From: Bordetella sp. 02P26C-1 | GTDB lineage: Bacteria; Pseudomonadota; Gammaproteobacteria; Burkholderiales; Burkholderiaceae_B | Assembly: GCF_009763255.1 (NCBI RefSeq) | Contig: NZ_WSJB01000032.1 | Coordinates: forward strand, 62,001-126,000 | Length of the DNA: 64,000 nt | Direction: 5' to 3' | Made by a program: the position numbers and the translations under genes | Shown: piece after piece, positions 1 through 64,000 of the stretch | How the letters are laid out: each line of letters starts with the position of its first letter | Numbering within the stretch: position 1 is the first letter of the stretch | Notes under the pieces: model-generated | The model's input: only the letters and a program-made list of their open reading frames with translations | The model's database searches: none | What the model was told of the DNA's origin: nothing

Positions 1-2
1 AC

Positions 3-1544
3 AAGGCGGTGCTCGCCGCTCGCGGCAATCGTCGTGAAGTCATCGGCAAGATCAGCGATGCCGTGCGCGCCGCCCTACCGGCTGCCGGTATCGAAGCCGA
101 AGTCTCTGGCCGCGAAAAAACACTGTTCGGCATCTATACCAAGATGGTCGAACAGAAGAAATCCTTTTCCGAGGTGCTGGACATCTACGGATTTCGGGTG
201 ATTGTGCATACGCTGCCGGAGTGTTATCTGGCCCTCGGTACCCTGCATCAGCTTTATCGCCCGGTCCCTGGCAAATTCAAGGACTACATCGCGATTCCCA
301 AGGTCAACGGCTATCAGTCGTTGCACACGACGCTGGTCGGCCCCTATGGCACGCCCGTGGAGTTTCAGCTGCGCACGCGCGACATGCATCACATCGCCGA
401 AGAAGGCGTCGCGTCGCATTGGTTGTACAAGGGCACCGACGTCACCCTGAACGATTTGCAGAAGCGTACGCACCAGTGGCTGCAATCGCTATTGGATATT
501 CAGAGCCAGACCGGCGATTCCGGCGAATTCCTGGAACACGTCAAGGTCGATCTGTTTCCCGATGCGGTGTACGTTTTCACGCCGCGCGGCAAGATCATTT
601 CCCTGCCCCGTGGTGCCACGCCGGTGGATTTCGCCTATGCGATACACACGGACATTGGCAATCAGGCGGTCGCCTCCAAGGTCAATAGCGAGTTCGTGCC
701 GCTGCGCACCGAGCTCAGTAGCGGTGACGTGGTCGAAATCATCACCTCGCCCGCCTCGCGCCCGAATGCACAATGGCTGAATTACGTGCGTACTGGCCGC
801 GCACGGTCGGAAATCCGACATTATCTGCGTACGGTCCGCTACGAGGAATCGGTCGCGTTCGGCGAGCGGCTGCTCGCGCAAGCCCTGCAGGAATTACACC
901 TCACTCTACCCGCCTCGGATGATCCCATGTGGCAGAAACTCGCGCGTAGTACAGGCGCGAGTTCGCGTGACGAAATTCTCGCCGATATCGGTTTGGGCAA
1001 GCGCCTGGCGGCCGTGGTCGCACGGCGTTTCGCGCCAGAGCATCAGCTGGTGGCAACGACGGCCGCCGCCGTCGACGAAATCACGTCGGCCCGCAGCGCC
1101 CCGATTCTTATCCAGGGCAACGAAGGCGAAGCCGTTCAGCTTGCGTCCTGCTGCGGTCCGTTGCCCGGAGACCCCATCGTCGCCGGCATGCGCCTCGGTC
1201 AAGGGCTGGTGGTACACACCGCCGACTGTCCGACCGCGACGCGCCTGCGTGCGCGCGAGCCCGAGCGTTGGGTCAACGTCGCCTGGGATGCACAAACGGC
1301 GAAGCACCTGTCGACGCGACTGGATGTCATCACGCGCAATGAACGCGGTGTATTGGGCCGTATTGCCGCCGAAGTCACCGCCGCGGATGCAAACATCGTA
1401 CAGATCACCATGCACGACGATGCCATTTCAACGGTCTCGCTGCATTTGACGATCCAGGTAGATAGCCGCAAGCATCTGGCACAGGTCATTCGCGCGATTC
1501 GCCACGTGCCGCACATCCAGAAGATCGTGCGGGTCAAGAGCTAA
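3..1544 (+). CDS. spoT: Bifunctional (p)ppGpp synthetase/hydrolase, 3' part
   Basis: Cytosolic RelA/SpoT-family enzyme that makes and breaks the stringent-response alarmone (p)ppGpp. The gene is cut by the window edge, so the start and the N-terminal HD hydrolase domain are missing. What remains holds the end of the synthetase domain (DIYGFRVIV and GYQSLHTTLVGP, which bind substrate), a TGS domain (YVFTPRGKIISLPRGATPVD), a conserved Cys-Cys patch (LASCCGPLPGDPIVAG) and a C-terminal ACT domain ending in KIVRVKS. This is the long Rsh architecture. RelA and SpoT share these C-terminal domains; SpoT is preferred because it is the usual bifunctional copy, but the HD domain that would settle it lies outside the window. 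Confidence 0.93.
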   Translation, partial: KAVLAARGNRREVIGKISDAVRAALPAAGIEAEVSGREKTLFGIYTKMVEQKKSFSEVLDIYGFRVIVHTLPECYLALGTLHQLYRPVPGKFKDYIAIPKVNGYQSLHTTLVGPYGTPVEFQLRTRDMHHIAEEGVASHWLYKGTDVTLNDLQKRTHQWLQSLLDIQSQTGDSGEFLEHVKVDLFPDAVYVFTPRGKIISLPRGATPVDFAYAIHTDIGNQAVASKVNSEFVPLRTELSSGDVVEIITSPASRPNAQWLNYVRTGRARSEIRHYLRTVRYEESVAFGERLLAQALQELHLTLPASDDPMWQKLARSTGASSRDEILADIGLGKRLAAVVARRFAPEHQLVATTAAAVDEITSARSAPILIQGNEGEAVQLASCCGPLPGDPIVAGMRLGQGLVVHTADCPTATRLRAREPERWVNVAWDAQTAKHLSTRLDVITRNERGVLGRIAAEVTAADANIVQITMHDDAISTVSLHLTIQVDSRKHLAQVIRAIRHVPHIQKIVRVKS

Positions 1545-1707
1545 ATCCTCTATGCGTCATGGCTCGCGCAGGGCGCTTGTTCCTGTCATGGCGTAGATAC
1601 GACGGCGCTGACACTACCAAACCGTAGCCCCGACGCCGCGTCCGATTTTCATCGACTGATCGCTCGTATCTCATCCACAGCAATCGGCGGCCCTATGCTG
1701 TACGAAC

Positions 1708-1727
1708 ACGGGCTAGGTAGCCCGTTT
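1708..1727 (+). terminator. Hairpin downstream of spoT
   Basis: Perfect 7-bp arms (ACGGGCT / AGCCCGT) around a 4-nt loop, followed by only TTT. It lies about 165 nt past the spoT stop and before the first small-peptide gene. It could end spoT read-through, but the short T-run makes it a weak intrinsic terminator. The rest of the 284-nt gap (1545-1828) shows no gene. Confidence 0.45.
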
Positions 1728-1828
1728 CGGCCCGCATCGTATGTGAGCAATTCGCAAAACGGAGCCTGCACGACTGGCCACCGCGGTGTCCGACATGTCA
1801 ATGGACTGATTTCGATCGGGGGATAAGG

Positions 1829-2140
1829 ATGCACGACCTAACTAAGTACCAAATTGGCCATATTGCTGGCGGCATTCCGGTCATGGCGACGATGGCGACC
1901 ACGGATTTGGATACGGACGCACAACCGCCATTGGTTGGCAGCGTGAGCCGGCAAACAGGCATTACTGGCAATTTTGTGACTCGCGCGCTCGGTGCGCTGT
2001 CAGAGGGTATCCATCTAGCGCAACACCCTATGCTGGGAGCGGGTTTCGCTGCGCTCATATGCGCGGTGGAGTTCCTTTCCCACGAAGGGATGCCCAGCCT
2101 GCACCACCGACCACAACGGACCGTCGAAGAGGCACAGTAA
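1829..2140 (+). CDS. Small double-glycine-leader peptide 1
   Basis: 103-residue peptide with an N-terminus resembling the leaders cut by C39 peptidases: MHDLTKYQIGHIAGG, with hydrophobic residues spaced as in class II bacteriocin/microcin leaders and Gly-Gly at 14-15. The predicted mature part of 88 residues has a Gly/Ala/Leu-rich stretch near the C-terminus (MLGAGFAALICAVEFL), which could be a membrane helix, and one Cys. A good ribosome site (GGGGATAAGG) sits just before the ATG. It lacks the Trp...Arg core shared by the four other peptides here, so it is a diverged member or a separate peptide. No cognate exporter or immunity gene is recognisable nearby. Function unknown; bacteriocin-like is an inference from the leader only. 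Confidence 0.6.
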   Translation: MHDLTKYQIGHIAGGIPVMATMATTDLDTDAQPPLVGSVSRQTGITGNFVTRALGALSEGIHLAQHPMLGAGFAALICAVEFLSHEGMPSLHHRPQRTVEEAQ

Positions 2141-2344
2141 GCTCGGGCGGGACCATTCAACAATCGGTGTCTACCGTTTGTCTGATTCTAAGGCGAAAAC
2201 GCACCCCGCCTTTCGTCCGATTTTCCTCTTCGGCTACCCTCGTCGCCAGCCGTTCGAGCCCCGCGCAGATGGCGCAACTCGAGAAGACAACACCGTCTTC
2301 GGCTACGACATCCTGGCTTGTCGACTTAGATAAATGGAGCAATG

Positions 2345-2689
2345 ATGCGCGAACTTTCTTTATATGGTTTGGACTCCGTTGGCGGTGGTCGAGACGACGC
2401 CCTTGCCGTGCAGGTGCTGGCCACCGCCGCGACGGTAGGTGTATGGTCCTCCTGGACCGACCGAACAAACACCGAGGCGCTTTTCACGGCGATCAAACGA
2501 TCCTGGATCCCGACGGCCATCGTCGATGTTGTCTGCGCCAAGGCATTCCCTGACCCAGCGATAGACGGCCCGCTAGGCCCGATCAACTCCAACTACAACC
2601 GGTGGGCTTGCGCCATACTCAGCGGCACCGTTCAAAGCTTCTTTCATTTCGGTGTGAACCCGTTGGCCGAGCTGGGCACTGCCAACTAA
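2345..2689 (+). CDS. Small double-glycine-leader peptide 2 (two-cysteine type)
   Basis: 114-residue peptide with leader MRELSLYGLDSVGG followed by a third Gly, which fits the proteobacterial class II bacteriocin-type leader (M-R-E-L-x4-L-x2-V-G-G). Two ATGs are adjacent; the second (2345) is chosen because it lies 5 nt after the GGAG ribosome site and gives the same M-R-E start as its relatives. The mature part has a hydrophobic Ala/Val segment, then the core WIPTAIVDVVCAKAF and, further on, RWACAILSGTVQSF. Both Cys align with those of peptide 4. No homologue is recognised outside the leader. Peptide 3 begins 22 nt after its stop, so the two are probably co-transcribed. Confidence 0.72.
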   Translation: MRELSLYGLDSVGGGRDDALAVQVLATAATVGVWSSWTDRTNTEALFTAIKRSWIPTAIVDVVCAKAFPDPAIDGPLGPINSNYNRWACAILSGTVQSFFHFGVNPLAELGTAN

Positions 2690-2711
2690 CGTTTTGCATA
2701 AGGAGACACAA

Positions 2712-3035
2712 ATGCGCGAACTCGCTCTGTCAACCATGCCAGCTGTTTCCGGCGGCCTGGATTCCACCACCGGCGCCGCCATGATTGCTGGCACCTTATC
2801 CCGAGCGCTTGCCTATACAGTAACTTCCAGTGTGACTGGCGGCTCCTGCACGCTCGAAGGGCTCAAGCCATCATGGACCAAAGGCTGGATTGTCCCAGGC
2901 ATCGCCGACGTATTCTTCGATAGCGACACCTATGAATCACGGCTCCCCGTAGCGTTCTTGTACGGCACACTGGCGGGATTCACCGACGCGCTGGAGCAGC
3001 GGGAGCAGGCGGCAACAATCGCCAAGCGCGATTGA
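2712..3035 (+). CDS. Small double-glycine-leader peptide 3 (cysteine-free core)
   Basis: 107-residue peptide with leader MRELALSTMPAVSGG and a strong ribosome site (AAGGAG) 7 nt before the ATG. The predicted mature chain of 92 residues starts LDSTTGAAMIAGTLSRALAY and contains the family core WIVPGIADVFF and RLPVAFLYGTLAGF. Where peptides 2 and 4 have Cys it has Phe and Val; its single Cys (GGSCTLEG) lies outside the core. It ends in a charged tail (EQREQAATIAKRD). It lies 22 nt behind peptide 2 and faces the autotransporter gene, with a hairpin between them. The product is probably secreted after leader cleavage; activity unknown. Confidence 0.72.
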   Translation: MRELALSTMPAVSGGLDSTTGAAMIAGTLSRALAYTVTSSVTGGSCTLEGLKPSWTKGWIVPGIADVFFDSDTYESRLPVAFLYGTLAGFTDALEQREQAATIAKRD

Positions 3036-3133
3036 TTCAGGGACGCAGCGCAATTGCAGCAGGCTTCAGAAAACCGTAGTAGCTACAAGAAGTGAAGCAC
3101 CGCTGCCGTTAAAAGACGGTGTATCGCGTATAT

Positions 3134-3169
3134 GTCGAGTGCGGCTACAGGCGCCCTGCCGCACTCGAC
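3134..3169. terminator. Hairpin between convergent peptide 3 and autotransporter genes
   Basis: Perfect 11-bp arms (GTCGAGTGCGG / CCGCACTCGAC) around a 14-nt loop, in the 142-nt gap between two convergent genes. There is no T-run on either side. It may act as a bidirectional terminator or a 3'-end stabilising stem. Confidence 0.5.
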
Positions 3170-3177
3170 ACGCCACC

Positions 3178-5280
3178 TTAATAACGGAACGTCGCGGTCA
3201 GGTTACCCCCGTTCTCCTTATATCCCGCCCGGCCCTGATTGTGAAACAGTGCCAGGTTCAGCAAAAGATTTTTGTCGATTTCGCCCTCGACACCCAGCTT
3301 GACTTGCGCCACATCGCGCGCGTGCGAGAGTGTCGTGGTGACACCATCATCGTGAGCCTTGTAGGCCTTGTTGGTGTGCAACCAGTTGAGTTCAACATGA
3401 GGCGTGAAGGTCGAGTTTGATGTGCCTGCAAAGTTGGCCGCGGCCCGGACTCCAAGCACTGTTTGCAATCTCGGGCTATTGCTTACAGACACGCGTCTTG
3501 CGTCCCCGCTGTCAAAGCCCCGTGCGCGAACATTCTGATAGATCAGTTGTGCGTGTGGCTGCAACTTGTACTTAACATTGCCGCGCTCCGCGAGCATCGC
3601 GTCATAGCCGACTTCCAGCCCAGCGGTCAGCCCTTTGGCTTTGTACTTGTCGGCCGCGAGTTGATCTGTCTTGATCCGGTTGTCGAAAACGTTCCAGAGT
3701 AACCAGCTATCGATGTAGGCGCCGCGATCTTGACGACGGCCGTTTTCATAGTAGGTCCCATAAGCACCGAAGCTATAGCCGTTCACCGTGCCTGAACTAG
3801 AAGGCTTGTTCCGGTTAGAAGTGGTTTTGCCGTGATAGTGACCATACCCGCCCATAATGCCCAAGACGATTTGATCGCCACGCCGACCCGCTTCGTTGAA
3901 AAGATCGACGCCAAGCATGACGGCATTTTTGTCGCCTTTGTGGTGCAGTTGACCGGAAGCGTCGTTAAAGCGACTGTGGGAACCGCTATAGCGGATCCAT
4001 GCATTGCCATGCGTGTTCCCAGCGCTCATATCGCCAGGTTGATAGTTGGCCAGTCGCTCTTGCAGCGACAACTGGAACATGGTGTTGGCCGCCAACAGAT
4101 TGCTCGCAAATGCGCCGGCCCTGGGCGAATGTATCGGCATGGTGGCGATTGACGGCGGAGCATGGACCGGCGTGGTCTCCGTCTCCGGCATCACGGCGGA
4201 CGGGGATTCGGCAGCGGATTCAGGATTTGATTCTTGAGATGCTTCTTCGGGGTTATCCGGCGGAGTTTCTTCGACCGGCGGTTCCTGCGTTAACGGGTGG
4301 GTTTCCTTATTTGGGGCAGCCTTGGCATTGGGATTCATTTCTTTCTGAGACGATTGCTCCGCATCCTCCGCCCCCTCTTCTGGCTCGCCTTGACCATTTG
4401 ACTGCTTGGCGGACACTGCCGGCGACGCGTTTGAATCTTGATGCTGCCCAGGCGCGCTGGCTGTTTGCTTCTCAGTGCTTGCCTCTACCGTAGCCCGAGC
4501 GGCAGATTCGGCGTAATCGGTTAAATGAACAATCTCTTGTCCAGTTGTCTTCAACGTCGTTAGGGCATCCTTGATCTCGTCCCCAAGCGACGTTTCGCTA
4601 ATCACGGCTACGACATATGATGCTTCGCTGGCAGCGAGTGGCTTGGCGGCGTCTTCGAGTGCGACTGACGTACGGTCTATAAGCTTGGCGGCTTCTCCTG
4701 CCACGCGTGCGGCGTCTGCCAACTCTGGCCCTACCGGGGCTATGACCTTTAAAAGGTCTTCACTCTCTCGTCCCGCAAAGGCCTTCACTTCCTCCTCGGA
4801 TTGATCTGCCAGAGCAGTCAAGGCGACCCCGGTTTTCAGGGCGTCGGCCAACTCGGACACCAGACTGGTCGCAAGGAGCACCTCCGCAATATCTGATGTT
4901 TGTTGTTGCGCGAAGGCCTTCGCTGCGGTTTCCATCTCATCTGTTTGCCGCACGAGCCATCGCACCGTTCCATCACATACGCCCACTGCGTCTTGGAGCT
5001 CGGGCATGAGGGGTTTCAAGATAGTTTTGACAGCGGTCGGCAATTCCTCAACCGTTGACCAAGGAACGGGCGGTGAGCTGGATCGCTCCGACTTGGGAGA
5101 CATCGCATTCAACCCTGGTTTTTGTGGCTGCCGCTGCGATTCGCCCAACGCATGCGATACGCTAGGAACGGCCAGGGACGCCAGTAATACGCATGAAACC
5201 CACGACGGATTCCTACGGTGCCGCATGTGCTCGGTAGCCGTCTGGTCACCCTGCGCACACCCAATAAACTTGGTCATCAT
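3178..5280 (-). CDS. Autotransporter with helical-repeat passenger and pertactin-type beta-barrel
   Basis: 700-residue type Va secretion protein. The start at 5280 follows AGTGAGGATAGG; a Sec signal peptide lies at about residues 19-44 (MRHRRNPSWVSCVLLASLAV, cleavage near SHA), giving a long N-terminal extension before the hydrophobic core. Residues about 77-265 are Ala/Glu-rich and contain four degenerate repeats of 43-49 residues starting PELQDA (93), SELADA (142), PELADA (185) and DEIKDA (234). Residues about 270-375 are a Pro/Glu/Ser/Asn-rich linker. The rest (about 395-700) is an autotransporter beta-domain (FQLSLQERL, GNAWIRYSGSHSRF, terminal ATFRY ending in an aromatic residue). Typical relatives carry beta-helix passengers, so the helical passenger is unusual. 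It is transcribed against the flanking small-peptide genes. Whether the passenger is cleaved, and what it binds, cannot be told. Confidence 0.85.
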   Translation of the reverse strand: MMTKFIGCAQGDQTATEHMRHRRNPSWVSCVLLASLAVPSVSHALGESQRQPQKPGLNAMSPKSERSSSPPVPWSTVEELPTAVKTILKPLMPELQDAVGVCDGTVRWLVRQTDEMETAAKAFAQQQTSDIAEVLLATSLVSELADALKTGVALTALADQSEEEVKAFAGRESEDLLKVIAPVGPELADAARVAGEAAKLIDRTSVALEDAAKPLAASEASYVVAVISETSLGDEIKDALTTLKTTGQEIVHLTDYAESAARATVEASTEKQTASAPGQHQDSNASPAVSAKQSNGQGEPEEGAEDAEQSSQKEMNPNAKAAPNKETHPLTQEPPVEETPPDNPEEASQESNPESAAESPSAVMPETETTPVHAPPSIATMPIHSPRAGAFASNLLAANTMFQLSLQERLANYQPGDMSAGNTHGNAWIRYSGSHSRFNDASGQLHHKGDKNAVMLGVDLFNEAGRRGDQIVLGIMGGYGHYHGKTTSNRNKPSSSGTVNGYSFGAYGTYYENGRRQDRGAYIDSWLLWNVFDNRIKTDQLAADKYKAKGLTAGLEVGYDAMLAERGNVKYKLQPHAQLIYQNVRARGFDSGDARRVSVSNSPRLQTVLGVRAAANFAGTSNSTFTPHVELNWLHTNKAYKAHDDGVTTTLSHARDVAQVKLGVEGEIDKNLLLNLALFHNQGRAGYKENGGNLTATFRY

Positions 5281-5611
5281 CCTATCCTCACTTGGTACAA
5301 CGGTGTAGATCAGTCATCGAGCGAAGTATTGGGCCACAGTCCGCAAACCCGCCGCGGAAGATTCCATGTCCTCGCGGAAAACAGGACCCATGCACATGTG
5401 AGGACGCTCGACGTCGCAGCCTCCGACAACACGCGATCTGCGTATCGGTGCCTGACTGAAGTCTTATTTTTGGGGAGAAGACTAACTTTTATCCGTGCTG
5501 TTCACGACGGAGATTAGGCTTGGATCCGCTCGCCATCGTGTCTGGTGATGGCGGCGTTTCCGCATCCTTGGATGCATTCAATCGATAAATGCTTTAAAGC
5601 ACGGAGATATG
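5281..5611. other. Divergent regulatory gap between autotransporter and peptide 4
   Basis: 331 nt without a convincing gene, between the divergent starts of the autotransporter and peptide 4. It must hold both promoters. A weak inverted repeat (GTCTT ... AAGAC, about 5461-5482) is the only visible structure. No recognised operator. Confidence 0.5.
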
Positions 5612-5926
5612 ATGCGTGAACTGACTTTGCACGATCTGACCGACATTGGCGGTGGGAACGTGGTGAATGGTGCGTTTGTAAATTCGGTGGCCGCTGTGAT
5701 TCGAGGAGTTTTGGGAAGCGCGAGCACCGATCTGAGTTTAGGTAGCGCCATTGATTCCGCCCAGAGAGGGTGGGTCCTGACGACGGCGATCGATTATGGC
5801 TGCATGAATTTGGCTCAGGCGGGTGGAGGGGGAAATGAGCACTACATCCGCTTGACATGTGGCACTTTGTCCGCCCTATTACAGAGCTACGCCCGCTGGC
5901 CCATCACAAATAGCGATCAAGCGTAG
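5612..5926 (+). CDS. Small double-glycine-leader peptide 4 (two-cysteine type)
   Basis: 104-residue peptide with leader MRELTLHDLTDIGG and a third Gly. As in peptide 2, two ATGs are adjacent; the second is used because GGAG lies 5 nt before it and only 2 nt before the first. The mature region has a hydrophobic Val/Ala segment (FVNSVAAVIRGVL), then WVLTTAIDYGCMNLA and RLTCGTLSALLQSY. From the Trp, Asp is at +7 and Cys at +10, exactly as in peptide 2; from the Arg, Cys is at +3, Leu at +6 and Q-S-aromatic follows, again as in peptide 2. These are clear paralogues. A run of four Gly (AGGGGNEH) lies between the halves. Confidence 0.74.
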   Translation: MRELTLHDLTDIGGGNVVNGAFVNSVAAVIRGVLGSASTDLSLGSAIDSAQRGWVLTTAIDYGCMNLAQAGGGGNEHYIRLTCGTLSALLQSYARWPITNSDQA

Positions 5927-5974
5927 ACAAGCGCGCTGGTTGCCGAATTAATCGTAATAAAGCTGGAGAACTAA

Positions 5975-6307
5975 ATGCGTGAAGTTTCAACAAATGAATT
6001 GTCGATGGTAGGCGGCGCGGTCACCGCTACGGAAGTGGGCTGCACACTAGCGGCGGGCATCGTGGGTCAAGGGGCAGGCTACCTCGTCGCTGAATTATGG
6101 GATAGCGGCTTCAAGAAGCTTCCCTCCAGCGAATCATTGCACTCCGCCCTGACAGGCTGGGTTGCCCCGCTGGCAGTAAGCCTTGCTTACCACACAGAAG
6201 ATGTTTACCAATCTCGCGGCCCATTGAGTGTAGGCATCGGCTTCCTGGCTGGCATCGCACACCATCGGGCGAAGCAAAAGGCTGTCGAGCCTCAGGCGAC
6301 TGCATAA
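5975..6307 (+). CDS. Small double-glycine-leader peptide 5 (cysteine-free core)
   Basis: 110-residue peptide with leader MREVSTNELSMVGG, preceded by GGAG 7 nt from the ATG. The mature part opens with a Gly/Ala-rich helix (TLAAGIVGQGAGYLVAELW), then the family core WVAPLAVSLAY and RGPLSVGIGFLAGIAHH, and a basic tail (RAKQKAVEPQATA). The core has no Cys at the two positions used in peptides 2 and 4; its one Cys (VGCTLAA) lies near the mature N-terminus. It starts 48 nt after peptide 4 and is probably in the same transcript. Its stop lies 5 nt from the convergent stop of the next gene. Secreted peptide of unknown activity. Confidence 0.72.
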   Translation: MREVSTNELSMVGGAVTATEVGCTLAAGIVGQGAGYLVAELWDSGFKKLPSSESLHSALTGWVAPLAVSLAYHTEDVYQSRGPLSVGIGFLAGIAHHRAKQKAVEPQATA

Positions 6308-6312
6308 CGCTA

Positions 6313-7755
6313 CTAACTAGTGCCTTGCACCCGCGCGTCCCCCCACCGGCGCGCGGCCGCCAGCAGGTCATCAACATGCACCATCATCTCCCGCGCTCTG
6401 TACATAGATTGATATTGCTGCATGACCGGCTGCCAACGAGGCGCATACAATACCTGCTGCCAGACTGGCTGCAAGGCGTCGGCACATGGCTTCTCTCCAT
6501 CTTGCAAGCGGGCCGCAAAGGTAAGGCTGTCCTCACACGAAAGAAGCTGCATACGGCTACCAGGGCTTAACAATCCAACAAGGGGCTCGATCTGGGAATC
6601 AGAGCAATAAAGCACGCCGCACGACGCCTCGGCCTGACACGTAGGCCATCCGGCGAGCGATGCACCATGGATACTGACTTCGCCTTCGTTTGTCATGCAC
6701 GCATAGTGGACGTCCCGGCCCGCACTAGCCAAAGCCTGTAACCCACGTATCAAACGCGGCAAGTCCCCCGTGGCTGCGTCCGCCGAGGCTTTCGCTTCGA
6801 TCAACAGGCAAAGGTCATAAGGCGAAGCCTCACTCGCGGACGCCGAACGCCTAAGTAGCACGACGTCCCACTCGCCCTTGGCATGATCTGTCGCCATCGG
6901 CAATATCGCAGGGGAACGTAGCGAGGTGACAACGCGATAGACGTTATGGTGATCGCACAATGCTTCGAGACGCGCCGCCAGATACTTCAGAGCATGTGCA
7001 GCGCGCAGCTCTACGGCATCGCCTCGTTGACGCGCTTGAGCCCCTTGCTCTCGCGCGTACGCACTGCCCGCAAGCGGACCCTGACGCGCTCGCAATGCCC
7101 GATACTTCATTACGTCGGTATGATTTTGGAGGACCGACAGACGCTGCAACCGTGAAAGTGCGCCTGTACTCAGCAGCCGTTTCAAGGACGCCGTAAAAAC
7201 AAGATCACCGCGGATCGGTTCCGGTTGCACTATCGCCTGCGCTTCGTCAGCGAGCTTGTCCCAAGCTTCTGCGGCATACTGCTGATACATCCGCTCGGCG
7301 ACTTCACGGACCGGCCCAACGGGCATCCGTAGCACCTTCTGCGGATGCGCGATGGCGTTGATGTTCGCGGTAACCGCGCGCCGGTCGTCGTTCTGCCCAG
7401 CTGAAAGCAAGACATACTCATTTACCGCCGCGGATTGCCGTTGCAAGAGCAACGCTTGAAAGGCCGGATCACCATGAACAGGGTGCGCCGCCCTTTCGAT
7501 GAGAAGCGCTAATGCCCCGCAGAATTCGACGCTTAAGTCTTCGGACGGGCTCGCCTGGGCTTCGATGGCTGCGCGCGCGTGCTCGATTGCAATAGCGATT
7601 CGATTGGCCGGCGTCGCGGGGACCGCGCCATTAGCTGAAACCTGCTCCTGTATGGCCGGGTGCGCCGCTGCAATTAAAGAGGGGCGCGCCGGTATGCGAT
7701 AGCGCCGTTCCACGGTTCGCAGCACCTGCTCGAGAATCGGGCACTGTCCTGACAT
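6313..7755 (-). CDS. Uncharacterised protein with a PD-(D/E)XK-like C-terminal half
   Basis: 480-residue protein. The N-terminal half (from ILEQVLRTVERRYRIPARP) looks helical and is not recognised. In the C-terminal half, RGDAVELRAAHALKYLA is followed by GEWDVVLLRR and then LCLLIEAKAS. This Glu helix, Asp on a strand and Glu-x-Lys on the next strand match the spacing of the PD-(D/E)XK nuclease fold, so an endonuclease-like role is possible but unproven. The rest (ACMTNEGEVSIHGASLAG, VLYCSDSQIEPLVGLL) could be the remainder of that core. It is convergent with peptide 5 with a 5-nt gap and seems to be transcribed alone. It may be an ordinary chromosomal gene bordering the peptide island and not part of it. 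Confidence 0.6.
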   Translation of the reverse strand: MSGQCPILEQVLRTVERRYRIPARPSLIAAAHPAIQEQVSANGAVPATPANRIAIAIEHARAAIEAQASPSEDLSVEFCGALALLIERAAHPVHGDPAFQALLLQRQSAAVNEYVLLSAGQNDDRRAVTANINAIAHPQKVLRMPVGPVREVAERMYQQYAAEAWDKLADEAQAIVQPEPIRGDLVFTASLKRLLSTGALSRLQRLSVLQNHTDVMKYRALRARQGPLAGSAYAREQGAQARQRGDAVELRAAHALKYLAARLEALCDHHNVYRVVTSLRSPAILPMATDHAKGEWDVVLLRRSASASEASPYDLCLLIEAKASADAATGDLPRLIRGLQALASAGRDVHYACMTNEGEVSIHGASLAGWPTCQAEASCGVLYCSDSQIEPLVGLLSPGSRMQLLSCEDSLTFAARLQDGEKPCADALQPVWQQVLYAPRWQPVMQQYQSMYRAREMMVHVDDLLAAARRWGDARVQGTS

Positions 7756-7865
7756 ACCGAGTAACCCCTCACAACGCGCCCAAACATCTTGCGCACAAAC
7801 GATTATTCAAACCTAAATGATCGTGCCCGCCTGAGATTGAGCCGATCAACTCAACGCAAAACGCA

Positions 7866-8417
7866 TCATCCGTCCAGCGCCACCCCGAGATCCAAGCTCA
7901 TCAATTTCTCGGCATACAAAGTGCCGTCAATCAGCAACGCATCCGGTTCCTCACCATACACCTGAAAGCCCAGCCGCTCATATAAGCGCAATGCGCGAGT
8001 ATTCGAACCCGTCAATGTCAGCGTAATGCGCTGGATGCCATCAAGCTTGCGCGTCTGCTCGATCGCCATGGTCAGCATAGTTTCGGCCGCGCCGCTGCCG
8101 CGCAAGTCCGGATCCATGTAGACGCCCCAGAACGTCACCTTATGCGCGGTTTTACGCGCGTGGTTGCGGAATGCGCCGACGGTTCCCTTGAGCTCGCTAT
8201 CGAGAAACGCGCCCACAATGAACGCGTCCTCGTCCGGCCCGATACGAGATGCCCATTGAGCATCCGACAGCGCCGCCTCATCTGCCACGCTGGCATGGAA
8301 GCACTCGGGTGAGTTGGTCAGCATGACCTCGCGCAACCGGCGCATAGGGGTTATGTCCTCGCGGGTCAAAAGACGGAATTGAGGCTGGCGCTTAGTGATT
8401 TGGGGACCTGACGTCAT
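7866..8417 (-). CDS. GNAT-family N-acetyltransferase
   Basis: 183-residue cytosolic acetyltransferase. The fold is visible from FRLLTREDITPMRRLREVML at the N-terminus through AFLDSELKGTVGAFRNH to the acetyl-CoA-binding segment GVYMDPDLRGSGAAETML (R/Q-x2-G-x-G/A type) and the C-terminal TGSNTRALRLYERLGFQVYGEEP, which is characteristic of the superfamily. The substrate cannot be predicted. ATG at 8417 is chosen; a TTG at 8438 would add seven residues, and neither has a strong ribosome site. A 110-nt gap separates it from the previous gene. Confidence 0.85.
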   Translation of the reverse strand: MTSGPQITKRQPQFRLLTREDITPMRRLREVMLTNSPECFHASVADEAALSDAQWASRIGPDEDAFIVGAFLDSELKGTVGAFRNHARKTAHKVTFWGVYMDPDLRGSGAAETMLTMAIEQTRKLDGIQRITLTLTGSNTRALRLYERLGFQVYGEEPDALLIDGTLYAEKLMSLDLGVALDG

Positions 8418-8532
8418 GACAATAAAGTTTAGAAACAAGAAGGTCCAGCCAACATACCAGATCTCGCAGCTCGCGGGCGCTCAGGGACGCAGATGTCAGC
8501 ATCAGGAGCGTCTGAATTCGCACACTCTCGCT

Positions 8533-8554
8533 ACTTAGGAATTACCCCTATGTG
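8533..8554. promoter_or_regulatory. TAGG...CCTA inverted repeat upstream of first TRAP operon
   Basis: TAGGAATTACCCCTA in the 271-nt gap before the TRAP solute-binding gene, about 140 nt upstream of its start. Near-identical motifs occur at 23086 and 35489. A possible -10 box (TAGAAT) lies about 40 nt further downstream. Looks like an operator; the regulator is unknown. Confidence 0.4.
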
Positions 8555-8688
8555 GCGCATTCCAGGGACTTGTAGGCGGTCCAGACCCGTAGAATTGCAT
8601 CGCACAAGGCAAAAGCCTCGAATTTTCATGATGTTTCCGTGTTTCGTACCGGCCGCATCGCTACTCTAAGCCAAGAAGGATCGTTCTC

Positions 8689-9663
8689 ATGAAAAAGACC
8701 CTCTCCCTGCTGGCCGCCAGCTTCGCGCTGGCCTTTAGCGCCAGCGCTACGGCACAGACCAAATGGGATCTGCCCACGGCATACCCCTCCAGCAATTTCC
8801 ACGTGGAAAACCTGAACCAGTTTGCCAAGGACGTCGATACGCTGTCCAACGGCAAGCTCAAGATCGTCGTCCACAACAATGCCTCGCTCTACAAGGCCCC
8901 GGAAATCAAGCGTGCCGTGCAGGGCAACCAAGCCCAGATCGGCGAGATCCTGCTGACCAACTTCGCCAATGAAGACCCGATCTACGCTTTGGACGGCCTG
9001 CCCTTCCTGGCTACGGGTTACGACGCTTCTTTCAAGCTCTACCAAGCGCAAAAAGCGTATCTGGAAAAGAAACTCGCCTCGCAAGGCATGACGCTGCTGT
9101 ACTCCGTGGCATGGCCCGCCCAAGGCATTTTTGCCAACCGCGACCTCAAGACCGTGGATGATCTGAAAGGCCTGAAGTGGCGCGCTTACAGCCCGGTGAC
9201 GGCGAAGATCGCCGAACTGGTGGGCGCGCAACCGGTCACGGTGCAAGCGGCCGAATTGTCGCAGGCGATGGCTACTGGCGTGATCGATTCGTATATGTCT
9301 TCGGCCTCCACCGGCTACGACACCAAGACGTACGAGTACATCAAGAAGTGGTATGACAATCAAGCATGGCTGCCCAAGAACGCCGTGATTGTGAACAAGC
9401 GCGCCTTTGACGCCTTGGATCCGGCCACGCAGGAAGCCCTGAAAAAGGCGGGCGCTCAGGCCGAGGAACGCGGCTGGAAGCTGTCCCAGGAAAAAGGCGA
9501 GTGGTACAAGCAGGAGCTCACGAAGAACGGAATGGCCATCGTCAAGCCGACTGCTGAACTTCAAGAAGGCCTGAGCAAGGTTGGTCAGGTCATGATCGAC
9601 GAATGGGTCAAGCGTGCCGGAGACGATGGCAAAGCCATCATCGATTCCTATCGCAAGATGTAA
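8689..9663 (+). CDS. dctP: TRAP transporter solute-binding protein (DctP family)
   Basis: 324-residue periplasmic receptor that captures a small carboxylate and delivers it to the TRAP permease. It has a clean signal peptide (MKKTLSLLAASFALAFSASATAQ), and the DctP fold is visible in SSNFHVENLNQFAKDV, LYKAPEIKRAVQGNQAQIGEI, DDLKGLKWRAYSPVTAKIAELVGAQPV and the C-terminal PATQEALKKAGAQAEERGW. The Arg in WRAYSP is at the place that usually contacts the ligand carboxylate. An AAGGA ribosome site precedes the ATG. The two membrane subunits follow at once, so the operon is dctPQM. The ligand is not predictable. Confidence 0.93.
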   Translation: MKKTLSLLAASFALAFSASATAQTKWDLPTAYPSSNFHVENLNQFAKDVDTLSNGKLKIVVHNNASLYKAPEIKRAVQGNQAQIGEILLTNFANEDPIYALDGLPFLATGYDASFKLYQAQKAYLEKKLASQGMTLLYSVAWPAQGIFANRDLKTVDDLKGLKWRAYSPVTAKIAELVGAQPVTVQAAELSQAMATGVIDSYMSSASTGYDTKTYEYIKKWYDNQAWLPKNAVIVNKRAFDALDPATQEALKKAGAQAEERGWKLSQEKGEWYKQELTKNGMAIVKPTAELQEGLSKVGQVMIDEWVKRAGDDGKAIIDSYRKM

Positions 9664-9668
9664 TCCCA

Positions 9669-10169
9669 ATGCGCCGTTTTCTTGATTCTTTGTACGGCGC
9701 AGCCGGCCTTCTGGCCGGCTTGTGCATGATAGGGGTACTGGCTTCAGTACTTATTTCCATTATTGGCCGTCAGATCGATTGGCACGTGGCGGGCGTCGAT
9801 GCCTACGCGGGTTATTTCATGGCGGCTGCGGGCTTTTTGGCGCTGGCCAGCACGTTCAAGCACGGCGAACATATCCGGGTGACCCTGTTGTTGAATTCCC
9901 TCGCGGAACGCAGCAGCCGCCGTCTTGATATTTTCGCGCTGTGCATGGGCACGCTGTTGGCCGCGGCTTTTGCGTTTTTCAGCATCAAATTGACGCTGGA
10001 TTCGCATATGTACAACGACGTTTCGACGTCCAACGATGCCACGCCACTGTGGATTCCACAGCTCAGCATGGCCATCGGTACCGTGTTGTTCCTGGTTTCG
10101 CTGGTCGATGAACTGTTCCGCCGCCTGCGCGGCCTGCCTGCTCCTACGTCTCAGCAAACCCATGAATGA
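9669..10169 (+). CDS. dctQ: TRAP transporter small permease (DctQ family)
   Basis: 166-residue inner-membrane protein with four predicted helices (FLDSLYGAAGLLAGLCMIGV; YAGYFMAAAGFLALAST; FALCMGTLLAAAFAFFSI; LSMAIGTVLFLVSLVDELFRRL). The segment between the second and third helices, FKHGEHIRVTLLLNSL, is typical of DctQ. The ATG at 9669 is chosen because it lies 5 nt after the dctP stop and gives a normal N-terminus. Its 3' end overlaps the start of the large permease by 8 nt, suggesting translational coupling. Confidence 0.92.
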   Translation: MRRFLDSLYGAAGLLAGLCMIGVLASVLISIIGRQIDWHVAGVDAYAGYFMAAAGFLALASTFKHGEHIRVTLLLNSLAERSSRRLDIFALCMGTLLAAAFAFFSIKLTLDSHMYNDVSTSNDATPLWIPQLSMAIGTVLFLVSLVDELFRRLRGLPAPTSQQTHE

Positions 10170-11469
10170 AGTCCTCGTCATCACACTATTGGTCGTCTCG
10201 ATTTTTGCGCTGCTGGGTTGCGGGGTCTGGGTTGGTTTGACCCTCGCCGGCACGGCGTGGATCGGGATGGAAATTTTCTCCAGTCGCCCCGCTGGCGATG
10301 CCATGGCGGTCACCATCTGGGGTGCGGCGTCGAGCTGGACGCTGACGGCGTTGCCGCTGTTTCTGTGGATGGGAGAGATCCTTTTCCGCACGCGGCTGTC
10401 GGAGGATCTGTTCAAGGGCTTGGCCCCTTGGCTAAACCGTTTGCCCGGACGCCTCCTGCACACCAACGTCATTGGCTGCGCGATCTTCGCCGCAGTGTCT
10501 GGCTCGTCGGCCGCTACCTGCGCGACGGTGGGCAAGATGACCATCCCGGAACTGAAAAAACGCGGCTACCCGGAAAGCAAGGTACTCGGCACGTTGTCGG
10601 GCGCGGGCACACTTGGTCTCTTGATTCCACCCTCGATCATCATGATCGTCTACGGTGTCGCGGCCGACGTGTCGATTGCACGCCTGTTTATTGCCGGAAT
10701 CTTGCCCGGCATCTTGCTGGCCGTGCTATTCATGGGCTATATCGCGTGTTGGGCGATCCGACATCCGGACGAAGTCCCCTCCTCCGACGAGAAAATGTCG
10801 TTGCGTGAGAAGCTCTATCACTCGCGTCATTTGATACCTGTGTTGATCCTTATCGCCGCCGTGTTGGGATCGATCTATACGGGTATCGCTACCGCGACGG
10901 AAGCTGCCGCTATTGGCGTGGTTGGGGCACTGATCCTGTCGGCCTCGCAAGGGTCGCTGAACCGAAAAAGCTTCATGCAGGCGCTCCTGGGCGCCACAAG
11001 GCTGTACTGCATGATTGCCTTGATCCTGGCCGGCGCGCAGTTCCTGACGCTGTCCATGGGATACATCGGCCTGCCGCGCGCATTGGCCGAGTGGATCGGT
11101 GGGCTTGGGCTGTCGCAGTTTGGGCTGATCATCGCGCTGATGGTGTTCTTTGTTGTGCTGGGATGCTTCTTGGACGGTATCTCGATCGTGGTACTGACGA
11201 TGGGCGTGCTGCTGCCCACCGTGCAAGCCGCGGGCATCGATCTGATCTGGTTCGGGATCTTCGTCGTGTTCGTCGTGGAGATGGCGCAAATCACCCCGCC
11301 CGTGGGATTCAACCTGTTCGTGCTGTCGGGCATGACGGGCCGCGAATTACCCTATGTAGCGCGCGCGTCCATGCCCATGTTCATCCTCATGATCCTAGCG
11401 GTACTCTTGTTGTATGTCGTGCCTGGCATCGCGACTTGGCTGCCTCAGCACATGATGAGCCTGCAGTGA
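10162..11469 (+). CDS. dctM: TRAP transporter large permease (DctM family)
   Basis: 435-residue inner-membrane protein with about a dozen hydrophobic helices. It is the Na+- or H+-coupled translocation subunit of the TRAP system. Family signatures are visible: PLFLWMGEILFRT, AAVSGSSAATCATVGKMTIPELKKRGYP, GAGTLGLLIPPSIIMIVYGVAADVSIARLFIAGILPG and MAQITPPVGFNLFVL. The length matches the family. The ATG at 10162 overlaps the dctQ 3' end. No further gene follows on this strand, so the operon ends here. Confidence 0.94.
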   Translation: MNEVLVITLLVVSIFALLGCGVWVGLTLAGTAWIGMEIFSSRPAGDAMAVTIWGAASSWTLTALPLFLWMGEILFRTRLSEDLFKGLAPWLNRLPGRLLHTNVIGCAIFAAVSGSSAATCATVGKMTIPELKKRGYPESKVLGTLSGAGTLGLLIPPSIIMIVYGVAADVSIARLFIAGILPGILLAVLFMGYIACWAIRHPDEVPSSDEKMSLREKLYHSRHLIPVLILIAAVLGSIYTGIATATEAAAIGVVGALILSASQGSLNRKSFMQALLGATRLYCMIALILAGAQFLTLSMGYIGLPRALAEWIGGLGLSQFGLIIALMVFFVVLGCFLDGISIVVLTMGVLLPTVQAAGIDLIWFGIFVVFVVEMAQITPPVGFNLFVLSGMTGRELPYVARASMPMFILMILAVLLLYVVPGIATWLPQHMMSLQ

Positions 11470-11555
11470 TCTTGCAGGCACCCATCTAAGGTCAGTCCCG
11501 CGTCTTGATGCCATCTTGGTGTCATGATGCGGGGCTGCCCTAGCTAGCGAAAGCC

Positions 11556-13820
11556 TCATTGAATGCGCCACCAGCTTGGCAATAACGCGCGTACCTTGCC
11601 GCGCCGATACCGGTCATCGATTAAATACACCGAGCCGGTATCGTCTTCCCCCCGAATGACCCGACCCGCTGCCTGCACCACCTTTTGCAAACCAGGATAA
11701 AGATAGGTGTAGTCGTATCCCACGTTGGCGCCATACAACTTGTCCATCGCCACGCGCATTTGTTCGGTCACGGGATTGAACTGCGGCAATCCCAGCGTGG
11801 CGATAAATGCCCCGATCAGGCGTTTACCCGGCAGGTCCACCGCCTCGGAAAATGCACCGCCGAGCACCGCAAAGCCGACTCCACTACCCGTTTCCGTAAA
11901 ACGTCCCAAGAATGCCGCGCGGCCGGCTTCATCCATGCCGGGCACCTGTTTCCAAAGTGGGATATCCGGATAGCGCTGCGCTAACAGCGCGCAGACTTGC
12001 TCCAGGTAATCGAAACTGCTGAAAAAGCTCAGATAGTTGCCGGGCTGCCGGGCATACTGCGCGGCGATAAGCTCGACAATCGGCGTGAGGGACGCGCCAC
12101 GATCTCGATAACGCGTCGAAACATTCCCCACCACGCGCACCGCGAGCTGATCCGATTTGAATGGCGCAGCGACCTCGATCCAGCCGGTGTTCGCTGGCAG
12201 GCCCAAGGTGTCGCGGTAGTACTGTTGAGGATTCAGTGTGGCTGAGAACAACACGGAGACATGAGCGCCCGCGTAACGCGCGGCCAGATAAGGCGCCGGT
12301 ACCACGTTACGCACGCAAAGTGTCGAGCTCAGGGTATCGCGCCGCCCGGGCGGATCTTGGGTCACGTCGAACATCGCGTGACTGCCGAACTGTTCGGCCA
12401 GACGCATGAACTGCAACGCCTCAAAGTAAAACTGCAGCAAGGGATCGTTCTGCGGCAGCGGCGTCTGGCCCATATGGTCGCCTATCGTCGCGATGGCTTT
12501 TTGCAGCGCGGCCAGTACCCCAGCGGGCACGCTTTCATAGACCTGATAGTGCTCTGCTTGCTTGCGATTCAAGGTACTCCACGAACGCGCAAGACCGTCC
12601 AAGGAACGACGTAACGCCTTGGGCGCCGCTTGACGCGCCAGCTTCAACGCGCGTTGCGAGAGCTTGCCCGTGTACATCTGCCGCGCACGGTCAACGAGAT
12701 TGTGCGCCTCGTCCACGAGTACCGCGACGCGCCATTGATTGGCTTGGGTATAAGCATGCAGCATCGCGTTCGCATCGTAGTAGTAGTTATAGTCGCCCAC
12801 CACCACATCGGCCCAGCGCGCAAGCTCCTGCGACAGGTAATACGGGCAGACCCGATGTTCCAACGCCACCGCACGCAGCGCCTCGCTATCCATCCGTTGT
12901 GCGCTTAACGCCGCGGCCCGTGCCGCCGGCAAGCGATCGTAAAAGCCCTGCGCCAAAGGACACGATTCACCATGACACGCGCGATCGGGATACTCGCAGA
13001 CCTTTTCGCGGGCCTGTAGATCCAACACGCGCAAGCGCGGCGACACCGGTGCGTCGTTGATTTGCGCGAGCGCGAGATGGGCCAATGCTTTACCCGCATT
13101 CTTGGCCGCTAAGAAGAAAACTTTATCGATACCGGTATCGGGCGCTGCCTTGAGTAAAGGGAACAACGTGCCTAGCGTCTTGCCAATGCCCGTCGATGCC
13201 TGAGCCAGCAGACAACGCCCCTCGCGCGCGCTGCGATAGACCGCGACCGCCAGCTCCCGCTGGCCGGCGCGAAACTGGCCCATGGGAAACTGCAGCTGCG
13301 CCAATGCGTCGTCACGCGCTTGTCGATGCGCCTGTTCTGACTCCGCCCAGGCCATAAAACACGCGCACTGCGTTTCGTAAAACGCTTGCAAGGTCGCAGC
13401 GTCGTAGTCCCGCGTGAGGACGGTCTCTTCCTCGGTCACGAGGTTGAAATACACGAGCGCGATGCGTAGGTTGCTCAAGCCGCGCGCCTGACACATCAAA
13501 TGCCCATATACGCAGGCTTGTGCCCAATGCAGCGCGCGGTGGTTTTCGCGCACGCTGCCGAGCTCGCCGCGATAGGTTTTGATTTCTTCAAGCTGATTCG
13601 CGGCGGCGTCATAGCCGTCAGCGCGCCCGCGCACGAGCAGGCTATCGTATTGGCCGAACAGGGCGATTTCGGATTCATAGTCCGGCCCGCGACGCGCGAC
13701 GACTTTGCCGTGGCCGGCAACCCCTTCCGCGCCCGTCGGCGCGGGCGTAAAGCGTAGGTCCAGATCGCCTGCGCGTGCCGTGAACTCACACAACGTACGG
13801 ACGGCTACTGAATACTGCAT
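11556..13820 (-). CDS. DinG/Rad3-type superfamily 2 DNA helicase
   Basis: 754-residue ATP-dependent helicase of the XPD/DinG/Rad3 group. The N-terminal part (about 1-170) resembles a PD-(D/E)XK-like module (YESEIALFGQYDSLLVRGRADGYD, LEEIKTYRGEL). Then come Walker A (LAQASTGIGKTLGTLFPLLKA), a Cys-rich segment fitting the Fe-S cluster of this group (KVCEYPDRACHGESCPLAQGFY), Walker B (VAVLVDEAHNLVDRARQ) and the C-terminal motif VVQAAGRVIRGEDDTGSVYLIDDR. These helicases unwind DNA 5'-3'. The start overlaps the end of the upstream VRR-NUC nuclease gene by 16 nt, so the two are probably co-translated and may cooperate in DNA repair. Confidence 0.9.
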   Translation of the reverse strand: MQYSVAVRTLCEFTARAGDLDLRFTPAPTGAEGVAGHGKVVARRGPDYESEIALFGQYDSLLVRGRADGYDAAANQLEEIKTYRGELGSVRENHRALHWAQACVYGHLMCQARGLSNLRIALVYFNLVTEEETVLTRDYDAATLQAFYETQCACFMAWAESEQAHRQARDDALAQLQFPMGQFRAGQRELAVAVYRSAREGRCLLAQASTGIGKTLGTLFPLLKAAPDTGIDKVFFLAAKNAGKALAHLALAQINDAPVSPRLRVLDLQAREKVCEYPDRACHGESCPLAQGFYDRLPAARAAALSAQRMDSEALRAVALEHRVCPYYLSQELARWADVVVGDYNYYYDANAMLHAYTQANQWRVAVLVDEAHNLVDRARQMYTGKLSQRALKLARQAAPKALRRSLDGLARSWSTLNRKQAEHYQVYESVPAGVLAALQKAIATIGDHMGQTPLPQNDPLLQFYFEALQFMRLAEQFGSHAMFDVTQDPPGRRDTLSSTLCVRNVVPAPYLAARYAGAHVSVLFSATLNPQQYYRDTLGLPANTGWIEVAAPFKSDQLAVRVVGNVSTRYRDRGASLTPIVELIAAQYARQPGNYLSFFSSFDYLEQVCALLAQRYPDIPLWKQVPGMDEAGRAAFLGRFTETGSGVGFAVLGGAFSEAVDLPGKRLIGAFIATLGLPQFNPVTEQMRVAMDKLYGANVGYDYTYLYPGLQKVVQAAGRVIRGEDDTGSVYLIDDRYRRGKVRALLPSWWRIQ

Positions 13821-15454
13821 GTCTCACCTTCGTGCCACCGAACATAGCAGACATGCGCCGCGATGCCATGCTCCGCGCAATATTGCAGCCAGCGGGACTG
13901 ATTGTCCTGCAGCTTATCCCCCGGCCCCTTGATTTCAATGAGCTCATAACGTCGTTCGGCCGGGTAAAACCGAATCAAGTCCGGTAGCCCTGTTCGATTG
14001 TTCTGCAGGTCTTGCAAGATCCGCGTGAAGAAGCGCCGCAGGTGATCCGCGGGAATACAGTCCAGCGCCAGGCGTATAAGCTCGTCCGACAAAGCCCCCC
14101 AAGCGACAAAAGGCGATAGCAGACCCCACTTCTCTTCGTAGTGCCGCCAAACGGTATCGCGGTAGGCGTCCGAATCAAGTTGTGCGAAGCACTCCTCCAA
14201 CAACGCCGCTCGCCAGGTAGCGAAGTCCGGGGCGGTCAGGTCCGCCGGTCCGCGCTGAAACGGATGAAAGAACGCTCCGGGCAAGGGCGCGAATATCGCT
14301 TTCCAGAACAGCAGACCGAATAAAGCGTTAATCAGCGTGTTCTCGACGTAATAGACCGGGGCATCCTCCGTATGCAGGTGGTCACGCGCGACGATTTCCA
14401 CACTCAGGGGATCACTCGGTTTGCTCAATACCAGATCCTGGCGGGCGATTGGCGGTCGCTGGAGGCGCTGGGGCCGTGGTTCACCGGCATGACGTTGTAG
14501 ACGTGGCATCATCCGCGTGACCGCCTGCAGTTCCGCAGCGCTTTCCGGCTGGGTTTGCGCCTCTTGCGCCAATGCCAGGGCGTCTTGATGGCGTTCCAGC
14601 CGCTCGAACACACGGATGCGACGATGGCGCGCGCCAGGATAGGCGCATTGTTCATAAACCCGCAGTGCGGTGTGCCAGTCTTGTGCGCGCTCGCACGCCT
14701 GCCCTAGACGAAATAATACTTTCGCGCGCCGCTGCTCCAGCCACGCATTGTCACTGACGCAGGCATGCACGACCGACAGTAAATCGGGCACTGGGGTTCC
14801 TGCCTCCAACGCCTGCCTGCAGCCGTGCAAGGTCAGATAAACATCGATATTCCCGCGCGCGCGAAACGCCCGGGCATCGCCGTCGAACGCCACCGCCTCG
14901 TAACGAAACACGCCCAGATCCGCCAGCACGAACTCCGACCAATCTTGATGCAGGTTGCCGAAAAACATGAGACGCAGACGGTCGCAATGATCGCCCAGTG
15001 AAAAACGCCAAGCCGGTTCGGCGCCGGGACACCACTCCGCGTACGGACGAGGCGCGACATCGAGCCCGCGTAAGGCCTCCAACCACTCGCCTTTGCGGCG
15101 AGCCGCGACAGCCGGGGCCCCAAAGATCGCTCGCAGTTCCGGCATCGTGCAGACATCAAACAACTCGTCGAGCGTCATGTCGGCCTGATCCTGCAGCCAG
15201 CCTAACGCAACCAATGCCTCGGCGGCGGCCAGAATGTCGGGAATTTCTTCATACACCAGCCGGCTCGCGCGGAACCACGGGCCACGGCGCATCGCCATGC
15301 GCACGAACAAGGCTTGTGCCGAGTGCGGCAAGCGGTCAAAATTCACAAAGAAAGCCTGCTCGCGCGCGTCCAGCAGATCGCAATAGCACCGCCGCACGAC
15401 GTCCAGCGCACGCCTGAAATTCTGCAGGTAGTAATAACGGTGCGGGGGTACCAT
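13805..15454 (-). CDS. FAN1-like VRR-NUC nuclease
   Basis: 549-residue protein matching the FAN1/KIAA1018 family of structure-specific nucleases. The N-terminus (YYLQNFRRALDVVRRCYCDLL, then FVRMAMRRGPWFRASRLVYEEI) fits the SAP-like DNA-binding region. A TPR-like helical middle follows (ACERAQDWHTALRVYEQC). The C-terminal VRR-NUC domain shows GLPDLIRFYP, YELIEIKGPGDKLQDNQSRWLQYC and HVCYVRW, with Asp, Glu and Lys of the catalytic (D/E)XK core. Eukaryotic FAN1 resolves crosslink-repair structures, and bacterial relatives have the same flap-nuclease activity. The pairing with a DinG-like helicase supports a repair role. Confidence 0.9.
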   Translation of the reverse strand: MVPPHRYYYLQNFRRALDVVRRCYCDLLDAREQAFFVNFDRLPHSAQALFVRMAMRRGPWFRASRLVYEEIPDILAAAEALVALGWLQDQADMTLDELFDVCTMPELRAIFGAPAVAARRKGEWLEALRGLDVAPRPYAEWCPGAEPAWRFSLGDHCDRLRLMFFGNLHQDWSEFVLADLGVFRYEAVAFDGDARAFRARGNIDVYLTLHGCRQALEAGTPVPDLLSVVHACVSDNAWLEQRRAKVLFRLGQACERAQDWHTALRVYEQCAYPGARHRRIRVFERLERHQDALALAQEAQTQPESAAELQAVTRMMPRLQRHAGEPRPQRLQRPPIARQDLVLSKPSDPLSVEIVARDHLHTEDAPVYYVENTLINALFGLLFWKAIFAPLPGAFFHPFQRGPADLTAPDFATWRAALLEECFAQLDSDAYRDTVWRHYEEKWGLLSPFVAWGALSDELIRLALDCIPADHLRRFFTRILQDLQNNRTGLPDLIRFYPAERRYELIEIKGPGDKLQDNQSRWLQYCAEHGIAAHVCYVRWHEGETCSIQ

Positions 15455-15577
15455 CGAGGATAAAGCTGGATATTTATCCAGCCATCATAACAAATCGCGG
15501 GAGTTTTACGCTTTAGACGCCCAAACGGAGACAGGTATGCCACTTGCTGCCCACGAGAATTCAGTCAAGGAGACGTC

Positions 15578-15970
15578 ATGATTTCTGAACGCTTGAGACG
15601 GATACGACATATCGCGGAGTTCGTGGTCGAACGCAGCGGTGACTATGTAGAACTGGCCGGCATCGAACTTTCCTTGTTCCGCTCAGCGCTCGTGACCACG
15701 ATGATTGGCGGCGTGGCCTTGCTGTTTTGCACATTGGGGACGCTCGCCTTCATCTCCGTGGGGGCCATTGTCACGTTTTGGGATACGGAGCACCGCACAC
15801 TGGCGGCATGGGCCGTCGCCGGCGCTTGGCTGCTCATTACCCTGATCGCCCTCGTTGTTGTAACGCGCAACGCGCCCAAGTCCTCGCCTTTCGCTGAATT
15901 GAGTCGCCAGGTACGCCTGGATACCGCCACTGTCCGGAGCCAACATGACCAAGATAGACCATCAAGCTGA
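15578..15970 (+). CDS. YqjE-like phage-holin-superfamily membrane protein
   Basis: 130-residue inner-membrane protein resembling the YqjE/Phage_holin_3_6 family: an amphipathic N-terminus (AEFVVERSGDYVELAGIELSLFRSALVTTM) followed by two membrane helices (IGGVALLFCTLGTLAFISVGAIV and WAVAGAWLLITLIALVVVT). AAGGAG precedes the ATG by 6 nt. In many proteobacteria the gene sits between yqjD (DUF883) and yqjK. Here no DUF883 gene precedes it, while a coiled-coil protein overlaps its 3' end. Relatives are stress-induced membrane proteins of unclear function. Confidence 0.75.
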   Translation: MISERLRRIRHIAEFVVERSGDYVELAGIELSLFRSALVTTMIGGVALLFCTLGTLAFISVGAIVTFWDTEHRTLAAWAVAGAWLLITLIALVVVTRNAPKSSPFAELSRQVRLDTATVRSQHDQDRPSS

Positions 15971-16709
15971 GAAGCAGACCCTGTTGGCCAAAATGGAGCT
16001 GGATCGGGCCCAACTGGCCGATGCGTTGGTGCACCCTACCCCCGAAACCAAGACCACCAAAGGTTGGGCGTCAACGGCCGCTCTGGCTGCTGGTGCGGCT
16101 GTAGGCTGGCCACGATTCCTTCGGAAGCCCCTACGCGCGATGGCTTTGGTCGCTGTACGTCAGCGGGTAGCGGAAATTCTCAACCGACGTAATCAGGTTC
16201 GAGAAGTGCCTGACGACCCCGAGATGCAACGCTTGGCGCAACTGGCTGCTGATTTGCGGCACGCCATGGCACAGGCCGAGCGCCCGGAAGACGTGGAACG
16301 CGTACGCCGGGAGCTCGACGAACAGGTGCAGCGGGTGCGCGAGCTGCGGGCCAGAGAAGCCGAAGCGTTAGCGAAGGAAGCAGAAGCGCAAACTCGCGAA
16401 GCGCAAGCAACGAGGATGGCCGCCCAGACAGAGGCACTCCATGCGGAGCACTCGCGTGTACAGGCTAAAAAAGCGCGACTGCAAGCGGAGGCCGAGCGCG
16501 CCCGCGCGCTGCAGCAAGCCGATGAAGCCGGACGCGTCGAAGCAGAAGTCCTGCGCGCGAGCCCGCCCGCTACGGGTACTGCCGTAACCCCCAACGCGCC
16601 GCCGCACGCCGACGTAGCCCCGCTGCGATCAGCTTCCTCGCGCACCGTGGACCCGATTAGCGGCGATCCGGCTAAAGAACCGCCATCCGACTATTCAGCA
16701 AATCGGTGA
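15945..16709 (+). CDS. Coiled-coil protein downstream of the YqjE-like gene
   Basis: 254-residue protein that starts inside the end of the YqjE-like gene (26-nt overlap) and is therefore probably coupled to it. Residues 35-75 hold a short Ala/Gly-rich hydrophobic stretch ([19 protein letters not shown]) and a basic segment ([19 protein letters not shown]). Residues 90-205 are a long charged heptad-like coiled coil ([40 protein letters not shown]), and the tail is Pro/Ala/Ser-rich. The N-terminal third recalls YqjK-type partners, but this is weak. Its last 38 nt overlap the convergent DUF1445 gene. No function can be assigned. Confidence 0.6.
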
Positions 16710-17469
16710 TCAGCATGTGGCCCGGAGCATGCGTGATGCAAAACTCGGGCTGCACCGCCGCGACCACGGACTGTGGCGTTACGCCGCATGCCCAAAATAC
16801 GGGGACCTCGCCAGGACGAATCTCGACGGGGTCACCGTAATCCGGGCGATTGATATCGGCGATGCCGATTTCGGCGGGATCGCCGAAATGCAACGGCGCC
16901 CCGTGCACCGAAGGGAATCGCGAGGTCACTTGGATCGCGCGTATCGCGTCGGCGGCTTTTAAGGGGCGCATCGACACCACCACCGGACCATGGAACGGGC
17001 CAGCCGGCAACGTGGGGATAGACGTGCGGTACATCGGCACGTTGCAGCCTTGTTCGATGTGGCGGACAGGCAAGCCATTTTCGAGCATGGCTTCTTCGAA
17101 CGAGAACGAGCAGCCGATCAGGAACGACACCAGATCCTCGCGCCAGATGTCTCGCACGTCGGTCGGCTCTGCGACCAATTCGCCTTTGTGCCATACCCGG
17201 TAGCGCGGTATATCGCTGCGGATGTCGATGTCGTGGCCCAAATCCGGCAGCGCCGGATCGCCCGGCTCAGACATCGCCAACAAGGGGCATGGCTTGGGAT
17301 TGCGCTGGCAAAAATGCAGGAAGTCTCCCGCCAGGCTAGCCGGCAGGATCGCCAAGTTAGCTTGGACGTATCCCGGAGCGATGTTCGCCGTGGGCCCCGT
17401 CAACCGACCGTCGCGAGCTTCCAACCGTGCCAGATAAGACGGGCTTTGTTCAACGTCAGACTGTTTCAT
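16672..17469 (-). CDS. DUF1445 putative hydro-lyase (D-glutamate cyclase family)
   Basis: 265-residue cytosolic protein with the family signatures: [20 protein letters not shown] near the N-terminus, [66 protein letters not shown] and, at the end, [34 protein letters not shown]. Members are annotated as putative hydro-lyases, and a mammalian relative is a D-glutamate cyclase. It is the last gene of the cluster TRAP transporter - DUF2848 - amidase - DUF1445, so it probably acts on the imported compound or its product. Its 3' end overlaps the convergent coiled-coil gene by 38 nt. Confidence 0.88.
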
Positions 17470-17472
17470 CGT

Positions 17473-18831
17473 TTAACCACGCAGCAAATCTTCGACACCC
17501 ATTCCGATGGACAGAATACGTGCATCCGCGCCGTTCGCTCCCGCGATCATGAGGCCTACGGGCGCGCTGCCCTCGGCATGGCAGGGTACGGAAAGTGCGC
17601 AACCATCCAGGAAATTGATGAATGTGGGATTACGCAGGATAAGGCCATTGGCGGCGTAGTAGGCTTCGTCGCTGGCCGTGACCTCGGCGATGGTGGGCGC
17701 CACGACGGGCACAGTAGGCATCAGCATGGCGTCGTAGCCGGCGATGCGATGATCGACGGCGGCCACCCAGGCTTCACGCGCTTGGAGCAGATCCAGATAG
17801 TCGGCGGCGGACATGGCCTCGCCGCGACGGATGCGCGAGCCCACGCGTGGGTCATAGCGATCGCCGGCGCGGGCGAGCAGGTCACGATGCCATGCCCAGG
17901 CTTCGGCCGCGGTAAAGCCGCCTTTGGCGTTGATCTGAGCCAGCTGTGCGAACTCGGGGATTTCGATTTCTTCGATCAGCGCGCCGGCTTGGGCGAGCTT
18001 GTCCAAGGTAGCCGAGAACGTGGCGGAAACGGTCTCGTCCATGCCGTCAAGCACCACCGTGGTCGGTACGGCGAACCGCAGTCCGCGCAGCGATGCCGCA
18101 TGCCACACGGGCTCGGTCGCGCCAATTTCATCACCGGCCAAAATCGCGTCAAGCGTGGCGCAACAACGCACCGTCGCCGCGATGGGGCCGATCGAATCCA
18201 GGTTCGTGGACAAGGGCAACACACCCGCCATCGACACACGCCAGGCGCTTGGTTTGAAACCCGTCAGACCGCAAAGCGCGGCGGGAATGCGCACGGACCC
18301 CCCCGTGTCTGACCCAATCGCGCCCAGGGCCATGCCGTCGGTCACAGACACGCCAGCGCCGGAGGACGAGCCGCCGGGAATGCGCCCGGTTGTGCGGTCC
18401 CAAGGATTGCGCGGGGTGCCATAGTGCGGATTGATACCCAGGCCGGAATACGCGAACTCGACCATATTGGTGCGGCCAATAATGACCGCACCGGCGGCAA
18501 GTAAACGCTGCACCACGACCGCGTGTTCGTCGGCCGCGGGTTCGCCTTCGCGCGCGACGGACCCCGCCATGGTCGTCTCGCCTGCGACATCGAACAAGTC
18601 CTTGATCGAGATCGGCAGACCATCAATGGGCGAACGGGCCAAGCCCGCGGCGCGCAACGTATCGGAGGCGCGAGCGGATGCCCGAGCCTGTTCCGCATAA
18701 ACGCGGGTGTAAACGCGCGCGCCCTCTCCTGCCGGGTCGGCAGCGCGCGCAAGTGCGGCTTCGGTTAACTCGACCGAGGTGACGCGCCCTTGTTGCAAGG
18801 CGTCGGCGGTGTCATGCAAGGTAGGAAGCAT
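17473..18831 (-). CDS. Amidase signature family enzyme
   Basis: 452-residue amidohydrolase with the Ser-cisSer-Lys catalytic machinery: Lys in GLPISIKDLFDVAGETT, the Gly/Ser-rich signature GRIPGGSSSGAGVSVTDGMA and GSDTGGSVRIPAALCGLTGFKPS. The overall layout is that of GatA-like amidases, but no gatB or gatC is nearby, so a catabolic role is more likely than tRNA amidation. It lies 3 nt upstream of the DUF1445 gene and behind DUF2848 and TRAP genes. A substrate with an amide or carboxamide that the TRAP system imports is a reasonable inference. A perfect palindrome CCGCCATGGCGG (about 18844-18855) lies just before its start. Confidence 0.92.
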   Translation of the reverse strand: MLPTLHDTADALQQGRVTSVELTEAALARAADPAGEGARVYTRVYAEQARASARASDTLRAAGLARSPIDGLPISIKDLFDVAGETTMAGSVAREGEPAADEHAVVVQRLLAAGAVIIGRTNMVEFAYSGLGINPHYGTPRNPWDRTTGRIPGGSSSGAGVSVTDGMALGAIGSDTGGSVRIPAALCGLTGFKPSAWRVSMAGVLPLSTNLDSIGPIAATVRCCATLDAILAGDEIGATEPVWHAASLRGLRFAVPTTVVLDGMDETVSATFSATLDKLAQAGALIEEIEIPEFAQLAQINAKGGFTAAEAWAWHRDLLARAGDRYDPRVGSRIRRGEAMSAADYLDLLQAREAWVAAVDHRIAGYDAMLMPTVPVVAPTIAEVTASDEAYYAANGLILRNPTFINFLDGCALSVPCHAEGSAPVGLMIAGANGADARILSIGMGVEDLLRG

Positions 18832-18924
18832 AATGTCCTCATTCCGCCATGGCGGCGGAGACTTCGTGGTTCACACGGCGCGCGACCAATCCACGCGCAC
18901 ATGCAAACCAGCACCAATATTGAC

Positions 18925-19614
18925 TTAAGCGACTTCGGGCAGAATCTCGACTTCGTAGCGGTGACGCAGCGAACGCTGACGACGCGGATCGTAGAGTTCC
19001 ATGATAAACGTCGTGGACGCACGGATTCCGCCAATCGCGCCAACCGTGCCGCAAGTCATGCCCGTACCGTCGGGCAAGGCCGAGCCATTGGTATAGCCCG
19101 CGATCAATTCCTGCGGCGTGCGCAGCGAATCCAGCGTGCCTTCTTGGTACAAGACTTCCGCGCCGTTTTCGACGATGATCGAACGGATCACGAGTTCGTC
19201 CCAGTACTCGGCCACGTCCGCCACACGCCAGGCGGTCGTACCGACGGGCTTGGCGCAAACCTGTTTGGACAAGGCCACGCTGTGCGCTTCGAGTTTGCGA
19301 TCGGTATGGTCCGACGCGATGCCGACGTAGAGTTCACCATCCACGGCAAACACAAAGGTTTCGATCTCCCCCGACGAAGCATCGCCCACGACTTGGATAC
19401 GATCGGCCTGCGTGAGCTGGTTATCCGCGATACGGTAGTACAGCGGCACGCTGCTCGGACGCGGCACGCCGATGGCGGCGAGTTCTTCGATATGGTGTTC
19501 GATGGCGGCCATGTCACGACCGGCCCAGCCGGCGACGACCAGATTGTGGATATCGACTTCGAGCTGTTGCGCTTCGCGCCCGTCGACGGGCTGGACTTGG
19601 AATACGGCTTTCAT
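18925..19614 (-). CDS. DUF2848 family protein (FAH-like fold)
   Basis: 229-residue cytosolic protein recognised as DUF2848 from VHNLVVAGWAGRDMAAIEHH-type N-terminus, GVPRPSSVPLYYRI, EIETFVFAVDGELYVGIASDHTDRKLEAHSVALSKQVC and GYTNGSALPDGTGMTCGTVG. The family is distantly related to fumarylacetoacetate hydrolases and commonly sits beside transporters and amidases, as here. The conserved SDHTDR and the acidic residues around it suggest a metal-binding hydrolase or isomerase site, but no reaction is established. It lies 44 nt after the TRAP large permease and 93 nt before the amidase. Confidence 0.87.
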   Translation of the reverse strand: MKAVFQVQPVDGREAQQLEVDIHNLVVAGWAGRDMAAIEHHIEELAAIGVPRPSSVPLYYRIADNQLTQADRIQVVGDASSGEIETFVFAVDGELYVGIASDHTDRKLEAHSVALSKQVCAKPVGTTAWRVADVAEYWDELVIRSIIVENGAEVLYQEGTLDSLRTPQELIAGYTNGSALPDGTGMTCGTVGAIGGIRASTTFIMELYDPRRQRSLRHRYEVEILPEVA

Positions 19615-19658
19615 AATACTTCCTGCTTAAATATTTAAAATTCAAACGATGGCGGGCA

Positions 19659-20942
19659 TCAACCGAATACGCGCGGCATCCATAGCGCCAGATCGGGGAA
19701 GAACGCCAAGAGCGCGACCATCACAAACATCGCTGCGACGAAAGGCAGGCTGCCGAGGATGACGGCGGTCATGTTGCCGCTCTTGCGAAGGCTCTGAACC
19801 ACGAACAGATTGAGACCCACGGGCGGCGTGATCAACGCTGCCTCGACCAGCACGATGATGACGATACCCAGCCAAATCGGGTCGTAGCCCATGGCGATCA
19901 TGATGGGAGCGACGATGGGAATCGTCGTGATCATCATGGACAGCGTCTCCATGAAGCAGCCCAGAATCAGGTAAAAAATCACCAGGATCAACAGCATCCA
20001 ACCGGGCGACAAACCGAGACCAGTGATGGACTGAGTGAGCGCATCGGTCAGGCCGGTCGCCGACATCACGAAGTTCAGGAAGCTGGCCGCGATGACGATC
20101 AACATGATCATCGCCGTCGACTTCATCGTTCCTTCGATCGCTTCACGCAGCATCGTCCACGTCAGACGGCGAAAGCAGGCGGCCAAGATCAATGCACCCA
20201 ACACGCCCAGTGCAGCCGCCTCGGTCGGTGTGGCCAACCCGGCGTAGATCGATCCCACCACCAAGAAGAAGATACCCATGGGTGGCGCCAGATGCACCAG
20301 ACTGGCCAAACGCTGGCCCCAGGATGCCTCGATCTTGCGGCCGCCCCAGCTGGGTTTAACGATGCAGGCCATGATCACGGTCAACATGAACAGCAACGCC
20401 AGGCCAAAGCCGGGGATGATGCCGGCCAAGTACAGTTTCGGCACCGAGGAATTCGTCAAAACGCCATAAATCACCAGATTGATCGACGGCGGAATCAGAA
20501 TGCCCAGCGTGCCACCGGCGGCGAGACTGCCCAAAAACAGCGGCTCGTTATAGCCATACTTCTTGATCTGCGGAATAGCGACCGTGCCGACCGTCGCGGC
20601 CGTGGCGACGCTGGAGCCGGACGTCGCGGAGAACAAGGTCGATGCGCCGATGTTGGCATGCATCAGTCCGCCCGGCAGCCACGACAGCCACAGGCTCATG
20701 GCGCTGTACATGCGTTCGGCCAGACCCGAACGCAACAACACTTCGCCCAACATGATGAAGAGCGGAATGGCGACCATGAGGAATTCGTTGTTCGTGCTCC
20801 ACGATACTTCCCCCATGGCCCGCGTGAGCGGCAGCATGGAATAAAGGGGATCGAGAATCAGCCCCAGCAAGCCAAGCGCGGCGCCTACCGGGATCGAGAT
20901 TCCGATCAGCACCAAAAGCAGTATCAGTGCGGTGGCGATCAT
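19659..20942 (-). CDS. dctM: TRAP transporter large permease (second system)
   Basis: 427-residue multi-helix inner-membrane subunit. Signatures: NEFLMVAIPLFIMLGEVLLRSGLAERMY, TLFSATSGSSVATAATVGTVAIPQIKKYGY, GGTLGILIPPSINLVIYGVLTNSSVPKLYLAGIIPGF and ALITPPVGLNLFVVQSLRKS. Its ATG overlaps the stop of the preceding small permease by 4 nt (translational coupling). Together with the dctQ and dctP genes upstream on the same strand it forms a complete importer feeding the DUF2848-amidase-DUF1445 genes downstream. Confidence 0.94.
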   Translation of the reverse strand: MIATALILLLVLIGISIPVGAALGLLGLILDPLYSMLPLTRAMGEVSWSTNNEFLMVAIPLFIMLGEVLLRSGLAERMYSAMSLWLSWLPGGLMHANIGASTLFSATSGSSVATAATVGTVAIPQIKKYGYNEPLFLGSLAAGGTLGILIPPSINLVIYGVLTNSSVPKLYLAGIIPGFGLALLFMLTVIMACIVKPSWGGRKIEASWGQRLASLVHLAPPMGIFFLVVGSIYAGLATPTEAAALGVLGALILAACFRRLTWTMLREAIEGTMKSTAMIMLIVIAASFLNFVMSATGLTDALTQSITGLGLSPGWMLLILVIFYLILGCFMETLSMMITTIPIVAPIMIAMGYDPIWLGIVIIVLVEAALITPPVGLNLFVVQSLRKSGNMTAVILGSLPFVAAMFVMVALLAFFPDLALWMPRVFG

Positions 20943-21559
20943 GCTGCACTCCCTTTAACCAGACGCTCGCCGGCGGCGGCTTCTTCTTCGGCCTCTTCTT
21001 GCGAGGAGCGCACGCCGCAGATCGATTTGACCAATTGAAGGTCACCCGTGACCAGAGCCAGCGATGCACGCACCAGCATCAGCGCGACGGTGATGCACAT
21101 CCAAACCAGACCCAGCCACCATAAACCTTGCGGAATCCACAGGGGCGTAGCCAAGGGGGTATTGGCAGCGGAACTACTATCCCAGGACATTTGCACCATT
21201 TCCATGGCGTAGTACGAGAGATAGACCATGAAGACACCGAGCGCGACTAATGCGATCCAGTCGAGCAAGGCCGACACGCGCACGGGAAAGTGTTGATAGA
21301 GCACGTCCACGCGAACGTTGGCGCGCTGCAAGGTCGCGAATGCCAACGACCATGCGGTGCTGATCGCAAACGCATAGCTCGACAATTCATCGGCACCACC
21401 CGTGGTAAAGCCAAAGAATTTACGTGCCAGCACATCGAACGAAATCAGCAGCACGCTAGCGAGGATTAGCGCACCGCCCACCCAAACGGCGGCACGCGAG
21501 AAGGACTCTGCGCAGCGCAATAGCGTGCCCAGCGTCCGGTATTTTTCATGTGAGGTCAT
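20939..21559 (-). CDS. dctQ: TRAP transporter small permease (second system)
   Basis: 206-residue DctQ-type subunit with four helices (AAVWVGGALILASVLLISFDVL; ELSSYAFAISTAWSLAFATL; WIALVALGVFMVYLSYYAM; IPQGLWWLGLVWMCITVALML). The motif LQRANVRVDVLYQHFP corresponds to the loop after the second helix. It is longer than the first system's DctQ because of a charged C-terminal tail (RSSQEEAEEEAAAGERLVKG). It overlaps dctM by 4 nt and is separated from dctP by 166 nt that contain a stem-loop. Confidence 0.9.
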   Translation of the reverse strand: MTSHEKYRTLGTLLRCAESFSRAAVWVGGALILASVLLISFDVLARKFFGFTTGGADELSSYAFAISTAWSLAFATLQRANVRVDVLYQHFPVRVSALLDWIALVALGVFMVYLSYYAMEMVQMSWDSSSAANTPLATPLWIPQGLWWLGLVWMCITVALMLVRASLALVTGDLQLVKSICGVRSSQEEAEEEAAAGERLVKGSAA

Positions 21560-21677
21560 AGATTGCCTCCGCGATATTGCGCAGAGCGGCGCGAGCCCGC
21601 CGTACGCACGATCTGGACTGCGATGAAGAGATCAGCGTGGCCGCGACCACGCCTTATAGAGACTGTCAGATTGACGA

Positions 21678-21709
21678 GCGCCGGGGCCATGCAAGGCCCG
21701 CAGTAGCGC
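21678..21709 (-). other. Stem-loop between dctP and dctQ
   Basis: GC-rich imperfect hairpin (outer GCGC / GCGC, inner CGGGGCC / GGCCCG) in the 166-nt gap after the second dctP, with no T-run. It may protect or attenuate the mRNA so that the binding protein is made in excess over the permease, as is common for binding-protein operons. Confidence 0.4.
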
Positions 21710-21725
21710 CCGTCATGCCAGGCGT

Positions 21726-22772
21726 TTACTTCTTGGCGACGACGCCCAGCTCTTTACCAATGGTGGCGTTGAAGTCTTCCACGCATTGCGCCGAGCAGCG
21801 TGCGGCCCATTTTGGCAACACGGCGTCGTTCAGCACTTTCTTGAGCAACACGCGGTCTTCTTCGGTGGGCTCGACCAGCACCATCTTGCCTTTCACGGGG
21901 TACGGGCAAGCATCGGAACCCGTGTTGCAGTCGTAGCCTTCCTGCGTTTGACGTGCGGCAGCGGCCCAGATGTCATCGACCATCTTGTCCACGTTCTCTT
22001 GCAGGAACTGCTGCACTTTGGGATCGAGCTTGTCCCATGCCTTTTGGTTCACAGCGTGAATCTGCTGGTTCCAGTTGATGGGCAAGGCGTACAGGTGCGT
22101 GGCAACCTCGTACCATTTGGCGGAATAGCCCGACAGCGAACCGGTGATCGCGCAATCGACCACTTTGTTTTGCAGTGCCGGTACGACTTCGCCAAACGCC
22201 ATGGTGACGCTGGAGCCACCGAGGGCCTGCACGAATTCGGCCGTGGTGCGGCTGCTGGTGCGGATCTTTTTGCCCTTCAGGTCGGCCAGGCTCTTGATGT
22301 CAGCGTTGCAGAACAGCACTTGACCGGGATAGGTGGAAATGCCCAGCAGCTTGACGTTGGCGCCATCGCCATACACCTTGGCGTAGACGGGCTCGAACGC
22401 GTCGGTGACGGCGCGAGCGGTTTTCGCGTCCGGCGCAAGGCCGGCCAGGTCGATGGCTTCGTTAATGGGATTGTCGCTGGCGAAGTACGACAGCGTAGCG
22501 GTACCGAATTCGATCACGCCTTGCGACATCAGGCGCAGCAGTTCCGGACCCTTGAGCCCCATTTCGTTAAAGCCCTTGATGTCGGCCGTCACCTGCCCTT
22601 TGGAGAGCTCGGGGACTGTCTTGGTCCAGAACGGCTTTTCGTAGTCGTTGTAGGCGGTCAGGTTGCTCAGGCCACCGACGACTTTCAAATGGGTCTTCGG
22701 CAGATCCTGGGCGTGGACGGCGGTGCCCAACAGCGCGACAGCGCTGGTTGCGGTGATTAACAGCTTTTTCAT
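21726..22772 (-). CDS. dctP: TRAP transporter solute-binding protein, cysteine-rich (second system)
   Basis: 348-residue periplasmic receptor with signal peptide MKKLLITATSAVALLGTAVHAQ. DctP features: LKGPELLRLMSQGVIEFGTATL, LKGKKIRTSSRTTAEFVQALGGSSVTMAFGEVVPALQNKVVDCAITG (Arg in KIRTSS at the ligand site) and NWNQQIHAVNQKAWDKL. The mature chain carries six Cys, of which four lie near the C-terminus in two close pairs (CNTGSDAC and CSAQC). This is unusual for the family and may reflect periplasmic disulfides. It is the first gene of the operon behind the LysR regulator, with a LysR-type box about 150 nt upstream. Confidence 0.92.
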   Translation of the reverse strand: MKKLLITATSAVALLGTAVHAQDLPKTHLKVVGGLSNLTAYNDYEKPFWTKTVPELSKGQVTADIKGFNEMGLKGPELLRLMSQGVIEFGTATLSYFASDNPINEAIDLAGLAPDAKTARAVTDAFEPVYAKVYGDGANVKLLGISTYPGQVLFCNADIKSLADLKGKKIRTSSRTTAEFVQALGGSSVTMAFGEVVPALQNKVVDCAITGSLSGYSAKWYEVATHLYALPINWNQQIHAVNQKAWDKLDPKVQQFLQENVDKMVDDIWAAAARQTQEGYDCNTGSDACPYPVKGKMVLVEPTEEDRVLLKKVLNDAVLPKWAARCSAQCVEDFNATIGKELGVVAKK

Positions 22773-22907
22773 GGAGCTCTCCTTGCAGGCGGGATTCGAC
22801 GCGCGTCGGGCCCCGTTACCCGATTGACGCGCTGGGATAGACGATGTGGCTGGTGCAGAAACAGCGTTCGGCGATCAGTCCTGCCATGCTGCGCATTCCA
22901 CCGTTTG

Positions 22908-22938
22908 GGCAAAACCTTGTCCAATCGTAAGTTACGAT
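22908..22938 (-). promoter_or_regulatory. LysR-type operator and -35 region of the second TRAP operon
   Basis: ATCGTAAGTTACGAT at 22924-22938 is a perfect 7+1+7 palindrome containing the T-N11-A signature of LysR-type regulators. On the minus strand TTGGAC follows at once and could be the -35 hexamer, with TGGAAT 17-18 nt further on as a poor -10. The box directly next to a weak promoter fits activation by the adjacent LysR gene. The 356-nt gap (22773-23128) has no gene. Confidence 0.6.
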
Positions 22939-23083
22939 GCGCAGACATAAAAAATATTTATACCCCCTCGGCTCCGAAATCAGGATATCGGCAAAATCCA
23001 GTAACGACGCGGGTTTCCAGGCAGTGGTGCTGCCAATATCGGACCAGTCTTAGGCCCTACACTTCATTTAGACTGAGGCGAAT

Positions 23084-23101
23084 CCTAGGGAAACCCCTAG
23101 G
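23084..23101. promoter_or_regulatory. CCTAGGG/CCCTAGG palindrome downstream of LysR gene
   Basis: Perfect 7-bp arms around AAAC, 28 nt beyond the LysR stop and upstream of the TRAP operon. It has no T-run, so it is a poor terminator. Its core (TAGGGAAACCCCTA) closely resembles the motifs at 8536 and 35489, so a shared operator is an alternative. Confidence 0.4.
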
Positions 23102-23128
23102 TGACTACGAAAGGACAATCGCTTGTTT

Positions 23129-24046
23129 TTAGCTGTCTGCAGGGGCAAGCGTGCCCGCAGCCGCCTGTTGCGCCAACAAGGCGATGGTGCGCGCGATATG
23201 ACTGTCCGGGCCTTGAATCCAGGTCGCGGTAAAGGCCAGGTCGGGTAAGGGATCCGCCTGCACGTTCAAAATCTGGAGCTGTCCGCTGGCCAATTCGTCG
23301 TCCAGGAACACCGGCGCGATGACACTGGTGCCGATGCAATCCATGGTCATGCGCACCACCATGGACAACGACGCGCTGCCGTACATGCGGGGCGCGCGCA
23401 CGCCGGCGCGGGTCAACATGTCGCGCACCATCTGATAGGGGCGGCTGCTGGAGGGATAGGTAATAACCGGCAAGGTGCCGATCTGTGTCAGCGTGAGCGG
23501 CTCGGGCCCCAACGATAAACGCGGGCTTGCGACCCAGGCCAAGGGATAGGAGCACAGCGGCAAGTTTTCGAACCGTGGCTCCAGGACAGGCCCCATCAAG
23601 AAGGCCAGATCGATCTGCCGCGCGGTCAGATGGTCGCGCAGTACTGATGAGGTGTCGACCTCGATCTGCAGCACCAGGGCCGGATACGCGGCGTGTACGT
23701 GTTCGATCAGCCGTGGGAGCCAGGTTTGAACAATGGTCTCGGCCACGCCCAGACGCAAGGGCCCGCGCATGACGTTTTGCTCGCGCGCCGCGCGCAGCAT
23801 GTCGCTGCGTAATTGCAGCATCCGCTCGGCATGCGAGACGAGTTCCTGGCCTTTGCCAGTCAGCGTGACCCCCCGCGCGTCACGCTCGAACAACCGCACG
23901 CCGAGATCGCCCTCGAGCGAGGCAATGCGCTGCGAGATGGCAGGTTGTGTGGTGTTGAGCTTTTCGGCCGCCGCGCGAAAGCTGCCGAGCGTGGCTACCC
24001 AGAAAAACGTTTCTATGTTGCGCAGATCGAGCATAGTGAGCATCAT
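23129..24046 (-). CDS. LysR-family transcriptional regulator
   Basis: 305-residue regulator with the N-terminal winged helix-turn-helix LDLRNIETFFWVATLGSFRAAAEKLNTTQPAISQRIASLEGDLGVRLFERD and a C-terminal periplasmic-binding-like effector domain (PLRLGVAETIVQTWLPRLIEHVHAAYPALVLQIEV). It is encoded on the same strand just upstream of the second TRAP operon, so it is the likely regulator of uptake and breakdown of that substrate. Three in-frame ATGs exist (24046, 24043, 24034); the ribosome site is weak for all, and the third would give MLDLRNIETF, the family's usual N-terminus. Confidence 0.93.
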   Translation of the reverse strand: MMLTMLDLRNIETFFWVATLGSFRAAAEKLNTTQPAISQRIASLEGDLGVRLFERDARGVTLTGKGQELVSHAERMLQLRSDMLRAAREQNVMRGPLRLGVAETIVQTWLPRLIEHVHAAYPALVLQIEVDTSSVLRDHLTARQIDLAFLMGPVLEPRFENLPLCSYPLAWVASPRLSLGPEPLTLTQIGTLPVITYPSSSRPYQMVRDMLTRAGVRAPRMYGSASLSMVVRMTMDCIGTSVIAPVFLDDELASGQLQILNVQADPLPDLAFTATWIQGPDSHIARTIALLAQQAAAGTLAPADS

Positions 24047-24147
24047 AGCCCGCTGTCCCGCCAGAGGATAGGCGTATCATGTCGCGTTGATCGAGCCGGC
24101 CGTGTGCCGGCTTGGCTTTGCCGAGCGCCTGAACGGAGGATTATTTC

Positions 24148-25125
24148 ATGCATCGGGCCGTCGCCGGAGCTGTCCCGGCCGCTACGACATCCGCGCCGCG
24201 TCCGCCTGCGACGCGCCCTGTGATTGGCATCACGCTGCTGATATTGTCGGCATGGACCTTGTCATGTCTGGACGCCAGCGGCAAATGGGTCATGGGCGCC
24301 GGAGTGCCGCTGTGGGTTTTATGCTGGGTGCGCTATCTGGTTCACCTGGTGCTGGTGCTGGGGCTGGTATTGCCCTCGCGCGGGGTCAAAATTTTGCGAG
24401 CCACACGCCCTAAGGAACAGCTGGTTCGCGGCGGCGCGATGCTGTGTGCCACGGTGGTGTTTTTCAAGGCGCTCAGCTATATGCCGCAGGCCGAAGCGAC
24501 CGCGATTAACTTTCTGGCGCCTTTACTGGTGCTGGCGCTGGCGCCATGGGTATTGAAGGAACCGCCTCGCATGTCGCGCTGGGTGGCCGCAGCGGTAGGC
24601 TTTGGCGGCGTGCTCATCATCATCCGCCCTGATAGTGGTCTGCCCTTCATGGGCGTGGTCTTCGGTCTGCTGACCGCATGCTGCTTTGCCGCGCAGTTCA
24701 TCGCGACCCGGCGCGTGGCGGGCGACGATCCGTACACGTCGCTGATCTGGAGCGGCGCGGTCGGTGCGATCGCGCTGACATTGATGCTGCCTTTCATTTT
24801 GCCGCCCGCCCTGCCTGCACTGCGTGAGCTGAGCACGGCGAATTGGATTTTGCTGATATCCACCGGGTTTACCGGGGCGCTGGGTCATCTGTTGCAGATC
24901 GGCGCCTACCGAAATGCCCCGGCCTCGATGCTCGCGCCTTTTGTGTATCTGCAAATCGTCAGCGCGACGACGGTCGGCTGGCTGTTCTGGGGGCATTTCC
25001 CGGATGCCTTGACGTGGCTCGGTATCGCGATCATCTGCGCCAGCGGGATTGTGATCGGGCTGATCGAGTGGCGCCGCAGTCAGAAAACGACTGCTGCGTT
25101 GGCGCGCGAGGCCAAGAACGCCTGA
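24148..25125 (+). CDS. DMT-superfamily (EamA) permease
   Basis: 325-residue inner-membrane protein with ten predicted helices arranged as two EamA repeats: the first from GITLLILSAWTLSCLDASGKWVM to AAAVGFGGVLIIIRPD, the second from GVVFGLLTACCFAAQFIATRRV to WLGIAIICASGIVIGLIEW. The loop MPQAEATAINFLAPLLVLALAPWVL-type segment is typical of drug/metabolite exporters. The substrate is unknown. A strong GGAGG lies ahead of the ATG. It is divergent from the LysR gene and convergent with the ABC ATPase. Confidence 0.9.
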   Translation: MHRAVAGAVPAATTSAPRPPATRPVIGITLLILSAWTLSCLDASGKWVMGAGVPLWVLCWVRYLVHLVLVLGLVLPSRGVKILRATRPKEQLVRGGAMLCATVVFFKALSYMPQAEATAINFLAPLLVLALAPWVLKEPPRMSRWVAAAVGFGGVLIIIRPDSGLPFMGVVFGLLTACCFAAQFIATRRVAGDDPYTSLIWSGAVGAIALTLMLPFILPPALPALRELSTANWILLISTGFTGALGHLLQIGAYRNAPASMLAPFVYLQIVSATTVGWLFWGHFPDALTWLGIAIICASGIVIGLIEWRRSQKTTAALAREAKNA

Positions 25126-25129
25126 GCAC

Positions 25130-25150
25130 GCCCGTCAACGGCGGGCTTTA
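25130..25150 (+). terminator. Possible terminator after the DMT permease gene
   Basis: Short stem (GCCCG / CGGGC) followed by TTTAAT, 5 nt past the stop codon. The stem is only 5 bp, so the call is tentative. Confidence 0.35.
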
Positions 25151-25222
25151 ATGGGATGGAAACGCTGACAGCGCCGATGCGTTTTTTCAGCCCGTAGGCG
25201 CACGCCTCGGGCTCATTGCACC

Positions 25223-25894
25223 TCAATCGACCATGCGCCCGGCCGAAAGAATCAGCTGGCGGCCGCAGCGCGCCGCGAGTTGAGCATCATGGGTGACCAA
25301 CACCAGCGTCGTACCATGCTCACGGTGCAAATCGAACATCAGATCTACGACCGTCTCGCCAGTCGCGGCATCCAGACTGCCGGTGGGCTCATCCGCGAAT
25401 AAGAGATCCGGCTGCACGACAAAGGCGCGCGCCAGCGATACGCGCTGCTGCTCGCCGCCGGATAAGGTCCGCGGATAATGATGCAGGCGTTCGCTCAAGC
25501 CTACGCGCCGCAACATGGCCTCGGCGGCCGTGCGGGCAGACGACCCGGCAAGCTCCAATGGCAGCATGACGTTTTCCAGCGCGGTCAGATTCGGCAGCAA
25601 TTGGAAAGACTGAAACACAAAGCCCACATGGCGAGCCCGTAGCTGTGCGCGGCCGTCTTCGTCCAGGGCAAACAAATCCTGCCCGGCAATTCGCACCGTC
25701 CCCGTCGAAGGAACATCCAGCCCCGCCATGAGTCCCAGCAAGGTGGACTTGCCGGACCCCGAGCTGCCCGTAATGGCCAACGCACTTCCCGCTGCGACCG
25801 TAAAGTCGATATCCTGCAGGATAGAAAGCGTGCCGCCGGCATCCGATACCTGCTTGCCCAGCCCTGAAACCTCAATCGAGACTTTGTTATCCAT
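25223..25894 (-). CDS. ybbA: ABC transporter ATP-binding protein (LolD/YbbA type)
   Basis: 223-residue ATPase with Walker A (ITGSSGSGKSTLLGLMAGLD), Q-loop (GFVFQSFQLLPNLTALENVMLP), the ABC signature (RTLSGGEQQRVSLARAF), Walker B (LLFADEPTGSLD) and the switch His (LVLVTHDAQLA). The LPNLTALENVMLPLEL segment is typical of the MacB/LolD/YbbA group. No permease is adjacent. As in E. coli, it is divergent from tesA, which favours YbbA. The start at 25894 (MDNKVSIEV) shares bases with the tesA start codon; an in-frame ATG at 25948 would lengthen the protein by 18 residues and overlap tesA further. Confidence 0.9.
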   Translation of the reverse strand: MDNKVSIEVSGLGKQVSDAGGTLSILQDIDFTVAAGSALAITGSSGSGKSTLLGLMAGLDVPSTGTVRIAGQDLFALDEDGRAQLRARHVGFVFQSFQLLPNLTALENVMLPLELAGSSARTAAEAMLRRVGLSERLHHYPRTLSGGEQQRVSLARAFVVQPDLLFADEPTGSLDAATGETVVDLMFDLHREHGTTLVLVTHDAQLAARCGRQLILSAGRMVD

Positions 25895-26561
25895 GCGTGT
25901 GTATCCCAAACTGCTGTGCTTGTTCGTCAGTGCGTTCTGCTTTGCCACGGCCGCCTTCGCTCAGACACCCTCGCCGTCACCGAGTTCCGAGCCCCGCGCC
26001 ATATTGGTGGTGGGCGACAGTTTGTCGGCCGAATATGGTTTGCAGCGCGGATCGGGCTGGGTGGCGTTGCTATCGCAGCGCATTGCCGAACAATACCCGA
26101 ATTACCGTGTGGTGAATGCCAGCATCAGTGGCGATACCACCAGCGGCGGTCTGTCGCGGCTGCCAGCGCTGCTGGAACGCGAGCATCCCGCGGTCGTGAT
26201 CATCGAGCTGGGTTCGAATGATGCCTTGCGCGGGCTATCGCTGCAGATGACCGAACAGAATCTGCGCGGGATGACGCAGCGCGCGCGCGAGGCCGGCGCG
26301 CAGGTGCTGCTCGTGGGCATGCAAATCCCGCCTAACTATGGGCGGGATTACACCCAGCGCTTTGCCGCGCTCTTTCCAACGATTGCCAAAGCGGAGGATG
26401 CGAGCTTGGCGCCCTTCCTGCTCGATGGCATCGCGACGGACCGCGAACAGTTCCAAGCGGATGGGATACATCCTAACGAGCAAGCTCAACCGGCGCTGCT
26501 AGAAAACGTATGGGCCGCATTGCGGCCCATACTGGAGACGACCCTAGCGCAAAAACGCTAG
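25893..26561 (+). CDS. tesA: SGNH-family esterase / thioesterase I
   Basis: 222-residue periplasmic hydrolase. Signal peptide MRVYPKLLCLFVSAFCFATAAFAQ, then block I with the catalytic Ser (ILVVGDSLSAEYGLQRGSGW), block II Gly (NASISGDTTSGGL), block III Asn (VVIIELGSNDALRGL) and block V Asp-x2-His (DGIHPNEQAQP). These are the four S-G-N-H blocks of the TesA/ApeA arylesterase, lysophospholipase and thioesterase group. The ATG at 25893 is the only one that gives a signal peptide at the N-terminus. It lies back to back with the ABC ATPase gene and convergent with ppiD. Confidence 0.92.
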   Translation: MRVYPKLLCLFVSAFCFATAAFAQTPSPSPSSEPRAILVVGDSLSAEYGLQRGSGWVALLSQRIAEQYPNYRVVNASISGDTTSGGLSRLPALLEREHPAVVIIELGSNDALRGLSLQMTEQNLRGMTQRAREAGAQVLLVGMQIPPNYGRDYTQRFAALFPTIAKAEDASLAPFLLDGIATDREQFQADGIHPNEQAQPALLENVWAALRPILETTLAQKR

Positions 26562-26576
26562 TCAGGGGTCTGCGAT

Positions 26577-28547
26577 TTATCCAGCGTTCTCGGACGACTC
26601 CGCGCCCTGGATTGCCTGCTGCGCGGCCGGCAAGATCTGAACCTTGTACTGCTCGCGCAGCTGTTTGAGGACGGCGGCAGCCTCGGCCTCGCCCCAGGTG
26701 CTGCCTAGCTGACGGGCCAGCAGTTCGTTGGCGGAAGCGTCGGTCTTGCCCGGCTCGACCTTGTCCAGACGAATCACGACGAAGTCGTTGCCTTCTTCCA
26801 CGCCGGCATAGGCCGGCAGCTTCTGCGCGGGCAAGCGCATGGCGGTTTGCAGCACCGAAGGAGGCAGCTGGGAAGCCTGCTGGCGCGACACCACAATGCT
26901 TTCACCGAAGCCCTCGGGCAGGCTAGCCGCGTCGGCGGACCAAGTCTTGAGGGCGTCCTCGCCTGCCTTGCGAGCTGCCTCGGCGGCACGTTCCTCGATC
27001 AGGCGTTCACGGATGGTGGCCTCGGCCTTTTCCAGGGGCGCGACGTGCTGGGGCTCAACGTTCTCGACGCGTACCACCAGCAACTTGTCGGACGACAGCT
27101 CGATCACGCCAGAGTTGAGTTTTTCGCGCAGGGATTCGGGGCTGAACAGGGCTTCACGTACGCGAGGATTGTCCAGCAGCGCGGCATCTTCGCCAGCGGA
27201 GGCCGGGCTCTCGCCGGTGGTGTCGTCAGCAGACAGCAGACCCTTGCGGGTGATGCCGCTGGCGGTGCGCGTCTTCAGACCCAAGGCATCGGCGGCGGGC
27301 TGCAGGCTATCGCGCTGGTCGTAAACGATCTCGGTCAGCTTGGTCGCCATTTCGGCAAAGCGATTGGCAGCGATCTGTTTACGGATTTCCGCGACGATCT
27401 GGTCACGCACTTCGGCCAGTGGCTTGGTGGCGGCCGGCTGAATCTCGGTGACCTTGAACACGTGATAGCCCGAGGGGCTTTCGATCACGCCGGAGATTTG
27501 ATCCTTATTCAGGCTGAATACCGCCTCGCCCAGCGAGCCGGTCAGCATGCCGGCGCCCAGCCAACCCAAGTCGCCGCCCTGTTGAGCGGAGCCAGCGTCT
27601 TGCGAGTTTTCTTTCGCGAGCTTGTCGAACTCGGCCGGATTGGCGGCAGCTTGTTGGGCCAAGGATTCGGCCTTGGCGCGCGCGGCCTGACGATCGCTGT
27701 CACTCGCGTTGGCGGGGACTTGAATCAGGATGTGGCTGGCGCGACGGCGCTCGGGCTGACCAAAGCGCGATTTGTTCTGGTCGTAATAACCGGCGATGTC
27801 GGCATCGCTGACTTGCACGTCTTTCGAGGCGGCCGGCTCGTCCAGCACCAGGTACTGCGCAGTCACCTGTTCTGGGATGGTCAGTTCCTGTTGATGCGAG
27901 TCGTACCAGGCCTTGATTTCCTCGGGCGTGACCGACACTTGAGCACGATAGTCGGCCGCCGGGAACCGGCGCAGTTGGATCGTGCGCTCTTGCGTCAACG
28001 CCGATTCGAGCGAGGCCACGACTTCGGCGGGCGCCAAGCCGGATTGAATGACGGGCTGCAGAACAAGGTTGATCGCCAGATCACCACGCAGGCCTGCCTC
28101 GAACTGCGCGGGCGTCATGCCTTGTGCAGCGAGCACCTGGCGGTAGCGCTCGGCGGAAAAACGGCCATTGTCCTGCACGGCCGGGATGGACGCGATCGTA
28201 TCGCGCAGCGTGGTGTCCGAAACCGAAAAGCGCTCGGCTTGCGCGACCTGGGCCAGCAGACGACGGTCGATCAAATCGTTGAGCAGCTGCTCGCGCATCG
28301 CGGGCGTGTCCAGCATCGCGGGGTCATAGCGCGAGCCCAAAGTCTGACGATATTGCTCGAGCTGATTGCGTAGCGCGATGTCGAACTCGCCCTGCGTGAT
28401 GGGCTGATCGCCAACGCTGGCCAGCTCGGGCTCACTGCTCATGAAGCTGTCATAGCCCTGTATGCCGACCAGGAAAAACGACGGCACGATCAGAATCAGC
28501 AGGATGACCTGCATCCAACGACGGTGACTGCGTATTAGTTCGAACAT
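26577..28547 (-). CDS. ppiD: Periplasmic folding chaperone PpiD (parvulin-type)
   Basis: 656-residue protein anchored in the inner membrane by one N-terminal helix (MFELIRSHRRWMQVILLILIVPSFFLVG), with the rest in the periplasm. A SurA-like N-domain (GEFDIALRNQLEQYRQTLGS, LLNDLIDRRLLAQVAQAERF) is followed by a parvulin PPIase domain (RRASHILIQVPA ... DLGWLGAGMLTGSLGEAVFSL ... ESPSGYHVFKVTEI). It helps fold exported proteins at the Sec translocon. The ATG at 28547 has AAGGA just upstream; an ATG at 28586 would only add a polar extension. Its usual upstream neighbour hupB is absent here. Confidence 0.93.
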   Translation of the reverse strand: MFELIRSHRRWMQVILLILIVPSFFLVGIQGYDSFMSSEPELASVGDQPITQGEFDIALRNQLEQYRQTLGSRYDPAMLDTPAMREQLLNDLIDRRLLAQVAQAERFSVSDTTLRDTIASIPAVQDNGRFSAERYRQVLAAQGMTPAQFEAGLRGDLAINLVLQPVIQSGLAPAEVVASLESALTQERTIQLRRFPAADYRAQVSVTPEEIKAWYDSHQQELTIPEQVTAQYLVLDEPAASKDVQVSDADIAGYYDQNKSRFGQPERRRASHILIQVPANASDSDRQAARAKAESLAQQAAANPAEFDKLAKENSQDAGSAQQGGDLGWLGAGMLTGSLGEAVFSLNKDQISGVIESPSGYHVFKVTEIQPAATKPLAEVRDQIVAEIRKQIAANRFAEMATKLTEIVYDQRDSLQPAADALGLKTRTASGITRKGLLSADDTTGESPASAGEDAALLDNPRVREALFSPESLREKLNSGVIELSSDKLLVVRVENVEPQHVAPLEKAEATIRERLIEERAAEAARKAGEDALKTWSADAASLPEGFGESIVVSRQQASQLPPSVLQTAMRLPAQKLPAYAGVEEGNDFVVIRLDKVEPGKTDASANELLARQLGSTWGEAEAAAVLKQLREQYKVQILPAAQQAIQGAESSENAG

Positions 28548-28596
28548 GGAATCCTTGTTGCCCCACGCGGCGCCTCGGACAGACAAACGCCACGGT

Positions 28597-28648
28597 AAAA
28601 AAAGGCGAACCGATTCGCCTTTGCCACGACTAAACCGCGCTGGTTTAG
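28597..28648 (-). terminator. Tandem hairpins with T-run upstream of ppiD (orphan minus-strand terminator)
   Basis: Reading the minus strand: a perfect stem CTAAACC / GGTTTAG (28648-28630), then GGCGAA / TTCGCC followed by seven T (28619-28597). This is a strong intrinsic terminator, yet no minus-strand gene lies upstream of it before the divergent phosphodiesterase gene. It could be the end of a short RNA, or a relic of a lost upstream gene such as hupB. The rest of the gap 28548-28880 holds no gene that I can support. Confidence 0.6.
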
Positions 28649-28880
28649 CCGCCGGAGTTTACCATTGTCGGCCTGAAATTCATCACTGAGGGTGCGCGGC
28701 TCCCCAAGGGCCCCGTCGCATACGCGCGCTGGATCACGCACTGGCGGGCCGGACAGCTAACGCGCCAGGGTTGGAAAAGCAGACATAGTTAATTTGCCGG
28801 AAACCCGGTCCGATAAACAATGAAGGGTTATGCTTTTACCCTCGACCGTGATTTGGTCTTGTTTTCGTATCGTTACTGTT

Positions 28881-29627
28881 ATGTCCACCTCCCAAAACTG
28901 GCCCTATCCTACTCATATCGCGCACCGCGGCGGCGGCCGTCTGGCGCCGGAAAACACATTGGCCGCCATGCGCGTCGGCCGCGATCATGGATTCCGCATG
29001 GTCGAATTCGACGTGAAGCTCAGCCGTGACGACATCGCGTTTCTGCTGCACGACGACGATCTGGATCGCACCACGGACGGCAAGGGTCTGGCCGGCGATC
29101 GCAGCTTTACCGAGCTGGCGCTCCTGGATGCTGGCGGCTGGCATTCACCCGCCTATGTCGGCGAGCCGGTGGCGAGTTTTCAGGCGGTGGCGCAATACGC
29201 GATTGCCAATCAGATCGCCTGCAACGTCGAGATCAAGCCCACCACGGGCCGCGAGGCTGAAACGGGTACCGCCATCGCTCTGGCGGCGCGCAATCTCTGG
29301 CAAGGCGCTACCGTGCCCCCCCTGCTTTCGTCGTTTTCCGAAGAGTCGCTGGCTGCCGCACAGGCCGCCGCGCCCGAATTGCCACGCGCGTTGCTAGTGG
29401 AGGAAATCCCGGCGGATTGGCGCGAAAAACTCGCCAAGTACGAGTGCGTGGCGCTCAACATCAATCAACGCGATGCGACGCAAGCGCTAATCAACGATGT
29501 CCACGCCGCGGGTTACCGGATCGCCGCCTGGACGGTGAATGACCCGGAGCGCGCCGCCCTGCTGCTATCCTGGGGCATGGACGCGATCTTCACCGACGAA
29601 CTCGCCCGTATTTCCCCTACTGCGTGA
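28881..29627 (+). CDS. ugpQ: Glycerophosphodiester phosphodiesterase
   Basis: 248-residue cytosolic enzyme that hydrolyses glycerophosphodiesters to glycerol-3-phosphate and an alcohol. Catalytic segments: HIAHRGGGRLAPENTLAAM (His-Arg and Glu), VEFDVKLSRDDIAFLLHDDDLDRTTDGKG (metal-binding Glu-Asp, second His) and CNVEIKP. It ends AWTVNDPERAALLLSWGMDAIFTDE, as in UgpQ. No signal peptide is present, which separates it from periplasmic GlpQ. The ATG at 28881 starts close to the first strand; an upstream ATG at 28830 gives an implausible extension. Confidence 0.92.
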   Translation: MSTSQNWPYPTHIAHRGGGRLAPENTLAAMRVGRDHGFRMVEFDVKLSRDDIAFLLHDDDLDRTTDGKGLAGDRSFTELALLDAGGWHSPAYVGEPVASFQAVAQYAIANQIACNVEIKPTTGREAETGTAIALAARNLWQGATVPPLLSSFSEESLAAAQAAAPELPRALLVEEIPADWREKLAKYECVALNINQRDATQALINDVHAAGYRIAAWTVNDPERAALLLSWGMDAIFTDELARISPTA

Positions 29628-29642
29628 CCTTAGGATTCCATT

Positions 29643-30500
29643 TTGTTTAGTTATCGACACGCCTTCCATGCCGGTAACCACGCCGACGTGCTCAAACACG
29701 CCGTGCTGGTCCAGATGCTGGATTACTTTAACCGCAAGGACGCACCCTACTGGGTGATCGACACCCATGCGGGCGCCGGCCTCTACGCGCTGGACGGCGA
29801 ATGGGCCAGCAAAAACGCCGAGTTTGAAGATGGCATTGGCCGTCTGTGGGGCCGCAACGATCTGCCGGCGTTGCTGGCCGACTACGTGCGTGAGATCGAA
29901 CGGTACAACCCGAACGGCCGTCTGCGTCACTACCCTGGATCGCCATGGCTGACGCTCGATGCGCTGCGCGATCGTGATCGCCTGCGCTTGTTCGAGATGC
30001 ACCCGACGGAATCGGGCATCTTGGCCGGCAATCTCGATAAGCTCGATCGCGTGAATCTGCGCCAGACGACGATCTATGCGACCGACGGTTTCGAGGGCAT
30101 GAAGGCCTTGCTACCGCCGCCGACACGGCGTGGCATGGTGTTGATCGATCCCTCGTATGAGGACAAACAGGATTACCGGCGTACGCTCACCGCGGTGAAG
30201 GAAGGCATCAAGCGGTTTGCCACGGGGACCTACGCGGTTTGGTATCCGTTGGTGCAGCGACGGGAAGCCACCGATATGGTGCGCGGTCTGGAAAACCTGC
30301 AGATCAAGAACTGGCTGAACGTCTCATTGACGGTGAAAAAGCCGGCGTCCGAAGGCTTTGGCCTGCACGGCAGTGGCATGTTCATCGTCAACCCGCCGTG
30401 GACCTTGCACGCGGCGTTGAAAGACACCATGCCTTTTCTGACGAAGCTACTTGCTCAGGACGAGCGCGCGGCCTTCACGTTGAAGCAACGCGCCGACTAA
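29643..30500 (+). CDS. rlmJ: 23S rRNA (adenine-2030-N6)-methyltransferase RlmJ
   Basis: 285-residue rRNA methyltransferase. The N-terminus FSYRHAFHAGNHADVLKHAVL is diagnostic of the family. Next come the SAM-binding region YWVIDTHAGAGLYAL, FEMHPTES and the catalytic motif VLIDPSYEDKQDYRRT (family form D-P-P/S-Y), ending in GSGMFIVNPPWTLHAAL. The start codon is TTG at 29643; no ATG gives the conserved N-terminus. It begins 15 nt after ugpQ and may be co-transcribed with it. Convergent with dsbB, with a shared hairpin between. Confidence 0.94.
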   Translation: MFSYRHAFHAGNHADVLKHAVLVQMLDYFNRKDAPYWVIDTHAGAGLYALDGEWASKNAEFEDGIGRLWGRNDLPALLADYVREIERYNPNGRLRHYPGSPWLTLDALRDRDRLRLFEMHPTESGILAGNLDKLDRVNLRQTTIYATDGFEGMKALLPPPTRRGMVLIDPSYEDKQDYRRTLTAVKEGIKRFATGTYAVWYPLVQRREATDMVRGLENLQIKNWLNVSLTVKKPASEGFGLHGSGMFIVNPPWTLHAALKDTMPFLTKLLAQDERAAFTLKQRAD

Positions 30501-30513
30501 GGTTGCGGGCAAC

Positions 30514-30559
30514 CGGTTTCGCGCCGCGCGCAAGAGCAACGCTCACGCGCGCGAAGCCG
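30514..30559. terminator. Bidirectional hairpin between rlmJ and dsbB
   Basis: Arms of 11 bp (CGGTTTCGCGC / GCGCGAAGCCG) with one G-T pair, in the 113-nt convergent gap. No strong T-run on either side. Confidence 0.4.
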
Positions 30560-30613
30560 ACCTCGATCAACGTCAGGGGTGGCGTGCAATATGCACGCCC
30601 ACGGCCGCCCGAT

Positions 30614-31081
30614 TTAATCGCGCCGCAACATCGCGATCAAATTCATCACGAGCAAAATGGCGAACAACGCCAGGCTCCACAGGGCATATTCCACGCCCAG
30701 GATCTCGACCATGGCATCCATGCAGCTGGCATAAATACCGAATAGCCAGGGTGCAGCCCCATCCAGACCCGATGCGCTCATGAATTGATCGGCGAAGGTC
30801 ATATCGCACGAAAACATGTGCGCGGCCACGTCATACTGATACCAAGCCGCCGCGATCCCGCCCGCACTCAACAGCAGCCCTAGGGTCGCGCACAGCCGCG
30901 TGAGCGCGCGGATATTTGCCCCTAAGAGTGCCAGCACGCCGATTACCAGATACAGCAGCCGTTGGAACACACACCATGCGCACGGCGGCATATCGAAGAC
31001 ATGCTGCGACACCAAGGCAGCGCCCACGGCGCCAAAGCACAGTAATGCGATCAACCATAAGAGGCGGCGGGATTGTTCCAT
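30614..31081 (-). CDS. dsbB: Disulfide bond formation protein B
   Basis: 155-residue inner-membrane quinone reductase that re-oxidises DsbA. Four helices are visible. The first periplasmic loop has the Cys-x2-Cys pair (DMPPCAWCVFQRLLYLVIG); the second loop carries the other two Cys (AHMFSCDMTFADQFM and IYASCMDAM). The length matches the family. The ATG at 31081 begins right before the first helix (MEQSRRLLWLIALLCFGAVG). It lies behind purF on the same strand, but a terminator separates them. Confidence 0.92.
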   Translation of the reverse strand: MEQSRRLLWLIALLCFGAVGAALVSQHVFDMPPCAWCVFQRLLYLVIGVLALLGANIRALTRLCATLGLLLSAGGIAAAWYQYDVAAHMFSCDMTFADQFMSASGLDGAAPWLFGIYASCMDAMVEILGVEYALWSLALFAILLVMNLIAMLRRD

Positions 31082-31102
31082 GTAGCTTAACCTGATCAAA
31101 CC

Positions 31103-31137
31103 GTTAAAAAATAGCCGGACTACATTGCAGCCCGGCC
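31103..31137 (-). terminator. Intrinsic terminator after purF
   Basis: On the minus strand a GCCGG / CCGGC stem with a loop rich in short pairings is followed by TATTTTTTAA. It lies 72 nt past the purF stop and 22 nt before the dsbB start, so purF transcription probably ends here. No separate dsbB promoter could be identified. Confidence 0.6.
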
Positions 31138-31208
31138 AGTTTACAAACCACATTAAGCTACCACATGTTCACCCGGTACGAGACCAGCCGGACATGTGCC
31201 GCGCAAGA

Positions 31209-32732
31209 TCAACCGTCGTTTGCTACATATCCCATATTGAACTGCAAACCACCGGTGGACTCCTCGTCGCTGGAGCCGCCACGCGACTGCCCCAGACGTT
31301 CGAGGTATTCCGCGGTAATGTCGCCCGTGACGTATTGGCCATCAAAGCACGATGACTCGAAACGCGTCAACGCCGGATTGATGTCGGTCACAGCCTGTTC
31401 CATATCGCGCAGATCCTGATAGACCAAGCCATCGGCGCCGATGGTGCGCGCGATTTCCTCGTCGGAACGGCCGGTTGCGATCAGCTCGCTCTGCGTGGGC
31501 ATATCGATGCCGTAGACGTTGGGGAAACGCACGGGAGGCGCGGCAGAGGCGAAGAACACCTTATTGGCCCCAGCGGCGCGCGCCATGTCGACGATTTCGC
31601 GGCTGGTGGTGCCACGGACGATGGAGTCATCGACCAGCAGCACGTTTTTGCCCTTGAATTCGCTGCCGATGGCGTTGAGCTTCTGGCGTACCGATTTCCG
31701 GCGCACGGCCTGCCCCGGCATGATGAACGTGCGACCCACGTAGCGGTTCTTGATCAGACCTTCGCGATAGTCCAGGTTCAGGCGCGCGGCCAGCTGCATC
31801 GCGGCCGGACGCGAGGAATCCGGGATAGGCATGACCACGTCGATGTCACCCAGGCGCATATTGCGCGCGACTTTATCGGCCAGGTATTCGCCCATGCGCA
31901 ATCGAGCGTCGTACACCGACACACCGTTGATCATGGAATCGGGACGCGCGAAATACACGTATTCGAAAATACACGGCACCAGTTGCGGGTTGTCGGCACA
32001 CTGACGGCTGATCATGCGCCCGTCCAGATCGACGAACACGGCCTCGCCCGGCTCGACATCGCGCACAAACGCGAAGCCGCTGCCTTCGAGCGCCACGGAT
32101 TCCGAGGCGACCATCCATTCCGGACCCTGCTCGGTATCCTGACGGCCGATACAAAGCGGACGAATGCCATTCGGATCGCGGAACGCGAGCATCCCGTAGC
32201 CGGCGATCTGCGCGACAACCGCGTACGCACCGCGCACGCGCTTATGCACGGCGGCAACCGCCTTGAACATCGTGTCATCGTCGAGCGACACCCCATTGGC
32301 TGCCGATTGCAACTCGTGCGCCAGCACATTCAACAGGACTTCGGAATCCGAATTCGTGTTGATGTGACGGCGATCGACGCGATAGAGCGACTCGCGCAGT
32401 TCGCGCCAGTTGGTCAGGTTGCCGTTATGGGCAAAGGTGATGCCGAAAGGCGCATTCACGTAGAACGGCTGGGATTCTTCTTCGCTGACGCTGGAACCCG
32501 CCGTGGGGTAGCGCACGTGCCCGATACCGCTGTTACCCGGCAGCGACCGCATGTTGCGCGTGCGGAATACGTCACGCACCAGGCCATGGGCCTTGAACAT
32601 GTTGAAGTGTCTGCCTTGGGACGAGGTGGCGATCCCCGCCGCGTCCTGGCCACGATGCTGCAGCAGCAACAAACCGTCATAGAGCAGCTGGTTGACCGGC
32701 CCGCGCCCAATGACCCCGATGATTCCACACAT
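31209..32732 (-). CDS. purF: Amidophosphoribosyltransferase
   Basis: 507-residue enzyme of the first committed step of purine synthesis: it transfers the glutamine amide nitrogen to PRPP. The N-terminus [21 protein letters not shown] exposes the nucleophilic Cys2 after Met removal. Glutaminase signatures: [17 protein letters not shown] and [15 protein letters not shown]. The PRPP-binding loop is [29 protein letters not shown]. Last gene of the folC-SPOR-cvpA-purF run. The gap to cvpA is 23 nt. Confidence 0.97.
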
Positions 32733-32755
32733 GGTGATTTCCCGTTAAACGAAAC

Positions 32756-33244
32756 TTAGTAGGGCACCCACGTCGCCAACGACGGGGGCAGCCACAACTT
32801 GATATGCCTGACGGCCTCGGTGGCCGAATGCGAAAACATGGCGTTTTGCCACCAGGGCTCTTGCGGCAGCGGCGTATAGCCGCCCAACGCCACCAATACC
32901 AATACAAATAACAACCCGCGCGCCAGGCCAAAAACCGCACCCAGGCCGTGATCCGCGGGCGTTAATCCCGTGGTGCGAATCAGAGCGGCCAGGGTCATAT
33001 TGACCAAGCCCACGCCGAGCAGCACCAAAATAAATACCGCCGCATACGCTATGCCCATGCGCAGCATGGCGGTTTCGACGTAGGCCTCGAGCCATCCATA
33101 CACCGTGGGCCCCCACCAGATGGCGGCGACAAAGGCCAGCAGAAACGCCATCAGAGAGAGGACTTCCTTGAGCAGGCCGCGCACTAACCCCAGCAGCCCG
33201 GAGACTGCCAGGATGGCCAAGACGACGAAATCGAAACCGGTCAC
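32756..33244 (-). CDS. cvpA: CvpA-family inner-membrane protein
   Basis: 162-residue protein with four predicted helices: FDFVVLAILAVSGLLGLVRGLLKE, LSLMAFLLAFVAAIWWG, YAAVFILVLLGVGLVNMTLAAL and GLARGLLFVLVLVALGGY. The GLLGLVRGLLKEVLSL motif near the N-terminus is typical of the family. It was named for colicin V production but is linked to envelope homeostasis. Its ATG overlaps the stop of the SPOR gene by 4 nt, and purF follows, the conserved gene order. Confidence 0.93.
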   Translation of the reverse strand: MTGFDFVVLAILAVSGLLGLVRGLLKEVLSLMAFLLAFVAAIWWGPTVYGWLEAYVETAMLRMGIAYAAVFILVLLGVGLVNMTLAALIRTTGLTPADHGLGAVFGLARGLLFVLVLVALGGYTPLPQEPWWQNAMFSHSATEAVRHIKLWLPPSLATWVPY

Positions 33245-34068
33245 TGGCTAGCAATAAAGCCGTTGTCATAACCCAGGGTGCGTAAACGAGCCTGGGCAGC
33301 CTGTGCGGCCTCGCGCGAAGGGAATGGACCCACGCGCAGACGATATTGCTGTTTCCCCCCGATGGTCGCGGGCTCGACAAAGGCGTTGGTCACGCCGGCT
33401 TGATGAAGCTTGGAACGACGCGACTGCGCGTCTGCCTGGGCCCCATACGATGCGATCTGCAGGACAAAGTTGCCTTTCGCGGCGGGCTTGGGTGCGGGTT
33501 GCGACGGCACGTCGGTAGGCGCACGGCCCTCAAGCAACGCCAGCGCGCGGGCGCCGTCGTCATCGCGCGCCGTGGGCTTGCTCGGCGCCGGCGGCGCGGA
33601 TGGCTTGGCCGGTGGCGGAGCGGGCGGTTTCGCGGGCGGCTGCGGCTGCTGGGCCGGTGGCGTGGGCGCAGCGGGCGGTATCGTTACCGCGGGCGGTTCC
33701 GGCGGCTGCTGTTGGGCGGTGACTTCGCCCGGCGTGGTGGCGCCGGGTTGGCTGCCGGTGGCACCGGGGGTCGCGCCTACGACACCGCTGCCTGCATCCG
33801 CGACGGAGGTGGGCGCGGAGATCTGCGGTTGGTACGGCGTATTGCGCTCGGGCATGCGGATCGGGATATCAGCCGCCACCGGTACGGGCTCGGAGTCCAG
33901 GACCATGGGCAGCACGATGACGGCGGCCAGCACGAGCACGACGGCGCCAGCCAGCCGGCGACGCGCACGCCCACGGAGTTCCGCCGCCTGGGCCTCGCTG
34001 GAGACCGATGGACGCGGTCTGGCACGCGATGCCTCAGAGGCGGAATCTTTGCGAGTGAACAATCCCAT
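33241..34068 (-). CDS. SPOR-domain membrane protein (DedD/FtsN-like)
   Basis: 275-residue bitopic inner-membrane protein. A basic cytoplasmic N-terminus (RGRARRRLAG) precedes one membrane helix (AVVLVLAAVIVLPMVL). A Pro/Ala/Gln-rich periplasmic linker (about 75-175) follows, then a C-terminal SPOR domain (NFVLQIASYGAQADAQSRRSKLHQAG ... QYRLRVGPFPSREAAQAAQARLRTLGYDNGFIA) that binds denuded septal peptidoglycan. Position between folC and cvpA corresponds to dedD, so a cell-division role is likely. The linker's codons are strongly GC-biased. Confidence 0.9.
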   Translation of the reverse strand: MGLFTRKDSASEASRARPRPSVSSEAQAAELRGRARRRLAGAVVLVLAAVIVLPMVLDSEPVPVAADIPIRMPERNTPYQPQISAPTSVADAGSGVVGATPGATGSQPGATTPGEVTAQQQPPEPPAVTIPPAAPTPPAQQPQPPAKPPAPPPAKPSAPPAPSKPTARDDDGARALALLEGRAPTDVPSQPAPKPAAKGNFVLQIASYGAQADAQSRRSKLHQAGVTNAFVEPATIGGKQQYRLRVGPFPSREAAQAAQARLRTLGYDNGFIASQ

Positions 34069-34122
34069 GGGCAGGAATTCCTTGCGACCTGTTCGAGGAC
34101 ACCGCCTCGACTGCCGTAAACC

Positions 34123-35430
34123 TTAAACTTTGCGACCCAATGCCTGCAAAACCGCGGCAACGGTGAGAAACGAGCCAAACACCACGATTCTATCACCCTC
34201 GCCCGCCCGCTCGCGGGCTGCGGCGAACGCGGCCGCCGGGTCGGGATAGGCTTGGACAGACGGCGCCTCGGCACCCGCAGGGCCGTCTTCCAGCGCGGTG
34301 GTGACGTGACGAGCGAAATCTTCGCCGGAGCTACCGCGTGGGCCGGGCAAACCTGCGCAGTACCAGTGATCGATGCGGCCACGCAGCTTGGCAAGCACTC
34401 CGTCTACATCCTTGTCATTAAGCATCCCTACGACGGCATGTGTGTAGGGGTGAAAGCCCATATTGTCGAGGTTTTGGGCCAGGACGGCTGCGGCGTGGGG
34501 GTTATGTGCGACGTCAAGGATGATGACCGGCTGGCCAGGCAGAATCTGGAACCGACCCGGCACGGAGGCTTGCAAGAGCCCAACGCGCACGGCTTGTTGC
34601 GGGACGGACAATTTGTCTCGCACGGCTTCCAATGCGGCCAGCGCAGCCGACGCATTCAGTAGCTGATTCGCGCCACGTAATGCGGGATACGCCAGAGCGT
34701 TGCGCCGTTGTGCGCGGCCACCGTAAGCCCATTGCTGCCGGTCGCCGGAATAGTTGAAGTCTTTACCGAATTGCCAAAGCTCGGCACCGATCTCGTTTGC
34801 GTAGTCGATCAGGGTTTGCGGGGGCTGCGGATCGCTGCAGATCGCCGGACGGCCGCTGCGGAAAATATGGGCTTTTTCCCAGCCGATTTTCTCGCGGGTA
34901 TCGCCCAGATAATCCGTGTGATCCAGGTCTACGCTGGTGATGATGGCGCAATCGGCATCGATGATGTTGACGGCGTCCAGGCGGCCGCCCAGACCGACTT
35001 CCAGCACCACTGCGTCGAGAGACGATTGCGAAAAGAGTCGCAAAATCGCCAACGTGGTGAATTCGAAATAGGTCAGCGTGGTGTCGCCGCGTGCGGCTTC
35101 GATAGCGGCGAACTGCTCGGTCAGCGCGGCATCGGAGGCGATTTCGCCATTGATGCGTGCGCGTTCGTTGAAGTCGATGAGATGCGGCGAGGTGTAGAGG
35201 CCTACGCGATAGCCGGCGGCTAGCAGGATGGCCTCTAGCATGGCACAGGTCGAACCCTTGCCATTGGTGCCGCCGACGATGAATTTGACGGCGTCGATTT
35301 TCAGATCCAGCCGGTCAGCGACTTGCTTGACCCGATCCAATCCCAGGTCGATCGTTTTGCTATGGATGGACTCTAGGTACTGCAGCCACTCTGGCAACGG
35401 TGTGGCGGCGTCGGGATGGGGGGCTGACAT
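34123..35430 (-). CDS. folC: Bifunctional folylpolyglutamate/dihydrofolate synthase
   Basis: 435-residue Mur-ligase-like enzyme that makes dihydrofolate from dihydropteroate and adds glutamates to folates. Key features: P-loop VGGTNGKGSTCAMLEAILLAAGYRVGLYTSPHL, NERARINGE, FEFTTLAILRLFSQSSLDAVVLEVGLGGRLDAVNIID, TSVDLDHTDYLGDTREKIGWEKA and VILDVAHNPHA. The length is normal. First gene of the run down to purF. The usual upstream gene accD is not there: a repeat-rich, gene-free stretch lies upstream instead. Confidence 0.95.
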   Translation of the reverse strand: MSAPHPDAATPLPEWLQYLESIHSKTIDLGLDRVKQVADRLDLKIDAVKFIVGGTNGKGSTCAMLEAILLAAGYRVGLYTSPHLIDFNERARINGEIASDAALTEQFAAIEAARGDTTLTYFEFTTLAILRLFSQSSLDAVVLEVGLGGRLDAVNIIDADCAIITSVDLDHTDYLGDTREKIGWEKAHIFRSGRPAICSDPQPPQTLIDYANEIGAELWQFGKDFNYSGDRQQWAYGGRAQRRNALAYPALRGANQLLNASAALAALEAVRDKLSVPQQAVRVGLLQASVPGRFQILPGQPVIILDVAHNPHAAAVLAQNLDNMGFHPYTHAVVGMLNDKDVDGVLAKLRGRIDHWYCAGLPGPRGSSGEDFARHVTTALEDGPAGAEAPSVQAYPDPAAAFAAARERAGEGDRIVVFGSFLTVAAVLQALGRKV

Positions 35431-35488
35431 GACGGGGTATCTGAAATTTGCTTAGACGTGGGAGTTTAGCAGTCTGCGGAGGTTGTAC

Positions 35489-35503
35489 GAGGGATAACCC
35501 CTA
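35489..35503. promoter_or_regulatory. GAGGGATAACCCCTA motif upstream of folC
   Basis: Third member of the motif family seen at 8536 and 23086, about 60 nt upstream of the folC start. Possible operator or promoter element; no known regulator matched. Confidence 0.3.
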
Positions 35504-35557
35504 GAGTTGTGGAGGGTTATCGGTGTATTTGCGTAGGTTGTTCGCGTTCTTCTGGTC

Positions 35558-35717
35558 GTCGGAGCGGGGTGTGCGGGCCGTGGGGGCTTCACGAGGTCGG
35601 TCCGGCGCGCGGGCGCCGGACACCGCGTCGCTCGTCTCGTCCGCGCCTTCGCGCTCCCTTCGACTTCCGCTCGCTCGACCTCGAGGCGCCCCCACGGCCC
35701 GCACACCCCGCTCCGAC
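35558..35717. repeat. 30-bp inverted repeat enclosing a hairpin
   Basis: Perfect arms at 35558-35587 and 35688-35717 (beginning GTCGGAGCGGGGTGTGCGGG and its complement), separated by 100 nt. The interior holds a second perfect hairpin (35600-35621) and short inner complements (CGAGGTCG / CGACCTCG). The whole could form a large cruciform or RNA stem. Confidence 0.75.
35583..35644 (-). repeat. 62-bp GC-rich repeat, copy A
   Basis: Matches copy B (35997-36058) in inverted orientation with one mismatch over 62 bp. Each copy contains a perfect 9-bp-arm hairpin (GTCCGGCGC / GCGCCGGAC, loop 4). This looks like a REP/BIME-type intergenic element of the host genome. Confidence 0.8.
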
Positions 35718-35810
35718 TGGCGGTTTAGAAAGCCGGAACGTCTTGGGGGAGAGAGGGGTTCTTGGCGTTTTGGCGTGACGCTGGCGACCGTTGGAAGATT
35801 TTGCGGGGCT

Positions 35811-35845
35811 GCGTAAATCGGGTGCCCTGCACACCCGATTTACGC
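35811..35845. terminator. Perfect 14-bp palindromic hairpin
   Basis: Arms GCGTAAATCGGGTG / CACCCGATTTACGC with a 7-nt loop. There is no adjacent gene that it would obviously terminate and no T-run. It may be part of the repeat island or a relic terminator. Confidence 0.45.
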
Positions 35846-35888
35846 TATCGGAGATGCTAGCGCGGGATGTGCGACATCAGTAACGGTG

Positions 35889-35975
35889 TCAGCCGCCGTA
35901 CCGATAGGGGTACCGGTATCCGTATCGGCATTGGCATCGCATCGGCATCTGCATCGGTATGTGAATCGATAGCTA
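35889..35975. repeat. Degenerate hexamer tract
   Basis: About a dozen imperfect 6-nt units of the type (G/T)(C/T)ATCG, such as GTATCGGCATTGGCATCGCA. Low-complexity sequence; no coding or regulatory role visible. Confidence 0.55.
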
Positions 35976-35996
35976 TTCGGAGCACGAATGCGAGTA

Positions 35997-36058
35997 GCGG
36001 ACGAGACGAGCGACGCGGTGTCCGGCGCCCGCGCGCCGGACCGACCACGTGAAGCCCC
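35997..36058 (+). repeat. 62-bp GC-rich repeat, copy B
   Basis: Second copy of the element at 35583-35644, inverted, 61 of 62 bases identical. Its hairpin is at 36020-36041. The copies are 352 nt apart and flank the palindrome and hexamer tract. Confidence 0.8.
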
Positions 36059-36173
36059 GACGCCGTCACTGCCCCCCATCGACGCCACAAGCATCGACGG
36101 CAGCCACAAGCATCAACAGCCGCCTCGTACACGAACAACAACCCCGCACACACCCAGCCCCCCTTGCACCATC

Positions 36174-36199
36174 TTTCATATCCATGAAATACTTTTCAT
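36174..36199. promoter_or_regulatory. Probable IclR-type operator of the cupin-Bug-CoA-transferase operon
   Basis: TTTCATATCCATGAAA at 36174-36189 (6-bp arms, 4-nt centre) with an extra TTTCAT half-site at 36194, exactly 20 bp after the first. It lies 27-52 nt upstream of the cupin start. A similar arrangement occurs upstream of aceE. The IclR gene at the end of this operon is the natural candidate to bind it. Confidence 0.5.
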
Positions 36200-36225
36200 A
36201 CACATAAATTAAGGAACCCCCGAGG

Positions 36226-36636
36226 ATGACCCAACCACCCCACTGGCTAATCCGCCAGCAGGATGTCCCCGGCTACCACCCGGCAAATCACACAGGCACC
36301 CTGAACCGACGCCTAATCGGCCCCGCCAACGTCGGCGCGAAGAACGTGGAAGTCCTGTTAGGCGTCATCGAGAAAGGCCAAGGCGCCCTGCCCCACGCCC
36401 ATCCCGGTATCGAACAAGTCTGTTATCTGCTTGAAGGCACCGCGCGTGCGCAAGTCGGCGATGAGGTCGCCGATATGGTCGCTGGCGACTGTTGCTATTT
36501 CCCCCCTGACATTCCACACGTCTTTACCGTCACCAGCGACACCCCCGCGCGCCTGCTGGTGATCTATTCGCCCCCCTACGAAGAATGCCCAGAAAGAGTC
36601 ATCCGCGAATTTCCCGGTCGCGCACCACCACCGTAA
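36226..36636 (+). CDS. Cupin-domain protein
   Basis: 136-residue single-domain cupin. The first motif is GALPHAHPGIEQVCYLLEGTARAQVG (His-x-His ... Glu metal ligands), the second is DCCYFPPDIPHVFTV (Pro-x2-x-x-His). Small cupins of this sort bind a metal and often accompany catabolic genes as isomerases, dioxygenases or binding proteins; the reaction is not predictable. First gene of an operon with a Bug receptor, a CoA-transferase and an acyl-CoA dehydrogenase. Start at 36226 follows AAGGAAC. Confidence 0.87.
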   Translation: MTQPPHWLIRQQDVPGYHPANHTGTLNRRLIGPANVGAKNVEVLLGVIEKGQGALPHAHPGIEQVCYLLEGTARAQVGDEVADMVAGDCCYFPPDIPHVFTVTSDTPARLLVIYSPPYEECPERVIREFPGRAPPP

Positions 36637-36725
36637 GCGTGCGCGGCCACCCCGAGAGCAGCCCCTGTCCGTTGACACGATTTCCAAACGGCCACGCCAG
36701 AGCCGTCCCGCAAAAGGAGACAACC

Positions 36726-37697
36726 ATGCTTTTACGCAGCCTACGCGCCGCGATGCTTTGCAGTGCCGCCATCGTCTCATTAGCCGCCGCGCCGGTTCAG
36801 GCGGCTTACCCCGATAAACCCGTCAGCCTCATCGTGCCCTTCCCCGCAGGGTCCGGCACCGATGCAGTGGGACGCATCTTCGCCGCCGAACTGGGCAACC
36901 TCCTGGGGCAACAGGTCGTGGTCGAGAACAAGCCCGGCGCCAACGCCACCATCGCCGCGCAGTACGTAGCGCGTGCCAAGCCCGACGGGTACACCTTGTT
37001 TGTGACGACCAACACCTCGCATTCGGCAGCGCCTTTCCTCATGAAGAGCGTGTCCTACGACCCCGTCAAGGATTTCACGCCCATCGCGCGTGGCGGCAAC
37101 CTGCCCTTCATTCTCGTCACCAATCCCAAGCAGCCCTATAAGAGTGTTGAAGAGCTGATCGAGTATGCCCGCAAGAATCCGGGCAAGGTCTCGTATGCCA
37201 GTGGCAACAGCACCGGGATCGTTGCTGGAGCAACCTTGGCGCGACGCGCTGACATCGACTTGCTGCATGTGCCCTACAAAGGCACGCCTCAGGCCCTGAC
37301 AGACTTGGTCGGCGGGCAGGTGGACATGATGTTTACCGACCTGGCGTCGGGCTTGCCCTTTGTGCAGTCGGGTCAGTTGCGGGCGTTGGCAGTATCGACC
37401 GCGCAACGCAGCGATATTGTTCCTGATTTGCCGTCGATGAAAGAAGCCGGCGTGGAGAATTTCGACCTTAATTCCTGGAACGGCTACTTTGGACCGGCGG
37501 GCCTGCCGCCTGAGGTCGTGAGCAAGCTGAACGCGGCGATCAATCAGATCGTCGCAAATCCGGAGACGAAAAAACGCCTGGCCCAGCTAGGGTTTGACGC
37601 CTTTAGCGGGACCCCGGAGAGCTTTGCGGAGTTCGTCAGTGAACAACGCGACTTGTGGGGCAATTTGATTAAAGACGCAGGCATACAGGCACAATGA
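36726..37697 (+). CDS. Bug-family (tripartite tricarboxylate transporter) solute-binding protein
   Basis: 323-residue periplasmic receptor with signal peptide MLLRSLRAAMLCSAAIVSLAAAPVQA and the typical mature start AYPDKPVSLIVPFPAGSGTDAVGRI. Other family marks: VVVENKPGANATIAAQYVARAKPDGYTL, VSYASGNSTG, HVPYKGTPQALTDLVGGQVDMMF and NGYFGPAGLPPEVVSKLNAAI. Bordetella-type genomes carry very many such orphan receptors; no TctA/TctB membrane genes are nearby. The ATG at 36726 gives the signal peptide and follows AAAGGAG. Its stop overlaps the CoA-transferase start by 4 nt. Confidence 0.93.
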   Translation: MLLRSLRAAMLCSAAIVSLAAAPVQAAYPDKPVSLIVPFPAGSGTDAVGRIFAAELGNLLGQQVVVENKPGANATIAAQYVARAKPDGYTLFVTTNTSHSAAPFLMKSVSYDPVKDFTPIARGGNLPFILVTNPKQPYKSVEELIEYARKNPGKVSYASGNSTGIVAGATLARRADIDLLHVPYKGTPQALTDLVGGQVDMMFTDLASGLPFVQSGQLRALAVSTAQRSDIVPDLPSMKEAGVENFDLNSWNGYFGPAGLPPEVVSKLNAAINQIVANPETKKRLAQLGFDAFSGTPESFAEFVSEQRDLWGNLIKDAGIQAQ

Positions 37698-38932
37698 CTC
37701 AACTCGCTTCTACCGGCCACGGACCCCTGGCCGGCATACGCATACTGGACCTGAGTTCCGTCGTGATGGGCCCGTATGCCACGCAGGTGTTGGGGGATCT
37801 GGGTGCTGACATCATCAAGGTCGAGTCCCCCGATGGCGACAATATGCGGGCCGTCGGCCCCATGCGGCATCCCGGCATGGGGCATCTGTATCTACACTTG
37901 AATCGCAACAAGCGATCCATCGTGCTGGATCTGAAAAACGAGGCGGGGCGTGAGGCTTGTTTGCGCTTGGCGCAGAGCTGCGATGTGCTGCTCTACAACA
38001 TCAGGCCTCAGGCCATGGCGCGCTTGGGTTTGTCCTATGAGGCGGTCCGCGCGCGCAACCCGCGCCTGGTGTATGTCGGCGCGTACGGATTCAGCGAGGC
38101 CGGCCCCTACGCCGGGCGGCCGGCGTATGACGACCTGATTCAAGGGCAAACCGGGATTGCGCATCTGATCCAGCAGCAAAGCGGAGATGTACCGCGCTAT
38201 GCGCCCTTGACGCTGGCCGATCGTGCCGTCGGCCTGCATGTGGCCATCGCGATGGTGTCAGCGGTGCTGCATGCGCGGCAACGCGGCGAGGGACAGTCCG
38301 TCGAGATACCCATGTTCGAGGGCATGGCGCATCTGGTCTTGGGCGATCATCTGGGCGGCGCGACGTTTGAGCCGCCGCTGGGCAGCACTGGCTATGCCCG
38401 GCTGCTGGCGGCGCATCGACGACCGTATGCGACGTCGGACGGCTATATCTGCCTGTTGATCTACAACGACAAACATTGGCGCAGTTTCTTCAAGCTGATT
38501 GGCCGTCCCGAGCTGGCGCAAGATCCCCGCTTTTGCAATCACACCGCCCGGGCGCAGCACATCGATGAAGCCTATGCCTTTTTGGCCGAGGTCATGCGCA
38601 CCCGTTCCAGCGCCGAATGGCTGGCGGATTTAGCACAAGCCGATATCCCCTCTGCGCGGCTGTATTCCGTGGATGACCTTATCGAGGATCCGCACCTGCG
38701 CGCGACCGGGTTTATCTGCGAACAGCAGCATCCGAGTGAGGGGCACCTACGCACGCCCGCACCGCTGGGGCGATATACCGGAACGCCCACCTCTATTCGT
38801 CGCCCGGCTCCCCGCCTGGGAGAACACAGCAGAGAGATTCTGCGCGAGGCCGGCTGCACGGACGCGGAGATCGATGCATTGATCGCGGCACGCGCCACCG
38901 CCGATATCTCGCTCAACAAAGGAAGCATTTGA
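37694..38932 (+). CDS. Class III CoA-transferase (CaiB/BaiF family)
   Basis: 412-residue cytosolic enzyme that moves CoA between carboxylic acids. Signatures: GIRILDLSSVVMGPYATQVLGDLGADIIKVESPDGDNMR (the Asp in the VLGDLGA segment region and Glu of VESP are conserved), NRNKRSIVLDLKNEAGREACLRLAQSCDVL, NPRLVYVGAYGFSEAGPYAGRPAYDDLIQG and PFEG-like PMFEGMAHLVLGDHL. It probably activates the acid imported by the Bug receptor, giving the substrate of the acyl-CoA dehydrogenase that follows. Its stop shares one base with that start codon (TGATG). Confidence 0.93.
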   Translation: MTQLASTGHGPLAGIRILDLSSVVMGPYATQVLGDLGADIIKVESPDGDNMRAVGPMRHPGMGHLYLHLNRNKRSIVLDLKNEAGREACLRLAQSCDVLLYNIRPQAMARLGLSYEAVRARNPRLVYVGAYGFSEAGPYAGRPAYDDLIQGQTGIAHLIQQQSGDVPRYAPLTLADRAVGLHVAIAMVSAVLHARQRGEGQSVEIPMFEGMAHLVLGDHLGGATFEPPLGSTGYARLLAAHRRPYATSDGYICLLIYNDKHWRSFFKLIGRPELAQDPRFCNHTARAQHIDEAYAFLAEVMRTRSSAEWLADLAQADIPSARLYSVDDLIEDPHLRATGFICEQQHPSEGHLRTPAPLGRYTGTPTSIRRPAPRLGEHSREILREAGCTDAEIDALIAARATADISLNKGSI

Positions 38933-40098
38933 TGGACTTCGTGTTTTCGACTGATCAGCTCGCCTTGCGTGATGCCATTGAACGTATCTGTGCCCGTTAT
39001 CCCGACGACTATTGGCGGGAACGCGATCGAGATGGAGGCTTCCCGCATGAGCTGCACGCCGATTTAGCGCGTGACGGTTGGCTGGGCATAGCCATGCCGG
39101 AGGAACTAGGCGGCGCGGGGCTGGGAATGACGGAGGCGGCGCTGATGATGCAGACGATCGCCGCTTCGGGAGCGGGATTTTCCGGGGCCTCGGCGGTACA
39201 CATGAATATCTTCGGGCTTAACCCCGTCGTGGTGTTTGGCTCGGACGAGCAGCGGCATCGGTGGCTCGGGCCGTTGATCGCCGGACAAGAGAAAGCCTGC
39301 TTTGCGGTCACTGAACCCGATGCGGGATTGGACACCACCAAGCTATCGACCCGCGCGCAACGTCAAGGTGACGAGTACATCGTGCACGGCCGCAAAATCT
39401 GGATTTCGACGGCGCAGGTGGCGCAAAAGATGCTGTTGCTTGCGCGGACGACGCCTCTGTCCGAGGTGTCCAAGCCCACGCAAGGGCTATCGCTGTTCTA
39501 CACCGACCTGGACCGCGAGCGTGTTGAAGTGCGCGAGATCGAGAAGATGGGGCGGCACGCGGTCGACTCGAACATGCTGTTTATTGATGGCTTGCGTATC
39601 CCTGTGGCCGATCGCATCGGCGAGGAAGGGCGGGGCTTTGAGTACATCCTGCATGGTATGAACCCCGAACGGATCCTGATCGCGGCAGAGGCGGTGGGCA
39701 TCGGACGCGCGGCGCTGGATCGGGCGGTCAAATATGCGGGCGAACGCACGGTGTTCGGCCGGCCCATTGGTCAGAACCAAGGCATACAACATCCGCTGGC
39801 GCAGGCCTGGATGCAACTCGAGGCCGCGAATCTGATGGTATTCAAAGCGGCCAGCCTGTATGACGCTGGCTTGCCTTGCGGGCCGTTTGCCAATACGGCA
39901 AAGTACCTGGCGGCCGAGGCTGGGCATAACGCCTGTCAGACGGCGATTCTGACCTTAGGCGGCATGGGTTATGCCAAGGAATACCAGGTCGAAAGATTGC
40001 TGCGGGAAAGCTATATCGCCCGTATCGCACCGGTCAGCCCACAGTTGATCATGTGCTTTATCGCGGAGAAAGTGCTGGGCTTGCCGAAGTCGTATTAG
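38932..40098 (+). CDS. Acyl-CoA dehydrogenase
   Basis: 388-residue flavoenzyme. N-terminal helices (MDFVFSTDQLALRDAIERIC), FAD/substrate loop CFAVTEPDAGLDTTKLSTRA and WISTAQVAQKMLLLART, and the C-terminal region RAVKYAGERTVFGRPIGQNQGIQHPLAQAWMQLEAA and ILTLGGMGYAKEYQVERLLRESYIARIAPVSPQLIMCFIAEKVLGLP. The catalytic Glu position is not certain from sequence alone. ATG at 38932 follows GGAAGC. Works after the CoA-transferase in one catabolic operon. Confidence 0.93.
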   Translation: MDFVFSTDQLALRDAIERICARYPDDYWRERDRDGGFPHELHADLARDGWLGIAMPEELGGAGLGMTEAALMMQTIAASGAGFSGASAVHMNIFGLNPVVVFGSDEQRHRWLGPLIAGQEKACFAVTEPDAGLDTTKLSTRAQRQGDEYIVHGRKIWISTAQVAQKMLLLARTTPLSEVSKPTQGLSLFYTDLDRERVEVREIEKMGRHAVDSNMLFIDGLRIPVADRIGEEGRGFEYILHGMNPERILIAAEAVGIGRAALDRAVKYAGERTVFGRPIGQNQGIQHPLAQAWMQLEAANLMVFKAASLYDAGLPCGPFANTAKYLAAEAGHNACQTAILTLGGMGYAKEYQVERLLRESYIARIAPVSPQLIMCFIAEKVLGLPKSY

Positions 40099-40120
40099 CC
40101 CGCCCACGCCTCGGGGAACC

Positions 40121-40150
40121 CACTGCCCTCAAACTTGTTCAAGGGCAGTG
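40121..40150. terminator. Hairpin between acyl-CoA dehydrogenase and IclR genes
   Basis: Perfect 9-bp arms CACTGCCCT / AGGGCAGTG in the convergent junction. The right arm lies inside the last codons of the IclR gene. No T-run. Confidence 0.45.
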
Positions 40151-40863
40151 CATGCCGCCCTGAGCACGCTGGCGCACTCTTCCTGACGGGGTTCCAAGCG
40201 ATACACCGGTCCCCCCACGGAAATCGCATACGTTTCGCCCGATAAGGTCAGCGGCCACGCCAGCGCACATACATCGGGGATCGATTCGCCCAGGTTCATA
40301 AACCAACCACGCTCGCGCGACGCGGTCAGATCCGCGTCAATCGCTTTGATGGTGGTCAACGTGCGTTCGTTATAACGTGTCAGCGGATAGCTCTTGAGCA
40401 ACGCGTGCCTTGCTGTGGGGTCCATGACGGACAACAAGGCTTTGCCTAATGAATTCGCGTGCGCCTCACGAAATTCGCCAGCCACAGGCGCGTAGCGGAT
40501 CGTGTGGGGGGAGTCGAGCACTTCCAGGTAGACCACCTTGCCTTCCGTGCTGAGCTTGGCAAACACAATGGTTTCGCGCGTGGCCTCGCGCAGCTCCAGC
40601 AATGTGGGATACACACGATCAAGCACCGGGTCGGCCGCGGCAATGCGTTGCGCCATCGCCAGCAGCCTGCCGGTCGGGTAATAGCCTTGACGCCGGCCGG
40701 TCTCGTAGAGATAGCCTAAGTCCACCAGCGTACGTATCAACGCCAGACAGCTGGACACCGGCACGCCCAACAGGCGCGCCAGTTCCGATAAAGGCAATGC
40801 GCGTCGCTCGCGAGCATAAGTTTCTATGATCTCGATGACGCGCAGTGCGGTCTTGACGCTCAT
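40129..40863 (-). CDS. IclR-family transcriptional regulator
   Basis: 244-residue regulator. N-terminal winged HTH (ALRVIEIIETYARERRALPLSELARLLGVPVSSCLALIRTLVDLGYLYET) and C-terminal effector domain (LLELREATRETIVFAKLSTEGKVVYLEVLDSPHTIRYAPVAGEFREAHANSLGKALLSVMD ... YAISVGGPVYRL). It is convergent with the acyl-CoA dehydrogenase operon, its likely target, and only 26 nt behind lpdA, so it may be carried on the pyruvate dehydrogenase transcript. TTTCAT/ATGAAA repeats in front of both operons could be its sites. Confidence 0.92.
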   Translation of the reverse strand: MSVKTALRVIEIIETYARERRALPLSELARLLGVPVSSCLALIRTLVDLGYLYETGRRQGYYPTGRLLAMAQRIAAADPVLDRVYPTLLELREATRETIVFAKLSTEGKVVYLEVLDSPHTIRYAPVAGEFREAHANSLGKALLSVMDPTARHALLKSYPLTRYNERTLTTIKAIDADLTASRERGWFMNLGESIPDVCALAWPLTLSGETYAISVGGPVYRLEPRQEECASVLRAACTALEQV

Positions 40864-40889
40864 GGCACGGCAGACGGGCTACGCCCGCC

Positions 40890-42728
40890 TTACTTCTTGC
40901 GCACGGGTGGCAAGTCGGTGCACACGCCCTCGGCGACTTCCGCGGCCATGCCCACCGATTCGCCCAGCGTGGGATGCGGATGGATGGTCTTGGCGATATC
41001 CACCATATCCGCGCCCATCTCGATCGCCAACGCAATCTCGCTGATCAGATCGCCGGCATGCGTGCCCACGATGCCACCGCCCAGGATGCGATGCGTTTCG
41101 GCGTCGAACAAGAGCTTGGTAAAGCCCTCGTCGCGACCGTTGGCAATCGCACGACCTGAAGCGGCCCACGGGAACAGGCCCTTCTCGACCTTGATGCCCT
41201 GCTTCTTGGCTTCGTCTTCCGTCAGACCCACCCAGGCCACTTCCGGATCGGTATAGGCCACCGACGGAATGACACGGGCGTCGAAGAATGACTTCTGGCC
41301 AGCGGCGGCTTCGGCAGCGACGTGACCTTCGTGTACGGCCTTGTGCGCCAGCATAGGCTGACCCACGATGTCGCCAATCGCAAAGATATGCTCGACGTTC
41401 GTGCGCATCTGGCGGTCGACTTCGATAAAGCCGCGATCGGTCACCGCGATGCCCGCCTTGTCAGCGGCGATCTTCTTGCCGTTGGGGCTGCGGCCAACCG
41501 CTTGCAGAACCAGGTCATAGCGCTGCGGCTCTTTCGGCGCGCCCTCGCCTTCGAACGTGACGTAGATGCCGTCCTTCTTGGCCTCGGCGCCCACGGTCTT
41601 GGTCTTGAGCATGATGTTGTCAAAGCGATGGGCATTCATCTTCTGCCACACTTTGACGAGGTCGCGATCGGCGCCCTGCATCAAGCCGTCTTGCATTTCC
41701 ACCACGTCCAGGCGTGCGCCCAGCGTGGAATACACAGTGCCCATTTCCAGGCCGATAATCCCGCCGCCGATGATCAGCATTTTTTTCGGAACTTCGCGCA
41801 ATTGCAACGCGCCGGTCGAGTCCACGATACGTGCATCATCGGGCAAGAACGGCAGCTTCACCGACTGGCTGCCAGCGGCGATGATGGCGTTCTTGAAACG
41901 GATCGTCTGAGTCTTGCCATCTGCGCTCTTGACCGACAGATGATGCGGATCGGCGAACTCGCCTACGCCGGTCACGACCTTGACCTTGCGGGCCTTGGCC
42001 ATGCCTGCCAAACCACCAGTCAGCTTGGCGACCACGCTGTCTTTGTAGCCACGCAGCTTGTCCAGATCGATCTTGGGTTCGCCGAAACTGATGCCATGCG
42101 CGGCCAGGGCGCGAGCCTCGTCAATCACAGCGGCGTTGTGCAACAGCGCCTTGGACGGAATGCAGCCTACATTCAGGCACACGCCGCCCAGCGTGTCGTA
42201 ACGTTCGACCAGCACAACGGACAAGCCGAGGTCGGCCGCGCGGAACGCAGCGGAGTATCCGCCGGGGCCCGCGCCCAGGACCAGCACATCGCATTCTTGA
42301 TCGGCCGAGCCGGAATACGAAGCAGCGGCGGGAGCCGCGGCTTTCTCGCCCGATGGCTGGCTGGCGGATGCTTTTCCGCCATCAGCCTTTTTATCGCCTT
42401 CGGCGGCCTTGGCCTTCTCCGCCGACTTGTCCGATTCGGCATTCTTGCCAGCGGCAGCGCTCTTGTCGTCCGACTTGCCAGCCGAAGCCTGCGCCTCGAC
42501 TTGCAGAATCACCGCACCTTCACCGACCTTGTCGCCGACCTTGACCTTGACCGACTTGACCACGCCGCCGGCGGAGGCAGGGATCTCCATCGAGGCCTTG
42601 TCGGATTCAACCGTGATCAGGCTTTGTTCAGCCTCGATCGTATCGCCTTCGGCGACCAGCACTTCAATGACTTCCACTTCCTTGAAGTCACCGATATCCG
42701 GCACCTTGATATCCACTAGATTGCTCAT
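40890..42728 (-). CDS. lpdA: Dihydrolipoyl dehydrogenase (E3) with N-terminal lipoyl domain
   Basis: 612-residue E3 of the pyruvate dehydrogenase complex. Residues 1-80 are a lipoyl domain (lipoylated Lys in [15 protein letters not shown]), about 80-130 a Lys/Ala-rich hinge, then the flavoprotein: FAD motif [22 protein letters not shown], redox disulfide [20 protein letters not shown] motif [20 protein letters not shown], second FAD motif [19 protein letters not shown] and the catalytic His of the dimer interface ([16 protein letters not shown]). A lipoyl domain on E3 is known in several betaproteobacteria. Third gene of aceE-aceF-lpdA, 9 nt after aceF. Confidence 0.96.
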
Positions 42729-42737
42729 GAAGCCCCC

Positions 42738-44462
42738 TTACAGCACGATGCGGCGGAAATCCGCCAGCAATTGGCCCAGGTACGCGTTAAAGCGCGCGGC
42801 AGCAGCGCCATCGATCACGCGGTGATCGTAAGACAGCGACAGCGGCACGATCAGGCGCGGGACGAACTGCTTGCCGTCCCAAACGGGCTTGTGCGCGGAA
42901 CGCGACACGCCCAGGATGGCGACTTCCGGAGCATTGATGATGGGCGTGAAGTGCGTGCCGCCAATTCCACCAAGCGACGAGATCGAGAAGCAGCCGCCTT
43001 GCATTTCTGCGGGCGAAATCTTGCCGTCGCGGGCTTTCTTGGACAGCTCGCCCATTTCCTTGGCGATTTCCAGGATGCCTTTTTTGTCGGCGTCACGGAT
43101 CACCGGCACCACCAGGCCATTAGGCGTATCGGCGGCGAAACCGATGTGGTAGTACTGCTTGTAGATCAGCTGATCGCCATCGAGCGAAGCGTTGAACTCA
43201 GGGAATTTCTTCAGCGCGGCAACCACGGCCTTGATCAGGAAGGCAAGCATGGTGACCTTGACGCCGGCCTTCTCGTTTTCCTTGTTCAGGGTCACGCGGA
43301 AGGCTTCCAGGTCGGTGATGTCCGCTTCGTCGTTGTTGGTGACGTGCGGGATCATGACCCAGTTGCGATGCAGATTCGCGCCGGAGATCTTCTTGATACG
43401 CGACAGCGGCTTGGCCTCGACCGGGCCAAACTTGGTGAAGTCGATCTGCGGCCACGGCAAGAGACCGAGCGCAGCGCCACTATCGCCGCCCGCCGGTGCG
43501 GCAGCGGCGGCGGGGGCCGACAACGCCTGTTTGACGAAAGCGCGTACGTCATCAGCCGTGATACGTTCCTTCGGACCGGAACCCTTGACCTTGCTCAGAT
43601 TGACGCCCAGTTCGCGCGCGAATTTGCGCACGGAAGGCGATGCGTGCGGCAACTGACCCGGCTTCAAGCCTGGGTCTTCCAAGGATGCAGTGGGCGATGC
43701 CTTCGTAGCAGGCGCGGACGTGGAGGCCGAAGCGGACTTGGCCGACTCGGCTTTGGCAGGCTGGGCAGCCGGCTTGTCCTCGTCAGAGGACTTGGCAGCC
43801 GGCTCGGCCTTGGCAGGTGCCTCTTGCGCACCGCCCTCGCCTTCGACCAGCACGATGACCGAGCCCTTGTTGACTTTGTCGCCAACCTTGACCTTGACTT
43901 CCTTGACCACACCGCCCGCAGACGAGGGGATCTCCATGGAAGCCTTGTCGGATTCGACCGTCATCAGGCTTTGATCGGCTTCGATGGTGTCGCCAACGTT
44001 GACCAGAACCTCGATGACCTCGACTTCCTTGAAGTCGCCGATATCCGGCACCGTAACCTCGACTACCCCGCCAGACTTGGCTTTCTTGCTGTCAGCGGCG
44101 GGAGCGTCGGCCTTGGCTTCCTTTTCCTCGGCTTTGGCAGCGGGTTTATCCTCGGCTTTCTCGGCAGCGGCGGCTTTATCGTCGCCGCCCTTATCGGCAG
44201 GAGCTGCCTCGGCCTTTTCGCCCGCAGCCTCCACTTCCAGAATCACCGAACCTTCGCCGATCTTGTCGCCCACCTTTACCTTGACGGACTTCACCACGCC
44301 GCCAGCGGAGGCCGGGATTTCCATCGAGGCTTTGTCGGACTCAACCGTAATCAGGCTCTGATCGGCCTCGATCGTGTCGCCAGCCGACACCAGGACCTCG
44401 ATGACTTCGACTTCTTTGAAATCACCGATGTCGGGTACCTTAATTTCCACGAGTGTGCTCAT
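42738..44462 (-). CDS. aceF: Dihydrolipoyllysine-residue acetyltransferase (E2)
   Basis: 574-residue core subunit of pyruvate dehydrogenase. Two lipoyl domains (about 1-80 and 122-200, each with [11 protein letters not shown] carrying the lipoyl Lys) are joined by Ala/Lys/Glu-rich hinges. A peripheral subunit-binding domain follows (ASPSVRKFARELGVNLSKVKGSGPKERITADDVRAFV), then the catalytic domain with TPNGLVVPVIRDADKKGI and the active-site His-x3-Asp-Gly (SYDHRVIDGAAAARF). The first lipoyl domain is almost identical to that of LpdA. The gene starts 12 nt after aceE. Confidence 0.96.
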   Translation of the reverse strand: MSTLVEIKVPDIGDFKEVEVIEVLVSAGDTIEADQSLITVESDKASMEIPASAGGVVKSVKVKVGDKIGEGSVILEVEAAGEKAEAAPADKGGDDKAAAAEKAEDKPAAKAEEKEAKADAPAADSKKAKSGGVVEVTVPDIGDFKEVEVIEVLVNVGDTIEADQSLMTVESDKASMEIPSSAGGVVKEVKVKVGDKVNKGSVIVLVEGEGGAQEAPAKAEPAAKSSDEDKPAAQPAKAESAKSASASTSAPATKASPTASLEDPGLKPGQLPHASPSVRKFARELGVNLSKVKGSGPKERITADDVRAFVKQALSAPAAAAAPAGGDSGAALGLLPWPQIDFTKFGPVEAKPLSRIKKISGANLHRNWVMIPHVTNNDEADITDLEAFRVTLNKENEKAGVKVTMLAFLIKAVVAALKKFPEFNASLDGDQLIYKQYYHIGFAADTPNGLVVPVIRDADKKGILEIAKEMGELSKKARDGKISPAEMQGGCFSISSLGGIGGTHFTPIINAPEVAILGVSRSAHKPVWDGKQFVPRLIVPLSLSYDHRVIDGAAAARFNAYLGQLLADFRRIVL

Positions 44463-44474
44463 GTCTGTTTACCT

Positions 44475-47180
<2,706 letters not shown>

Positions 47181-47342
47181 CGTGGTCTCCTTTGGGAGTC
47201 TGAGCAGGCCCGATCCATGATTCAGCTGGGTCGGGCAATCCAATAATCCGGCTCCTGGCCGGGCGTCTTGCGCCTAAACGGTCAATGCTATCGCGTAAGG
47301 CTTTAATACGAAAACGCGAAGATTAACCCGTTCGGAGGAAAA

Positions 47343-47377
47343 TTTCATGTTGCGGTACGGAATTTCATAATATGAAA
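47343..47377. promoter_or_regulatory. Palindrome with half-site upstream of aceE
   Basis: TTTCATAATATGAAA (47363-47377; 6-bp arms, 3-nt centre) plus a TTTCAT half-site at 47343, 20 bp before it, each inside the octamer AATTTCAT. It lies in the 282-nt gap between aceE and the divergent sensor kinase. The layout resembles that upstream of the cupin operon. An IclR-type operator is the best guess; a PdhR-like site is the alternative. Confidence 0.45.
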
Positions 47378-47462
47378 AACACCTGTATTTCGGTTTAGAA
47401 TATGCGTGCCGTGTAACGCGTGCCGCCTGCACTGGCCCCACAGAGCCGTAACACGCTCTAAA

Positions 47463-49244
47463 ATGCCCGCTCCACACGTCGCTTCCGTCATGTCCAGCCC
47501 CGTCAAATCGAGCATCCCGAACTCCTTTCACGACCATGCGCGCAGTCGCCGCCGTGGCGTGTACTGGATCACGCCGGCCGTCGTACTGATTCTGTACCTG
47601 TGCGTGATGGGCGCCTTTTTCTGGCTGCAACGCATGCATGGCGACAGCGTCATGTTCGTCACCATCGACCAGGAAGTGCGCCAGCAGCGCCTGACGTGGC
47701 TGGTGATCGCGCTGTCTTGCGTCATCATCATCAGCTTGCTGATGCTGTGGCGCTATACCCGGTTCCGTTCGACCGCCGAAGCGGCACTGATCGCCGAGAC
47801 GGGTTTTCGCCGCGCCATGGAAAACTCCATGTCCACCGGGATGCGCGTACTCGACATGGAAGGCCGCATCGCCTATGTGAACCCGGCGTTTTGCCGCATG
47901 ATAGGCTGGAACGAGGCCGACCTGATCGGCCGCAGCCCGCCCTTCCCTTACTGGGTGCCGGGTCGCCACGAACAACACCAGCATACGCTAGACCTGCTGA
48001 CTTCCGGCAAAACCCCCAGCAGTGGCCTGGAAATCGAGGCGCAGCGGCGCGACGGCTCGCGATTCACGGCGCGCATGTATGTATCGCCCCTGTTGGACCC
48101 GAACGGCACGCAGATCGGCTGGATGACCTCCATGACCGATATTACGGAGCCCAAACGCATCCGCGAAGCCCTCACCGCCGCGCACGAACGCTTCATGACC
48201 GTGCTCGAGGGGCTGGACGATGCGATCTCGGTGACGGCCGACACCGCCGATGGCCTGGAGCTGCTATTCGCCAATCGCACCTATCGGCGCGTATTCGGCG
48301 CGCAAACAGGTGGCCACGAAGAGCTGCTCGCGCAGCGCCGGGGTCGATTCACCGACGAAGCCGTCGAAATCTTCGCCCCCTCGGTGCAACGTTGGTTCGA
48401 GGTCCACCACCGCATGCTGGCCTGGACCGATGGCCGCCGCGTGCGCATGCAGGTCGCCCGTGACATCACCGAACGCCGCGTTCACGAGGAAGCCTCGCGC
48501 GTGCAACAAGAGAAAATCCAGCTGACCAGCCGCCTCACCACCATGGGTGAAATGGCTTCGTCGCTCGCGCACGAGCTGAATCAACCGCTGACCGCCATTG
48601 CTAACTACAGTATGGGCGCCGTGGCGTTAGTCAAGGCCGGTCACACCAGCCCGACCATGCTGCTGCCCGCCCTGGAAAAAGCCGCCGCGCAGGCCGAACG
48701 AGCGGGCAAAATCATCAGCCGCATCCGCGAATTCGTCAAACGCAGCGAGCCGCGCCGTCAGCGCGTGGCGGTTGGCCGCATCGTCGATAACGCCATCGGT
48801 TTTGCCGAGATCGACGCGCGTAAACGCCGCATCCGCATCGAGTCCTTTGTTCCGTCCAACGCACCGGCCGTGCTCGCCGACCCGATTTTGATCGAACAGG
48901 TCTTGCTGAATCTGTTAAAAAACGGCCTGGAAGCGATGGAGAACAGCGAGTCAGACGAGTTGAAAGTCGCCGTCATTCCCCACGATCAGCATATCGAGGT
49001 GGCCGTTGTCGATCGGGGCCACGGGTTGACCGACCCCGAGCGACTGTTCGAACCGTTCTTCAGCACCAAATCCCAGGGTTTGGGGATGGGGCTCAATATC
49101 TGCCGTACGATTATCGAGTCGCATCATGGCCGCCTCTGGGCGGATCCGAATCCCGCCGGCGGTACTATTTTCCGCTTTACCTTGCCCTGCGCCGCGCCCG
49201 AGCCGGCCGCGCAGAGTGATCAGTCCGAGGAGTTGCACGCATGA
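47463..49244 (+). CDS. PAS-domain sensor histidine kinase (FixL/DctS type)
   Basis: 593-residue membrane kinase. Two helices (YWITPAVVLILYLCVMGAFFWL and WLVIALSCVIIISLLMLWRY) enclose a very short periplasmic loop. Then a PAS domain with PAC (AMENSMSTGMRVLDMEGRIAYVNPAFCRMIGWNEADL ... RFTARMYVSPLLDPNG) and a second PAS-like segment (VLEGLDDAISVTADTADGLELLFANRTY). The phospho-acceptor motif is SSLAHELNQPLTAIANYSMGAV, and the ATPase has N (LLNLLKNGLEAMEN), G1 (VVDRGHGL) and G2 (GLGMGLNICRTIIE) boxes. Start 47463 is uncertain; 47490 is the alternative. It overlaps its response regulator by 4 nt. Confidence 0.9.
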   Translation: MPAPHVASVMSSPVKSSIPNSFHDHARSRRRGVYWITPAVVLILYLCVMGAFFWLQRMHGDSVMFVTIDQEVRQQRLTWLVIALSCVIIISLLMLWRYTRFRSTAEAALIAETGFRRAMENSMSTGMRVLDMEGRIAYVNPAFCRMIGWNEADLIGRSPPFPYWVPGRHEQHQHTLDLLTSGKTPSSGLEIEAQRRDGSRFTARMYVSPLLDPNGTQIGWMTSMTDITEPKRIREALTAAHERFMTVLEGLDDAISVTADTADGLELLFANRTYRRVFGAQTGGHEELLAQRRGRFTDEAVEIFAPSVQRWFEVHHRMLAWTDGRRVRMQVARDITERRVHEEASRVQQEKIQLTSRLTTMGEMASSLAHELNQPLTAIANYSMGAVALVKAGHTSPTMLLPALEKAAAQAERAGKIISRIREFVKRSEPRRQRVAVGRIVDNAIGFAEIDARKRRIRIESFVPSNAPAVLADPILIEQVLLNLLKNGLEAMENSESDELKVAVIPHDQHIEVAVVDRGHGLTDPERLFEPFFSTKSQGLGMGLNICRTIIESHHGRLWADPNPAGGTIFRFTLPCAAPEPAAQSDQSEELHA

Positions 49245-49867
49245 ACACCCCCCTACAGTCGAGCACGGTATTCATAGTTGATGACGACGAAGCGGTACGC
49301 GATTCGCTGCGCTGGCTGCTCGAAGCCAACGGCTACCGTGTGCGCGCGTTTGCCAGCGGCGAATCGTTCCTGGATGAATATGACGCGTCGCAGGTTGGCG
49401 TGCTGATTGCCGACGTGCGCATGCCCGGCATGAGCGGTCTCGAATTGCAAGAGCAACTGATCGCCCGCAAGGCGCCCCTGCCCATCGTGTTCATCACCGG
49501 CCACGGCGACGTGCCGATGGCGGTGTCCACAATGAAGAAAGGCGCGGTGGATTTTCTGGAAAAGCCGTTCAACGAATCGGATCTGCGCGAAATCGTCGCC
49601 CGCATGTTGGAGCAGGCCACGCAGCGCGTCAGCCAGTTCCAAGCCCAAAAGGACCACGAGGCCATGCTCGCCCGCCTGACCGCGCGCGAACAGCAGGTGC
49701 TCGAACGCATCGTGGCGGGGCGCCTGAATAAACAAATCGCCGACGATCTCGGCATCAGCATCAAAACGGTGGAGGCGCACCGCGCCAACATCATGGAAAA
49801 ACTTGAAGTCACTACAGTTGCCGACCTCATGAAGGTCGCACTGGCAAAACCCGAGGCACACGCATGA
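49241..49867 (+). CDS. FixJ/LuxR-family response regulator
   Basis: 208-residue two-component regulator. The receiver domain has the acidic pair ([18 protein letters not shown]), the phospho-acceptor Asp ([16 protein letters not shown]), Thr ([13 protein letters not shown]) and Lys ([14 protein letters not shown]). The C-terminal LuxR-type HTH is [43 protein letters not shown]. Translationally coupled to the kinase on one side and to folD on the other (both 4-nt ATGA overlaps). Related systems respond to redox state or C4-dicarboxylates; the signal here is unknown. Confidence 0.94.
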
Positions 49868-50748
49868 CCCAGCAGGACCCCAACACGTCCGCCCAATCGG
49901 GCGCACGCATCATCGACGGCACCGCGCTGTCGCAACGCATACGCGAAGACGTCGCACAACGCGTGCAAGCCCTCGCCGCCCGGGGCGTGCGTCCCGGCCT
50001 GGCGGTCGTGCTGGTGGGCGAAGACCCGGCCTCGCAAGTCTATGTGCGCAATAAAGTCGCCGCTTGCGAAAAAGCCGGCCTGCATTCGGTGAAAGAGCAA
50101 TATCCGGCCGATATGACCGAGGCCGAGCTGCTGTCGCGCATCGACGCCTTGAACCGCGACCCGGCCATCCACGGCATTCTGGTGCAGCTGCCGCTGCCGC
50201 CGCATATGAACAGCCACAAGGTCATCGAAGCGATCTCCGCCGAGAAAGACGTGGACGGCTTTCACATCAGCAACGCCGGTCTGCTCATGACCGGCCAGCC
50301 GCTGTTCCGTCCGTGCACGCCCTACGGCGTCATGAAGATGCTGGAATCCGAGGGCGTGGCCCTGCGCGGTGCGGAAGCCGTCATCGTGGGCGCGAGCAAC
50401 ATCGTCGGCAAGCCCATGGCGATGCTGCTGCTGCAAGCCGGCGCCACCATCACCATCTGTAACTCCAAAACCCGCGATCTGGCCGCCCAAACGCGCCGCG
50501 CCGATGTACTAGTGGTTGCTACCGGCAAACCTGGCATGATCGATGGCAGCATGATCAAGCCGGGCGCGGTTGTCATTGACGTGGGTATCAATCGCGGCGC
50601 CGATGGCAAGCTCTGTGGCGACGTGGATTTCGCCTCCGCGCGTCAAGTTGCTGGCGCCATTACGCCCGTACCGGGCGGCGTGGGCCCGATGACCATCGCG
50701 ATGCTGTTGGTCAATACTGTAGAAGCCGCGGAACGCGTCGCTGGCTGA
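49864..50748 (+). CDS. folD: Methylenetetrahydrofolate dehydrogenase/cyclohydrolase
   Basis: 294-residue bifunctional enzyme of one-carbon metabolism, converting 5,10-methylene-THF to 10-formyl-THF. Signatures: [30 protein letters not shown] (catalytic Lys in the YVRNK segment), [59 protein letters not shown] (NADP site) and the end [25 protein letters not shown]. The N-terminus has about 15 extra polar residues before [13 protein letters not shown]. Its ATG overlaps the response regulator stop. Confidence 0.96.
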
Positions 50749-50764
50749 TTGCCCGCGGCGACAA

Positions 50765-50787
50765 GCACTTGCCTTTTGGGCAAGTGC
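50765..50787 (+). terminator. Hairpin between folD and prlC
   Basis: Perfect 9-bp arms GCACTTGCC / GGCAAGTGC with a 5-nt loop, 17 nt after the folD stop, followed by CCCC instead of T. Likely an mRNA 3'-end stem or a Rho-assisted terminator. Confidence 0.45.
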
Positions 50788-50829
50788 CCCCATCCTAGAG
50801 ATATCTCGTCTCTTTCGCTGCGTCCTCCC

Positions 50830-52896
50830 ATGACCCAAAATCCCCTGCTTGCTCCCGTCTCAGATCTGATCGACTACGCTGCCGTGCAGCCCGCCCACAT
50901 CGTGCCGGCGATCGAAACCTTGCTGGAGGGCGCACGTGAGGCGGTCGACGCCGCAGCCGACGAGAGCCTGCCGGCGACGTGGGAGGCCGTTGTACAACCC
51001 TTGGATACCGCCTCTGAACGCCTGTGGCGCGCCTGGTCGGTGGCCGGGCATCTGAATGCGGTCGTCAACACGCCGGAACTGCGCGAGGCCTATAATGCTG
51101 CGCTCCCCTTGGTGACGGAGTTCTCGACCTGGGTAGGTCTGCACGAAGGCCTCTACAAGCAATATCAACGTCTGCATGCCGCTGCCGATTTTGCGCAATG
51201 GGATCCCGTGCGCCGTCGCGTGATCGAGCTGGCGTTGCGCGATTTCCGCTTGAGCGGCGTGGAGCTGCAAGGCGAGGCGCGTGAACGCTATGCCGTGATC
51301 TCCGACCGTGAAGCGCAGGTTTCGCAGAAGTTCTCCGAAAACGTGCTCGACGCGATCGATGCGTGGTCGCTTTACATCGAAGACGAATCGCGTCTGGCGG
51401 GTCTGCCGGCCGACGTGCTTCGGGCCACCCGCCAGGCCGCCGAAGAAGACGACCGCAGCGGCTGGAAGCTCACGCTCAAGATGCCTTGCTATCTGCCCGT
51501 CATGCAGTACGCGAAAGACCGCGACCTGCGCGCGCAAATGTATCGCGCCTACGGCACGGTGGCTTCCGAGCAAGGTGAAACGCGCTTTGATAACTCGCCT
51601 CTGATCGAGGAGCTGTTGTCGCTGCGCGCCGAGGAATCTAGGCTATTGGGCTATGGCACCTTCGCCGCCTTGCGCCTGCAGACGCGTATGGCGCGCGACG
51701 CGGATGAAGTGACCACATTCCTGCGCGATCTGGCTTCGCGCGCGCGGCCCTACGCGGAACGCGATCTCGCTGAGCTTAAGGCCTTCGCCGCCAGCGAGCT
51801 GGGCCTGGAATCGCTGGAACCCTGGGACGTCCCCTACGCGGCGGAACGCCTGCGTGAATCGCGTTACGCGTATTCCGAAGACGAGATCAAACAGTACTTC
51901 ACCGAGCCGCGCGTGCTGCAAGGCCTGTTCGACGTGGCCGAGTCGCTGTTCAACGTGCGCCTGCGTCCAACCGACGTGTCCTGCTGGCATGCCGATGCGC
52001 GTGGCGTGCGCGTCGAAACCCCGGATGGCGCGCTGATCGGTCATCTTTATCTGGACTTGTACGCCCGTTCCGGCAAGCAAAGCGGCGCATGGGTCGATAG
52101 CGAACGCAGCCGTCGTCGCGTCGGTGATCGGGTGCAAACGCCCGTGGTGTATCTAACGTGCAACTTCGCACGCCCAGGCGACGGCAAACCCGCGCTGCTC
52201 ACGCACGACGACGTGATCACGCTATTTCACGAATCCGGCCACGCGTTGCACGCGTTGTTGTCGGAAGTCGATGAACCGGGTGCCTCGGCCTTCTCCGCTG
52301 TCGAGTGGGACGCGATCGAGCTGCCTTCCCAGTTCATGGAGAATTTCTGCTGGGAATGGCCCGTCGTCCAACGCTTGTCCGCGCATGTAGAAACCGGCGA
52401 ACCGTTGCCACGTACGCTCTATGACAAGCTGGTTGCCGCGCGCAATTTCCAAAGCGGCATGCAGACGGTGCGCCAGATCGAGTTCGCGCTCTTCGATATG
52501 CTGCTGCATAGCCGCGCGAACGGCGCCAGCATTCAGGAAACGCTGGCATTGCTCGAGGAAGTGCGCAAAGAAGTCGCCGTGCTGTTCCCGCCCGCGTGGC
52601 ATCGGTTCCCCCACGCTTTCTCGCATTTGTTCGCGGGCGGCTATGGCGCGGGTTACTACAGCTACAAATGGGCCGAGGTATTGTCAGCCGATGCCTACGA
52701 GGCCTTCGAAGAAGCCGCTGCCGCGGCTGGCGCGGACAACGCGATTGGCACCTTGGACGCCTCCACCGGCGCCCGTTTCCGCAAGGAGATCCTGGCGGTA
52801 GGCGGCGCGCGTCCCGCGGCGGAATCGTTCGAGGCTTTCCGTGGCCGTGCGCCGCGCATCGACGCGCTGCTGCGTCATAGCGGCATGGCCGGATAA
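50830..52896 (+). CDS. prlC: Oligopeptidase A (M3 family zinc metallopeptidase)
   Basis: 688-residue cytosolic peptidase that degrades short peptides, including cleaved signal peptides. The zinc site is visible as VITLFHESGHALHALLSEVD (His-Glu-x2-His) with the third ligand Glu in FSAVEWDAIELPSQFMENFCWE. Other M3 marks: LYLDLYARSGKQSGAW, HAFSHLFAGGYGAGYYSYKWAEVLSADAYEAF. The ATG at 50830 gives the normal N-terminus (MTQNPLLAPVSDLIDYAAVQPAHIVPAIE). It follows folD after 81 nt with a hairpin between. Confidence 0.95.
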   Translation: MTQNPLLAPVSDLIDYAAVQPAHIVPAIETLLEGAREAVDAAADESLPATWEAVVQPLDTASERLWRAWSVAGHLNAVVNTPELREAYNAALPLVTEFSTWVGLHEGLYKQYQRLHAAADFAQWDPVRRRVIELALRDFRLSGVELQGEARERYAVISDREAQVSQKFSENVLDAIDAWSLYIEDESRLAGLPADVLRATRQAAEEDDRSGWKLTLKMPCYLPVMQYAKDRDLRAQMYRAYGTVASEQGETRFDNSPLIEELLSLRAEESRLLGYGTFAALRLQTRMARDADEVTTFLRDLASRARPYAERDLAELKAFAASELGLESLEPWDVPYAAERLRESRYAYSEDEIKQYFTEPRVLQGLFDVAESLFNVRLRPTDVSCWHADARGVRVETPDGALIGHLYLDLYARSGKQSGAWVDSERSRRRVGDRVQTPVVYLTCNFARPGDGKPALLTHDDVITLFHESGHALHALLSEVDEPGASAFSAVEWDAIELPSQFMENFCWEWPVVQRLSAHVETGEPLPRTLYDKLVAARNFQSGMQTVRQIEFALFDMLLHSRANGASIQETLALLEEVRKEVAVLFPPAWHRFPHAFSHLFAGGYGAGYYSYKWAEVLSADAYEAFEEAAAAAGADNAIGTLDASTGARFRKEILAVGGARPAAESFEAFRGRAPRIDALLRHSGMAG

Positions 52897-53007
52897 TTCG
52901 GTAGCGAAGTCTCCAACGCGGGTGCGAACGGTGGCCTATTGGCCCACCCGCGTTAGAATCCCAGGCATTACCGTGACCTCCGACGCCTGTCGCGTCCCGA
53001 ATCCAAG

Positions 53008-53622
53008 ATGCCTGCATCGTTCACTGGCCGTTTCTGGCGCGCTCTCCTCTTCGTGACTTGCACGTTGCTCGCCGCTTGCGGCGACCGTGCGGTTAACTGG
53101 ACGCTGTATGACGTCAAGGGACACTTGCCTGACCTGAAATTTTCATTGTCGGGCGCAGGCGGCCAGACAATCACCAGCGATCAGCTCAAGGGCAAAACCG
53201 TTATGCTGTTTTTTGGCTACGCGAGCTGCCCCGACATCTGTCCCACCACGATGGCGCAATTGAGCTCGGTGATCGAACAATTGGGCGATGACGCGCGCGA
53301 TGTACGCATTGTGTTCGTCAGCGTTGATCCGCACCGTGATACGCCCGACAAGCTGCAAGCCTACGTCGATGCCTTTAATCGACAAGCCATTGGCGTCACT
53401 GGCGCCGAAAAACAGATTGCGGATCTGGCGCGTCGGTATCGGGTCGCTTATCAGATCGAAAAGCCCCGTCCTGGTGACTCGGCCGAGACGTACGACGTCA
53501 CGCATAGCCGTGGCGTTTATATTTTCGACAATAAAGGCCGGGCGCGGCTGTTGGCCTCGGATACCGACAGCACGGAAGCAATTGTCAAAGACGTCCGTCA
53601 GCTAGTCGACATCACGCGCTAA
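53008..53622 (+). CDS. SCO1/SenC/PrrC-family copper chaperone
   Basis: 204-residue lipoprotein with a thioredoxin fold. Signal and lipobox: RALLFVTCTLLAACGD (Cys28 lipidated). Copper site: Cys-x3-Cys in FFGYASCPDICPTTMAQLSSVI and the distal His in YDVTHSRGVYIFDNKGRARLL. VFVSVDPHRDTPDKLQAYVDAF is a further family hallmark. It helps assemble the CuA centre of cytochrome oxidase or acts in thiol redox control. No oxidase genes are nearby. Its stop overlaps the convergent Lrp gene stop by 4 nt. Confidence 0.94.
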   Translation: MPASFTGRFWRALLFVTCTLLAACGDRAVNWTLYDVKGHLPDLKFSLSGAGGQTITSDQLKGKTVMLFFGYASCPDICPTTMAQLSSVIEQLGDDARDVRIVFVSVDPHRDTPDKLQAYVDAFNRQAIGVTGAEKQIADLARRYRVAYQIEKPRPGDSAETYDVTHSRGVYIFDNKGRARLLASDTDSTEAIVKDVRQLVDITR

Positions 53623-54113
53623 GCTGCCGCGTCGTCCAACAGACGCAGATCTGGCGGGCGGTTGTCAATAATGGCCTCCATGCTGAAGAACCCCGTCACC
53701 GCGGTCAATTCGAAACCCGTGATCAAACGCTGATAAAAGCGGTCGTAGCCCGCCATGCCTCGGCACGCGACCTTGATCAGATAATCCCAGTCGCCGCCAA
53801 TTCGATAGAACCCGGTTACCTCCGGCAAGCGCTCGACATGCTGGCGGAATTCGTCGGCCCACTCCTTCGCATGCCGGCTGGTGCGTATCATCACGAAGAC
53901 CGTCAGATCCAGGCCCAGCGCCACCAAATTAACCTGTGCGCGGGTGCCTTCAATGACGCCGCAGCTGTTTAACCGTTGCAGGCGGCGCCAGCACGCATTT
54001 TGCGAAAGACCCACCCGATCGGCCAGTTCACGCTGGGACAAGGCCCCATCCTTTTGCAGGGCGGAGATGATAGCCATATCAAGCTTATCAATTTTTTCCA
54101 TATTCTCGTTCAT
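53619..54113 (-). CDS. Lrp/AsnC-family transcriptional regulator
   Basis: 164-residue regulator. N-terminal HTH (KIDKLDMAIISALQKDGALSQRELADRVGLSQNACWRRLQRLNSCGVIEG) and C-terminal RAM/ligand domain (DLTVFVMIRTSRHAKEWADEFRQHVERLPEVTGFYRIGGDWDYLIKVACRGMAGYDRFYQRLIT). The start at 54113 (MNENMEKID) or 54101 (MEKID) is open. It is divergent from the class V aminotransferase across a 105-nt gap, so that gene is its likely target, with an amino acid as effector. Confidence 0.93.
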   Translation of the reverse strand: MNENMEKIDKLDMAIISALQKDGALSQRELADRVGLSQNACWRRLQRLNSCGVIEGTRAQVNLVALGLDLTVFVMIRTSRHAKEWADEFRQHVERLPEVTGFYRIGGDWDYLIKVACRGMAGYDRFYQRLITGFELTAVTGFFSMEAIIDNRPPDLRLLDDAAA

Positions 54114-54218
54114 ATGACCCGTTTTTAAGCGAATCACGCAAAAAATAGGTGATGTTTCAAATTTTCGTCCATCGTATGATATCCAGGACCTTTTCGCATG
54201 ACCTAGCGCCTGAATTAG

Positions 54219-55766
54219 ATGGACACCTACACCGCCGCAGCCCCTGCAACGCTTAGCGTTTTGCAGCAGTTTCAAGCTTCCCTGAATGCATCGGATTCCA
54301 CCTTTGCGCATGAATCCGGCTCCCCCCAGTCTCCGGCCTCACTCCCTGGCCCGGCCCACGAACTCACACAGTCCCTCGCCAAAGGGCTGATCGGTCACAA
54401 CGCCATAGTTCCCGGTCCGTTCGGACCCAAGCCGATGGTGTACGCCGACTATGTCGCCTCGGGTCGCGCGCTGATGCAAGTCGAGCAATTCGTGCTCGAA
54501 CACGTGCTGCCTTACTACGCCAATTCGCACACCGAAGCATCGTACTGTGGCGGCTACATCACGCGCCTGCGCCGCGAGGCGCGCGCGGCCATCGCTCGCT
54601 GCTGCGGCGCTTCGGCCGAGCATGCGGTGATCTTTGCAGGCTCTGGCGCGACCGCCGGGATCAATCGGCTGGTGAATCTGTTGGGCGTCAAGGCGGCGGT
54701 CGCCGAGGGCCGCGCGGCGCGCGTCATCATCGGCCCCTATGAGCACCATTCCAATATCCTGCCCTGGCGCGAAAGCGGCGCCGAATTGATCGTTCTGCCC
54801 GAATGCGAACACGGCGGTCCGGATCGCGACGCGCTGGCCGCTGCCTTGAAAGCGCCGTCCGACACGCTAGTGATTTGCGCATTTTCCGCGGCCTCTAACG
54901 TAACCGGCATCGTGGCCGACGTGGCCGGCATTACCCGCCAGGTCAAGCAGGCCGGCGCGAAAATGGTGTGGGACTATGCAGGCGGTGCGCCCTATTTGCC
55001 CATCACGATGATGCCCGACGCCGACGCGCCTATCGACGCGCTCGTTTTCTCGCCTCATAAATTCATCGGCGGCCCGGGCGCATCCGGCGTACTCATCGTA
55101 CGACGCGACGCCGTCACCACCGCCAAGCCGACGTGGGCAGGCGGTGGCACGGTGAAATTCGTATCGCCCACGGGCCATGACTACAGCGACAGTCTGGAAT
55201 CGCGCGAGGAAGCCGGCACCCCCAACGTCATCGGCGATATTCGCGCCGCATTGGCGCTCTTGGTCAAGGAGTCCATTGGCGAAGCCTATTTCAAGGATCG
55301 GCAAGCGGAATTGGTGCAACGCGCGCTGGAAAAGTGGAAGAACGTGCCCAACCTGGAATTGCTAGGCTCCTTGACGGCGCAACGTCTGCCGATCTTTTCC
55401 TTCCGTGTGCGTCATCCCGCTGGCGGCCTCGTGCATCAACAGCTCGTCACCCGCATGCTGAGCGACCGTTTCGGTATCCAGGCCCGGGGCGGATGCGCAT
55501 GCGCAGGCCCCTACGTTCATGATCTGCTCGACATCGAGCCCGAGGAATCCGCGCGCATACGCGAGGCGATTCTGTCCGGCAACGAGATCGAAAAGCCAGG
55601 CTTCACGCGACTGAACCTGAGCATCCTGCTCGACGACGCCAAGGTCGAATTCATCCTGAATTCGGTCGCGACGCTGGCTGCTGATGCCTCGCAATACGTG
55701 GATCAATATACGTTCGATCCCAGCCGCGCGATCTTCACGCCGCTGGCGAATAGAGCGGAAGTTTGA
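54219..55766 (+). CDS. Class V aminotransferase / cysteine-desulfurase-like PLP enzyme
   Basis: 515-residue PLP-dependent enzyme. Visible elements: HTEASYCGGYITRLRREARAAIARCCGA, FAGSGATAGINRLVNLLGV, ligand His pair in YEHHSNILPWRESGAELIVLP, AFSAASNVTGIVADVAGIT, the PLP Asp in MVWDYAGGAPYLPI and the Schiff-base Lys in LVFSPHKFIGGPGASGVLIV. A C-terminal Cys-rich loop (ARGGCACAGPYVHDLL) is like the persulfide-carrying loop of desulfurases. The first 45 residues are a non-conserved Ala/Ser-rich lead and the true start could be further in. Controlled by the divergent Lrp gene by position. The substrate is not known. Confidence 0.88.
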   Translation: MDTYTAAAPATLSVLQQFQASLNASDSTFAHESGSPQSPASLPGPAHELTQSLAKGLIGHNAIVPGPFGPKPMVYADYVASGRALMQVEQFVLEHVLPYYANSHTEASYCGGYITRLRREARAAIARCCGASAEHAVIFAGSGATAGINRLVNLLGVKAAVAEGRAARVIIGPYEHHSNILPWRESGAELIVLPECEHGGPDRDALAAALKAPSDTLVICAFSAASNVTGIVADVAGITRQVKQAGAKMVWDYAGGAPYLPITMMPDADAPIDALVFSPHKFIGGPGASGVLIVRRDAVTTAKPTWAGGGTVKFVSPTGHDYSDSLESREEAGTPNVIGDIRAALALLVKESIGEAYFKDRQAELVQRALEKWKNVPNLELLGSLTAQRLPIFSFRVRHPAGGLVHQQLVTRMLSDRFGIQARGGCACAGPYVHDLLDIEPEESARIREAILSGNEIEKPGFTRLNLSILLDDAKVEFILNSVATLAADASQYVDQYTFDPSRAIFTPLANRAEV

Positions 55767-55872
55767 TGCATTAAAAGTGTTGTTCGTAGACGCCAAATAC
55801 GTGTTGTTACACCGCGCTTCGCCACGATGAGTATGATCAAAACGTTACCCACCGCCTGAGAGGAGTACACGT

Positions 55873-56124
55873 ATGAGCATCATCATCATGATCATCGTTG
55901 GCTTTGTCGTCGGTCTGATCGCGCGCGCGATCATGCCCGGGGATCAATCCATGGGCATCATCATGACAACTATTCTAGGGATCATCGGCGCGGTCGTTGC
56001 CGGATTTTTAGGGCAGGCGATGGGGTGGTACGAGCCGGGCGAGCCCGCAGGATGGATTGGCTCGGTGGTAGGCGCCATCATCGTGCTGTTCGTCGTGGGT
56101 CTGGTGACGAAAAAACGAGCATAA
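55873..56124 (+). CDS. GlsB/YeaQ/YmgE-family stress-response membrane protein
   Basis: 83-residue, very hydrophobic inner-membrane protein with three helices rich in Gly and Ile: IIIMIIVGFVVGLIARAIMPG, GIIMTTILGIIGAVVAGFLGQ and GWIGSVVGAIIVLFVVGLV. The family (also called transglycosylase-associated proteins) is induced by stress; its function is unclear. A strong ribosome site (GAGAGGAG) lies ahead of the ATG. An intrinsic terminator follows. It is transcribed alone. Confidence 0.92.
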   Translation: MSIIIMIIVGFVVGLIARAIMPGDQSMGIIMTTILGIIGAVVAGFLGQAMGWYEPGEPAGWIGSVVGAIIVLFVVGLVTKKRA

Positions 56125-56159
56125 CGCGCCAGTCTCGCGCCCACAGGCGCATGATTGCA

Positions 56160-56194
56160 AAAACGGGCGGTTTCTTCACGAAGCCGCCCGTTTT
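56160..56194. terminator. Strong bidirectional intrinsic terminator
   Basis: Perfect 11-bp arms AAAACGGGCGG / CCGCCCGTTTT extended by TTC/GAA, with A-run and T-run on opposite sides. It serves the GlsB-like gene and possibly the convergent efflux operon. Confidence 0.85.
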
Positions 56195-56295
56195 CATTTT
56201 CGGTACAAAGCTGTCTCGCAACCTGCTCGCACGTCAGTGGCATGACGGCCCGGGCGCGGGATGGGCAGGCTGTACCCTTGCAATGAACAGCCCTT

Positions 56296-57798
56296 TCAGC
56301 GCTCCCCAGGTGCGACCGCAGCACCTGTCCCCTGCTCGGGCTGAGATGCGATGGTTGACTCTGTCCAGCCCCCGCCCAGTACCCGATACAAGGTCACGAG
56401 ATTGGTCAAACGCGCGAGCCGCGTCTCGACCATGGTCTGTTGTGCCGTGTAGAGCGAACGCTGCGAATCCAACACGCTCAGATAGTCATCAATGCCTTGA
56501 TCGAAACGCGATTGCGACAAGTCATAGGCGCGCTGGTAAGCAGCGACCAAGAGCCCCTGGGCTTCGATCTGATTTTCCAACGTGCCCTGCCCGGCCAGGG
56601 CGTCGGCGACTTCACGGAATGCAACCTGGATGGCGCGCTCATACTGCGCAATTTGGATGTTCTTGCGTACCTTGGCGACATCCAGCTCCGCTCTGAGCGC
56701 CCCGCCAGCGAAAATCGGTACGGAGATCGATGGTGCAAAGCTCCACGCACCCGAACCCGCATCGAACAAGCCGCCCAGACTGCTGCTGGCCGTACCGGCG
56801 CTGCCTGTCAGGCTGATCCTCGGGAAAAACGCGGCACGTGCCGCGCCGATATAAGCATTGGCGCCACGCAGCTGATGTTCGGCCGCGCGAATATCCGGCC
56901 GCCGCATCAACAAATCGGAAGGCAGGCCCGGAGGTAATGCCGATGGCACGACGTTATCGGGCAGGGTCTTGGCCTGGTTCAATCTGGCGGCAATATCTTC
57001 CGGCAATGGCTGGCCGGCCAACAGCACCAGTGCATTGCGGTCCTGCGCGACACGCCGCGTGTACTCCGCCTGATTACGCTGCGCGGTACGCAACGAGGCC
57101 TCGGCTTGGCTGAGATCCAGCGCGGTCGCAACACCCAAGTCATAGCTTTGCTTGACGAGATCGTACGACTGTTGCTGCGAGGCCAGCGTCGACTGGGTCA
57201 ACGCCAACAGTTCTTGATCGGCGCGCAGCGTTAAATAGGCAGAGGCCGTTTCCGCGATCAACGCCAGCTGCGCGGCAATACGGGTCTCATCCTGCGCCAG
57301 ATAGTTCTCCAGCGCCTGATCGCTCAGGCTACGGATACGTCCAAACAGATCCAGTTCCCACGAAGCCGCGGCACCGACCTGGTAGGATCGGTTAATGGCG
57401 CTGCTGCCCGTGCTGCTCAGATCCGCGGGCACACGCTGTACCGATCCTTCGCCGCCCACGCCGACCGAAGGAAGAACATCAGCACGTTGAATACGATATT
57501 GCGCGCGCGCCTGTTCCACATTCAATGCAGCAACGCGCAGATCGCGGTTCGCCGAAAGCGCCATGGAGATCAGTTGCTGTAGCAACGGGTCGGCGTAGAA
57601 ATCACGCCACCCTATATCCGCGACCGGCGCCTGCGCGGCCGGCCCCTGAGCCGGACGCGGCGGCACATACGCCTCCCCCGCGGGATATGTGGCGCTGACA
57701 GGGGAGACCGGCCGCTCGTAAGTCGGCGCCAACGAGCAGCCCGCCAGGGCCGCGGTCAGCGCGGCCAGCATAAAAGGTCTATGCATGATGGATGTCAT
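56296..57798 (-). CDS. Outer-membrane efflux lipoprotein (OprM/NodT family)
   Basis: 500-residue TolC-like channel of a tripartite RND pump. Lipoprotein signal MHRPFMLAALTAALAGCSLAP (lipidated Cys), then two outer-membrane-efflux repeats: LLQQLISMALSANRDLRVAALNVEQARAQYRIQRADVLPSVG and YLAQDETRIAAQLALIAETASAYLTLRADQELL; in the second half LPSDLLMRRPDIRAAEHQLRGANAYIGAARAAFFPRISLTGSAG, typical of OprM. Start codons at 57804 (GTG), 57798 or 57786 are all possible; the first would overlap the pump gene by 4 nt. Third gene of the operon. Confidence 0.94.
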   Translation of the reverse strand: MTSIMHRPFMLAALTAALAGCSLAPTYERPVSPVSATYPAGEAYVPPRPAQGPAAQAPVADIGWRDFYADPLLQQLISMALSANRDLRVAALNVEQARAQYRIQRADVLPSVGVGGEGSVQRVPADLSSTGSSAINRSYQVGAAASWELDLFGRIRSLSDQALENYLAQDETRIAAQLALIAETASAYLTLRADQELLALTQSTLASQQQSYDLVKQSYDLGVATALDLSQAEASLRTAQRNQAEYTRRVAQDRNALVLLAGQPLPEDIAARLNQAKTLPDNVVPSALPPGLPSDLLMRRPDIRAAEHQLRGANAYIGAARAAFFPRISLTGSAGTASSSLGGLFDAGSGAWSFAPSISVPIFAGGALRAELDVAKVRKNIQIAQYERAIQVAFREVADALAGQGTLENQIEAQGLLVAAYQRAYDLSQSRFDQGIDDYLSVLDSQRSLYTAQQTMVETRLARLTNLVTLYRVLGGGWTESTIASQPEQGTGAAVAPGER

Positions 57799-57800
57799 TC

Positions 57801-60800
57801 TCACGATTGCCCCCCAGTATGACCGGGCAGCGGTGCGGGATGGGTGCCAGTGTGACTGCCGCCATCCTGGTCGTCATCGTCTTCCTCGGCCAGTCGCTCG
57901 CTCAGACGCTTGATCTTGAACGCACGCAACATCACCACAAAGAACGCGGGCACAAAGAAGATCGCCAGGAACGTACCGGCCAACACGCCGCCGATCACGC
58001 CCGTACCAATCGCATGCTGGCTGCCCGAGCCCGCGCCGTTAGAAATGGCCAGCGGCACGACGCCCAGAATAAACGCCAACGAAGTCATCAAGATAGGACG
58101 CAAACGTTGGCGCGCCGCATGCACCGCCGCTTCGATCAGGCTGGCGCCGGCCTCATAGTGGGCCTTGGCGAATTCGACGATCAGAATCGCGTTCTTCGCC
58201 GTCAGGCCGACGGTGGTCAGCAGACCCACCTGAAAGTACACGTCATTGGACAAGCCCCGCACCATCGTCGCCGCCAGCACGCCCACCACGCCCAACGGCA
58301 CGGCCAGCATGACCGAGGTCGGAATCGCCCAACTCTCGTACAAAGCCGCCAGACACAAGAACACCACCAGCAGCGAGATCGCATACAAGGCAGGCGCCTG
58401 CGACCCGGACAAGCGTTCTTCGAACGACAACCCGGTCCACTGATACCCCACCCCGGTCGGCATGGTGGCAGCGATCCGTTCCATTTCTGCCATGGCATCG
58501 CCAGAGCTATAACCCGGCGCGGGACTGCCCTGGATGTTGAACGATGCCACGCCGTTAAAGCGATCCAGACGCGGCGGACCATAGATCCACTCGGCCGACG
58601 AGAAGGCGGAAAACGGCACCATCTCGCCACTGCTATTGCGCACATACCACTTGTTCAGATCCTCGGGCAGCATGCGCGAGTCGGGTTGACCCTGCACATA
58701 CACCCGCTTGACGCGACCCCGGTCGAGAAAGTCGTTGACGTAGGAACTGCCCCAAGCCGTCGACAGCGTGCTGTTGATGTCAGCGATCGCCACGCCCAGC
58801 GCACGGGCCTTTTCCCGGTCGATATTCAACTGGTACTGCGGCTGATCGACCATGCCGTTCAAGCGCGTACCGACCAGGATAGGACTCTTGGCGGCCTCGG
58901 CCAGGAACTGGTCCCGCGCTTCGGCGAGCTTTTCATGCCCCAGACCGGCTCGGTCCATCAGCTGAAAATCAAAGCCCGAGGCGTTGCCCAGCTCCATCAC
59001 CGCGGGCGGCGCGAACGCGGCGACGCGCGCATCGTGCAAGTTCGTGGCGAAAAAGGCGTTCGCGCGTTGTGCCAGCGCCGCGACCTTCTGATCGGCGTTG
59101 GGCCGGTCCGCCCAGTCGCGCAGCTTGATGAACATGATGGCCGAGTTCTGACCACGTCCGCCAAAGCTAAAACCATGCACCGCAAACACCGATGCCACGA
59201 CATCTTTCTCATCCTCGAGCAGATACCGGGTCGCCTCACGCACCGTCGCACTGGTGCGTTCCGCTGTCGCCCCCGTGGGCGCCTGCACTTGGACAAACAG
59301 GATGCCCTGGTCTTCGTCGGGCAGAAAGGACGTCGGAATCTGCGTGAAGAGAAAGCCCATCCCCAGCACGAGCAGCGCGTAAATCACCATCAGGCGTTTC
59401 GTGCGTCCCAAGCCACGCGCGACCGAGTTGGCGTAGCGACGGTTAGAGCTCTCGAACATCCGGTTAAACCAACCGAAGAACCCTGTCTTGGCACCATGAT
59501 GGCCCTTTGGAATCCGCTTGAGCATGGTCGCGCACAAGGCCGGCGTAAAGACGATCGCCACCAACACCGACAGCGTCATCGCCGCCACGATAGTGATGGA
59601 AAACTGTCGATAGATCACGCCCGTCGATCCGCCAAAAAACGCCATCGGCACAAACACCGCGGACAGCACCAGGCCAATACCTACCAGCGCACCGGTAATC
59701 TGCTCCATGGACTTGCGGGTGGCCTGTTTGGGCGACAACCCCTCCTCCGCCATTACGCGCTCGACGTTCTCCACCACCACGATCGCATCATCCACCAGCA
59801 GACCGATCGCCAGCACCATGGCGAACATGGTGAGCGTGTTGATGGTGTAGCCGAACGCCGCCAGCACCGCGAACGTGCCCAGCAGCACCACCGGCACGGC
59901 CAGCGTGGGAATCAGCGTGGCGCGGAAGTTCTGCAGGAACAGATACATCACGAGGAACACCAGAATGATGGCCTCGATCAGCGTATGAATCACGCTCTCG
60001 ATCGACAGGGATACGAAGGGCGAGGTGTCATAGGGATAGACGACCTCCATCCCCGGCGGGAAGTAAGGCTTCAGCCCTTCGATGGTCTTGCGCACGGCCT
60101 CGACGGTATCCAGCGCGTTCGCGCCGGGCGCGAGCTTGATGCCCAGGCCCGTGGCGGGTGTGCCGTTATAGAAGCTGTCGATCGCGTAGTTCTGCGCACC
60201 CAGCGACACGGTCGCCACATCGCGCAGTCGCACTTGCGATCCGTTCGGGTTGACCTTGAGCAGGATATCGCCGAACTCTTCGGCCGTCTGCAAACGCGTT
60301 GGCCCGATGATGGTCGCATTCAATTGCTGCCCACGCACCGAAGGCAAGCCACCCAAGGCGCCAGAGGACACCTGCACGTTCTGCTCTTCGATCGCGCGCA
60401 CCACATCGTTGGTGGTGAGCTGGAAGTTCAACAGCTTGGCCGGATCCAGCCAGATCCGCATCGCGTACTGCGATCCAAATAGCTGAAAATCGCCCACGCC
60501 TTGCGTGCGGCTGATCGGGTCCTGCACGTTGGCGGCCACATAGTTGGCCAAGTCTTCCTTGGCCATGCTGCCGTCGGTCGAGATAAAGCCAGCAAAGATC
60601 AGAAAGTTCTTGGTCGCCTTGGTGACGCGGATACCTTGCTGCTGCACTTCGCGCGGCAACAACGGTTGCGCCACCGCCAACTTGTTCTGCACCTGCACCT
60701 GAGCCGTATCCGGATCAGTGCCCTGCTTGAACGTCAGCGTCACGCTCATGCTGCCGTCGGAGTTACTTTCCGACGTCATATAGCTCAGGTTATCGATGCC

Positions 60801-61010
60801 GTTCATCTGCTGCTCGATCACCTGAACCACGCTGTCTTGCACGGTCTGGGCGGACGCACCCGGGTAGTTCACCTGAATGCTGATCGCGGGCGGCGCGATA
60901 TTCGGATACTGCGCCACCGGAAGCGCCAGGATCGACAGCACGCCCGCCAACATCAGAACGATGGCGATGACCCAGGCAAAGACCGGCCGGTCAATAAAAA
61001 ACTTGGCCAT
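57801..61010 (-). CDS. RND multidrug efflux pump, inner-membrane transporter (HAE1, MexB/AcrB type)
   Basis: 1069-residue proton-driven exporter. It has twelve helices and two large periplasmic loops. The N-terminus [36 protein letters not shown] is diagnostic. The proton-relay Asp pair lies in [21 protein letters not shown]; the drug-pocket region includes [21 protein letters not shown] and [15 protein letters not shown]. The C-terminal half repeats the fold ([43 protein letters not shown]). Best matched to MexB, AcrB or AxyB/BpeB. Flanked by adaptor and outer-membrane channel genes. Confidence 0.96.
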
Positions 61011-61019
61011 GCGGGCTCC

Positions 61020-62219
61020 TTACTTGGTCGCGCCAGCGGACGGCGCGGCATCGGCCGCCGCGGCATTCGCGCCCTGGGGCTCGAAGGGCTTGGCCACCAC
61101 TTCCACCCCGGGTCTCACGCTTTGCAGACCTTCGACGATGACGCGATCGCCCGCCTGCAGGCCCTCGGTAACCAACCACTGATCGCCGATGGCGCGGTCA
61201 GTCTTGAGCGTGCGCAATTCAACCTTGTCCTCGGCATTGACGACGAGCGCGGTGGCTTGGCCGCGCTGATTACGCGTCACGCCGCGCTGCGGCACGAGCA
61301 GGCCTTCGGGCGCGACGCCCTCCAGGATGCGAGCACGCACGAACATGCCCGGCAACAGCTTGTGGTCGGGATTCGGGAACACCGCGCGCAGCGTTACCGA
61401 GTCGGTGCCTTCATCTACGGTGACTTCAGAGAACTCGAGTTTTCCTTCCAGGCTGTAGGGTTGGCCATTGGCCAACACCAATGACACTCGCGCCGAATCC
61501 TTGCTCATATCACGCTGCAATAAGCCACTCTCGATCGCATCGCGCAGGCGCAGCAGTTCGACGCTGGACTGTGTGACATCAACATAAACGGGATCGATCT
61601 GCTGAATAAAAGCCAACGGCTCGGCTTGATTGGCCGTCACCAGCGCCCCCTCCGTCACAGACGAACGCCCGATAATGCCGTCGATGGGCGACAGGACTTG
61701 GGTGTAGACCAGGTTGATCTGTGCGGTCTCCAGGGCCGCCTTCGCAGCCGCTACATCGGCCGCGGCTTGATCGCGGGCCGCCACGGCATCGTCATAGGCC
61801 TGCCGGCTGACTGCGCGCGTCTCGGTCAAGGGCTTATAGCGTTGCACGAGCAGCGTGGCCGTCTTCAACTGCGCCTGCGCGCGCGCCAGTGCGGCTTTCT
61901 GGCTGTTGTAGCTGGCTTGATATAACGCGGGGTCGATCTGATAAAGCGCCTGTTCGGCCTTCACCTGGCCGCCCTCGGTAAAAAGCCGCTTCTTGATGAT
62001 ACCGCTGACCTGCGGGCGAACCTCGGCCACGCGGTAGGGCGAAGCGCGGCCAGGCAGCTCCGTCGTCAGCACCACTGGCTGTGTGCGCAGCGTCACGACA
62101 CTGACTTGCGGCTTGCCCGCAGGCGGTGGCGCAGCCTTCTCGCCACATGCCGACAGTACCAGCGTCGTCACAGCGAGAGTCAACAAAGCGGCGCCGCGCC
62201 GCAATCCAGAGCAATTCAT
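61020..62219 (-). CDS. RND efflux periplasmic adaptor (MexA/AcrA family)
   Basis: 399-residue membrane-fusion lipoprotein. Signal and lipobox: GAALLTLAVTTLVLSACGEK. Then the barrel-sandwich halves (TTELPGRASPYRVAEVRPQVSGIIKKRLFTEGGQVKAEQALYQID), an alpha-hairpin (ALARAQAQLKTATLLVQRYKPLTETRAVSRQAYDDAVAARDQA), VLSPIDGIIGRSSVTEGALVTANQ and the beta-barrel region. It bridges pump and channel. The ATG at 62219 starts right before the signal. First gene of the operon. A 24-bp palindrome lies 75-98 nt upstream in the divergent gap. Confidence 0.95.
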   Translation of the reverse strand: MNCSGLRRGAALLTLAVTTLVLSACGEKAAPPPAGKPQVSVVTLRTQPVVLTTELPGRASPYRVAEVRPQVSGIIKKRLFTEGGQVKAEQALYQIDPALYQASYNSQKAALARAQAQLKTATLLVQRYKPLTETRAVSRQAYDDAVAARDQAAADVAAAKAALETAQINLVYTQVLSPIDGIIGRSSVTEGALVTANQAEPLAFIQQIDPVYVDVTQSSVELLRLRDAIESGLLQRDMSKDSARVSLVLANGQPYSLEGKLEFSEVTVDEGTDSVTLRAVFPNPDHKLLPGMFVRARILEGVAPEGLLVPQRGVTRNQRGQATALVVNAEDKVELRTLKTDRAIGDQWLVTEGLQAGDRVIVEGLQSVRPGVEVVAKPFEPQGANAAAADAAPSAGATK

Positions 62220-62293
62220 ACGATCCTTTCCGAGCTTTTTTACCGGCCACCTTGCGAGGGGGCCCGCCACTATCCGTGCGTGATCCAGACGGA

Positions 62294-62317
62294 CGCAGTG
62301 CAATATGTTGCACTGCG
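62294..62317. promoter_or_regulatory. Palindromic operator between efflux operon and LysR gene
   Basis: Perfect 10-bp arms CGCAGTGCAA / TTGCACTGCG around TATG in the 206-nt divergent gap. Its position fits control of both the pump operon and the divergent LysR gene. The inner T-to-A spacing is N12, not the usual LysR N11, so a TetR-type repressor encoded elsewhere is also possible. Confidence 0.65.
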
Positions 62318-62425
62318 CAACGCGCTATTTTGCTTTATGCCAATTCAGAAACAAAGTAGGGACACGGCAAAACATCATCCCATATATGGAATAATCAACG
62401 ATTCTTCACAACGACTAACCCACCG

Positions 62426-63355
62426 ATGAAACGCCTGCAAGGGATGGAGCTCTTTGTCGAGGTGGCAAAAACCTGCAATTTCGGGCGCGCCGCTGACAAT
62501 CTGGGCATCCCACGATCCACCTTGTCCCGACAGGTGGCAGAGCTGGAGCGTTCGCTAGGACTGCAGCTGCTGAGCCGCACCACGCGTAAAGTCGAGCTGA
62601 CTGAAGCCGGCAAGCTGTATTTCGAACGCTGCCAGCGCATCGTCGCCGAAGCCCAGGTGGCGCACGAAGAGCTACAGAATCTCGTACAGACGCCGTCGGG
62701 CCCCTTGCGCGTCAATATGCCCGCGGATTTCGGCACCGACTTTTTGGCAGAAGCGTTTCTCGAATTCGCCGAGCATTATCCCGAGGTCACGTTTTACCTG
62801 GACCTCGCCAGTCCCGAACATGCGGGACGCGTATTCCAGACCTGCGATATTTCCATCGAGATCGGCGCCCTGCCCGATTCCACGCAAATCGCACGCATGT
62901 TGGGGCGTCTGTCGGCGCATCTGTATGCCTCGCCCGAATACCTGGCGCGTCATGGCGTGCCTAAGCACCCCAGCGACTTGCAACACCATGAGTGTATCGA
63001 ATTTCGCGCCGACAACGGTCGCGTCACCCGCTGGCCGCTATCGCGCGGGGATGAGTATATCGAGATCACCCCGGGCAAGCGCTTTTCCGTCAACAGCATG
63101 GCGATGGTGCGCAGCCTGGCCTCGTTGGGCGCGGGAATCGCGATACTGGGCCCGGCGCGCAGCGTTTTGCAGGACGTCGCCGAGCAGCGCCTGCAACGGG
63201 TCTTGCCGGAATGGAGCGCCGGGCCTTTCCCCGTCCACGCAGTGACCGATACGCGTCTGCTACCCGCCAAGACCCGAATATTCATCGAGTTTCTGATCGA
63301 ACGACTGCGCGATGGACGCTTGGTCTATCAGGAGACGGCCGATTTATCGCTGTAG
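62426..63355 (+). CDS. LysR-family regulator next to the efflux operon
   Basis: 309-residue regulator of the CrgA-like group. N-terminal HTH: QGMELFVEVAKTCNFGRAADNLGIPRSTLSRQVAELERSLGLQLLSRTTRKVELTEAGKLYFERC. The effector domain starts at GPLRVNMPADFGTDFLAEAFLEFAEHYPEVTFYLDL and ends with GAGIAILGPARSVLQDVAEQRLQRVLPEW. Divergent from the RND operon, an arrangement also seen for MexT- and BpeT-like activators of RND pumps. No strong ribosome site precedes the ATG. Confidence 0.93.
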   Translation: MKRLQGMELFVEVAKTCNFGRAADNLGIPRSTLSRQVAELERSLGLQLLSRTTRKVELTEAGKLYFERCQRIVAEAQVAHEELQNLVQTPSGPLRVNMPADFGTDFLAEAFLEFAEHYPEVTFYLDLASPEHAGRVFQTCDISIEIGALPDSTQIARMLGRLSAHLYASPEYLARHGVPKHPSDLQHHECIEFRADNGRVTRWPLSRGDEYIEITPGKRFSVNSMAMVRSLASLGAGIAILGPARSVLQDVAEQRLQRVLPEWSAGPFPVHAVTDTRLLPAKTRIFIEFLIERLRDGRLVYQETADLSL

Positions 63356-63396
63356 GACGCCGGGCCGCACAGCGCCGCGCATCTGCGGTCACGTCA

Positions 63397-64000
63397 TCAG
63401 AACTGTTCATCTGGGCGCAGATAGCGCCATTGGCCAAGCGGCAAATCGCCCAGCCTCACGCGGCCGATGCGCACGCGCTTGAGACCCACCACGCGCAATC
63501 CGACCAGTTCGCACATACGGCGAATCTGGCGTTTTTTTCCTTCGCGGAGAATGAAGCAAAGCTGGTCTTCGTTCTGCCACCGGACTTTTGCGGGACGCAG
63601 GGGCTTGCCATCGAGCGACAGACCATGATTGAGCAGCGCCAGACCGCCCTCGCTAAGGCGTCCTTGCACACGTACCAGATATTCCTTATCGACATCGGAG
63701 TCCTCGCCGATGAGCTGCCGCGCGATACGTCCGTCCTGCGTCAGCACCAAGAGGCCTTGCGAATCGATATCCAGCCGGCCGGCCACGGCCAGCCCTTGCA
63801 AATGACTGCGCGAGAAACGCAGCGGCGAGCGGTCGCGCGCATCTCGCGTGCGCGCGTCGATAAGCGCCGCCGCCGGGGTATAGCCTTTTTCGGCCTGGCC
63901 GGATACATAGCCCACGGGCTTATTGATCAGAATCGTCACGCGCGAGGTTTGCTGAGCCTTGGCCGCACGATCCAGCGTGATGACCTGATCCGGGAAAGCG
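63397..64000 (-). CDS. RsuA/RluF-type RNA pseudouridine synthase, 3' part
   Basis: The reading frame runs through the window edge, so the gene is 5'-incomplete; the first visible residues ([20 protein letters not shown]) would join an S4 RNA-binding domain outside. The catalytic domain has [15 protein letters not shown], the active-site Asp in [32 protein letters not shown] and [44 protein letters not shown], typical of RsuA/RluB/RluE/RluF enzymes. The [13 protein letters not shown] form favours RluF (23S rRNA U2604), but this is not certain. The GTG inside at 63939 is not the true start. Confidence 0.88.

Follow-up and report, generated by a model that had tools for sequence, protein, structure and literature searches.

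Small proteins with a double-glycine (GG) leader are normally reported from Gram-negative bacteria as the products of one to a few genes adjoining their exporter. Known class II microcins and the Caulobacter proteins CdzC/D have an immunity gene, and among the GG peptides of other bacteria there are also signals. For microcins, recognition and cleavage of the GG leader by a C39 ABC transporter, followed by one-step export via HlyD and TolC, is established (PMC9746304, PMC10233263). In Cdz-like systems, the exporter is conserved and the cargo varies (PMC5380434). A further arrangement is represented by EbfG1-4/PteB of Synechococcus elongatus, where four genes in one operon encode GG-leader proteins of 9-10 kDa that share one C39 transporter, have partly redundant roles in biofilm formation and need no immunity genes (PMC4997328). 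Our literature search turned up no prior account of GG proteins in Bordetella that resemble bacteriocins or microcins.

The window, i.e. the whole stretch of 64,000 nucleotides that was analysed, corresponds to C24:62001-126000 of a Bordetella genome of 4.10 Mb in 41 contigs. An earlier note on this DNA described five genes of 103-114 codons with GG leaders and ribosome sites, arranged 3+2 around an opposite-strand autotransporter gene, and all of these features were found as quoted. On the plus strand, w1 (1829-2140, 103 aa, leader MHDLTKYQIGHIAGG, mature part of 88 aa) precedes a tandem pair composed of w2 (2342-2689, 114 aa from ATG 2345 or 115 aa from ATG 2342, leader MRELSLYGLDSVGG(G)) and w3 (2712-3035, 107 aa, leader MRELALSTMPAVSGG, GTLAGF motif at the C-terminal end). 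Beyond the autotransporter gene on the minus strand (3178-5280) follows a second plus-strand tandem pair, w4 (5609-5926, 104 aa from ATG 5612 or 105 aa from ATG 5609, leader MRELTLHDLTDIGG(G)) and w5 (5975-6307, 110 aa, leader MREVSTNELSMVGG(A), GFLAGI motif at the C-terminal end). The choice between the two in-frame ATGs of w2 and w4, which are one codon apart, does not affect the leader. A purine-rich ribosome site of the GGAG/AAGG type is located near the ATG of all five genes, and a combined score for leader and ribosome site is at least 9.7 in each case. Only three ORFs in 0.89 Mb of other DNA reached this score, and all three encode GG peptides adjoining C39 exporters. Thus, the five ORFs are not chance matches. 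At the DNA level, a leader pattern run across the genome returned chance matches only and was inferior to protein profiles.

The genome contains exactly one Peptidase_C39 domain (E=5e-35), located on contig C1 and not on that of the window. It belongs to an ABC transporter (L004:12213-14396, minus strand) whose gene forms one cluster with the overlapping genes for an HlyD adaptor (L004:14348-15616; TIGR01843 HlyD, E=1.8e-36) and a TolC-like channel (L004:10772-12292; TIGR01844 TolC, E=1.4e-37), both on the same strand and both scoring below the curated subfamily cut-off. The peptidase residues Q24, C30, H103 and D119 have the spacing of Cys32/His105/Asp121 in CvaB (PMC9746304), and among the solved relatives over the full length are ABC-type bacteriocin transporters and ComA. 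The C39 transporter that the earlier note suggested looking for elsewhere in the genome exists and carries the catalytic residues of CvaB, and the double-glycine leaders are genuine. Directly downstream of the TolC-like gene, six further GG-leader genes follow (L004:10355-10732, 9958-10287, 9660-9902, 9286-9606, 8922-9239 and 8467-8793), two of which encode proteins with weaker leader ends, GC and HGA.

Rather than a set of five, as originally proposed, the window genes are part of a family of at least 15 GG genes at four places in the genome, a lower bound that rests on the stretches fetched and on searches by profile. When only w2-w5, four genes that by this criterion form a single family, were used for a profile, it retrieved independent copies in the same genome on two further contigs (8.6e-8 and 3.1e-5) and also matched contigs of a second species. 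Apart from the exporter locus, the additional places are the C12 site (L020:6825-7136 and 7277-7639) and the C8 site (L021:7128-7487 and 7549-7884), each with one tandem pair; together with the two pairs of the window, tandem pairs are frequent. The weakest member is w1, which lacks the C-terminal GxxxG and matched the wider family profile only piecewise (6e-5 and 0.008) even though it was included in that profile. No branch of the family tree is strongly supported. No common promoter or regulatory motif was found 5′ of the family genes apart from the ribosome sites, and a plasmid search with w4 gave no match. The second protein of the C12 pair (L020:7277-7639, plus strand) terminates in a tail of Cys-Pro repeats (APCPPCPPCPFGNFTLT) that sets it apart from its relatives.

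Conservation of exporter and family in relatives, which the earlier note had left to be checked, was observed in a second species. In Bordetella genomosp. 4 AU9919, the exporter (85% identical) and the HlyD adaptor (79% identical) are found at the equivalent place in the chromosome, with the same genes on either side, and four GG genes then follow; three single ones on other contigs bring the number to seven. Neither outcome that the earlier note had named as contrary to its reading, a genome devoid of a C39 exporter or leaders not conserved in relatives, was encountered. Exporter and family co-occur in two of nine Bordetella genomes, one genome per species, and these two may be sisters; the other seven have neither a C39 domain nor a family member. 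Searches that covered 268 genomes of the taxonomic family and 369 genomes of the class yielded no further convincing member. Weak matches in other genera above E=0.005 were rejected as chance or leader-only. While the exporter is 85% identical across the two species, the cargo reaches about 40% at most (23-40% in the best pairs), a pattern as in Cdz-like systems (PMC5380434).

The precursors comprise 80-125 residues and the mature parts 65-110 (typically about 90); most mature parts contain hydrophobic stretches, two or three in number. That the mature parts match no known bacteriocin holds true, as Pfam, NCBIfam and PDB sequence searches with the five window proteins returned no named family. 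The Pfam model nearest to any member is Microcin V, which matched the first 58 residues with E=0.0013 and thus below the gathering cut-off. In AlphaFold models of modest confidence, w5 (pLDDT 64) and one family protein from B. genomosp. 4 (pLDDT 73) have a short helix in the leader, followed by three to four others, and Foldseek detected no structural relative of either model (all E>1); the mature parts are predicted to form three helices. The most distinctive feature of the family is a GxxxG followed by a hydrophobic residue within the C-terminal 50 residues. It occurs in 13 of 20 proteins, compared with a mean of 2.5 and a maximum of 8 in 2000 shuffling runs. Enrichment was restricted to this motif; small-xxx-small motifs in general are not enriched in the whole mature part.

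In several respects, the system resembles the class II microcin system of MccV/CvaC with CvaA, CvaB and TolC. Shared features are an MREL/MRTL-type leader ending in GG or GA, an ending found in each of the five window proteins and in most of the remaining ones, an HlyD adaptor, a TolC-like protein, a C39 ABC transporter with identical catalytic residues and spacing, a precursor size close to the 75-120 aa of the microcins, and, for one member, MccV as the closest Pfam match, below threshold. In contrast to class II microcins, at least 15 cargo genes at four places replace one to a few, the mature sequences are unrelated above threshold, and, unlike in class II microcins and CdzC/D, an immunity gene was not found beside the GG loci of the two genomes. 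Export would proceed as in a class II microcin system, yet we do not file the family as one because an immunity gene was not found and the homology of the cargo is sub-threshold. The most fitting description is that of a new family of C39-exported proteins, unusual in copy number and dispersal.

We propose that the HlyD-C39 ABC-TolC-like type I system serves the dispersed GG repertoire in trans from its separate contig. Precursors would be recognised via their MREL..L..VxGG-type leader, cut by the C39 domain after Gly-Gly or Gly-Ala and released from the cell in a single step. Cleavage and secretion by this route are very probable, since leader, peptidase and genomic co-occurrence match. The mature proteins of about 90 residues, with their two or three hydrophobic helices and the C-terminal GxxxG, might then insert into the membranes of competitors, probably of related bacteria, so that the family would represent a fast-changing bacteriocin- or microcin-like arsenal. 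Membrane insertion is presumed, and an antibacterial effect seems somewhat probable. Taken as a whole, the description of the 15 small proteins as a new family that is C39-exported, membrane-active and bacteriocin/microcin-like has a narrow balance of probability on its side. This reading is favoured by the divergence of the cargo, the species-specific gene sets and the recurrent GxxxG helix.

The main evidence against an antibacterial role is that no immunity gene is recognisable. Beside the GG loci of the two genomes, we found no convincing non-family candidate for an immunity-like small membrane ORF, an absence that is no proof given that immunity proteins are hard to spot by sequence. For the same reason, proteins like EbfG1-4 are the strongest rival. 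According to this explanation, which we consider possible but unlikely, the Bordetella proteins are cut by the C39 peptidase and secreted in order to build or modify the surface or a biofilm rather than to kill. In gene arrangement, a large, hydrophobic set devoid of immunity genes fits the several GG proteins and single C39 exporter of S. elongatus (PMC4997328); the EbfG genes are confined to one operon. However, antagonism would more typically produce the strong divergence and the differing gene sets of the two closely related species, and a GxxxG helix suits membrane insertion no less than aggregation.

It is doubtful whether the proteins are glycine-zipper bacteriocins like those of the Cdz system, which aggregate on the producer surface and kill by contact. 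Part of the published criteria for the CdzABCDI system of Caulobacter agrees with the Bordetella proteins: a length within 60-151 residues, a leader ending in G[G/A/S] (GC in one member), a type I exporter, genes in tandem pairs and a GxxxG motif (PMC5380434). On the other hand, most members have a single GxxxG and lack the extended zipper, as GxxxGxxxG occurs in only 5 of 22 proteins, and Gly, Ala, Val and Ile together account for 26-45% of residues versus 75% in CdzC/D. Moreover, a CdzI-like gene for a three-helix immunity protein was not found beside the GG loci, and Cdz-like systems are reported with 1-3 toxins, far fewer than the 15 found here.

The earlier note offered a multi-component secreted toxin, adhesin or signalling system as alternatives. 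A toxin-like function is favoured and signalling disfavoured; the data do not decide between toxin and adhesin. Quorum-sensing-like signals exported by the C39 transporter would have precedents among the GG peptides of other bacteria. Mature proteins of about 90 aa with several hydrophobic helices and 15 different sequences make this very improbable, and neither a histidine kinase nor a gene for a receptor was seen beside the GG genes.

If the membrane-active, bacteriocin-like reading is correct, the question is how a producer of many such proteins protects itself without recognisable immunity genes. One rather improbable scenario is that toxin genes are acquired one at a time or in tandem pairs at scattered sites, that one conserved exporter serves them in trans and that self-protection comes from the family itself instead of separate immunity genes, either from the paired GG protein or from a conserved acidic GG protein of the exporter locus. 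The latter type is represented by L004:9660-9902 and L024:9252-9551 (both minus strand), short, strongly acidic GG-leader proteins with one C-terminal hydrophobic helix each, which are the clearest one-to-one relatives between the two exporter loci (40% identity over 42 residues). An accessory or self-protection function of these proteins is possible.

The places of the GG genes differ between species. The distance between the two genes that flank the C12 site is about 1.07 kb in the source genome compared to only 41-391 bp in the other eight genomes, and the corresponding site of B. genomosp. 4, when read, contained no GG genes. Similarly, the genes flanking the C8 site are separated by about 0.95 kb versus 78-170 bp in four others; in B. 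genomosp. 4, where this site was read, it measures 537 bp without GG genes, and three genomes have larger inserts. At the window locus, neither B. genomosp. 4 nor any of the five other relatives that were read has GG genes. The gene pairs were gained in a lineage-specific manner at species-specific insertion sites, and the exporter locus may also have undergone a tandem expansion specific to each lineage.

The same comparison bears on the autotransporter. Its gene encodes 700 aa with a C-terminal barrel (Pfam Autotransporter, E=2.4e-36) and had been placed at the centre of the GG set. This view is not supported, since the equivalent locus of B. genomosp. 4 carries an autotransporter and a relative of the adjoining 480-aa protein and no GG genes. 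For the same reason, the window autotransporter is probably a bystander outside the export system. A single functional unit, for instance with the autotransporter as an adhesin that captures or displays the small proteins, is highly unlikely: only physical position speaks for it, whereas 10 of the 15 family genes are located elsewhere with no autotransporter among the neighbours read, and barrel paralogues occur at other places. In both Bordetella species these autotransporters form a group (3178-5280, minus strand; L148:4217-7930; L140:5224-7080; L147:4609-6354) with a conserved barrel and differing passengers.

A single exporter thus appears to serve about 15 divergent and scattered genes, a cargo that searches limited to the neighbourhood of the exporter would overlook. 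The arrangement predicts that loss of this one exporter abolishes the whole secretome. Other Alcaligenaceae-type genomes contain exporter homologues of about 47-53% identity. They belong to the same exporter lineage and several have GG peptides beside them. As a rule this is a single short peptide of unrelated sequence, and no member of the Bordetella cargo family was found in these genomes. Such single GG peptides in the same taxonomic family are L073:12379-12726, L074:7245-7439, L075:12476-12634, L076:12465-12626, L083:12420-12563, L088:6322-6603 and L089:4651-5028. Their mature parts are unrelated to the Bordetella family and mostly also to one another, and L089 contains a second, apparently frame-broken copy. 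More distant exporter homologues (Woeseiaceae, Solimonas and others) were rejected as carriers of the family as no such cargo adjoins them. Two distant genomes of the class encode glycine-rich hydrophobic GG-leader peptides of 84 and 85 aa (L152:1396-1650, minus strand, and L153:1501-1758, plus strand), which were rejected as members since the match is limited to the leader and the first helix. Finally, the 480-aa protein adjoining w5 (6313-7755, minus strand) has no significant Pfam or NCBIfam match and contains a D...EAK stretch (GEWDVVLLRR...DLCLLIEAKAS) reminiscent of PD-(D/E)xK nucleases. In B. genomosp. 4, the corresponding locus encodes a relative with 44% identity (L140:10149-11642).

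Follow-up and report, generated by a model that had tools for sequence, protein, structure and literature searches.

A Bordetella autotransporter with an AIDA-I-type barrel and a four-unit, putatively helical repeat passenger

Export of autotransporters across the outer membrane is believed to be assisted by folding of the passenger once it is outside the cell, a model built on beta-helices. A small, repeated and apparently helical passenger that lacks an autochaperone is a natural test of whether helix folding, unit by unit, can drive export. The locus that raises this question lies in a 64,000-nucleotide stretch of the genome of Bordetella sp. 02P26C-1 (hereafter the window), where a first-pass annotation had described four helical repeats on a pertactin-type barrel. 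Here, we ask what kind of autotransporter this is, whether its repeat is genuine and helical, and how such a passenger may have come to be placed on its barrel.

Architecture and barrel type

A single unbroken reading frame on the minus strand (3178-5280) encodes a protein of 700 residues. This protein is a complete type Va autotransporter, comprising a putative signal peptide, a passenger, an acidic Pro/Glu linker, a plug helix and a 12-stranded barrel, with the following features.

3178-5280, minus strand: autotransporter gene, complete ORF, 700 residues (PF03797, E 2.4e-36; TIGR01414, E 5.8e-56)
5149-5280, minus strand: putative signal peptide whose N-region is extended, residues 1-44, assigned by eye from the sequence
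5053-5148, minus strand: short Pro/Ser-rich N-terminal stretch without predicted structure, residues 45-76
4897-5052, minus strand: repeat unit 1 (type A), residues 77-128, PELQDA at 93
4768-4896, minus strand: repeat unit 2 (type B), residues 129-171, SELADA at 142
4630-4767, minus strand: repeat unit 3 (type A'), residues 172-217, PELADA at 185
4477-4629, minus strand: repeat unit 4 (type B'), residues 218-268, DEIKDA at 234
4129-4476, minus strand: acidic linker rich in Pro, Glu and Ser, predicted to be coil, residues 269-384, net charge -16
3181-4128, minus strand: plug helix (386-400) and 12-stranded AIDA-I-type barrel, residues 385-700, ending ...FRY

A putative N-terminal Sec signal peptide is clear by eye, with a hydrophobic core WVSCVLLASLAVPS and a putative A-x-A-like cleavage site between SHA and LGE. 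Passenger (net charge -18) and linker are acidic, whereas the barrel is basic (+10); the long Pro/Glu linker reported earlier in front of the PF03797 barrel is indeed present. Assignment to type Va rests on this barrel with its 12 modelled strands, on the pore helix that precedes strand 1 and on a terminal aromatic residue, the C-terminus ...TATFRY being as for outer-membrane targeting. The same PF03797 barrel rules out a trimeric type Vc anchor (YadA-type, four-strand). Neither Pfam nor NCBIfam returned a match of the autotransporter to beta-helix, autochaperone or protease families, or a recognised enzymatic domain in the passenger; directly before the barrel, where these libraries likewise gave no autochaperone, there is Pro/Glu coil instead.

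The barrel proved to be AIDA-I/MisL-like instead of pertactin-type. Its PF03797 match reaches 126 bits, an NCBIfam match places it with AIDA-I/MisL barrels (NF011841, E 5.4e-55), and a PDB sequence search found AIDA-I (4mee, E 2.5e-36) as the sole solved structure, BrkA failing to reach E<=1. No pertactin-type family matched at E<=1 in Pfam or NCBIfam. When folds were compared with the barrel model, AIDA-I matched far better (TMt 0.92) than EspP, Hbp or BrkA (TMt 0.75 for the last). The nearest barrel relatives found outside were those of the Enterobacterales Buttiauxella, Leminorella and Ewingella.

The repeated passenger and its predicted fold

Residues ~77-268 are built of four degenerate units of ~43-52 residues each, and the four motifs listed above lie where they had been reported. 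Aligned locally to themselves at offsets of at least 30, residues 71-275 reach a best score of 105, against a mean of 35 and a maximum of 53 for composition shuffles (n=100) and a mean of 38 and a maximum of 63 for shuffles that preserve the hydrophobic/polar pattern (n=100); the repeat is real. Among 82 control segments of 205 residues taken from the window's long ORFs, one alone scores above the passenger, and it was identified by eye as a dihydrolipoamide-type lipoyl-domain repeat.

The repeat is hierarchical. Units 1 and 3 (score 52), 2 and 4 (51) and 1 and 4 (45) match at levels that none of 500 shuffles reached, whereas each neighbouring pair scores 31, a value reached by 8, 46 and 20 of 500 shuffles for units 1/2, 2/3 and 3/4, respectively. 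Because units 1/3 and 2/4 match far better than neighbours do, the arrangement is A-B-A'-B', and this duplication, with its period of 92 residues, is the main signal. A segment of ~46 residues would have been doubled to give A-B (~92 residues), and A-B would have been doubled in its turn. The hydrophobic segment ahead of each E-L-x-D-A motif belongs inside the unit; hence VEELPTAV, for which a partial fifth unit had been suggested, forms the start of unit 1, and four complete units cover the region. Both the E-L-x-D-A-like and the hydrophobic positions are kept in all four units. A repeat-unit profile run against the organism's own genome recovered exactly these four places and nothing more.

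For the passenger alone, AlphaFold2 predicted only helices, the long ones (91-126, 131-166, 174-215 and 231-274) falling one to a unit, at a pLDDT of ~54 and from a single sequence, a setting without homologue alignment that favours helices in Ala/Leu/Glu-rich sequence. The full-length model, whose alignment consisted of eight barrel relatives, has a helical passenger (pLDDT 30-50), a coil linker, the plug helix and 12 barrel strands, the barrel standing at pLDDT 77-93 over most of its length; it loses the helix break between units 1 and 2, giving one ~80-residue helix (77-158). Neither run predicts a strand in residues 45-380. For the passenger, Foldseek ranked generic antiparallel four-helix bundles highest, of which none reached E<=0.001, and profile matches in the PDB (ispG, PerR) lay below significance. 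A helical fold is the best reading of these models, at low confidence, and they contradict a beta-helix. The repeated helical passenger of the first-pass annotation is thus borne out as to helices and the absence of strand in residues 77-273, and weakened by low pLDDT; neither a beta-helix nor disorder without periodicity, the outcomes named there as contrary, was seen, in a fold that is not confidently predicted.

The low model confidence throughout the passenger would also suit a segment that is largely intrinsically disordered, as in TcfA, the repeat being a trace of tandem duplication in acidic, Ala/Glu-rich sequence that folds at most on partner binding. The low-complexity linker and the positional counterpart in Bordetella genomosp. 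4 (see below) point the same way, as does the prediction that B. pertussis TcfA is mostly unstructured (PMC9289746). However, in residues 77-268 hydrophobic residues are regularly spaced and proline is scarce, in contrast to the linker; this region is helical in two separate AlphaFold2 runs and, when the passenger was modelled alone, its helices break where units meet; and the conservation of motif and hydrophobic positions across four units also argues against disorder, which we consider rather unlikely. An elongated coiled-coil stalk or oligomer, in place of a monomeric helical bundle, would account for the long single helices of both models and for the merger of units 1 and 2 at full length. 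Set against this are the barrel, of the monomeric 12-strand type and not a trimeric YadA anchor, and the antiparallel arrangement of the best Foldseek bundles, and we judge a stalk improbable.

Passenger relatives and a four-locus barrel family

No relative of the passenger was found in nine Bordetella genomes or in plasmids, and no credible one among 268 genomes of the family. Nor did a scan by peptide pattern, which detects close relatives only, return any from 84,980 species, and a repeat-profile search of 369 genomes spread over the class gave nothing beyond one 26-residue match (G424, E 4e-4), at about chance expectation. Two candidates were rejected: a match in G190 (E 0.009) is to an MlaD/PqiB-type protein (PF02470, E 9.4e-42) and reflects chance helical similarity, and a GWIVRET...TAAKGY stretch in an own-genome autotransporter (C13:402219), which has the look of unit 1, gave z 0.0 against shuffles. 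As far as sequence comparison reaches, the four-unit repeat is an orphan within the genomes searched.

The same barrel is present in three further genes of this genome and in four of a sister species, Bordetella genomosp. 4 AU9919, at roughly 42-52% identity; in the seven remaining Bordetella species it was not found at E<=1e-20. Flanking DNA of the three further loci is common to both species, and the window site in B. genomosp. 4 holds relA, an acetyltransferase, a 480-residue protein and an autotransporter, RelA being 96% identical between the two. Because flanking DNA or genes are shared, the four loci appear to correspond between the species. At the window site, the B. genomosp. 4 autotransporter has a barrel 52% identical to ours and an unrelated passenger, a Ser/Thr/Gln low-complexity repeat. 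One locus pair has retained its passenger (29% identity, z 46) and one is borderline (z 4.0); in the other two, the window pair included, no passenger similarity is detectable. Barrels within B. genomosp. 4 (L019, L020, L021, L022) are 63-71% identical to each other, whereas their identity to the barrels at the corresponding sites here (L023, L024, L025 and the window) is 48-61%; either gene conversion or more rapid divergence in the species of the window would fit this pattern. A barrel tree did not recover site-wise orthology and, its branching inside Bordetella being without resolution, favoured neither gene conversion nor long branches.

Most likely, the barrel is the conserved, cargo-neutral hardware of this four-locus family and the passenger its fast-changing part, and the window protein fits a known Bordetella habit of mounting unrelated passengers on one shared anchor. 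Passenger turnover at the site could also be whole-gene loss and regain, not exchange within one gene. A more far-reaching reading is that of a lineage-specific autotransporter family: its four loci, dispersed but shared in position, would retain one barrel, and their passengers would be replaced or newly built by tandem duplication, the secretion route accepting these young domains, the orphan helical repeat included, without an autochaperone. It would take in the helical 46-residue repeats of the window protein and, elsewhere, helical-looking ~306-residue and Ser/Thr/Gln-rich repeats; we put it forward tentatively, as a possibility. Orphan passengers on one barrel bear on how surface proteins diversify in opportunistic Bordetella.

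Further observations concern individual members. The own-genome autotransporter at C13:402219 (L023, 4217-7930, minus strand, 1237 residues) has an Ala-rich, helical-looking passenger with two ~306-residue copies that are 63% identical. The B. genomosp. 4 counterpart at the dipeptide-transporter locus (L030, 4393-6973) is split by a frame change within the barrel and looks broken. An ABC ATPase beside many of the autotransporter loci was discounted as merely generic ABC similarity.

Known systems, a proposed export route and neighbouring genes

In both sequence and fold, the window barrel is closest to those of AIDA-I and MisL from Enterobacterales, whose passengers are long beta-helices and differ in this from the predicted helical repeat. 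Pertactin, BrkA and Vag8 (Bordetella Group 9) share with the window protein the genus and a PF03797 barrel, but the latter lacks a match to the pertactin beta-helix or autochaperone, and its barrel is nearer AIDA-I than BrkA. EstA, a GDSL-lipase autotransporter, likewise carries a non-beta-helical, mainly helical passenger directly on its barrel; it is an enzyme of known fold, whereas Pfam and NCBIfam reveal no lipase signature in the window protein.

Type Va passengers without a beta-helix have already been published for Bordetella TcfA/TynE and for the Group 14 adhesins (PMC3419190, PMC9289746). TcfA/TynE, for which passenger exchange on a common barrel was noted before (PMC3419190), resemble the window protein as small Bordetella autotransporters that put distinct passengers, in different species, on one barrel type (PMC3419190, PMC9289746). 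Their passengers are proline-rich and predicted to be unstructured, whereas here proline is abundant in the linker alone and residues 77-268 form a predicted helical repeat. Group 14 comprises the alpha-helical type Va adhesins Aae, Sca1, Sca2 and ScaC (PMC9289746), which share the type Va barrel and the lack of a beta-helix; a predicted alpha-helical passenger may also be shared, going by the all-helical model at pLDDT ~54. The window passenger is much smaller and, as judged indirectly from the lack of any family or structure match, shows no sequence relation to theirs. According to a review, helical passengers lack autochaperones, and vectorial folding is possible for at least one of them, a Rickettsia Sca protein (PMC8151025). 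To call the helical passenger unusual, as the first-pass annotation did, is fair in part, EstA, TcfA/TynE and Group 14 being published precedents. Helical or unstructured type Va passengers are thus known; the orphan four-unit helical repeat is new, as is its membership of a four-locus family in which positions are shared and passengers differ.

The account that we favour, and hold to be fairly probable, is of a type Va autotransporter whose four-unit alpha-helical passenger arose by two tandem duplications, would fold vectorially and would serve, tethered at the surface, as a fast-diversifying adhesin or antigen. By established type Va biology, the long signal peptide would direct Sec export and BAM would assist insertion of the barrel with a C-terminal hairpin. 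The passenger would then thread C-to-N with the acidic, disordered linker out first, each helical unit packing on the previous one at the surface and so favouring outward movement. Helical stacking would replace the autochaperone-nucleated beta-helix folding of pertactin, and the linker would hold the passenger away from the membrane. Because the passenger has no protease domain, it probably stays tethered. At the surface it might serve as a small adhesin or a decoy antigen; the adhesin role, drawn by analogy with Group 14 and TcfA (PMC9289746), is the weakest step.

Five small plus-strand ORFs of 103-115 residues lie on both sides of the autotransporter (1829-2140, 2342-2689, 2712-3035, 5609-5926 and 5975-6307). 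They have double-glycine leader-like N-termini, such as MMRELSLYGLDSVGGG and MREVSTNELSMVGG, without a Pfam or NCBIfam match above cut-off, and possibly encode bacteriocin/microcin-like peptides. Elsewhere in the genome (L055, G000:C1; 3286-4287 and 6213-9616) we observed a C39-peptidase ABC exporter of 727 residues with an HlyD-like partner, the only such exporter found in the genome and closest to NHLM/bacteriocin exporters, which may export and trim the window peptides in trans. This pair adjoins two more ORFs that start MRELS/MRELT.
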